From contig JAFSYY010000020.1 of assembly GCA_017455845.1 (NCBI GenBank), forward strand, positions 1 to 32,236: DNA of 32,236 bases, read 5' to 3'. Below, piece by piece: positions 1-32,236 of this stretch (positions are counted from its first letter, which is position 1; every line of letters starts with the position of its first letter). The position numbers and the translations under genes were made by a program. Under the pieces are notes generated by a model. That model saw only the letters and a program-made list of their open reading frames with translations. It searched no databases and was not told the DNA's origin. The DNA is from Prevotella sp. (GTDB lineage: Bacteria > Bacteroidota > Bacteroidia > Bacteroidales > Bacteroidaceae).

Positions 1-91
1 AGTGAAGAGTGAAGAATGAAGAGTGAAGAATGAAGAGTGAAGAATGAAGAGTGAAGAATGAAGAGTGAAGAATGAAGAGTGAAGAATGAAG
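1..91 (+). repeat. Heptamer tandem array (AGTGAAG/AATGAAG)13
   Basis: Thirteen consecutive 7-bp units alternate between AGTGAAG and AATGAAG from the first base of the window, so the array probably continues to the left. It is the longest member of the AGTGAAG family here; other members start at 7754, 8829, 12193, 20567, 27169, 27294 and 28888. It runs straight into the hairpin tail that accompanies most AGTGAAG arrays. No gene overlaps it inside the window. Confidence 0.9.
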
Positions 92-145
92 AATTTCTTT
101 TAGTCGCTACGCTTTGTAAAAGCGGCAAAGCCGAGCGGCTACCGC
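92..145 (+). repeat. Hairpin tail of the AGTGAAG composite element, long form
   Basis: This block of about 54 bp starts AATTTCTTTTAGTCGC and ends GAGCGGCTACCGC. Near-identical copies occur at 8774-8828 (minus), 20581-20635 (plus, one arm changed) and 27241-27293 (minus), always on the same side of an AGTGAAG array. TAGTCGCT near the left end can pair with AGCGGCTA (G-U allowed) near the right end, and GCGGCAAAGCCG forms an inner hairpin, so it resembles a REP/MITE-type palindromic element. Confidence 0.8.
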
Positions 146-149
146 TGCA

Positions 150-176
150 AATTCGTGAAATTCGTGTAATTCGTGG
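150..176 (+). repeat. 9-bp tandem repeat, three copies
   Basis: Three 9-bp units AATTCGTGA, AATTCGTGT and AATTCGTGG sit 18 bp upstream of the metallophosphatase start. No Bacteroidota -7 box is obvious between here and the start codon, so the gene may be transcribed from further upstream. Confidence 0.8.
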
Positions 177-194
177 TAAAAGAGAAACGTTGTT

Positions 195-1040
195 ATGATG
201 AAGAAAATATTTGCATTATCGATATTTGTTTGCTTGTTCGTAGGTGTCGGCGCCAAAGGGCCCAAGAAGATTACCGTGCTGCATACCAGCGACACCCACT
301 CGTGCATACTGCCGCTGAACAAAAACCTGGCCGACACCGTGGTGGCCGACCGCGGCGGCTTCCTGCGACGCATCAACATGCTGAAGCAGGAACGGCAGAA
401 AGACCCTGACCTGCTGCTGTTCGACTGCGGTGACTTCTCGCAGGGTTCCAGTTACTACACCATGTTCAAGGGCGACGTGGAAGTGGGGCTGATGAACCAG
501 ATGCACTACGACGCTGCCACCATAGGCAACCATGAGTTCGACTTCGGCCTCGACAATATGATACGGCTGTTCAAGATGGCCAACTTCCCCATTGTATGTT
601 CTAACTACGACTTTGGCGACACGGAACTGAAGAACATCGTGAAGCCCTATATCGTGATGAAGCGCAAGGGGGTGAAGATTGGCATCTTCGCACTCTGTCC
701 GCCGCTGGAGGGCCTGGTATCAACCAAGAACTACGGGCCGCTGAAGTTCCTCGACCCCGTAGAGGTGACGCAGCGCATGGTGGAGATGCTGAGAGACAAG
801 AAGAAGTGTGATGTAGTGATATGTCTGAGCCACCTGGGATGGGTGAAGACCGAATATACCGACAACCGGCTGATACAGAATACCAGCGGCATAGACCTGG
901 TGCTGGGCGGACACAGCCATACCTATATGGATGCCCTGGCCTACGAGAGCGACAAGACTGGCCGCAAGGTGCCCGTGGATCACGAGGGCAAGCATGGCGT
1001 CTATGTCGGCAAACTGCTGCTGACGTTCAACAAACGTTGA
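195..1040 (+). CDS. Secreted metallophosphatase (5'-nucleotidase catalytic-domain protein)
   Basis: The 281-residue protein starts with a signal peptide (MMKKIFALSIFVCLFVGVGA) and then shows the calcineurin-like metallophosphoesterase motifs in order: TSDTHS (about residue 31), DCGDFSQGS (about 75), GNHEFDFG (about 112), the CLSHLG histidine (about 211) and GGHSHT (about 238). This matches the catalytic half of UshA-type 5'-nucleotidases. The C-terminal substrate-binding domain of the 500-residue family members is absent. In Bacteroidales the two halves are often separate neighbouring genes, so the partner may lie left of the window. Two adjacent ATGs (195 and 198) are possible starts. It probably removes phosphate from nucleotides in the periplasm. 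The exact substrate is not shown by the sequence. Confidence 0.88.
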   Translation: MMKKIFALSIFVCLFVGVGAKGPKKITVLHTSDTHSCILPLNKNLADTVVADRGGFLRRINMLKQERQKDPDLLLFDCGDFSQGSSYYTMFKGDVEVGLMNQMHYDAATIGNHEFDFGLDNMIRLFKMANFPIVCSNYDFGDTELKNIVKPYIVMKRKGVKIGIFALCPPLEGLVSTKNYGPLKFLDPVEVTQRMVEMLRDKKKCDVVICLSHLGWVKTEYTDNRLIQNTSGIDLVLGGHSHTYMDALAYESDKTGRKVPVDHEGKHGVYVGKLLLTFNKR

Positions 1041-1045
1041 TGTTT

Positions 1046-1087
1046 CGAGGTACGAGGTGCGAGGTACGAGGTACGAGGTGCGAGGAT
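1046..1087 (+). repeat. Heptamer array (CGAGGTA/CGAGGTG)6
   Basis: Six 7-bp units fill most of the spacer between the metallophosphatase stop and the mtnN start. The same heptamer family, read on the other strand, is found inside the ABC exporter gene at 27989-28030. Confidence 0.88.
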
Positions 1088-1108
1088 AGAATTAATCATT
1101 TAAAAAAC

Positions 1109-1753
1109 ATGAAGATAGGAATTATAGTAGCCATGGACAAGGAGTTGCAGCAGTTGCGACATCTCTTTGACAGTGAACATGTGAGAGTAGAGAAGTGTGG
1201 CATCGGCAAGGTCAACGCTGCCCTGGGTGCCCAGCGGATGATCAACGAGTTTCAGCCCGACTGTATCATCAGCAGCGGATGTGCCGGCGGCAACGGCGAC
1301 GACATCAACCTGCAGGATGTGGTGGTGAGCACCGAACTGACCTATCACGACGTGTATTGCGGCACGGCCGTCGACAACGACACCCGCTATGGTCAGGTGC
1401 AGGGACTGCCGGCACGCTATAAGGCCGACAAGATGCTGCTCGACAAGGCGTTGGCCATGAAGAGCGACAAACTGGGCATCCATCCGGGACTTATCGTCAC
1501 GGGCGACTGGTTTGTTGACAATCCCGACAAGATGCAGGAGATTATCGACATCTTCCCCGAGGCCAAGGCCGTCGATATGGAGTCGTGTGCCATTGCCCAG
1601 ACATGCTATCTGAACCACGTGCCGTTCATCTCTTTCCGCGTCATCAGCGACATCCCCCTGCGCGACACCGATGCCGCCATGTATCACGACTTCTGGAACA
1701 CGCTGGCCGAACACTCATTCCAGGTCACCAAGACCTTCGTTGAGAGTCTCTAA
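1109..1753 (+). CDS. mtnN: 5'-methylthioadenosine/S-adenosylhomocysteine nucleosidase
   Basis: The 214-residue protein begins MKIGIIVAMDKE, the family's typical N-terminus, so the ATG at 1109 is chosen although the frame stays open upstream across the heptamer array. Seen motifs are GIGKVNAA, SSGCAGG, the TGDWFV loop, AVDMESCAIAQ and FRVISDIP. By family knowledge Glu12, Glu158 and Asp181 fit the catalytic acid, the ribose-binding glutamate and the base-protonating aspartate. The enzyme hydrolyses SAH to adenine and S-ribosylhomocysteine, and MTA to adenine and methylthioribose. The next gene, luxS, uses S-ribosylhomocysteine, so the pair forms the two-step SAH recycling route that yields AI-2 precursor. 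Spacing to luxS is 25 bp, suggesting one transcript. Confidence 0.93.
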   Translation: MKIGIIVAMDKELQQLRHLFDSEHVRVEKCGIGKVNAALGAQRMINEFQPDCIISSGCAGGNGDDINLQDVVVSTELTYHDVYCGTAVDNDTRYGQVQGLPARYKADKMLLDKALAMKSDKLGIHPGLIVTGDWFVDNPDKMQEIIDIFPEAKAVDMESCAIAQTCYLNHVPFISFRVISDIPLRDTDAAMYHDFWNTLAEHSFQVTKTFVESL

Positions 1754-1778
1754 CCTTTTAACTGTGAATTAAGTTATA

Positions 1779-2273
1779 ATGGAAGTCATTCAGAGTTTTA
1801 CCATCGATCATACCCGTCTGAAGCCAGGCATCTATGTATCGCGCGAGGACAAGGGTTTTACTACTTTCGACCTGCGTATCACGGAACCCAACGCAGAGCC
1901 TGCCGTCGCACCGGCTGCCATGCATAGCCTGGAGCACCTGATGGCCACGTGGTTCCGCAACAGTCGGGCGAAGGACGACGTGGTGTATGTAGGGCCTATG
2001 GGCTGCCTCACGGGGATGTATATCATCATGACAGGCGCTTACACCGTCGATGACATGCGCCGCCTCACCATCGAGTGCCTCCAGTGGATACTTACCCAGA
2101 CGGAGGTGCCCGCCACCACGCCCGAGACCTGCGGCAACTGCCTGCTCCACGACCTGCCGATGTGCCAGTGGGAGAGCCGTCGCTACCTGGACCGTCTGCA
2201 GCACGATTTCCACAGCGAGTACACTAAACTGCGCATCACCCTTGCCGACGGCAAGGTGTTTGCCGACGCATAG
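1779..2273 (+). CDS. luxS: S-ribosylhomocysteine lyase (AI-2 synthesis)
   Basis: The 164-residue length is normal for LuxS. The metal site HSLEH (His49, Glu52, His53), the catalytic cysteine in GPMGCLTG (Cys76) and the distal metal-ligand cysteine in PETCGNC (Cys118) are all present, followed by LLHDLP. The enzyme cleaves S-ribosylhomocysteine to homocysteine and DPD, the precursor of autoinducer 2, in the cytoplasm. It directly follows mtnN, its upstream enzyme. Whether AI-2 is a signal here or just a by-product of methyl-cycle recycling cannot be told from sequence. Confidence 0.95.
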   Translation: MEVIQSFTIDHTRLKPGIYVSREDKGFTTFDLRITEPNAEPAVAPAAMHSLEHLMATWFRNSRAKDDVVYVGPMGCLTGMYIIMTGAYTVDDMRRLTIECLQWILTQTEVPATTPETCGNCLLHDLPMCQWESRRYLDRLQHDFHSEYTKLRITLADGKVFADA

Positions 2274-2313
2274 GCCGTTATGGTGCGGCCTGTTGCATTT
2301 CTTTGCGCATACA

Positions 2314-5019
2314 ATGAAAACAACAAATATGAAAATGATTAGAAACATACTGTCAGAAGTGCTGGCAGTAGTATTTTTCGCTGTCTTGGCCTTCGCCTAT
2401 TTCTATCCGGCCGACGTACAGAACAGGGTGCTGAACCAAGGTGACATCTCTGCCGGCATAGGTGCCGGCGAGGAGGCCAGCCAGTATTACAAGGCTACAG
2501 GCGAGCGCACACGATGGACCAACTCGCTGTTCTCGGGCATGCCCACCTACCAGATCTCCCCGTCGTACGACAGTACCGACACGCTGTCGGCACTCGAGGA
2601 GGCCTACCACCTGTGGCTGCCCGACAACGTTTGGTATCTCTTCGTCTATCTCCTGGGCTTCTATATCCTGCTACGTGCCTTCGACTTCCGGCAGTACCTC
2701 GCGGCACTGGGCAGTGTGATGTGGGCCTTCTCCACCTATTTCCTCATCATCATTGCCGCCGGCCACCTGTGGAAGGTGATGGCTCTGGCCTACCTGCCGC
2801 CCTTGATAGGCGGCATCGTGCTGGCCTACAGGCGTAAATACCTGTGGGGACTTATCGTCACGGCCCTGTTTGCAGCACTCGAAGTGCACGCCAACCATGT
2901 GCAGATGACCTACTACTATCTGTTCATCATCCTGCTGATGATACTGGCTTTCATCATCGATGCCGCGATGCAGAAAGACTGGCTGCATGTGGGCAAGGCC
3001 ACGGGGGCCGTCATCATCGGCGGTCTGCTGGGCGTGCTGGTCAATGCCTCGAACCTCTATCACACCTGGGAATATTCCAAGGACACCATGCGCGGCAAGA
3101 GCGAACTGGTGAAGACCGACAGCAAGAACCAGACCGACAGTGGCTTGGAACGCTCGTATATCACCGACTACAGTTACGGCATCGGCGAGACATGGACGCT
3201 GCTGGTGCCCAACGCCAAGGGCGGCACGTCGATGCGCCTGCTCTTTGACGACGAACGGGCCAAGGCTGCCGTGAAGGATATGACCATCAACGTGGGCAAT
3301 GGACAGGCCATGCCGGCACCGCAGGTGTTCGACTACCTGATGCAGAACGGCCTCTATTTCACCCAATACTGGGAGGATAACATGGAGGAGGGCGCCAACG
3401 GAACGGTAGGTCCCGTCTATGTGGGTGCCTTCGTGCTGATGCTCTTCGTGCTCTGCCTGCTTATCTGCTACAGGAACCCGCTCACATGGGCACTCCTGGC
3501 AGCCACGCTGCTGAGCGTCATGCTGGCCTGGGGCAAGAACTTCATGGGGCTGACAGACCTGTTTATCGACTATATGCCGATGTATGCCAAGTTCCGTGCC
3601 GTGGAGTCGATACTCGTCATTGCCGAGTTCACCATACCCCTCATGGCCATGCTCGCCATCAAGGAGGTGATCTCAGCGGGAAAACCGCTGAGCACGGGAC
3701 ATACCTTAGGACAAACAACGGGACAAACCACGGGGCAAACCTCGGGACAAACCTCGGGACAAACCACGGGACAAACAACGGGACAAACAACGGGCCTCAA
3801 GCCGCAGCACCTGAACCTCAGGCCGCAGACCCTCCTCGCCTTTGCACTGACGGGCGGCGTGGCCCTGCTCTTCGCACTGACCCCCACCACCTTCTTCGAC
3901 TTCTACACCAACGCCGAGGCCGAACTGTTCAAGCAGATACTGCCGCCGCCAGCCGATGCCGGCGCACTGCTCGAGGCACTGAGCCGCGCCCGACAGGCCG
4001 TGTTCACCGCCGACTGCTGGCGCTCGTTCCTCATCATCGCCATAGGCACCGTGGTGCTGCTGCTCTATCAGTCCCGCAGGCTGAAGACATGGATGATGGC
4101 CGGCCTGTTGTTGGTGCTCTGTCTGGTGGACCTCTGGCAGGTGAACCGCCGCTACCTGGACCCCAACGACACGAAACAGTTTGTGAAGAAGGTGGACCGC
4201 CAGCAGATACGTCCGCTGACCGAGGCCGACCAGCGTATCAAGGACGACCCCACACTCTACTACCGCGTGCTCAACCTGGCTCCCAACCTATTTAACGAGA
4301 ACGAGACCTCCTATTACCATAAGAGCGTAGGTGGTTATCATGCCGCTAAGTTGCGCCGCTACCAGGAACTTATCGAGCGTTATATCTCCAAGCAGCAAGG
4401 CACCGTGCGCGAGGCCATCAGCACCTATTACGGCGACCTGACACAGATCAACGGCGACAGCATCTGGAATGTGCTCAACATGCTCAACACCAAGTATTTC
4501 CTTCTGGCGCAGCAGAATATTGAGGTGCAGAACCCCTACGCCTACGGCAATGCGTGGCTTGTGGACAAGGTGACGTATGTGGACAATGCCAACGGCGAAC
4601 TCGACGGACTGGCACAGGCAGACCTGCGGCACGTGGCCGTGGCCGACAAGCAGTTCCGCGAGGTGCTGGGCGAGGCCGTTCCACAGGACTCCACCGCCAT
4701 GGTGGAACTGACGGCCTACGAGCCTAACCAACTGACCTACAACGTACAGAGTGGCAAGGGCGGCGTGCTGGTATTCTCAGACATCTACTATCCGGGCTGG
4801 ACGGCCACCGTCGACGGCCAGGAGGTGGCGTTGGGTCGTGTGAACTACGTGCTCCGTGCCATGCATATTGAGCCGGGTAGCCACGAGGTGGTGCTCAGTT
4901 TCTTCCCGAAGTCCATCAGCACCACTGAGACGCTGGCCTATGTGGCGCTGGCCATCATCGCGCTGCTGATAGTGCTGCTGATTGTGACGACGGCACTGCG
5001 GAAGAAGAAACAGGCGTGA
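2314..5019 (+). CDS. YfhO-family polytopic membrane protein
   Basis: About 901 residues from the ATG at 2314; ATGs at 2329 and 2335 are also plausible. Many hydrophobic membrane segments are visible, the first at LSEVLAVVFFAVLAFAYF, with several more before residue 500, and a last one at the C-terminus (VALAIIALLIVLLIVTTAL) followed by KKK. The layout of a multi-TM N-terminal half with a C-terminal extracytoplasmic domain (IYYPGWTATVDGQ) fits the YfhO family, whose members are linked to envelope glycosylation in Gram-positives; the role in Bacteroidales is unclear. A Gly-Gln-Thr-Thr repeat encoded by seven 12-bp units interrupts a loop near residue 470. The open frame continues upstream inside luxS, but that part is out of frame with luxS and not protein-like. 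Confidence 0.85.
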   Translation: MKTTNMKMIRNILSEVLAVVFFAVLAFAYFYPADVQNRVLNQGDISAGIGAGEEASQYYKATGERTRWTNSLFSGMPTYQISPSYDSTDTLSALEEAYHLWLPDNVWYLFVYLLGFYILLRAFDFRQYLAALGSVMWAFSTYFLIIIAAGHLWKVMALAYLPPLIGGIVLAYRRKYLWGLIVTALFAALEVHANHVQMTYYYLFIILLMILAFIIDAAMQKDWLHVGKATGAVIIGGLLGVLVNASNLYHTWEYSKDTMRGKSELVKTDSKNQTDSGLERSYITDYSYGIGETWTLLVPNAKGGTSMRLLFDDERAKAAVKDMTINVGNGQAMPAPQVFDYLMQNGLYFTQYWEDNMEEGANGTVGPVYVGAFVLMLFVLCLLICYRNPLTWALLAATLLSVMLAWGKNFMGLTDLFIDYMPMYAKFRAVESILVIAEFTIPLMAMLAIKEVISAGKPLSTGHTLGQTTGQTTGQTSGQTSGQTTGQTTGQTTGLKPQHLNLRPQTLLAFALTGGVALLFALTPTTFFDFYTNAEAELFKQILPPPADAGALLEALSRARQAVFTADCWRSFLIIAIGTVVLLLYQSRRLKTWMMAGLLLVLCLVDLWQVNRRYLDPNDTKQFVKKVDRQQIRPLTEADQRIKDDPTLYYRVLNLAPNLFNENETSYYHKSVGGYHAAKLRRYQELIERYISKQQGTVREAISTYYGDLTQINGDSIWNVLNMLNTKYFLLAQQNIEVQNPYAYGNAWLVDKVTYVDNANGELDGLAQADLRHVAVADKQFREVLGEAVPQDSTAMVELTAYEPNQLTYNVQSGKGGVLVFSDIYYPGWTATVDGQEVALGRVNYVLRAMHIEPGSHEVVLSFFPKSISTTETLAYVALAIIALLIVLLIVTTALRKKKQA
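3709..3792 (+). repeat. In-frame 12-bp tandem repeat in the yfhO-like gene
   Basis: Seven 12-bp units of the type GGACAAACMACG encode GQTT/GQTS tetrapeptides in a hydrophilic loop; a degenerate eighth unit precedes it at 3697. Copy-number change would lengthen or shorten the loop without shifting the frame. Confidence 0.9.
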
Positions 5020-5030
5020 AGCCATCAGGC

Positions 5031-5075
5031 ATAAAGACAGAGAGTGAGGGTTTTGCCCTCACTCTCTGTCTTTAT
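5031..5075. terminator. Bidirectional hairpin terminator between yfhO-like gene and ispG
   Basis: A perfect 20-bp inverted repeat (arms 5031-5050 and 5056-5075) surrounds a 5-base loop, TTTTG. It lies between two convergent genes. The right arm includes the last codons and stop of ispG (HKDRE-stop), so the left arm is an inverted copy of the ispG 3' end. Confidence 0.85.
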
Positions 5076-6477
5076 GTATCAGTTCCAGAAGACGGTCAAC
5101 AGCCTCGGCTTCGGGGATATTCTTCTCCACACATTCCTTGGCGCGGTAGAGGCTGATCTTTCCACGGCCGGCACCCACGTAGCCGTAGTCGGCATCGGCC
5201 ATCTCGCCCGGGCCGTTGACGATGCAGCCCATGATGCCGATCTTCACACCCACAAGGTCCTTCGTGGCCTCCTTGATGCGTGCAATGGTGTCCTGCAGGT
5301 TGTAGAGCGTGCGGCCGCAGCCGGGGCAGGAGATATACTCCGGCTTGGTGAACTTGATGCGGGCGGCCTGGAGAATGGCGTCGGACAAGGTAGTAAGGGG
5401 TGAGGGGTGAGAGGTGAGAGGAGGATAGTTCTGCCCTCTCACCTCTTGCCCCTCACCTCTCACCTCTAATACCAACTTGGTGGCCTTGCGGTCGATGAGC
5501 AGGGCACCTACAGCCATGGCAGCCTTCAGTTGGAAGGTCTCCCAGTCGGGAGCGTCAAGGCTTAGGGTGATGGTGTCGTCCTTGATGCTCGCCTCGGCCT
5601 CGGCACGCAGACGGATACACTCAGGTATGAGTTCCACGAGTTTGCGGGCTACGGGAATCTCGTTTTCGGGTTCCTCGGAGAGGCTCACGCGGATGGTGTC
5701 GCCGATGCCCTCGGTCAGCAGCGCCCCGATGCCCACTGCGCTCTTCAGACGACCGTCCTCGCCCTCGCCGGCCTCGGTGACACCCAGGTGCAGCGGATAG
5801 TGCATGTCCTCGGCATCCATCGTCTTCACCAGCAGGCGCACGGTGGTGACCATGACAACGGTGTTCGAGGCCTTGATAGAGATGACCACGTCGTCGAACT
5901 GCTCGCGGCGGAAGATGCGCAGGAACTCCATGCAACTCTCTACGATGCCCTCGGGGGTGTCGCCATAGCGACTCATGATACGGTCGGAGAGCGAGCCGTG
6001 GTTCACGCCGATGCGCACGGCGGTATGGTGTGCCTTGCATATATTAATAAAAGGTACGAGTTTCTTTTCAATCTTCTCCAGTTCGGCAGCATAGTCCTCG
6101 TCGGTGTACTCCAGATGCTTGAACGTGCGGCCCGGGTCAACGTAGTTGCCGGGGTTGATGCGCACCTTCTCACAATACTGTGCGGCCACGTCGGCGGTAT
6201 GTGCCGTAAAATGTACGTCGGCCACGAGGGGAGTCATGTAGCCGTCGGCCTTCAGTCGGTCGGAGATATGCCTCATGTTCTCGGCCTCGCGGATGCCCTG
6301 GGTGGTGAAGCGCACCAGTTCGCCGCCGGCATCGATGATGCGCTTGGCCTGTGCCACCGCTGCCTCGGTGTCGTTGGTGTCGGCAGTGGCCATCGACTGT
6401 ATGCGGATGGGGTTGTCGCCGCCAATGGCGATATTGCCTACACGGGCCACGGAAGATAATCGTCGTTGATAGTTCAT
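5059..6477 (-). CDS. ispG: 4-hydroxy-3-methylbut-2-enyl diphosphate synthase (IspG/GcpE)
   Basis: This is the reductive [4Fe-4S] enzyme of the MEP isoprenoid pathway, converting MEcPP to HMBPP. The TIM-barrel half is residues 1-270 (GGDNPIRIQSM, VRINPGN, RIGVNHGSLS, LHLGVTEAGEGEDGRLKSA). The Fe-S half has CPGCGRTLYNLQ (Cys384, Cys387) and GIMGCIVNGPGE (Cys418, Glu425). At 472 residues it lies between the short bacterial form (about 370) and the long form of plants, Chlamydia and many Bacteroidetes (about 600), so the insert between the halves is reduced. Residues 336-364 of the linker come from two inverted heptamer arrays. Last gene of the probable aroQ operon. Confidence 0.93.
   Translation of the reverse strand: MNYQRRLSSVARVGNIAIGGDNPIRIQSMATADTNDTEAAVAQAKRIIDAGGELVRFTTQGIREAENMRHISDRLKADGYMTPLVADVHFTAHTADVAAQYCEKVRINPGNYVDPGRTFKHLEYTDEDYAAELEKIEKKLVPFINICKAHHTAVRIGVNHGSLSDRIMSRYGDTPEGIVESCMEFLRIFRREQFDDVVISIKASNTVVMVTTVRLLVKTMDAEDMHYPLHLGVTEAGEGEDGRLKSAVGIGALLTEGIGDTIRVSLSEEPENEIPVARKLVELIPECIRLRAEAEASIKDDTITLSLDAPDWETFQLKAAMAVGALLIDRKATKLVLEVRGEGQEVRGQNYPPLTSHPSPLTTLSDAILQAARIKFTKPEYISCPGCGRTLYNLQDTIARIKEATKDLVGVKIGIMGCIVNGPGEMADADYGYVGAGRGKISLYRAKECVEKNIPEAEAVDRLLELIHKDRE
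5396..5469 (-). repeat. Two inverted heptamer arrays inserted in frame in ispG
   Basis: On the plus strand four units (AGGGGTG, AGGGGTG, AGAGGTG, AGAGGAG; 5396-5423) are followed, after an 11-bp gap, by five units of the complementary type (CCTCTCA, CCTCTTG, CCCCTCA, CCTCTCA, CCTCTAA; 5435-5469). The two halves can fold into a hairpin. They encode a low-complexity stretch between the TIM barrel and the Fe-S domain of IspG. Confidence 0.85.
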
Positions 6478-6478
6478 G

Positions 6479-6533
6479 CTATTTTTTATTTTTTTACCGT
6501 TTTATTTTTTACTTTTTTTATTTTCTCCCAGCG
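6479..6533. repeat. T-rich spacer with near-heptameric ATTTTTT units
   Basis: The permease-ispG junction is almost pure A/T, built from ATTTTTT-like units with some irregular spacing. The end of the permease (ENKKSKK-stop) is encoded inside it. A similar run occurs between rbfA and the O-methyltransferase gene near 8123-8145. Confidence 0.6.
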
Positions 6534-7740
6534 TATAGCGTACAGGATACCAGACGCTGAGGAATCCTACGGCGAGTACGGTGACGAAGACGATGACCAC
6601 GTCTGTAGGATGCACGCTGACGGGATAGGCGTTGATGACAAAGGCTCCCTCGCTGCTGCCAAGGGATATGATGCCGTAGGTTTGCTGTAGCCAGCAGAGC
6701 AGCAGGCCTGCCATGATGCCGATGACGGCACCGATGGCAGAGATCATACGTCCTTCGAAGAGGAATATCTGTGAGATCTGTCGGTCGTTGGCGCCGAGGT
6801 TACGCAGTGTGACTACATCGTCTTTCTTGTCGATAATCAGCATCGACAGCGAGCCGATGATGTTGAAGCAGGCCACCATGAGGATAAAGGTGAGGAAGAT
6901 ATAGGCAATGAGTTTCTCGATCTTCATGATGCGGAAGGTGTCGTCCTGCTGCTCATAGCGGTCCATGACGCGGTATTTATCGCCAGCAGCCTGCCTGACC
7001 TTCTCCTTGGCCGACTCGAAGTTGCAGCCGGGCTTCAGGCGCAACTCCAGCGACGACAGCATGCCCTGCTGGTCGAAGATGCGGCGGGCAAAGCCAATGC
7101 TGGTGAGGATATAGTTGAGGTCGTACTTGCTCTGCATCACCTCAAACACCACGTTGGGTGAGAAGAGTTCGTCCTCGATGAAGCCGTCGGCAGGGTCGCT
7201 CATGTCCAGTTGACCCTCGCGGCGCGGGGCATAGATCTTCAGCGGCTCGTTGTAGTACACCCCCGTGCCCAGTTGCTCGGCCAGTCGGATGCCCAGGATG
7301 CCATAGTGCAGGTCGGCGGCGTGCAACTCAAAGGTGCCTTCGCCATAGAGTATCTCGCGGATATGCGTCAGTTGGTCGAAGTTATCGTCCACACCTTTCA
7401 CCGTGACCATGGTCTGCCGCCCGCCATAGACGGCCAGGGCCTGGTCTTCCACGCACTCGGTAGCCACGTCGACCTCCGGCAATGCCTTGATGGCCATGAG
7501 CGCGGGGTCGTCGGCCGGTGCTGTCTTGCCTTCCACCGGCACAATCTTCAGTTGCGGGTCGAAGGCGGTGAAAAACGAAGCCACCAGGTCGCTGAAGCCG
7601 TTGAACACGCTCAACGTGACTACCAAGGCCATGGTAGCCACCGCCACACCGAGCACCGAGATGCCACTGATGACGTTGATGGCGTTGGTCGACTTCTTAG
7701 AGAAGAGGTACCTGCGTGCTATGTAAAATGGAAAGTTCAT
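6502..7740 (-). CDS. LolC/LolE-type FtsX-family ABC transporter permease
   Basis: The 412-residue protein begins MNFPFYIARRYLFSKK, the usual start of LolC/E-like permeases. A first membrane helix lies at about residues 22-48, then a large periplasmic domain (about 50-270), then three helices (AYIFLTFILMVACFNIIGSL; AIGAVIGIMAGLLLCW; VVIVFVTVLAVGFLSVWYP). LINK-type loop features such as DKKDDVVTLRNLGA are present. By family it would extract lipoproteins from the inner membrane with a LolD ATPase encoded elsewhere. It follows rbfA after 25 bp; the spacer is the short form of the AGTGAAG element, which ends at the start codon. Confidence 0.88.
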   Translation of the reverse strand: MNFPFYIARRYLFSKKSTNAINVISGISVLGVAVATMALVVTLSVFNGFSDLVASFFTAFDPQLKIVPVEGKTAPADDPALMAIKALPEVDVATECVEDQALAVYGGRQTMVTVKGVDDNFDQLTHIREILYGEGTFELHAADLHYGILGIRLAEQLGTGVYYNEPLKIYAPRREGQLDMSDPADGFIEDELFSPNVVFEVMQSKYDLNYILTSIGFARRIFDQQGMLSSLELRLKPGCNFESAKEKVRQAAGDKYRVMDRYEQQDDTFRIMKIEKLIAYIFLTFILMVACFNIIGSLSMLIIDKKDDVVTLRNLGANDRQISQIFLFEGRMISAIGAVIGIMAGLLLCWLQQTYGIISLGSSEGAFVINAYPVSVHPTDVVIVFVTVLAVGFLSVWYPVRYTLGENKKSKK

Positions 7741-7767
7741 GCGGTAGCAAATTCTTCACTCTTCACT
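7741..7767 (-). repeat. AGTGAAG composite element, short form, between rbfA and permease
   Basis: On the minus strand two AGTGAAG units start at the rbfA stop codon (TAG-TGA) and are followed by AATTTGCTACCGC, which directly precedes the permease ATG. This tail equals the long tail seen at 92-145 with about 41 bp of hairpin missing. Confidence 0.85.
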
Positions 7768-8113
7768 AGGACGAAGTCCGCTTGTTCAGTAGTTCGTCGA
7801 TTCGGTCGATATAGTCGAGCGAGTCGTCGATAAAGAAGCGCAGTTCGGGCACGATGCGCAACTGATAGCGGATGCGCTGTCCCAGGGCATAGCGTATCTG
7901 CTGGTTGTTTTTCTCGATGTTCTGCAGCAGTTCCTCGCTCTTCTCTGAAGGGAAGATACTCAGGTAGGCGGTGCAGATGCCCAGATCGGGCGAGATCTTC
8001 GTTCTTGTCACGCTGACCATCACGCCGTGCATGCCGCGTGTCTGCTCCTGGAAAATCACGCTCAACTCCTTTTGCAGCAGGCGTGAAATCTTATTCTGTC
8101 TTGTCTCTTGCAT
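7766..8113 (-). CDS. rbfA: Ribosome-binding factor A
   Basis: The 115-residue length and N-terminus (METRQNKISRLLQKELS-like, here MQETRQNK) fit RbfA, a single KH-type domain protein that binds the 30S subunit during late 16S rRNA processing and cold adaptation. Conserved stretches are VSVTRTKISPDLGICTAYLS and the C-terminal RIVPELRFFIDDSLDYIDRIDELL. It sits between an O-methyltransferase gene (21 bp upstream) and the LolE-like permease. Its stop codon TAG is fused to the first base of the AGTGAAG array. Confidence 0.93.
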   Translation of the reverse strand: MQETRQNKISRLLQKELSVIFQEQTRGMHGVMVSVTRTKISPDLGICTAYLSIFPSEKSEELLQNIEKNNQQIRYALGQRIRYQLRIVPELRFFIDDSLDYIDRIDELLNKRTSS

Positions 8114-8134
8114 ATATTCTTGCTTTTTTATTTT

Positions 8135-8767
8135 TTATTTTTTCCTAATGATTGTCAGTCCGTCGCGAAGAGGCAGCATCACCTGTTCTACACGGCTGTC
8201 CTGCGCCACATGGTCGTTAAACCGGCGGATGCCCATCGTCTGCTGGTCGTGGTCGTAGGCCGGGTCTGTCACATGGCCGTCCCAGAGCGTGTTGTCCGCC
8301 AGTATAAAGCCGCCGGGCTTCATCAGCGTGAGCACCGTCTCGTAGGTCTCGACGTAGGTGCGCTTGTCGCCGTCGATGAACGCCATGTCAAACGCAATGC
8401 CCAACTTCGGGGCCTCGGTGATGGCATCGCCGACGATGAACGCTATCTTGTCGGCCACGGGCGAGTGCTCTATCCACGGTCGGGTGAAGTCCTCCTGTTC
8501 GTCGTTGATCTCGAAGGTATATACCTTGCCGCCGTCGTCCAGCCCCTCGGCCATGCAGATGGCGCTATAGCCGCTGAAGGTCCCCACCTCCAGGATGTTC
8601 TTCGGCCTGATCATCTGCACCAGCATCTTCAGCAGCCGGCCCTGCAGATGTCCGCTGGCCATGCGCCCGTGCAGCATATAGATGTTGGTGGCACGCCACA
8701 GGCGGTACAGATAGTCCGGCTCCGGCTCTGTGTGAGCGAGGACGTAGTTAAACAATTCACAATTCAC
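8135..8767 (-). CDS. Class I SAM-dependent O-methyltransferase (COMT-like)
   Basis: The 210-residue protein shows the SAM-binding motif LEVGTFSGYSAICMA (about residues 79-93), the acidic ribose contact FEIND, and the metal/substrate motif FIDGDK with GGFILADNTLWDG, as in the metal-dependent O-methyltransferase 3 family. The conserved body begins at YVLAHTEPEP, so little N-terminus is missing. The start used is a GTG at 8767 lying inside a (CAATTCA)3 heptamer array; the first codons (MNCELF) come from that repeat, and an upstream in-phase ATG at 8774 is in another frame. The methyl acceptor is unknown. It lies within the aroQ-rbfA operon. Confidence 0.87.
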   Translation of the reverse strand: MNCELFNYVLAHTEPEPDYLYRLWRATNIYMLHGRMASGHLQGRLLKMLVQMIRPKNILEVGTFSGYSAICMAEGLDDGGKVYTFEINDEQEDFTRPWIEHSPVADKIAFIVGDAITEAPKLGIAFDMAFIDGDKRTYVETYETVLTLMKPGGFILADNTLWDGHVTDPAYDHDQQTMGIRRFNDHVAQDSRVEQVMLPLRDGLTIIRKK

Positions 8768-8774
8768 AATTCAT
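8753..8774. repeat. Heptamer array (CAATTCA)3 at the O-methyltransferase start
   Basis: Three exact CAATTCA units overlap the 5' end of the O-methyltransferase gene and supply its GTG start and first codons. It abuts the hairpin tail of the neighbouring AGTGAAG element. Confidence 0.85.
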
Positions 8775-8877
8775 GCGGTAGCCGCTCGGCTTTGCCGCTT
8801 TTACAAAGCGTAGCGACTAAAAGAAATTCTTCACTCTTCACTCTTCACTCTTCAATTTTCACTCTTCACTCTTCACT
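8774..8877 (-). repeat. AGTGAAG composite element, long form, between aroQ and O-methyltransferase
   Basis: Read on the minus strand, seven heptamers (8877 to 8829; AGTGAAG with one ATTGAAG and one AGTGAAA) start inside the 3' end of aroQ, give it its final codons and stop, and are followed by the full hairpin tail (8828-8774). Array orientation matches the transcription direction. Confidence 0.88.
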
Positions 8878-9284
8878 ATGGACTCAATCGCCAGTCGGTA
8901 CGAGTCGAGTCCGAAGCCGCAGATCACGCCCTTGCAGGCGGCAGAGATCATAGACCTGTGGCGGAACTCCTCGCGCTGGTGCACATTAGAGATATGCACC
9001 TCGATGACGGGACATCTGAGCGAGCGGATGCAGTCGTGCAGGGCTATCGACGTGTGGGTGTAGGCTCCCGCGTTCAGCACGATGCCGTCGTATTGGAACC
9101 CCACCTCCTGCATCTTGTTGATCAGTTCGCCTTCCACATTACTCTGGTAGTAGTCTATCTGCACGTCGGGGTATCTGGCCTGCAGCAGCGGCAGGTAAGT
9201 CTCGAACGACTCGCTGCCGTAGATGCCCGGCTCGCGCACCCCCAGCAGGTTCAGGTTTGGACCGTTGATAATCTGTATTTTCAT
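8859..9284 (-). CDS. aroQ: Type II 3-dehydroquinate dehydratase
   Basis: The 141-residue protein starts MKIQIINGPNLNLLG, the classical type II DHQase N-terminus, so the ATG at 9284 is chosen; the open frame reaches upstream past the promoter. Other motifs are the catalytic loop tyrosine region (REPGIYG), DYYQSNVEGELI, VLNAGAYTHTSIALHD and EVHISNVHQREEFRH. It dehydrates 3-dehydroquinate in the shikimate pathway and normally forms dodecamers. The last residues, VKSEE-stop, are encoded by the AGTGAAG heptamer array rather than by conserved sequence. First gene of a minus-strand operon with a clear promoter just upstream. Confidence 0.94.
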   Translation of the reverse strand: MKIQIINGPNLNLLGVREPGIYGSESFETYLPLLQARYPDVQIDYYQSNVEGELINKMQEVGFQYDGIVLNAGAYTHTSIALHDCIRSLRCPVIEVHISNVHQREEFRHRSMISAACKGVICGFGLDSYRLAIESIVKSEE

Positions 9285-9305
9285 CTTTTTCTTATTTCTT
9301 CGGTG

Positions 9306-9336
9306 CAAAGTTACAAAAAGTTGTGGGCAAAACAAA
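9306..9336 (-). promoter_or_regulatory. Bacteroidota-type promoter for the aroQ operon
   Basis: On the minus strand TTTG (9336-9333), 19 bp, then TAACTTTG (9313-9306), followed by CACC. This fits the Bacteroidota sigma-ABfr consensus TTTG-N19-21-TAnnTTTG. Transcription would start around 9299, giving a leader of about 15 nt to the aroQ ATG. Confidence 0.8.
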
Positions 9337-9388
9337 GAAACTGATGGTTAAATGTTGTCTTTTCAGCGATTATTTGCTGAAAATATTG

Positions 9389-9396
9389 TATTTTTG
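9389..9396 (+). promoter_or_regulatory. Possible -7 box upstream of the 50-residue ORF
   Basis: TATTTTTG followed by C matches TAnnTTTG. No well-spaced -33 TTTG is present (one lies only 12 bp upstream). A small inverted repeat, TCAGC/GCTGA, surrounds 9363-9380. A second weaker candidate, TATCGTTG, is at 9489. Confidence 0.4.
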
Positions 9397-9519
9397 CAGC
9401 ATCCTATATGTGCAAGAACCGCAACCAGAACAAGGAAAGATGTGACACAAAAATGATGTGATTGTTTGGCGGTTTGAGGAATAATTCGTATCGTTGCACC
9501 AATAAAACACAGATGAACT

Positions 9520-9672
9520 ATGGCAAGAAAATATCCGATAGGCATTCAATCCCTACATCAGCAGCAGCACATCATCTGCTCCAGCCCCGGCGGAATGAGC
9601 GGACAGACGCTCAACACGTATTGTGGCAGCAGCAACACCGCAACCGACGAAGACGACGATGCCATCTGGTAA
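9520..9672 (+). CDS. Possible small peptide, 50 residues, acidic tail
   Basis: ATG at 9520 opens a frame ending at TAA 9672: it begins MARKYPIGIQS, carries CSSPGGMSG in the middle and ends DEDDDAIW. The overall plan (basic start, SSPGG, acidic C-terminus ending in Trp) recalls short Bacteroidales peptides of unknown function. The first eleven residues alternatively resemble the start of AAA-ATPase-like/PD-(D/E)XK proteins, in which case this would be a decayed fragment. It stands alone between the aroQ promoter and the convergent GH3 gene 26 bp away. I do not know its function. Confidence 0.35.
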   Translation: MARKYPIGIQSLHQQQHIICSSPGGMSGQTLNTYCGSSNTATDEDDDAIW

Positions 9673-9698
9673 TGACGAACAGGGACGCCCACCTTTTC

Positions 9699-12176
9699 CT
9701 ATTGTCTGAGCAGGTTCATCTTTGTGTGTAGCGGCAAGGCTTGAGAGACCTTTTCGGTATAGCCGTCTAACTTCACAGTAGTACGCTGACGGATGTCGGC
9801 ACTGCTGGCACCGACGAGCACCTCGTAGGTGCCAGGCTCTACCACCCACTGGCTGTCGGCCTCGGAGAAGGAGGCGAGGTCGCGCTGGGCGATGGTCATG
9901 GTCAGCGTCTGGCTCTCGCCGGGCTGCAGGCTGCGTGTCTTGGCAAAGGAGCGCAGTTCCTTGGCGGGCTTCTCTAACCGGGTCATGGGATTGTTGTCAT
10001 GCTGGGAAGCGTGACCTCCTATATTGGGTGCTGCCACATAGACCTGCGCCACCTCCTTGCCGGCATACGTGCCTGTGTTTTTCACCGTCACGGTCACTTC
10101 GATATTTCCGTTTTTCAGCACTCTGGCCTTCATATTTTCATACCCGAAGGTGGTGTAACTCAGGCCATAGCCGAAGGGATAGGCCACGCGGCGGCCGAAG
10201 GTATCGAAAAAGCGGTAGCCCACGTAGATGTCCTCCTCATGGTTGGTGAAGTTGACACCTTTCATGCGCTGGCCGTACATCTTCTCCGAGAGGTTATAGT
10301 AAGGCGGCTCCTGCGGGAAATTAGCAGTCGAGGCATGGTCGGTGGCGGCGATGGGCCATGTCATGGTGAGTTTGCCGGAGGGGTTCTGCCTGCCGGTGAG
10401 CACGTCGGCCACGCTGTTGCCGCCCTCCTGTCCGGGCTGCCAGGCCACGAGGATGGCGTCGGCATAGTCGCGCCATGATGCCGTCTCGATGACCGAGCCG
10501 CTGTTGATGATCACGACGACAGGCTTGCCGGCGGCATGGAAGGCGTTGGCGACGCGTGTCAGCATGTCGCGCTCCATCTGCGAGAGGTTGAACTCGCCCT
10601 CGATAGCGCGGTCGATGCCCTCGCCGGCCTGTCGGCCAATGGTGATGATGGCGGCGTCGGCCTGGCGCAACTCATGCTGGATGCAGCGGTCGGTAATCTC
10701 TATCTCGTCGAGTTTGGGCTGTCCCTGGTCGAGGAACCACATCTCGGGGTTCTTGTCGATGCGCAGTTTCTTGCGGGCATATTTCACGTAGTCCTGATAG
10801 ATCTCTGTGAGGGCCGGCGTGGTGCTGATGCCGTTGTTTTTCAGTCCTGTCACCATATCGACCACGTAGGGCACGTTGACGCTGCCCGAGCCGAGACCGC
10901 CGGAAAGGAAGTCGTAGGAGTTGACGCCGAAGAGGGCCACGGTCTTCACGGCGGGGCCGAAGGGCAGGGTGGAGGGGGCGGCGCTTCCTGCGGGAAAACC
11001 GCCGGACACGGACGCAGCGGAGGGGGCGGCGCTTCCTGCGGGAAAACTGCCGGACACGGACGCGGCGGCATTTTTCAGCAATACCATGCCCTCGGTGCTG
11101 CTCTGGCGGGTGATGGCGGCATGGGCTTTGGTGTCGGGTTTGTTGCTGAACTGATAGCCTTTGAAGCGCGGTGTCTTGACGATATACTCCAGCATGCGGC
11201 GCACGTTACGGTCAACGTCGTCCATCTTCAGACGACCACCCTTCACGGCCTCTATGATGTCGTTGGCCTGTGCGGGATAGCCCGGCATCATCAGGTCGTT
11301 GCCGGCGGCGACTTCCTGCTCGGTGGGCAGGTCGTGGCGTTTGCCAATCCAGTCGGTCATCACGATGCCCTGGTAGCCCCAGTCATTGCGCAGCACGGCG
11401 GTGAGCAGGTCCTTGTTGTTCATGGAGTAGACGCCGTTGATCTTGTTGTACGACGACATGATGGTCCAGGGATTGCTCTCGCGCACCACACGCTCGAAGC
11501 CACGGAGGTAGATCTCGCGCAGGGCACGCGTAGAGACGTTCTCACTCACGCGGGTACGGTCGCTCTCCTGTGAGTTCACGGCAAAGTGTTTGATGCTCAC
11601 GCCCACGCCCTGGCTCTGTATGCCCTTCACACAGGCAGCACCAATCATGCCCGTCACCAGCGGGTCCTCGCTATAGTACTCGAAGTTACGGCCGCAGAGC
11701 GGGTTGCGGTGGATGTTGAGGCCAGGTCCGAGGATGACGTCGCAGCCATACTCCAGCGTCTCGTTGCCAATGGCCCGTCCCACCTGCTCCACCAGTTCGG
11801 TGTTCCAGGTGCAGGCCAGGCAGGTGCCTACGGGGAAGCCCGTGGCATAGAAGGTCTGGTCGGTGCCCTCGCGCCTGGCATTGATATGCACGCCGGCAGG
11901 GCCGTCGCAGAGTACGGTGGCGGGGATGCCCAGGCGTGGTATGGCCACGGTGATGCCTGCGGCACCGGCCACGAGTTTTTTCTGCTGTCCGAGCATAGCG
12001 CCGCTGCCAATGAAGCCGTCGTTGCCACCGCCCACCATCAACTGGGCTTTCTCCTCCAGGGTCATGGCAGCCAATACCTGGTCGATGTTATCTGCACTGA
12101 GTCGGGGTGCCTCCTGTGCCGAGGCGAGCATGAATGGAGTTATCATACAAAACAATAAAAGACAATACTTTTTCAT
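9699..12176 (-). CDS. Glycoside hydrolase family 3 beta-glucosidase (secreted)
   Basis: The 825-residue protein has a signal peptide (MKKYCLLLFCMITPFMLASA). The GH3 N-terminal barrel contains CDGPAGVHI, GPGLNIHRNPLCGRNFEY, KHFAVNSQE and the nucleophile loop GIVMTDWIG (Asp275). The alpha/beta sandwich domain follows (LFGVNSYDFLSGGLGSG, IITIGRQAGEG), and a fibronectin III-like domain closes the protein (KNTGTYAGKEVAQVYV). It would release terminal beta-linked glucose or xylose from oligosaccharides in the periplasm; specificity is not deducible. Between the two catalytic domains a 48-bp repeat adds two copies of an Ala/Ser/Gly/Pro linker. It lies downstream of the YqiA-like gene across a long heptamer array. 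Confidence 0.92.
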   Translation of the reverse strand: MKKYCLLLFCMITPFMLASAQEAPRLSADNIDQVLAAMTLEEKAQLMVGGGNDGFIGSGAMLGQQKKLVAGAAGITVAIPRLGIPATVLCDGPAGVHINARREGTDQTFYATGFPVGTCLACTWNTELVEQVGRAIGNETLEYGCDVILGPGLNIHRNPLCGRNFEYYSEDPLVTGMIGAACVKGIQSQGVGVSIKHFAVNSQESDRTRVSENVSTRALREIYLRGFERVVRESNPWTIMSSYNKINGVYSMNNKDLLTAVLRNDWGYQGIVMTDWIGKRHDLPTEQEVAAGNDLMMPGYPAQANDIIEAVKGGRLKMDDVDRNVRRMLEYIVKTPRFKGYQFSNKPDTKAHAAITRQSSTEGMVLLKNAAASVSGSFPAGSAAPSAASVSGGFPAGSAAPSTLPFGPAVKTVALFGVNSYDFLSGGLGSGSVNVPYVVDMVTGLKNNGISTTPALTEIYQDYVKYARKKLRIDKNPEMWFLDQGQPKLDEIEITDRCIQHELRQADAAIITIGRQAGEGIDRAIEGEFNLSQMERDMLTRVANAFHAAGKPVVVIINSGSVIETASWRDYADAILVAWQPGQEGGNSVADVLTGRQNPSGKLTMTWPIAATDHASTANFPQEPPYYNLSEKMYGQRMKGVNFTNHEEDIYVGYRFFDTFGRRVAYPFGYGLSYTTFGYENMKARVLKNGNIEVTVTVKNTGTYAGKEVAQVYVAAPNIGGHASQHDNNPMTRLEKPAKELRSFAKTRSLQPGESQTLTMTIAQRDLASFSEADSQWVVEPGTYEVLVGASSADIRQRTTVKLDGYTEKVSQALPLHTKMNLLRQ
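10971..11066 (-). repeat. 48-bp direct tandem repeat inside the GH3 gene
   Basis: Two 48-bp copies (10971-11018, 11019-11066) differ at two positions and encode two 16-residue linker repeats (SVSGGFPAGSAAPSAA type). The length is divisible by three, so the frame is kept. Confidence 0.85.
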
Positions 12177-12192
12177 AATTGATATTTTATTT

Positions 12193-12276
12193 CATTCTTC
12201 ATTCTTCACTCTTCACTCTTCACTTTTCACTCTTCACTCTTCACTTTTCACTTTTCACTCTTCACTTTTCACTGTC
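12193..12276 (-). repeat. Heptamer array of AGTGAAG/AGTGAAA/AATGAAG type, 11-12 units
   Basis: Read on the plus strand the units are CATTCTT (2), then CACTCTT and CACTTTT mixed, ending at CACTGTC. It fills the spacer between the esterase gene and the GH3 gene and overlaps the esterase stop codon (CAG-TGA). It is the only long AGTGAAG-type array here without the hairpin tail. Confidence 0.88.
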
Positions 12277-13330
12277 CTCCGAGTCTTGAGAAATACTCGA
12301 TGATGTCTTCCCACGTCTTGAAGGTGTCGGAACCGAAGTGCAGCAGCGTTGCCATGGTGTCGCCCTCTTTCTTCCGGCTGATGAGGTAGTCGCCATAGAG
12401 CAGGTCGCGGCGCGGGGTATAGATGGTGTGGCGCCAGGCCGGCACGCTGATATACTCCTCAAGCCATTGTCGGGTCGTTTCGTCGTTTGTTCGTTTATTC
12501 GTTTGGTCGATTACTGCTTTGGCTGTTTGTCCGGATGCCTCGCTCTCGTCGGCCACGAAATAGACCTGATAGTCCTCAATAAGCATCCGCACTGCTTTCT
12601 GGCTGCTGCTGGCAGGCTTTTCGTATGCATCTTTCAGTGTCTCTATACCTATATATATGATAGGCCGCTCGCGTTTCTCCTGACGGTCGTCAATCCAGCG
12701 GATCACGGGCAACACACCGTGCATAAACGAGCGGTCGTCCATGCGGTGCTCGCCATGGAAATGCGTGGCCAGCGGGTAATGCTCGCAAAACATATCGAAC
12801 GTATCTACCAAGTCGTCACGGTCGCCAAAGAGACCAACGATACGTCCACGCTCCGCGTCAAGGGCCTCACCACTGAGGCCTGCCAGACCCGAGAAGCGAT
12901 GCTCGGATGCCTGTCGGTATTCTTTCACCAGCGCCTTATCCACATAGAACTGCTGCACGCCGTCCTGTCGCGGGTTCTGGAAGGTCTGCGTGCCCGTCAT
13001 GCCGTGCTGCTGCATGGTGTCGGCAATGCAGAGCGCGGGGTTCATGCAGATGCGGTCGAAGCCATAGAGTTGCTCAGTGTACATGCCGCCCATCGACGTG
13101 CCCAGTATCAGGTTGGGCTTCTCTTTCTCGCACAGTTCATGCAGCAGTGCCATGGCCTCCACGGGATGCACGGACAGGTCGGGTGCAATGACCCTGGCGT
13201 TGGGCATCACCGTGCGCAAACGTGTCACCGTGCCCGACTGTCCGGAAGAGCCGAAGCCGTGCACATATAATACCGTTTTCCCCTTCATGAGTTGGGGAAA
13301 CTGCTTTACATATTGATTCTGTTGTTCCAT
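12269..13330 (-). CDS. YqiA-type esterase fused to a C-terminal nucleotidase-like domain
   Basis: From the ATG at 13330 the protein has 353 residues. Residues about 15-220 form an alpha/beta hydrolase of the YqiA/UPF0227 type: LYVHGFGSSG, the nucleophile elbow LILGTSMGG (Ser79), GDRDDLVD and a late histidine in HRMDD. Residues about 225-353 (RPIIYIGIETLKDAY, YTPRRDLLYGDYLISR, FGSDTFKTWEDIIEYF) recall the C-terminal half of cytosolic 5'(3')-deoxyribonucleotidases, but no catalytic DxD is seen, so that part may be non-catalytic. The open frame extends to 13444, but a good -7 box at 13384-13391 makes the 13330 start better. Three 8-bp units near 12488-12511 encode a polar loop. Confidence 0.7.
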   Translation of the reverse strand: MEQQNQYVKQFPQLMKGKTVLYVHGFGSSGQSGTVTRLRTVMPNARVIAPDLSVHPVEAMALLHELCEKEKPNLILGTSMGGMYTEQLYGFDRICMNPALCIADTMQQHGMTGTQTFQNPRQDGVQQFYVDKALVKEYRQASEHRFSGLAGLSGEALDAERGRIVGLFGDRDDLVDTFDMFCEHYPLATHFHGEHRMDDRSFMHGVLPVIRWIDDRQEKRERPIIYIGIETLKDAYEKPASSSQKAVRMLIEDYQVYFVADESEASGQTAKAVIDQTNKRTNDETTRQWLEEYISVPAWRHTIYTPRRDLLYGDYLISRKKEGDTMATLLHFGSDTFKTWEDIIEYFSRLGGQ

Positions 13331-13383
13331 ATTTGCATTACATCCTTGCAACGCTAGGAAGCGTTGCCTACTACTTGCCGCTG

Positions 13384-13391
13384 CAAAGATA
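13384..13391 (-). promoter_or_regulatory. -7 box for the esterase gene
   Basis: Minus-strand TATCTTTG followed by CAGC matches the Bacteroidota -7 consensus about 54 bp upstream of the chosen ATG. A clear -33 TTTG is not seen. Confidence 0.6.
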
Positions 13392-13488
13392 ATATTTTTT
13401 CCTGATTTTCCATCATATCCCTGCAACTTTTTCGCAGTATGCAACGTCTAACGGATATAAAACAAGAACAATTAAACCCTATAGCGTT

Positions 13489-14220
13489 ATGAAAAGACAA
13501 GTTTTTTGTTTAATGACCGTTGTGCTCCTGATGTTTACTTCCTGCGTGAACTGCAACTGGGGCGAGAAGAGAACTCCCAGCAAGACACGTGCCGAGAAGG
13601 AGCAAAAGACGGAACCCTTTACGAAGATGGAAGTGAATGTGATGGGCCATGTGAAGATTGTGCAGGGGCAGGCTGACGACTACCGCGTGGTGCTGTCGGC
13701 TCCCGACAACTATCTGGACCTGTATGATTTTCATGTTGACGACGGCGAACTGGAGATAGACTTTGTGCGTGACAACATTAATATCGAGTCGGGCAAGGTG
13801 AACATCACCGTCTATACGCCCGTGCTTCGTGAACTGGAGAACGATGGCGTTTGCACCATCGAGGCCGACAGTCTGAAGGGCGACATGCTGAAAGTGGACA
13901 ACGAGGGTGTGGGTGCCATCAACCTGCGAGGCCTCGACATAGACAAGATTGCCGTGGAGTGCTCGGGCATCGGTGGCATCGAACTGCGTGGCGTGGCCAA
14001 CTGGGTGGACCTGGAGTGCAGCGGCGTTGGCGGCATCAATGCCAAGCACCTGAAGGCACGTCGTGTGAGAGGTGAGGTGAGCGGCGTTGGCGGTATTGAG
14101 TGCTATGCCTCCGATTCGCTAAAAGCCAAGGTTACTGGCGTTGGCTCGCTGAAATATGCTGGAAAGCCTGCTCACAAGCAACTGTCTCGTGACGGTGTCG
14201 GCAATATTGGTGAACTGTAA
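13489..14220 (+). CDS. Head-GIN domain (DUF2807) lipoprotein
   Basis: The 243-residue protein starts with a lipoprotein signal (lipobox LMFTSC). The body shows the repeated beta-helix pattern of the putative auto-transporter adhesin head-GIN domain: PFTKMEVNVMGHVKIVQG, then cycles of SGIGGIEL, SGVGGINA and SGVGGIEC. Such proteins are surface or periplasmic lipoproteins of unknown role, common in Bacteroidota. The gene is divergent from the esterase gene. No good plus-strand promoter was seen in the spacer. It is followed by an independent short RNA unit. Confidence 0.88.
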   Translation: MKRQVFCLMTVVLLMFTSCVNCNWGEKRTPSKTRAEKEQKTEPFTKMEVNVMGHVKIVQGQADDYRVVLSAPDNYLDLYDFHVDDGELEIDFVRDNINIESGKVNITVYTPVLRELENDGVCTIEADSLKGDMLKVDNEGVGAINLRGLDIDKIAVECSGIGGIELRGVANWVDLECSGVGGINAKHLKARRVRGEVSGVGGIECYASDSLKAKVTGVGSLKYAGKPAHKQLSRDGVGNIGEL

Positions 14221-14287
14221 AAAAACGGCAATTTGAATTGATTTATGTCAATAAGTTATTAAATTAAAAGAAAAACACGCTAAAAAG

Positions 14288-14319
14288 TTTGCAACTGTAA
14301 GTAAAAGTGCGTAACTTTG
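14288..14319 (+). promoter_or_regulatory. Strong Bacteroidota promoter of a short RNA
   Basis: TTTG (14288-14291), 20 bp, TAACTTTG (14312-14319), then CAACG: a full match to the consensus with ideal spacing. No coding gene follows; a terminator hairpin lies only about 45 bp after the -7 box. Confidence 0.85.
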
Positions 14320-14325
14320 CAACGT

Positions 14326-14387
14326 GTTTTTCATAGTATTAGATTTAAGGTTAACAAAGGTTGGGTCACGGCGGTGACCCTTTTTTT
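14326..14387 (+). ncRNA. Putative small RNA of about 60 nt (promoter-to-terminator unit)
   Basis: The start is inferred about 7 nt after the -7 box, and the end is the T-run of the hairpin. The body contains CATAGTATTAGATTTAAGG and GGTTAACAAAGG and no useful reading frame. Bacteroidales-1 RNA (Rfam) was defined as a promoter-to-terminator unit in this order, so this could be a member or a relative; I cannot confirm the match by eye. The next gene downstream is convergent, so this is not a leader. Confidence 0.55.
14363..14387 (+). terminator. Intrinsic terminator
   Basis: The stem GGGTCAC / GTGACCC (14363-14369 / 14374-14380) with loop GGCG is followed by seven T's. It ends the short RNA. 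Confidence 0.9.
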
Positions 14388-14451
14388 GTTATATACCCCC
14401 TTCTTTTTGGGGCAGTCGATATTCCTGTGTATACAGTCTAAATTGTGCGCA

Positions 14452-14606
14452 GCCGCTCCCCTCCCTTCCGCTCGACCGCTTGCGGGCGCTTGCTACCAGC
14501 GGGACGCAAGAAGGGGAGGGGTTGGGGTGGGGTCTGTATCTTACTATCACTGAACAGGTTAGTCACCCCACCCCTGCCCCTCCCCTACAAGGGAGGGGAG
14601 TGCCAT
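14452..14606. repeat. GC-rich double inverted repeat (CCCCTCCC / GGGAGGGG)
   Basis: The left half runs from CCCTCCCTTCCGC through a GC-rich insert with GACCGCTTGCGGGC to GGGGAGGGGTTGGGGTGGGG. The right half is CCCCACCCCTGCCCCTCCCC, then CTACAAGGGAGGGGAG. The two halves are mutually complementary and each is internally palindromic. It lies in a gene-free stretch between the short RNA and the convergent amidase gene. Confidence 0.75.
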
Positions 14607-14647
14607 GCGGCGTCATGCACCGGAAATATCGACTGATCCTTATTTTG

Positions 14648-15433
14648 TCATAATGAGAAATGATCGGCATCCCGCAGGACGGGGAATTTCTTGCGGAAGG
14701 CAGTGAGTCGCTCCATGTCGAGAGACGCTTTGGCGATGCTTTCCTCATTGTCCGGACATGCAGCGATGGTCTTGCCGTATGCATCGATGACCACCGAGCC
14801 GCCGCAATAGTGGCAGTTTGGGTCGCTGCCTACACGGTTGACACCTATGACGAAGCACTGGTTTTCCAAGGCGCGGGCCTTGAGCAGCGTGTGCCATACG
14901 TCGATGCGCGACGCAGGCCAGTTGGCCACGTAGATGGCGGCATCATAATCCTGGCGAGACGACAGCGGGGTGTCGGCATCAACGGCACTGCTGTTGCGGC
15001 TCCATACGGGGAAGCGCAGGTCGTAGCACACCTGTAGCAGGAAGCGCACGCCGCGCCACGCCACGACGACGCGCCTGTTGCCCGGCGCATAGGCATCGGT
15101 CTCGCCGGCATAGCCGAAGAGATGACGCTTGTCGTAGTAGTCGTAACTGCCGTCGGGGCGCACGAAGAACAGGCGGTTGTGGTCGGTGGCAATACTCGCG
15201 GCAAAGGCGGCATCTTTCTCCTTGGCCTGTGCCTGCAGCCATGAGAGGGGGGAGGAAGGAGGAGGGAGGTGGGAGGATGAGGGAGGCTCCTGTGCCATGA
15301 AGCCGGTGGCGAAGGTCTCTGCCAGCACATAGAGGTCGGCACCCGACTGTTTGTCAAGCATCATGGTGAGGTGATTGAGGTTCTCCTCAATATCACCCCA
15401 CCTGATGTCGTGTTGTATGATAGCGATGGTCAT
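14648..15433 (-). CDS. Carbon-nitrogen hydrolase (nitrilase superfamily, omega-amidase-like)
   Basis: The 261-residue protein carries the nitrilase triad: Glu39 in LAETFATGF, Lys102 in YDKRHLFGYAG and Cys136 in LLQVCYDLRFPVW, plus the family signatures NWPASRIDVWHTLLKARA and GVNRVG. It resembles YafV/Nit2 omega-amidases, which hydrolyse alpha-ketoglutaramate and related omega-amides; the exact substrate is an inference. Residues 49-65 (EPPSSSHLPPPSSPLSW) are a low-complexity insert encoded by GGAGGNN heptamers. It follows the GH98 gene by 38 bp and may be transcribed with it, though the functions are unrelated. Confidence 0.9.
   Translation of the reverse strand: MTIAIIQHDIRWGDIEENLNHLTMMLDKQSGADLYVLAETFATGFMAQEPPSSSHLPPPSSPLSWLQAQAKEKDAAFAASIATDHNRLFFVRPDGSYDYYDKRHLFGYAGETDAYAPGNRRVVVAWRGVRFLLQVCYDLRFPVWSRNSSAVDADTPLSSRQDYDAAIYVANWPASRIDVWHTLLKARALENQCFVIGVNRVGSDPNCHYCGGSVVIDAYGKTIAACPDNEESIAKASLDMERLTAFRKKFPVLRDADHFSL
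15251..15285 (-). repeat. Heptamer array (GGAGGNN) inside the amidase gene
   Basis: Plus-strand units GGAGGAA, GGAGGAG, GGAGGTG and GGAGGAT, then a degenerate unit, lie between the catalytic Glu and Lys motifs. The array keeps the frame and encodes Pro/Ser residues. Confidence 0.75.
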
Positions 15434-15471
15434 TGACGTCGGCTAATGGTTGTTATGGTCATTGTCCGTGG

Positions 15472-18400
15472 TCATTTCACCATGACTTTCCTCACCTCGC
15501 CGCTGGTGGTGACGATGATGTTCATGCCACTTTGCAGCGACTGTCGGCGTGTGCCCGAGAGGCTGTAGATGCCTGCGGGCAAGGTGCTTGACTCATGGTG
15601 CAAGGAAGCGATGCCCGAGGTGTTTACAGGTATGACGCGGCATGCGAGCAGCAGGAACTCGTCGAAGCCTGTGCCGTTGTCAATGAAACTGATGATGTGC
15701 TTGCCGCCTTCGGTCACTTCGAATGGCAGTTCCACCAGGCTTGCGCTGGTGAGGTTGGCTGCCGAGTTGCCGTTGGCATTAGGTGTGGCCGACAGTGCCT
15801 GTGTGGTTGCCAGGACAGTGTTCTTCGGGCTGATGATACGTCCTTTGTACTGCGGTGTGCCCTTCCATGCGGCCATGGCAAACTCCAGTTTGTAACTGCC
15901 CGGCTCCAGGCTGAGCGGGTAAGCGCTTTGTCTGCCGTATTCGGCACTGGTGTTACGCCAGTAGAGGCCCTTGCCCTGCCAGCCGGTAAAGCCGGCCATG
16001 GTGCGGGGCCCCTGAGAGTAACTGTTGGGATATTCGTGTATGTCGGTGTTGTCGGTAGCCTGCCATCCTTCGGGCATGGCACCGTTGTTTACGTTGGTGA
16101 AGTCGAGCGAATAGGCTGAGACATTGTCGGAGAAGAATGGCTGGATGGTCATGTTCTCGTCGGGCATGGTGAAGGTGACCTCGGTGGCGTTCTTGGCAAA
16201 GGCAATGGTCTTGCCCATGGTGTAGTAGACAGAGTTGACCAATCGCAACTCATTCAGGCCGTAGCCTTCGTCGGGATAGACGGTGAGGTGTACGGTCTCG
16301 CCCTCAGCAGCCTCGGTGACGTCAGACACCACGCGGCCGTTGTCGGCCTCGCGTATGGTGATGAGGCGCTTGACGGGCTGTGAGCCTGCTGGCACATAGA
16401 TAATCTGGTCGATAATCATGTTGATGCTGCCGGTGTTGGTCAGCACCAGGTCGTTCTGCCCGCCGTTAAGGTTGGCGGTGAACTTGGCCTTCTGCCAGTT
16501 GTTCTTGCCCGCCCGCTGGATGGCCACCTGATAGTCGGTGCCGTTGACGGTGGCTTTGATATTGCCTGCTTTCGATGTGTTGCAGTAGCGCACGTAGATG
16601 TCGTACTCGCCGCCTTGGTTGAGCGTGAGTTGGTGGCGCAGGGCTGCCGAGGTCTTCGTGCCTAAGACCACATAGCCCATGCCGGCGAACTCCTGCATGT
16701 CGGTGGCCCACCATCCGGAGTGTGTCAGCGCTACGCTGCTCACGTCCTTATAGTCCATGTTCTCTGCCTCGATGATGACCGGTCCTACGTATGGCTCGGG
16801 CTGCTGTGGCATTTCCAGTGCCTGCTCGGGCACCATGTCCAGCGCCTCCTCGCGCTCCTTGTCTCCGGTGCAGTTGATGGTCAGGTCGACGCCTCCCATG
16901 TGTTTCACAAAGATGGTGAAGGTCTGGTTTTCCTCGTCGTATCTCTTTGTGACGTTCATAGACATGCCGCCTGCTCCGGTGTTGTGTCTCTTCTGGCTTA
17001 CTGAAGGTGTCTGCGTGACGCCGACGACGACGATGGTGTCTACCTGTGCGGTGGTAGAGTCGCTGCGGTAGTTGTTCAGATAGAAGTTGATATGATCGGC
17101 ATACTCGCGGATATATGCCGACGAGAGTTTGCCGTAGGCCAGTTTCAGCGTGTCGCAGGTGTTATACTGCAGGGGTATGCTTGCCGACGCACCTTTCTTG
17201 GCGTTGAGATAGGAGTAGGGCGTATAGGTGACCAACTGGTTCTTGTATCGGTTGACATAGAGGTCGCCCTTGCTCACCTCCGGATACAGGTTGTTGAAGT
17301 CGTTGACCTTCTTTGTCTGGGTGGTGTTCTTGAATGACGACTTCTTCAACTTCGTTGGGATGCCCTTGGCCACCTCGTCATAGTAGCCGATGACGAGCGG
17401 TATGGTGCCGTAGCGTCCTGTCTTCTTGAAATAGCAGAGGTTGTCCATCCACTGTCCGTTGCCGCGGTTGAAGGGGTCTGTCTGCTTATAGAGCCCGTCA
17501 TAGAGGCTGCCCCATGCGGCATACTTGTCTTCATCGCTGCCGCTGCTCATGTCGTTCTGTATGGCAATCTTGATGTTGCCCACCACTTCCTCGCGTGTGG
17601 GGATATACATGGCGCCATTGATAACCTGGCGGAACATGTCGAGCCACACGCCCTTGAAGTTGTTGAACATGCCCCAGTTGCGGCGTGTGAAACCGTCGAC
17701 GGTCGTGTTGCTCAGGTTCTGGAAGTCCTCGGTCCAGATGAGTTCAGGGCCGTCCCACACCGCACCGCCGTTGACGCAGGTCTGCTCCATGACGGTGCCG
17801 ATGCCTGCTGCACCGGGATATTTCTTGCCATGGTTGCTGCCCAGCACGGCGTCAAGGGCACCGTTCCAGCCGCAGTTGTCGTAGCGCACGCCATAGTTCT
17901 TGGCCAGGCCGCTGACAAAGGGTCCGAAGGTGACGCTCTCGTTGGCATACCAGCAACTGCTGGTGGTGTACTTATACAGCCAGAGGCAAGCCTCGGGATA
18001 GTCCTTGCAGGCCTGCAGCAACTTGCTGTTGCGCTTCATCATGCCCATGGGGTTGAGGCCGTGGCTCCAGATATTGCCGCAGAACGAGATGGTGAGCATG
18101 CCGCCATAGTTATGGTGCATCTCCACCAGTTTGGCAAAGAGCGCGATGCGCGATGGCTGGTTGCTGCTGCTCTCGTCGTCGCTCTCGTCAAAGCCCCAGA
18201 ACTGCTCGGCGTAGTTCCATCCGAGGAAGTTGGGATAGGTCTTGAAGAAATATTCGAAGGTCTCCATGTCGTCGTCCTGAATATGCGTGTGGCCTCCTGA
18301 TGCCGGCTGGCATGTGAACCACATGCCGTTGAGTTGGCATACCGTGGCCCATGACTCATAGGTGCGCACGGCGCAGCGTGGCATGCGGTACATGTTGGTG

Positions 18401-18627
18401 TCTTTGTCGTACTGGCACGACAGCGACAGGTTCATGCATACGAACGGCCGGATGTCTTCGGGTATGAGGTTGATAATCTTCTGCGGGTCGGCACTGTTCC
18501 ATACGTCAATATGTACGAGCCATAGCGGATGCTGGTTGTCGATGGGCCGGCGCTGCTGGGCCGATACTGTCTGTGCCGTTGTGAGTAACAACAGGGCGAG
18601 TAATAACTGATAAATCTTTCTAAACAT
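15472..18627 (-). CDS. Secreted multidomain glycoside hydrolase, family 98-like
   Basis: The 1051-residue protein has a signal peptide (to about residue 23). Residues about 30-400 match the GH98 catalytic domain as I know it: PLWLVHIDVWNSADPQKII, IPEDIRPFVCMNLSLS, GWNYAEQFWGFD (Glu141, candidate acid), RYDNCGWNG, WDGPELIWTEDFQ and MYIPTREEVV. A GH98 C-terminal region follows to about 590. A CBM6-like module is at about 640-765 (VIIEAENMDYKD, YDIYVRYCN), a beta repeat domain at about 770-860, a jelly-roll at about 865-1005, and a short sorting-like tail (GIYSLSGTRR ... VRKVMVK). GH98 members are endo-beta-galactosidases acting on blood-group A/B glycans or related chains, suggesting mucin or plant glycan use. 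Confidence 0.85.
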   Translation of the reverse strand: MFRKIYQLLLALLLLTTAQTVSAQQRRPIDNQHPLWLVHIDVWNSADPQKIINLIPEDIRPFVCMNLSLSCQYDKDTNMYRMPRCAVRTYESWATVCQLNGMWFTCQPASGGHTHIQDDDMETFEYFFKTYPNFLGWNYAEQFWGFDESDDESSSNQPSRIALFAKLVEMHHNYGGMLTISFCGNIWSHGLNPMGMMKRNSKLLQACKDYPEACLWLYKYTTSSCWYANESVTFGPFVSGLAKNYGVRYDNCGWNGALDAVLGSNHGKKYPGAAGIGTVMEQTCVNGGAVWDGPELIWTEDFQNLSNTTVDGFTRRNWGMFNNFKGVWLDMFRQVINGAMYIPTREEVVGNIKIAIQNDMSSGSDEDKYAAWGSLYDGLYKQTDPFNRGNGQWMDNLCYFKKTGRYGTIPLVIGYYDEVAKGIPTKLKKSSFKNTTQTKKVNDFNNLYPEVSKGDLYVNRYKNQLVTYTPYSYLNAKKGASASIPLQYNTCDTLKLAYGKLSSAYIREYADHINFYLNNYRSDSTTAQVDTIVVVGVTQTPSVSQKRHNTGAGGMSMNVTKRYDEENQTFTIFVKHMGGVDLTINCTGDKEREEALDMVPEQALEMPQQPEPYVGPVIIEAENMDYKDVSSVALTHSGWWATDMQEFAGMGYVVLGTKTSAALRHQLTLNQGGEYDIYVRYCNTSKAGNIKATVNGTDYQVAIQRAGKNNWQKAKFTANLNGGQNDLVLTNTGSINMIIDQIIYVPAGSQPVKRLITIREADNGRVVSDVTEAAEGETVHLTVYPDEGYGLNELRLVNSVYYTMGKTIAFAKNATEVTFTMPDENMTIQPFFSDNVSAYSLDFTNVNNGAMPEGWQATDNTDIHEYPNSYSQGPRTMAGFTGWQGKGLYWRNTSAEYGRQSAYPLSLEPGSYKLEFAMAAWKGTPQYKGRIISPKNTVLATTQALSATPNANGNSAANLTSASLVELPFEVTEGGKHIISFIDNGTGFDEFLLLACRVIPVNTSGIASLHHESSTLPAGIYSLSGTRRQSLQSGMNIIVTTSGEVRKVMVK

Positions 18628-18628
18628 A

Positions 18629-18675
18629 TTCTTAGGTTTTTTATTCTTGCTTCTTCTTAGGTTTTTTAATCTTGC
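18629..18675 (-). repeat. 25-bp direct repeat in the GH98 leader
   Basis: TTCTTAGGTTTTTTATTCTT at 18629 recurs at 18654 with one change. Both copies lie between the GH98 -7 box and its start codon, that is in the 5' untranslated region. Confidence 0.8.
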
Positions 18676-18713
18676 TTTTGGGCCGAGACGGAGCCTCTCC
18701 GCCGATTCTGCTG

Positions 18714-18721
18714 CAAAGTTA
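18714..18721 (-). promoter_or_regulatory. -7 box for the GH98 gene
   Basis: Minus-strand TAACTTTG followed by CAGC, about 87 bp upstream of the start codon. The upstream DNA is AT-rich with no clear -33 TTTG. Confidence 0.65.
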
Positions 18722-18830
18722 CAAAAAATAAATGATAATTAGATTTTGATTATGTCTCATTCTTTTAAGAAAACGTTCATGGGGGTTGACAATAACTAAA
18801 TTTTATAAAATTATGCGCTCAAACAACAAT

Positions 18831-18846
18831 TGTTTCACGGAAAATG
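18831..18846 (+). promoter_or_regulatory. Degenerate parS-like site in the parAB promoter
   Basis: TGTTTCACGGAAAATG keeps the first nine bases of the bacterial parS consensus TGTTTCACGTGAAACA. With one base missing after CACG the next GAAA also aligns. It lies immediately upstream of the parA -7 box, where ParB binding could autoregulate the operon. This is inferred from motif and place only. Confidence 0.4.
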
Positions 18847-18848
18847 TG

Positions 18849-18856
18849 TACCTTTG
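18849..18856 (+). promoter_or_regulatory. -7 box for the parA operon
   Basis: TACCTTTG followed by CAC fits the consensus 30 bp upstream of the parA ATG. The nearest TTG is 16 bp upstream, shorter than usual. Confidence 0.65.
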
Positions 18857-18885
18857 CACTTCAAATCAATAGGAAAAAGATTGAA

Positions 18886-19647
18886 ATGGGAAAAATTATT
18901 GCATTAGCAAATCAGAAAGGCGGCGTGGGAAAGACCACGACCACCATTAACCTGGCAGCATCGCTGGCCACGCTGGAGAAGAGCGTGCTGGTGGTGGATG
19001 CCGACCCGCAGGCTAACGCTTCGAGCGGACTGGGTGTCGACCTGAAAGAGGTGGACTGCTCGCTCTACGAGTGCATCATTAATCATACGGACGTGCGCGA
19101 GGCCATCTATACCACCGACATCGAGGGGCTGGACATCATTCCCAGTCACATTGACCTGGTGGGTGCAGAGATAGAGATGCTGAACCTCGACAACCGTGAG
19201 CGTGTCATCAAGAAACTGCTCGAGCCCATCCGCAACGAGTACGACTATATCCTCATCGACTGCTCGCCATCGCTGGGACTCATCACGGTGAACTCGCTGA
19301 CGGCCGCCGACTCGGTCATCATACCCGTGCAGTGTGAATACTTCGCACTGGAGGGCATCTCGAAACTGCTCAACACCATCAAGATCATCAAGTCGAAACT
19401 GAACCCGAAACTGGAGATAGAGGGCTTCCTGCTGACGATGTACGACTCGCGCCTGCGTCTGGCCAACCAGATCTACGACGAGGTGAAGCGCCACTTCCAG
19501 GAACTGGTGTTCAAGACCGTTATCCAGCGCAACGTGAAACTATCGGAGAGCCCCTCGCACGGTCTGCCCGTCATCCTCTATGATGCCGACTCGACCGGTT
19601 CGAAGAACCATCTGGCATTGGCAAAGGAAATCATTTCAAGGAATTAA
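18886..19647 (+). CDS. parA: Chromosome-partitioning ATPase ParA/Soj
   Basis: From the ATG at 18886 the protein has 253 residues and begins MGKIIALANQKGGVGKTTTT, with the deviant Walker A box of ParA/MinD ATPases. The Walker A' box (LVVDADPQANAS) and Walker B region (YDYILIDCSPSLGL) follow. The frame is open upstream to 18844, but that part overlaps the -7 box. ParA dimers bind DNA and ATP and move ParB-parS complexes to segregate origins. The parA stop is followed by a mini-repeat, GAATTAA GAATTAG, and parB starts 11 bp later. Confidence 0.95.
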   Translation: MGKIIALANQKGGVGKTTTTINLAASLATLEKSVLVVDADPQANASSGLGVDLKEVDCSLYECIINHTDVREAIYTTDIEGLDIIPSHIDLVGAEIEMLNLDNRERVIKKLLEPIRNEYDYILIDCSPSLGLITVNSLTAADSVIIPVQCEYFALEGISKLLNTIKIIKSKLNPKLEIEGFLLTMYDSRLRLANQIYDEVKRHFQELVFKTVIQRNVKLSESPSHGLPVILYDADSTGSKNHLALAKEIISRN

Positions 19648-19657
19648 GAATTAGAAA

Positions 19658-20578
19658 ATGGCAGTTAAGAAGAAATTTGACAAGAGTGTTTTAGGACGCG
19701 GACTGGACGACATAGGCAACGGACGCGGACTGGACGCCCTGATAGATACGAGCGAGGTAAAGACGCAGGGGTCGTCGAACCTCAACGAGATACCTATCGA
19801 CCAGATAGAGCCTAACCCCGACCAGCCCCGAAGGGAGTTCGACCCCACGGCCATGCAGGAACTGGCTACCAGCATACAGAACATGGGCATCATCGCACCC
19901 ATCACCCTGAGACAGGTGAGCGACAACCGCTATCAGATTATTGCTGGCGAGCGGCGATGGAGGGCATCGCAGATGGCCGGGCTGACTACCATTCCCGCCT
20001 ATATACGCACCGCCAACGACGAGAGCGTGATGGAACTGGCACTGGTGGAGAACATCCAGCGCGAGGACCTGAACGCCATAGAGATAGCACTGGCCTACGA
20101 GCATCTGGCCGAGCAGAGCGGCATGACACAGGAGAAGATCAGCGAGCGCGTGGGCAAGAGCCGCACCGCCGTGACCAACTATATGCGCCTGCTGAAACTG
20201 CCCGCACAGATACAGATGGCCTTGAAAAACCATGAGATAGACATGGGCCATGCCCGTGCACTGCTGTCGCTGGACTCGCCCTCGATGCAGTTGAAAGTCT
20301 TTAAGGAGGTGCAGAAAAACCAACACTCCGTGCGTAAGGTGGAAGAGATGGTGCAGGCATTGAAAAACGGCGAAGACGTGCAGTCTGTGCGCAAGCGCAT
20401 CGCGTCGAAGACACCGCTGCCTGCCGACCTCAACGCCCACAAGCAACGACTGAGCGAACTGCTTCAGGCCAAGGTGCAACTCACCTGCTCTCCCAAGGGC
20501 AGCGGGAAAATAAGCATCGCCTTCAACAGCGAGGAAGACCTGAGGAGAATTATGGGGCACATCGCTAGTGAAGAGTGA
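19658..20578 (+). CDS. parB: Chromosome-partitioning protein ParB/Spo0J
   Basis: The 306-residue protein has the ParB N-terminal box (PNPDQPRREFD, then GERRWRA at residues 97-103), ENIQREDLNAIEIALAY, the helix-turn-helix (KSRTAVTNYMRLLKLP) and a C-terminal dimerisation segment (KISIAFNSEEDLRRIM). The N-terminal GRGLD motif is doubled by a 27-bp duplication (19694-19736). ParB is a CTP-dependent clamp that loads at parS and activates ParA. The last residues, ASEE-stop, are contributed by the AGTGAAG heptamer array, which starts three codons before the stop. Confidence 0.95.
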   Translation: MAVKKKFDKSVLGRGLDDIGNGRGLDALIDTSEVKTQGSSNLNEIPIDQIEPNPDQPRREFDPTAMQELATSIQNMGIIAPITLRQVSDNRYQIIAGERRWRASQMAGLTTIPAYIRTANDESVMELALVENIQREDLNAIEIALAYEHLAEQSGMTQEKISERVGKSRTAVTNYMRLLKLPAQIQMALKNHEIDMGHARALLSLDSPSMQLKVFKEVQKNQHSVRKVEEMVQALKNGEDVQSVRKRIASKTPLPADLNAHKQRLSELLQAKVQLTCSPKGSGKISIAFNSEEDLRRIMGHIASEE

Positions 20579-20635
20579 AGATTTTCTTTTAGTCGCTACG
20601 CTTTGTAAAAGCGGCAAAGGCGAGCGACTACCGCT
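20567..20635 (+). repeat. AGTGAAG composite element, long form, after parB
   Basis: Two AGTGAAG units (20567-20580) overlap the parB stop; the long hairpin tail follows (20581-20635). In this copy the right arm is AGCGACTA, a perfect Watson-Crick match to TAGTCGCT, whereas other copies have AGCGGCTA. The change alters one G-U pair to A-U, which preserves the stem. Confidence 0.85.
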
Positions 20636-20646
20636 GTAGAGTGACG

Positions 20647-21471
20647 ATGAAAGGTATGAGAAGGAAAACGGACAATATGAGAGGGTGGATGGTACTGGTA
20701 CTATTCACTGTTTACTGTTCGCTGTTCGTTAGCCGCGCAGCGGCGCAAGACGTGGTGACCGACTCCATCCATGTTGTCGACTCCATATACGATGCCATAC
20801 CGCTGGATACGGTTGTCGTCATTGACGAGAAAGACATGGACTTCGTCATTGACGAGAAAGACATGGACTTCGTCGGCGACACCCTGCAAGGCTCGCTCCA
20901 AGAGGCATCCTCTGTCATCGTCAAGAAGAAACCTAAGAGGATGAAGGCCAAGCGCGACTGGGACACGTGGAAGCCCGACCCGCAGCGGGCACTATGGCTG
21001 GCACTGGTCATCCCCGGCGGCGGACAAATATACAACCGCAAATACTGGAAACTGCCCATCGTCTATGGCGGCTTCGTGGGCTGCATCTATGCCATGACGT
21101 GGAACAACATGATGTATAAGGACTATTCACAGGCCTATCTCGACATCATGGACGACGACCCGGGGACGGCCAGTTACAACCAGTTCCTCCACCTGGGCAG
21201 GCAGATTACATCGGCTAACGAAGATCGCTACAAGCAGATATTCAAAAGCCGTAAAGACAAATACCGCCGCTGGCGCGACCTGAGTTTCTTCTGCCTGGTA
21301 GGTGTCTATGCCATCTCGGTGATCGATGCCTACGTCGATGCCGAACTGTCGTCCTTCGACATCTCCAGGGACTTGAGCCTGAAAGTGAGGCCCACGGTCA
21401 TCGGCAGCAAGGCTCCTGTCAGTCCGCTCTACGCCACGTCGCTGGGCGTGAACTGCAGCATAAACTTCTGA
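20647..21471 (+). CDS. DUF5683 inner-membrane protein
   Basis: From the ATG at 20647 the protein has 274 residues (a GTG two codons upstream is also possible). It has an N-terminal signal or anchor (WMVLVLFTVYCSLFVSRAAA), a charged linker, then the DUF5683 core: WKPDPQRALWLALVIPGGGQ, YNRKYWKLPIVYGGFVGC, and a second helix in SFFCLVGVYAISVIDAYVDA. Function is unknown; members commonly sit directly after parAB in Bacteroidetes, as here. A 27-bp perfect tandem duplication in the linker doubles the peptide IDEKDMDFV. Confidence 0.85.
   Translation: MKGMRRKTDNMRGWMVLVLFTVYCSLFVSRAAAQDVVTDSIHVVDSIYDAIPLDTVVVIDEKDMDFVIDEKDMDFVGDTLQGSLQEASSVIVKKKPKRMKAKRDWDTWKPDPQRALWLALVIPGGGQIYNRKYWKLPIVYGGFVGCIYAMTWNNMMYKDYSQAYLDIMDDDPGTASYNQFLHLGRQITSANEDRYKQIFKSRKDKYRRWRDLSFFCLVGVYAISVIDAYVDAELSSFDISRDLSLKVRPTVIGSKAPVSPLYATSLGVNCSINF
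20821..20874 (+). repeat. Perfect 27-bp tandem duplication in the DUF5683 gene
   Basis: Positions 20821-20847 and 20848-20874 are identical. The duplication is in frame and lies in the acidic linker; identical copies suggest it is recent. Confidence 0.95.
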
Positions 21472-21504
21472 AATGGGAAATAAGAAATGAGGAATAAGAA
21501 ATAT
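21470..21504 (+). repeat. Heptamer array (GAAATRR)5 spanning a stop and a start codon
   Basis: The units are GAAATGG, GAAATAA, GAAATGA, GGAATAA and GAAATAT. The first overlaps the DUF5683 stop codon and the third contains the start codon of the transglycosylase gene. Confidence 0.85.
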
Positions 21505-22818
21505 ATACATGTCAACGACAAACGGGCTGTGCAGAGTCTGTTCATGGCTCTTTGTCTGCTGCTCTTGCCTGCCATGGTGCATGCGCAGATAACGGTGGTG
21601 GACGACAACACCACCGACGACGAGATTGAGGTGGTCGACGAGATGGGCAACGAGGAAGAGATAGAATTCCCCGAGGCCATGACCTACGAACTGGACAGTC
21701 TGATGAACCAGTATATGACCAAGACCTATCTGACAGCCGACAATGACTGCCGGATGAAGGACGAGAACCCCACCTTCGGCCGAGAGGTGTATATCGACCG
21801 CCTGCAGCGCATGCCCACCATCATGGAGATGCCCTATAACGAGGTGGTGCAGTCGTGCATCGACCGCTACACCGGCAGGCTGCGCCGCACGGTGAGTTAT
21901 ATGCTGGGTGCCTCGAATTTCTATATGCCATTCTTCGAGGAGGCTTTGGAGACGTATCAGATGCCGCTGGAACTGAAATACCTGCCCATCATCGAGTCGG
22001 CGCTCAACCCCACGGCCACGTCACGCGCCGGAGCCGGCGGTCTGTGGCAGTTTATGATTACCACAGGAAAGATGTATGGCCTGGAAGTGAACAGCCTCAT
22101 CGACGAGCGACGCAACCCGGTGAAGGCTTCCTATGCTGCCGCCCGCTATCTGCGCGACCTTTACAAAATCTTCGGCGACTGGAACCTGGTCATCGCCGCC
22201 TATAACTGCGGACCGGAGAATATCAACAAAGCCATACGGCGGGCCGGCGGCGAGAAAGACTACTGGAAAATCTATCCCTACCTGCCCAGGGAGACACGCG
22301 GCTATGTGCCGGCCTTCATCGCTGCCAACTACGTGATGAACTACTACTGCGAGCACAACATCTGCCCCATGAGCAGCCAGTTGCCTGCCAAGACCGATAC
22401 CGTCATGGTAGACCGCAACGTGGCTTTCGCGCAGATAGCCGAGGTCTGCGGCTTCGACATGCAGATGCTGCGTGCCCTGAACCCGGAATACCGGCGCGAC
22501 ATCGTTCCTGGAGCCACCAAGCCGTCGCCCATACGTCTGCCGATGAACGATGTGCCACGCTTCATCGACATGCAGGACTCGGTATATGCCTTTGATGCCG
22601 GTATGCAGAAGCGTCTGGAGGTGGCGGTGGAAGAGCCTGTGGTCACCAAGGCGTCGAGGCGTGGTGGTGCACGCGGCAGCAAGTACCACACCGTGCGGCG
22701 GGGCGACACCCTTGGCAGCATTGCCAAGAGAAACAAGACCACCGTTGCCAAACTCAAACGACTGAACGGCATCCGTGGAAACAATATCCGAGCCGGGCAG
22801 AAAGTCAGGGTGAGGTAA
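21487..22818 (+). CDS. Lytic murein transglycosylase with LysM domain (MltD-like)
   Basis: The 443-residue protein begins MRNKKYIHV, encoded within a heptamer array, and has a hydrophobic signal segment at about residues 16-33 (ending VHAQ). The SLT domain spans about 155-300: LELKYLPIIESALNP with catalytic Glu170, AGAGGLWQFM, and AAYNCGPENINKAI. A LysM peptidoglycan-binding domain ends the protein (YHTVRRGDTLGSIAKR). It cleaves glycan strands to 1,6-anhydromuropeptides in the periplasm. It is the fourth gene of the par cluster, only 15 bp after DUF5683, so probably cotranscribed. Confidence 0.92.
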   Translation: MRNKKYIHVNDKRAVQSLFMALCLLLLPAMVHAQITVVDDNTTDDEIEVVDEMGNEEEIEFPEAMTYELDSLMNQYMTKTYLTADNDCRMKDENPTFGREVYIDRLQRMPTIMEMPYNEVVQSCIDRYTGRLRRTVSYMLGASNFYMPFFEEALETYQMPLELKYLPIIESALNPTATSRAGAGGLWQFMITTGKMYGLEVNSLIDERRNPVKASYAAARYLRDLYKIFGDWNLVIAAYNCGPENINKAIRRAGGEKDYWKIYPYLPRETRGYVPAFIAANYVMNYYCEHNICPMSSQLPAKTDTVMVDRNVAFAQIAEVCGFDMQMLRALNPEYRRDIVPGATKPSPIRLPMNDVPRFIDMQDSVYAFDAGMQKRLEVAVEEPVVTKASRRGGARGSKYHTVRRGDTLGSIAKRNKTTVAKLKRLNGIRGNNIRAGQKVRVR

Positions 22819-22875
22819 AAAAACGACCTGTGCGTTCCAAATGGGATGAAAAGTCAGACCGCCGGAGTATCAAAA

Positions 22876-22997
22876 CTGTATACACTTAGTGTTCCGGCTG
22901 TATACAACTTGTATTCGGCCGGAATACAGTTTGTATACAGCCGGAATACATTTTGTATACAGCCTGAATACAAGTTGTATTCGGCCGGAATACAAAA
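22876..22997. repeat. Array of 22-bp palindromic repeats
   Basis: Five to six units with a 22-bp period (starts near 22876, 22894, 22919, 22941, 22963, 22985) share CCGGAATACANNTTGTATNC. Each unit is an imperfect palindrome around ATACA-NN-TTGTAT, and junctions read GGCCGG or AGCCGG. No variable spacers are present. It fills the 307-bp gap between the transglycosylase gene and the symporter promoter. Confidence 0.85.
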
Positions 22998-23089
22998 ACA
23001 GCACGAAAAATAAGAGACTTTTTTGTGGAATGAAACATTTGCCATAGACTTATGAAACGTTTGAGAACAGGCAAATGAAAAATATGTGG

Positions 23090-23097
23090 TAACTTTG
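23090..23097 (+). promoter_or_regulatory. -7 box for the symporter-GH43 operon
   Basis: TAACTTTG followed by CAGC, 28 bp upstream of the symporter ATG. A TTTG at 23060 is 26 bp away, longer than the ideal spacing. Confidence 0.65.
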
Positions 23098-23125
23098 CAG
23101 CAAAATTTACTTAAATATTGCCGCA

Positions 23126-24541
23126 ATGAACCAAGAAGCAAAAGGTTTTTACAAACTATCATGGGTGCAGCGCATCGGTTTCGGTGCTGGCGACCTGGCG
23201 CAGAACCTGATCTATCAGACCATCTGCATGTATCTGCTGTTCTTCTACACCGACGTCTATGTGCTCGGTGGCGACGCAGCCAAATCGGCAGGACTGGCAG
23301 GAACGATGTTCCTCATCGTCCGCCTCGTTGACGTGGTGTGGGATCCCCTCGTAGGCACGTTTGTAGACAAGCACAATCCTGCGTGGGGCAAATATCGCTC
23401 CTACCTGGTCATGGGAGGCATACCCCTCACCGTCCTGGCCATCCTCTGTTTCTGGGACGGCTTTGCACCCAGCATCATCTATGCCTATATCACCTACGTG
23501 GGCATGTCGATGCTTTATACCTTAATAAATGTGCCATACGGCGCACTGAACTCTTCGCTGACACGCGACACCAACGAGATTACCATCCTCACCTCCGTCC
23601 GTATGTTCATGGCCAATGTGGGCGGCCTCTGCGTGTCGGCTGGCGTGCCCATCATCGTGGCCTTGTTTGCACAGTCCGACTCGCTGCCTATCGAGATGGC
23701 ACTGTTCATGGGCCTGGGCTCGCTGCCGTCGTTTATCTTCATGCCCCTCGTGCCGGTCATCAAGCGCAAGGTGGGCAAGAAAAACATGTTCTATATCTTC
23801 CTCTCCGTTGCCATCCTCGGCATGGCCATGCTCTACATCATCAGCCGCATGGGTACGGTGAAGGAGAACATCATCCTCGTCTATATCGCACAGTTTATCA
23901 AGTCCACGGGCGTTATCGTGGCTACCGGATATATGTGGGCACTCATTCCCGAGGTTATCTCATACGGTGAGTTTACCACCGGCCGCCGCATCTCGGGCAT
24001 CGTCAACGCCCTCACAGGCATCTTCTTCAAGGCCGGCATGGCCCTGGGCGGCGTGGTGCCCGGCTTCGTACTGTGGCTGGTCAACTACAAGCCTGTCTCT
24101 GAGGCCAGCAACCTGCCGAAAGACTCGCACGCCTGGTTCCTCACCATGCTCATCTTCTCGCTCGTGGGCCTCGCACTGCTGCTTTTCTGCTTCTCGCAGA
24201 CCAAGGAGCGTGTGGTGATGGACGAGAAGGAGACGAAGAACGTGAAAGTCTCCGACCTCTGGACAGAGTTCATGCGCAACCGCCCCTTGCGCGTCATCGC
24301 CCTCTTCTTCATCACTGCCTTTGCCATGATGTCGGTAGGCAATGCTGCCGGGGCCTACTTCATGAACGATATGGAGGTGCTCGACCCGCAGGTGCAGGAA
24401 GGCATCCGCTGGCTGGTTTGTGTCATCCCCGCCATCCTGCTGCTCGTGGCTATGTATATCATCTCGAAGTATGAACTCAGCGACGAACTGGTTGACAAGA
24501 TCAACAAGGAGATAGAGAAGCGCCAGAACACCGCAAAATAA
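23126..24541 (+). CDS. GPH-family glycoside:cation symporter (MFS)
   Basis: The 471-residue protein has about twelve membrane helices and the glycoside-pentoside-hexuronide signatures: RIGFGAGDLAQNLIYQ at the N-terminus, LVDVVWDPLVGTFVDKHN with GKYRSYLV after helix 2, and PYGALNSSLTRDTNE. GPH transporters import sugars or oligosaccharides with Na+ or H+. The next gene encodes a GH43 enzyme, and such pairs in Prevotella take up and cleave xylo- or arabino-oligosaccharides, so a pentoside substrate is the best guess. Confidence 0.9.
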   Translation: MNQEAKGFYKLSWVQRIGFGAGDLAQNLIYQTICMYLLFFYTDVYVLGGDAAKSAGLAGTMFLIVRLVDVVWDPLVGTFVDKHNPAWGKYRSYLVMGGIPLTVLAILCFWDGFAPSIIYAYITYVGMSMLYTLINVPYGALNSSLTRDTNEITILTSVRMFMANVGGLCVSAGVPIIVALFAQSDSLPIEMALFMGLGSLPSFIFMPLVPVIKRKVGKKNMFYIFLSVAILGMAMLYIISRMGTVKENIILVYIAQFIKSTGVIVATGYMWALIPEVISYGEFTTGRRISGIVNALTGIFFKAGMALGGVVPGFVLWLVNYKPVSEASNLPKDSHAWFLTMLIFSLVGLALLLFCFSQTKERVVMDEKETKNVKVSDLWTEFMRNRPLRVIALFFITAFAMMSVGNAAGAYFMNDMEVLDPQVQEGIRWLVCVIPAILLLVAMYIISKYELSDELVDKINKEIEKRQNTAK

Positions 24542-24557
24542 TTATTATTTAATTAAT

Positions 24558-24592
24558 CTTCAATTTTCAATCTTCAATTTTAAATTTTCAAT
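24558..24592 (+). repeat. Heptamer array (CTTCAAT/TTTCAAT)5
   Basis: The units CTTCAAT, TTTCAAT, CTTCAAT, TTTAAAT and TTTCAAT fill the spacer between the symporter stop and the GH43 start. Confidence 0.85.
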
Positions 24593-24598
24593 CTTAGT

Positions 24599-25630
24599 AT
24601 GAAACCAAGATACCTGTTCCCCAGCGACTATATGGCCGACCCTGCGGCCCATGTGTTTAACGGCAAGTTGTACATCTACCCTTCTCACGACCGTGAGTGC
24701 GACAACGTGTTCGACGATGACGGCGGCCACTTCCAGATGCGCGACTACCACGTGCTCTCGTTCGATGACATTGAGAACGGCCCTGTGACCGACCACGGCG
24801 TCATCCTCGACCAGGACCAGGTGGCCTGGGTGGAGAAGCAGATGTGGGACAGCGACGTGGTGGAGAAAAACGGCAAGTACTATCTTGTCTTCTCGGCCAA
24901 GGACTATAACGGCGAGTTCCATCTCGGCGTGGCCGTTGCCGACAAGCCCGAGGGCCCGTTCATCCCTCAGGAACACCCCATCCGCGGTGCCTATAGCATC
25001 GACCCCTGTGTGTTCAAGGATGACGACGGCACCGTCTACTGTTACTACGGCGGACTGTGGGGTGGACAGTTGCAGTGGCATGTGCCCCTAAGCGTCAGGC
25101 CTGTACAGCAGCCCGACACCGAGGCAGCACCGGCCGGACACGTGGACATTGGCCATGCCTCTGACAAGAAGACCGAACTATGGGCACCTGCCGACGCTCC
25201 TGCCTTGAGCAGTTACGTGGCTCGTATGACAGACGATGTGCTGCAGTTCACCGAGGCTCCGCGCTCCGTCGTCATCCTCGACAAGGACGGTCAGCCCCTG
25301 AAGGCCAGCGACCCGCACCGCTTCTTCGAGGCTTCGTGGATGCATAAGTATAAGGGAAAGTATTATTTCTCCTATTCTACCGGCGACAGTCACTTCCTCT
25401 GCTATGCCACTGGCGACAACCCCTACGGCCCCTTCACCTATCAGGGCATCATCCTCGACCCCGTGGTAGGATGGACCACCCACCACTGCATCGTAGAGTT
25501 CAAGGGCCAGTGGTATCTGCTCTACCACGACTGCGTGCCCTCCAACGACATCACCCATCTGCGTTCGCTGAAGGTACAGCGCCTGTTCTATAATGAAGAC
25601 GGCACCATCCAGAAGGTTGTCAATGAATAA
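24599..25630 (+). CDS. Glycoside hydrolase family 43 enzyme (xylosidase/arabinofuranosidase type)
   Basis: The 343-residue protein is one five-bladed propeller domain without a signal peptide, so it is probably cytoplasmic. Catalytic residues fit GH43: base Asp14 in YMADPAAHVFNGKLYIYPSHD, the pKa-tuning Asp135 in AYSIDPCVF, and acid Glu244 in HRFFEASWMHKYKGKYYFSY. Cytoplasmic location beside an importer suggests it trims imported short xylo- or arabino-oligosaccharides. Its subfamily was not determined. The gene converges on the PurF-like gene with 19 bp between stops. Confidence 0.92.
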   Translation: MKPRYLFPSDYMADPAAHVFNGKLYIYPSHDRECDNVFDDDGGHFQMRDYHVLSFDDIENGPVTDHGVILDQDQVAWVEKQMWDSDVVEKNGKYYLVFSAKDYNGEFHLGVAVADKPEGPFIPQEHPIRGAYSIDPCVFKDDDGTVYCYYGGLWGGQLQWHVPLSVRPVQQPDTEAAPAGHVDIGHASDKKTELWAPADAPALSSYVARMTDDVLQFTEAPRSVVILDKDGQPLKASDPHRFFEASWMHKYKGKYYFSYSTGDSHFLCYATGDNPYGPFTYQGIILDPVVGWTTHHCIVEFKGQWYLLYHDCVPSNDITHLRSLKVQRLFYNEDGTIQKVVNE

Positions 25631-25649
25631 CTGAACTGCTGGTTGCTCA

Positions 25650-27122
25650 TTACCCAAAGTACTCTCCGTCGCCCTGCTGGTCGTTGCTGCTGCCGTCGAA
25701 GCAGTGTGTGCAGACGTGGGTCTTGGGAAGGCCTATCGATTCGATGAGGTCTTCCAGACGGGCGAACTTCAGCGAGGTGAGACCCAGACGGCGGGCTATC
25801 TCGTCAACCATGCGCTTGTATTCGGGCGTGTCGCTCTGTGAGTATTTGTCGAGGTTGGTCTTGTCGTCGCCCTCAAAGTCGCGGATGATGCGGCGGGTGA
25901 TGAGTTCCAGGTCGCTCTGGCTGTTGGTGAAGCCGATGAACGGACAGCCATAGACCAGCGGGGGACAGGAGATGCGCACATGCACCTCCTTGGCACCGTT
26001 CTGCACAAACTCGCGCACATTGTCGCGCAACTGCGTGCCACGCACGATGGAGTCGTCGCAGAACACCACGCGCTGATCTTTCAGCAGGGCGGCGTTGGGT
26101 ATCAGTTTCATCTTTGCCACCAGGTCGCGGCGTATCTGACTGCCGGGTGTGAACGAGCGGGGCCAGGTGGGTGTATATTTCAATACGGCCCGCTTATAGG
26201 GAATGCCTGAGCCTTCGGAATAGCCCAGAGCCATGCCGACACCCGAGTCGGGGATGCCGCATACGAGGTCGGCCTCCACGTCGTCTTTCTCGCCGAGCAT
26301 GCGGCCGTTCTTCTCGCGTACATATTCTGTATTGATACCCTCGTAGCATGAGGCGGGGAAGCCGTAATAGACCCACAGGAACGAGCATATCTGACAGCGT
26401 TTGAAGGCGGGCTGCAGAACCTCGAGGCCTTCGGCATGCAGTTTTACTATCTCGCCCGGGCCAAGGTCGCGCACGGGTTTGTAGTCCAGGTTGGGGAAAC
26501 TGGTGGTCTCGCTGCTCACGGCGTAGGCTTTCACACAGTCGTCGGTACCTATGGGCGACAGTTGGTGCACCTCTTTGCGCCCGATGACGATGGGTGTGCG
26601 ACCCAGGTAGTCGCGTGCGGCAATGATGCCGTCCTCAGTGAGGATGAGCATGGAGCACGAGCCCTTGATCTTCCGGTACACCAGGTTGATGCCCTCAACG
26701 AACGTGCTGCCCATGTTGATGAGCAGTGCCACGAGTTCGGTCTGGTTCAGGTTGTTGGCGCTCTGCTCGCTCAGGTGCATGCGCTGTGCCAGCAGTTCGT
26801 CGGCAATAGCCCGCAGGTTGTTGATCTTCGCCACGGTGACCACGGCATAGCGGCCCAGGTGTGAGTTGATGATGATAGGCTGCGGGTCGGTGTCGCTGAT
26901 GACGCCCAGGCCCTGAGAGCCTGCAAACTCATGCAGTTCGTCTTCGAACTTTGAGCGGAAATAGTCGCGCTCCAGCGAGTGGATGCTCCGTGAAAAGCCT
27001 TTCTCCTTGTCGAAGGTTACGAGTCCTGCTCGTTTGGTGCCGAGATGTGAGTTGTAGTCTGTGCCGTAAAACAAGTCGTTTACGCAGTCACGTGTGGATA
27101 TGGTTCCGAAAAATCCGCCCAT
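25650..27122 (-). CDS. PurF-like phosphoribosyltransferase lacking the glutaminase cysteine
   Basis: The 490-residue protein is colinear with amidophosphoribosyltransferase, which makes phosphoribosylamine from PRPP and glutamine. The phosphoribosyltransferase domain is intact, with the PRPP loop VVFCDDSIVRGTQ (residues 352-364). Cys246, Cys393 and the pair Cys471/Cys474 occur where Bacillus-type PurF has its [4Fe-4S] ligands. But the N-terminal nucleophile is missing: the protein starts MGGFFGT instead of the expected M-CG-FG, and the usual R-Y glutaminase motif is replaced by ISDTDPQP. It may use free ammonia, depend on a partner, or have a different or regulatory role. Calling it purF would be unsafe. 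Confidence 0.85.
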   Translation of the reverse strand: MGGFFGTISTRDCVNDLFYGTDYNSHLGTKRAGLVTFDKEKGFSRSIHSLERDYFRSKFEDELHEFAGSQGLGVISDTDPQPIIINSHLGRYAVVTVAKINNLRAIADELLAQRMHLSEQSANNLNQTELVALLINMGSTFVEGINLVYRKIKGSCSMLILTEDGIIAARDYLGRTPIVIGRKEVHQLSPIGTDDCVKAYAVSSETTSFPNLDYKPVRDLGPGEIVKLHAEGLEVLQPAFKRCQICSFLWVYYGFPASCYEGINTEYVREKNGRMLGEKDDVEADLVCGIPDSGVGMALGYSEGSGIPYKRAVLKYTPTWPRSFTPGSQIRRDLVAKMKLIPNAALLKDQRVVFCDDSIVRGTQLRDNVREFVQNGAKEVHVRISCPPLVYGCPFIGFTNSQSDLELITRRIIRDFEGDDKTNLDKYSQSDTPEYKRMVDEIARRLGLTSLKFARLEDLIESIGLPKTHVCTHCFDGSSNDQQGDGEYFG

Positions 27123-27151
27123 TGTTATTGTTGTTTGTTGGTTTGCGGGTG

Positions 27152-27159
27152 CAAAGGTA
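27152..27159 (-). promoter_or_regulatory. -7 box for the PurF-like gene
   Basis: Minus-strand TACCTTTG followed by CACC, about 30 bp upstream of the ATG. The AGTGAAG array at 27169-27196 begins 9 bp behind it and occupies the place of the -33 region. Confidence 0.65.
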
Positions 27160-27168
27160 CATATTTTT

Positions 27169-27209
27169 AGTGAAAAGTGAAGAGTGAAGAGTGAAAAATT
27201 TGCTTCCGC
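27169..27209 (+). repeat. AGTGAAG composite element, short form
   Basis: Four units (AGTGAAA, AGTGAAG, AGTGAAG, AGTGAAA) are followed by the short tail AATTTGCTTCCGC. It faces the long-form element at 27241-27321 in inverted orientation, with 31 bp between them, so the pair can form one large hairpin. Confidence 0.85.
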
Positions 27210-27240
27210 TACAGATTTTTTTTGATTAAGATGCTCTTTG

Positions 27241-27321
27241 CGGTAGCCGCTCGGCTTTGCCGCTTTTACAAAGCGTAGCGACTAAAAGAAATTCTTCACT
27301 CTTCATTCTTCACTCTTCACT
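27241..27321 (-). repeat. AGTGAAG composite element, long form, at the ABC exporter 3' end
   Basis: On the minus strand four units (27321-27294; three AGTGAAG, one AATGAAG) contain the exporter's last codons (KSEE-stop) and are followed by the full hairpin tail (27293-27241). Confidence 0.87.
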
Positions 27322-29155
27322 TTTATGTCAAGCACCTGGTTGCAATAGTCCACCACGGCAGTGCGGTGGGTGACGAAGATGATGGTGCGGCGATGGTCGC
27401 TGAGAATATTTTCCAGCACCTTGCGCTCGGTGTCGGCATCGAGGGCACTGGTAGCCTCGTCGAGCAGGAGGATGCTGCCCGGACGGAGCAAGGCACGGGC
27501 GATGGCGATGCGCTGCGCCTGCCCCTCGCTGAGACCGCCGCCCTGCTCGGAGAAACGGGTGTTGAGGCCGTCGGGCAACTCTGCGACAAAATCGGCACAG
27601 GCCAGGCTGAGTGCCTCGTGCATCTGCGCATCGGTGGCAGCGGGGTTGCCCAGCAAGAGGTTCTCGCGCAGGGTGCCGCTGAGCAGGGTGTTGCCCTGCG
27701 GCACGTAGACGAAGTTGCAGCGATGGAGGGGGGTGAGTTCATAGTTCATAGTGCATAGTTCATAGTTCATAGTGCATAGTGCATGGTTCATAGTTGGCTG
27801 TGCGCTCGACTTTGCCGCTTCGCTTGTCGAGGAACTATAAATGGTAACCTTTCCTTCCTGCGGCTTCACCAGTGCCAGCAGCAGGCGGATGAGGGTGGTC
27901 TTGCCCGCTCCCGTCTCGCCCATGATGGCGGTACATGAGCCCGGTTTGAAATCAAAAGAAAAATGATTCAGTATCGCAGCAGGACTATCCTCGCACCTCG
28001 CACCTCGCACCTCGTGCCTCGCACCTCCATACCAGAAGGTGACATCGTCGAAGCGGATGCCACAGGGGGCGGGCAGAGGCTGCGGGTCGCCCTGCAGTTC
28101 CTCGGGTATCTCTTCCAGTTCCATGAGTCGCTCGGTGGCCGTAAACACGCTGACGAAGGTAGGCACCAGGCGTGCCAGTTCGCGTGCCGGCCCCTGTATC
28201 CTGTTCACCAGTTGCAGGAAGGCAGTCATGCCGCCGAAGGTCAGCGTGCCGGCACTCATCCGCAGGGCACCCCACAGGAAGGCGATGAGGAATCCCAGCG
28301 AGAAACCGAAGTTAAGGAAGAAATTGCTGGCCACGGAGAACATCGTGCGGCGGCGCACCCACTGGCGCAACACCTGCTGCGTGCCGGCCAGGCGGTCGAG
28401 CATCTGACGGTTGGCTTCCATCGTCTTCACCAGCATGCGGTGCTGCATGGTCTCGGTGAGCAGGCTCTGTATGCGGCTGTCAGTGTCGCGCACCTTCCGT
28501 GTGTATTTCCTCATATAAGCCACGTAGATACGGCTCACCAGGATAAAGAGGGGCAGGATGGCCACGGTGATACATGCCAGCCACACGTCCATCTGCAGCA
28601 GATAGACGAAGGCACCGATAAACATGGCCACGGTGCTGAGCGTCGACGGCAGCGTCTCGGTAAGGAAGGTGACCACTGTCCTCACGTCCTGCTCCAGGCG
28701 GTTGATGATGTCGCCGCTGTGCATGGCCTCGCGACCGCGCCACTCCGAGCGTAGCAGGCGTGCCAGGATGCGCTGCTGCATGACGTTCTGCGCCTTCACG
28801 CCGAGGATGTTCTTGATCCACACTCGCGAGATGCCCACTGCAAACTCGCCCAGGATGAGCAGAGCCATGACGGCGACAGCCCAGAAAAGTGAAGAGTGAA
28901 GAGTTGAGAGTGAAGAGTGAAGAGTGAAGAATTTGCTTCCGCAGAAGTACTTGCGGCAAACCCTTTGGCGGCAATGTCGATGGCCCGTTGCATAGCCCAT
29001 ACCGAGGCCAGGCTGAGCGCCACGCCCAAGAGCCCTATGGTCGCATTGAGTATGGCCTGCAGGCGGTTGCCCTTCAGTGCCTTCCACAACCAGCGGAAAA
29101 TCTCTCTCACCGTATAGTGGTTCTCTGGTATCTGAAATATTTTTCTGAGGTTCAC
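27303..29155 (-). CDS. ABC exporter (fused permease-ATPase), frameshifted at a heptamer array
   Basis: The protein would be a type I half-transporter: membrane domain, then ATPase with Walker A GETGAGKTT, Q-loop YVPQGN, signature LSEGQAQR, Walker B ILLLDEATSALD and switch FVTHR. The N-terminus (GTG at 29155; NLRKIFQIPENHYT, helix LLGVALSLASVWAM) is in one frame, while everything from FWAVAVMALLILGEF onward is in another. The shift falls in a (AGTGAAG)6 array at 28888-28929. Seven or four units would join the two parts in frame. Two more heptamer arrays lie in the ATPase domain and keep its frame. It ends VKSEE, taken from a further array. Exported substrate unknown. Confidence 0.82.
27740..27795 (-). 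repeat. Heptamer array (CATAGTT/CATAGTG)8 inside the ABC ATPase domain
   Basis: Eight units, one with a G substitution (CATGGTT), lie between Walker A and the Q-loop and encode a TMNYELC-type peptide repeat. The 56 bp is not a multiple of three, so flanking changes must compensate, because the frame is intact on both sides now. Confidence 0.9.
27989..28030 (-). repeat. Heptamer array (CCTCGCA)6 inside the ABC ATPase domain
   Basis: The units are CCTCGCA (three), CCTCGTG, CCTCGCA and CCTCCAT, 42 bp in all, encoding GARHEVRGARCED just after the first strand of the ATPase domain. This is the same family as the intergenic array at 1046-1087. Confidence 0.9.
28888..28942 (+). repeat. AGTGAAG array with short tail inside the ABC membrane domain
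   Basis: Six units (third is AGTTGAG) at 28888-28929 are followed by the short tail AATTTGCTTCCGC at 28930-28942, antisense to the gene. It sits in the loop between the first and second membrane helices, exactly where the reading frame changes. Confidence 0.92.
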
Positions 29156-29159
29156 AGTG

Positions 29160-29167
29160 CAAAATTA
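29160..29167 (-). promoter_or_regulatory. -7 box for the ABC exporter gene
   Basis: Minus-strand TAATTTTG followed by CAC ends only 4 bp before the GTG start at 29155, implying a leaderless or nearly leaderless message if this promoter is used. Confidence 0.5.
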
Positions 29168-29206
29168 CGAAAATCTTACCTGCCCGCCAAACAATTCCTT
29201 TGCTTT

Positions 29207-29238
29207 TTTGTCATTTACGAGAAAAATGCTTATCTTTG
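29207..29238 (+). promoter_or_regulatory. Strong promoter of the RyR/TIR accessory region
   Basis: TTTG (29207-29210), 20 bp, TATCTTTG (29231-29238), then CAAAC: a full consensus match, about 58 bp before the first ATG of the decayed gene. Confidence 0.82.
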
Positions 29239-29295
29239 CAAACTCAACAAAACATTTTTGCTCTGTTGTTGGGGTGTTATAATTTGAATATTACT

Positions 29296-30130
29296 ATGAA
29301 TAGGAATGTGTTAATTACGCAGACTGCGTGAAATACGCACTGCACCATAAAGGCTTCGATGCCGATGACTTCGAGAATACCACATGCGTGTCTACTATCG
29401 TCGGGTGGCTAATCCCTTGACAATTTTCAAGACCCTCAAAAAGGGGGTATCATTATCCCTGTTGTAGATGCCGGGTTCGTGTGACTTGCAGGCGGCAACG
29501 CGGCTGTCGTGCTCTTAGGCGTTAGCGATGACAGTGTCCAGGTGCGGATATACGACCCTGTGAAAGAATGTGTAGAAGACCGAACCGCACAGGCTTTCCT
29601 GGAGGCATGGGGGTAGGGCTGGTGGCCTGTGTACCACGGCCTTTGTCAACGACGGAACTTATACGCCAAAGTTGTTGGACCTGACATACGTGGAACTGCC
29701 CGACGGACAGGACGAACTGCTGGAGGCCATGGCAGAGAATGCCCACGACATGTGGGCCAGGGAGCGTCAGAGCGAGGGGTGGACTTACGGACCTGAACGC
29801 AACGACCAGTTGCTGGAAACACCTGACATGGTGCCATACGCCCCCGTTGACACGCATGAGATAGAACTGCCGCCTCATCTTGATGACCTTATAGAGACCA
29901 TGGCAAAGAATGTGCATGAGGTGTGGGCGCAGACGCGCCAGCGGCAAGGGTGGGTCTATGGCCAGCAGCGAGACGATGCCCGTAAATGGCATCCATGCTT
30001 AGTGCCATACGAGGAACTGACCGACGACGAGCGCGAATATGACCGAAACACGGCCGTTGAGACCCTGAAACTAATCATGAAGATGGGCTTTACTATCCAA
30101 CCGGCCGCTGAGATCAGTATTAACCATTAA
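29296..30130 (+). pseudogene. Decayed RyR-domain protein with papain/C39-like N-terminal fragment
   Basis: The ATG at 29296 starts MNRNVLI and then the frame is lost. Pieces in successive frames read NYADCVKYALHHKGF with TTCVSTIVGW, NPLTIFKTLKKG, then IIIPVVDAGFV-stop-LAGGNAAVVLLGVSDD and YDPVKECVEDRT with FLEAWG. This order (early Cys, later GGNA, then YDPV) suggests a cysteine-peptidase-like fold; that is an inference. From about 29640 one open frame holds CTTAFVNDGTYTPKLLDL and two RyR domains: the first truncated (MAENAHDMWARERQSEGWTY), the second complete (VHEVWAQTRQRQGWVYG through EYDRNTAVETLKLIMKMG). At least three frameshifts and one TGA make expression of the full protein unlikely; the RyR part alone might still be made. 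Confidence 0.72.
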
Positions 30131-30142
30131 TATTGGAGTAAT

Positions 30143-30452
30143 GTGAATTCATCGCAGAAGTATAAGTATTTTGCCTTTATCAGTTACAGTTCCAAGGACT
30201 TGGAGTGGGGCAAGCGGGTGCAGCGCAAACTGGAGCACTATCGCATGCCCGCTACGCTGTGCAGCGAACATGGGTGGGAACGGACACCCATCAAGCCGGT
30301 GTTCTTTGCTCCGACAGACATCCAGCCAGGAGGCCTGACAGCCGAGATACAGGAGCGGCTGCGCGCCTCGCGGAATCTGATTGTCATCGGCTAGCCCAAC
30401 TCTGCCCAGTCGGAATGGGTGGGCAAGGAGATTGAGTTCTTCCACCAAATAT
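30143..30452 (+). pseudogene. TIR-domain protein fragment with premature stop
   Basis: From a GTG at 30143 (preceded by GGAG) the frame reads YKYFAFISYSSKDLEWGKRV, then EHYRMPATLCSE, PVFFAPTDIQPGGL and SRNLIVIG, a bacterial TIR domain start. TAG at 30392-30394 interrupts it; the same frame continues with PNSAQSEWVGKEIEFFHQ to a TGA at 30452, so one nonsense change is enough to explain the break. After this the frame shifts and the text resumes at YENIYRWQWLNKERAYVQL, implying a deletion as well. Bacterial TIR domains commonly act as NAD+-consuming enzymes in immune systems. It lies 12 bp after the RyR gene. Confidence 0.75.
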
Positions 30453-31433
30453 GAAAACATCTACCGCTGGCAGTGGCTGAACAAGGAGCGGGCCTACGTG
30501 CAACTTGTCTCGAAACTGCTTGGCGAAGTGTCGGAGGACGTACTCATTTCTCTTATTAATATCGGCAGTATGAAAAGTGGAATGAAGGACTACAAGCAGT
30601 CATACGAGTACTACCAGCAGGCAAAGGAGATGGCTGAGAAACTCTTTTCGCCAGACGACCCCATGTTTGCTCATGTCTACAGCGGCTTGGGAGTATGCTA
30701 TTCTAACTTAGGCGAACTCGACAAGGCAATAGAATGTCATACCTTAGCCCTCAATATAAGAAAGAATGCCTACGGAGATACCCATCCCATTTTAGGGGGA
30801 GTCTTCAACAACTTGGCAATGGCGTATTACAAGACTGGAGATTTCTCCTTAGCCAAAGACTACTACGACAAGGCCGTCAAAATATGGGCTGACGCATACG
30901 GCGAGGACAACAGTAGGTTTGTAACCCTATATGGAAACATTGCGTTGATGTATGTAGAACAAGGGGAGATAGACACCGCAATAAGATACTATGAGGAAGC
31001 CTTGCGCGTGTCAAAAAAACTATATGGAGACGACAGCCCCATTACCGAGGAAGTGCTGCCCAGCCTGTACTCGGCTCTGGAGAGTCTGGTCAATCAATCG
31101 CCGACAGAAGAGAACAAAAAAAGACTGGCAGACTTCATGGCCGACAAAGTACCGGCGTGTATTGTCATCAGTGGTGGCCCTGCATACGAACAAGGTCTGA
31201 GGGGGAAATGTGTGGTAATGGAATATTGCGGATGGACGATAGATAGCGGCAAGGCCATGTTCCATCTCGTCGCGCCGACGGCAGGAAAACCTAAGGATAT
31301 TGCACTCATGCACGACGGGAAGATAGACAACTATCACTTTGAAGACAGGATAGGCGTTCGGTGGGTGCTCTGGATTGTATCCGCTGAGAGGAAACAAGAG
31401 ATGATGGCCGAGTATAGGAAATGGAAGAAATGA
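30450..31433 (+). pseudogene. TPR and PDZ-like C-terminal part of the broken TIR protein
   Basis: The frame from YENIYRWQWLNKERAYVQLV continues to a normal stop at 31433 (about 327 residues). It holds four or so 42-residue kinesin-light-chain-type TPRs (SYEYYQQAKEMAEKLF; GLGVCYSNLGELDKAIECH; NNLAMAYYKTGDFSLAKDYY; GNIALMYVEQGEIDTAIRYY). A C-terminal segment looks PDZ-like (ISGGPAYEQGLRGKCVV, then KPKDIALMHDGKI). There is no good start codon at its head; a downstream ATG near 30570 could express the TPR part alone. The first residues continue the TIR-protein text, so this was once one gene with the fragment before it. Confidence 0.7.
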
Positions 31434-31722
31434 TGAAAATGGTTTACAATTTTTCAGACCCCTGTTTTTGTGGTAAAAAAATCTGACGTATGGATGATTT
31501 ACGCTAAAGCGTCACTATGAAAAACAGATAAAAACCAGGAAAAAAGATAAAAACATCTTTTCCGCAAACTTTTTCTCTTAAACAACGGGTTTGCCCTAAT
31601 TTTTTTTGTTCTAACTTGATAGAAAATGAAAGATCATGACTCTATAAAAGTGAAACAATCGTTGCTTTTAGTTTGATTACCCCAAAAATATTAGTAATAA
31701 TTGTCATTTTTTTAGAAAATTA
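31434..31722. other. AT-rich gene-free stretch
   Basis: No coding frame is visible. It contains a small hairpin, ACGC-TAAA-GCGT, near 31512, a direct repeat AGATAAAAAC (31529 and 31547) and long T runs. The base composition is much more A/T-rich than the flanking genes, which fits recently acquired or regulatory DNA. Confidence 0.6.
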
Positions 31723-31753
31723 TTTGCAATAAAGAATTTTTTTATTACTTTTG
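31723..31753 (+). promoter_or_regulatory. Strong promoter of a structured non-coding region
   Basis: TTTG (31723-31726), 19 bp, TACTTTTG (31746-31753), then CATTTGG: consensus boxes with ideal spacing. The inferred start is near 31760. No protein frame follows. Confidence 0.8.
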
Positions 31754-31759
31754 CATTTG

Positions 31760-31988
31760 GAATCGGGAGAAATCCGGTTTCGTTGATGCATACGCTTATT
31801 ATTTCGCACTTGACTGAAAAGACCTAGGAAATCTGTTTTGGAATAGTTCGATTTAAGAAGCAGAGGGAAGCCTGAAATGGCATTCCTTCCACACAACCAT
31901 TTGCTATGCACACGCTTTGGCGTGGTTGTATTCTTATAAATGTGTGGAGGGGTTCCAATTTCCTAGGTCTGCCCCTTAGGTCAAGTGC
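31760..31988 (+). ncRNA. Candidate highly structured RNA
   Basis: Nested pairings are visible: GCACTTGAC (31806-31814) with GTCAAGTGC (31980-31988); AGACCTAGGAAAT (31820-31832) with ATTTCCTAGGTCT (31958-31970); CCTTCCACACA (31885-31895) with TGTGTGGAGG (31941-31950, wobble at one place); and apical hairpins CACGC-TTTG-GCGTG (31911-31924) and GGAAGCC-TGAAAT-GGCATTCC (31866-31886). The outer pair encloses about 183 nt, similar in size to 6S RNA, but I do not recognise a specific family. The 3' end is not defined: no T-run terminator is seen, and the transcript may continue toward 32150. Confidence 0.55.
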
Positions 31989-32184
31989 ATAGGGATGGCC
32001 ACGCCATTCTTGTGTCCTTATGGTAGCAAGATCCTGCGCCGGACCGGCTGCTTTGTGCCCTGACCATTGCATCCTCTTTCATTATGTTGGAAAAAGGGCG
32101 CAACCGACAAACCCTGTGGGGAGGGTGTACGGCCGCTAACCCAAAAACTTGTTGCTAAACGATACATGATTGCCTAAAATTTAC
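31989..32184. other. Gene-free stretch after the structured RNA
   Basis: No convincing reading frame. A small hairpin, ACCCT-GTGGGG-AGGGT, lies near 32111-32127 without a T-run. It may be the 3' part of the structured RNA or the leader of the gene at the right edge. Confidence 0.4.
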
Positions 32185-32192
32185 TACCTTTG
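32185..32192 (+). promoter_or_regulatory. -7 box of the gene at the right edge
   Basis: TACCTTTG followed by CGG. No TTTG at the ideal distance is seen. It ends 4 bp before the first ATG (32197) and 28 bp before the second (32221), favouring the second as start. Confidence 0.55.
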
Positions 32193-32196
32193 CGGT

Positions 32197-32236
32197 ATGA
32201 ATCTAAACAGTAACATAAATATGTACGAAGGCCTTG
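32197..32236 (+). CDS. Start of an unknown gene, cut by the window edge
   Basis: An open frame starts at ATG 32197 (MNLNSNINMYEGL) and runs off the right edge. Because a -7 box ends just before 32197, the in-frame ATG at 32221 (MYEGL) is the likelier start. Too little is present to name a product. Confidence 0.4.
   Translation, partial: MNLNSNINMYEGL

Follow-up and report, generated by a model that had tools for sequence, protein, structure and literature searches.

An ABC exporter gene of Prevotella broken within a heptad array: a likely slippage-type ON/OFF locus in the tail of a dispersed element

In a Prevotella draft genome, the gene of an ABC exporter is interrupted within an array of 7-bp units (heptads) that is one unit shorter than the array of a near-identical intact allele, and it is likely that the exporter switches OFF and ON by the loss and gain of such units. 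Slippage-type ON/OFF variation is the best reading of this locus; the evidence base for switching consists of two alleles per gene, of which the intact ones are known as protein and not as DNA, and of a draft assembly. The array forms the tail end of a dispersed element that consists of a short leader, GCGG(T/A/C)AGCAAATT, and heptads, and here we describe both the broken gene and the element family to which its array belongs.

The exporter locus and its intact allele

The contig studied (C81 in our numbering; GenBank JAFSYY010000020.1), whose 32,236 nucleotides are hereafter the window, belongs to a 2.43-Mb draft of 124 contigs that is 68% complete. The exporter gene lies on the minus strand and runs from a GTG at 29155 to its end at 27303, in two frames. 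Its nearest named relatives, in a list from which the window's own record may be missing, come from rumen Prevotella drafts and Prevotella communis and are 73-75% identical. The features of the locus are given below, where P0003 is the intact allele.

29160..29191, minus strand: promoter-like TTTG (29191-29188), 20 bp and TAATTTTG (29167-29160), directly before the GTG
28931..29155, minus strand: 5' piece of the exporter gene in the native frame, with the GTG start and the first membrane helix, 75 codons (translation; 73 of 75 residues as in P0003; codon usage)
28930..28942, minus strand: leader GCGGAAGCAAATT of the dispersed element (genome pattern search and leader comparison), its last bases common to the start of the array
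28884..28930, minus strand: site 1, array of six heptads (one variant, TCTCAAC) followed by TT TTC, where the frame breaks
28796..28883, minus strand: out-of-frame run past the array, which ends the 119-residue product of the six-unit state (ORF 28796-29155)
27303..28886, minus strand: 3' piece of the exporter gene, from FWAVAV to the stop, open throughout (remaining membrane helices and ATP-binding domain)
27989..28027, minus strand: site 2, CCTCGCA-type array, in frame, with a coded peptide identical in P0003
27736..27795, minus strand: site 3, AGTTCAT-type array within the ATP-binding domain, in frame and exceeding that of P0003 by 21 bp
27293..27321, minus strand: heptad array overlapping the 3' end of the exporter gene

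On the minus strand, site 1 reads TCTTCAC three times, TCTCAAC once and TCTTCAC twice, then TT TTC. The distance from the last N-terminal codon (AAT) to TTC TGG, where FWAVAV begins, is 44 bp, that is, six heptads plus TT; since this is 2 modulo 3, the exporter frame breaks, and a codon-usage test found both flanks to be coding, in different frames. These two observations bear out the initial annotation, which had placed a frame break within a 7-bp repeat, and its arithmetic also holds, as one unit more or two fewer turns the 44 bp into a multiple of 3. The description of the repeat had to be corrected in two respects: the six AGTGAAG units are not identical, five being perfect and one a variant, and the array, reported at 28886..28942, occupies 28884-28930, the remainder of that span being the leader. 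Beyond the array the native N-terminal frame reaches a stop after 88 bp, so that with six units translation from the GTG would terminate after 119 residues, and the fragment would contain a single membrane helix, the first. With seven units the exporter would instead be full length and would carry, in the loop that links helices 1 and 2, an SSLFTLH-type insert encoded by the repeat.

The promoter-like box was recognized by its likeness to the Bacteroidetes consensus; a sigma-70 promoter scan of the exporter region, with three hits where 1.1 were expected (sd 1.1), was set aside. From the downstream frame, a shadow extension free of stops reaches over the N-terminal region (27303-29162, TTG start), which is unlikely to be a real product because the TTG at 29162 sits within this promoter-like box.

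Queried with the exporter's downstream piece, a database of about 5.8 billion proteins yielded P0003, a protein of 612 residues in one open frame (98% identity; 11 member sequences, one contig of 3874 bp) that matches the profiles ABC_membrane and ABC_tran; none of the 25 NCBIfam matches listed for it reaches the family cut-off, and its predicted structure was discarded because the model was too poor (mean pLDDT 47). P0003 reads ...SAEAN SSLFTLHSSLFTLHSSL FWAVAV..., with 17 residues between the same two residues, equivalent to 51 bp and to seven heptads. At site 1, therefore, P0003, known as protein, is one heptad longer than the window, a difference that changes the frame, and the intact seven-unit allele that had been predicted appears, at the protein level, to exist in nature. 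Elsewhere the two alleles are almost identical: 523 of 531 residues match in the downstream piece, with one substitution and one in-frame gap of 7 residues, and 73 of 75 in the N-terminal piece, where one difference is the GTG read as V against M. The gap corresponds to site 3, at which P0003 is shorter than the window by 7 residues (21 bp, three heptads) with the frame kept; two arrays of one gene thus differ between the alleles, one by a single unit and the other by three. The P0003 peptide bears no trace of the variant TCTCAAC unit, and the loss of one perfect unit from the seven-unit allele is therefore not enough to give the six-unit one.

The array at site 1 is an insertion, since it is absent from the sister sequence P0004 (86%) and heptads occur at this site in none of the 27 usable relatives of the 29 aligned (L047 and L049 were dropped because of wrong-strand frames); three relatives, L039, L040 and L053, carry other, non-heptad inserts here. 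In the protein database no short N-terminal fragment from the same species was found among the 10 matches at E 1e-10 or better, all of which are relatives of 59-83% identity.

The initial annotation had named simple decay as an alternative to switching, and the comparison with P0003 argues against it, since no other gene-breaking lesion was found. A more specific form of this explanation is that the lineage lost one unit once and that the exporter is a fresh pseudogene, whose array is mutable but in which nothing restores or selects switching. We regard this as unlikely, even though only two alleles have been seen and the genes broken at arrays (the exporter, a phosphopantetheinyl transferase, CbiD and a Peptidase_C26 gene; see below) look dispensable. 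The neighboring TIR-like gene is also interrupted: upstream of the exporter, on the plus strand of the window at 29290-31433, lie an RyR-domain ORF (29672-30130), a TIR-like ORF (30143-30394) that ends early and whose match is weak and under the cut-off, and a TPR protein (30381-31433), perhaps together a decayed TIR-TPR gene, and these broken-looking genes indicate that decay does happen in this region. Nevertheless, a fixed loss has to account for the lack of a second lesion across the 606 residues compared, and for the repetition of the one-unit pattern in a second gene. In the latter, which codes for the phosphopantetheinyl transferase (L001), a three-unit TCTTCAC array interrupts the frame close to the end. 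Its allele P0133 (227 residues, two contigs; 98% identity over 95% of the query) has a peptide that fits four units at this array and the intact end SFTTIERLDKNYIYTVCEQ, which the window genome encodes in another frame; P0133 also has two additional in-frame copies of a 39-bp repeat. Hence both genes checked in the protein database have a natural allele that is one heptad longer and, at the protein level, intact.

A dispersed leader-plus-heptad element

The pattern TCTTCACTCTTCAC occurs 172 times in the 2.43-Mb genome against 21 times for the reversed pattern, and the leader GCGG(T/A/C)AGCAAATT is present in 83 exact copies against none for the reversed control. Of these copies, 54 run directly into CTTCA, while other arrays follow the same short leader or longer ones also beginning with GCGGTAGC. 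Some copies of the element lie in inverted pairs, which appear at the protein level as SEELRVKSEEFATA...AVANSSLFTLHSSL. Where the orientation is the stop-prone one, an in-frame TGA is avoided by recurrent units such as AGTTAAG. By eye, a YTCR core in one register seems common to the heptads TTCACTC, TTCATAG, CTCACCT, CTCAACT, CTCGCAC and TTCACAA. Of 150 genomes of the genus, 54 have the leader-array junction GCGGHAGCAAATTCTTCA, as have 19 of the 301 genomes (5 of 30 genera) in a sample of the family, the window genome being counted; a patchy distribution of this kind would be expected if the element spreads. The array alone, as TCTTCAC three times, was found in 56 of the 150 genomes of the genus. 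In the open-licence literature, no publication on a leader-plus-heptad element was found for Prevotella, for Bacteroidetes or for bacteria at large.

As candidate spreaders, Y1 transposases were detected in 10 of 10 chosen genomes with the element and in 1 of 12 without it. In a wider set the association was much weaker, at 40 of 54 and 48 of 96 (p 0.003), among the matches listed and with size classes made afterwards; likewise among the matches listed, 7 of the 30 genomes with at least four elements have no Y1 match. The element was absent beside the Y1 genes at 13 loci, in fetched stretches of 2.2-4.2 kb. Reverse transcriptases were rejected as spreaders, because RVT_1 shows no association (6 of 10 chosen genomes with the element, 8 of 12 without).

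An array with the TCTCAAC unit occurs at exactly two loci of the genome, site 1 and contig C61, in otherwise different surroundings, and exchange or assembly cross-talk could therefore have set the six-unit state. In the case of cross-talk, reads from another array would have changed the unit number during assembly and the living strain would have an intact gene. Besides the array in common with C61, several contigs of the draft end in such arrays: the start of the window (1-94) and ends of contigs C3, C13, C67 and C78 lie in heptad arrays or a few bases from them, as is expected if assembly halts at repeated elements. However, the array at site 1 spans 47 bp, which is short against ordinary reads, and both flanks come from one gene of one strain type, which makes an artifact of this kind very unlikely. 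No more probability than this can be given to an exchange of arrays, namely copying between loci, instead of slippage, as the source of changes in array length and unit make-up, although not only the TCTCAAC array but also stop-avoiding units such as AGTTAAG recur, the latter in several genes; no common tract beyond the array was seen, and a one-unit change in two genes is the simplest outcome of slippage. Slippage-type variation remains the best reading, and the changes in unit number would arise by slipped-strand mispairing during replication, which is the simplest source of single-unit changes, with exchange between arrays as a possible, less probable alternative.

Reading phase of the arrays inside genes

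The reading phase was studied in 112 distinct arrays from 51 stretches of the window's own genome around TCTTCACTCTTCAC places (from 100 of the 172). The codon test called 35 of them in frame and 19 shifted, with 38 coding on one side, 8 on neither and 12 at edges. Seven of the in-frame arrays were dropped because of a stop codon between the flanks, and 16 of the shifted ones because the upstream frame stops before the end of the array, leaving three breaks, to which two more (L104 1737 and L106 1791), not called as shifts by the codon test, were added from overlapping ORFs and split profile matches. A count based on the same ORF on both sides was rejected in favor of the codon-usage and stop tests because it misfiles site 1 as in frame through the shadow frame. 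In all, 28 intragenic arrays preserve the frame, against 5 that break it (binomial p 1.5e-9 for the comparison with one third, to be read bearing in mind that arrays sharing a gene are not independent); both counts are low, as uncalled and edge arrays, some of them in one open frame, were left out. This imbalance suggests that selection removes most out-of-frame copies, which persist in few genes. Among the 28 in-frame arrays, 21 are in the stop-free orientation.

Frame-keeping arrays occur in the genes of phosphoribosylformylglycinamidine synthase, glutamine-tRNA ligase, glutamine synthetase III and a glycogen synthase, and in the window an in-frame heptad stretch (5396-5467) lies inside a gene resembling ispG, as named from its sequence. 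A heptad-type stretch at 15245-15286 is also present inside a window gene that, similarly named, is nitrilase-like. The five breaks are distributed over the exporter, the phosphopantetheinyl transferase, a cobalamin gene (two) and a peptidase. In the cobalamin gene, CbiD is broken at two arrays according to profile continuity, the Pfam positions being 2-26, 23-126 and 129-254, with the first match weak (E 0.0008) and under the cut-off; by the same approach, the Peptidase_C26 gene is broken at an array between positions 1-133 and 162-219.

The proposal that the exporter is phase variable gains partial support from the natural allele that appears to have seven units and from the similar behavior of a second gene, but the array is no dedicated switch, being one copy of a genome-wide element that mostly keeps the frame where sampled inside genes. 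It would rather be the slippery tail of this element which, in a gene that can be spared, would toggle the gene through the number of its units. More broadly, and tentatively, it is possible, if somewhat doubtful, that a mobile leader-plus-heptad element seeded rumen Prevotella with slippage-prone coding inserts, giving in-frame loops of variable length in essential genes and ON/OFF loci in spare genes, and so contingency loci genome-wide from one repeat family.

Relation to known repeats and significance

Simple-sequence repeat (SSR) contingency loci undergo phase variation by slipped-strand mispairing at simple-sequence repeats. As in such loci, the exporter reading frame contains a tandem repeat with a short, frame-shifting unit, not a multiple of 3, and natural alleles with different unit numbers, one broken and one intact at the protein level, appear to exist for a gene that is otherwise intact. 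In the exporter, unlike in these loci, the repeat comes as the tail of a dispersed element whose leader is conserved, and most of the sampled intragenic heptad copies keep the frame. With REP sequences, which go with RAYT (Y1) transposases, the element shares GTAG, a REP feature contained in 57 of the 83 leader copies (GCGGTAGC); the exporter's own leader has GAAG instead. Among the matches listed, Y1 transposases are somewhat more frequent where the element is present, and a repeat flanking its Y1 gene was not encountered at the 13 Y1 loci.

Rickettsia palindromic elements (RPEs) are described as dispersed and inserted in frame in many unrelated protein genes, palindromic and about 150 bp long (PMC10969869). 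To the extent that this source characterizes them, RPEs resemble the heptad element, which provides 28 in-frame intragenic arrays in the sampled stretches, in unrelated genes, but differ from its short leader and variable heptad tail; a stable hairpin is also not supported for the long leader, whose folding does not surpass that of shuffled sequences (z -0.81). The heptamer repeats known from Beggiatoaceae, Cyanobacteria, Xanthomonas and a few Bacteroidetes (TAACTGA and the G-rich units GGGAATC and GGGGA(C/T)T) are likewise 7-bp units dispersed in the genome in variable number, and are mostly intergenic or under-represented in coding regions, according to what is stated in PMC4679880 and PMC4692102. 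As far as these accounts go, the Prevotella units differ in sequence, are in many cases intragenic and in frame, and have a leader in common.

Other coding repeats were observed in the same genome. A 48-bp repeat in a glucosidase-like gene (window 10971-11068) codes for a SVSGGFPAGSAAPS-like peptide, and GGFPAG or GGFPPG peptides resembling SVSGGFPAGSAAPS are present in unrelated genes of L106 and L115, possibly as another dispersed coding repeat; on the plus strand, a large membrane protein contains a (TTGQ)n-type stretch encoded by a 12-bp repeat of about 8.5 copies (window 3693-3794).

Phase variation through tandem repeats is known mostly from pathogens, in single genes whose repeats have grown in place. 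In Prevotella, by contrast, a dispersed element supplies the repeat and lands in frame inside conserved enzymes. Such a system would allow the birth of contingency loci to be observed, and it would advise caution in calling array-broken genes of this kind pseudogenes in metagenome drafts.
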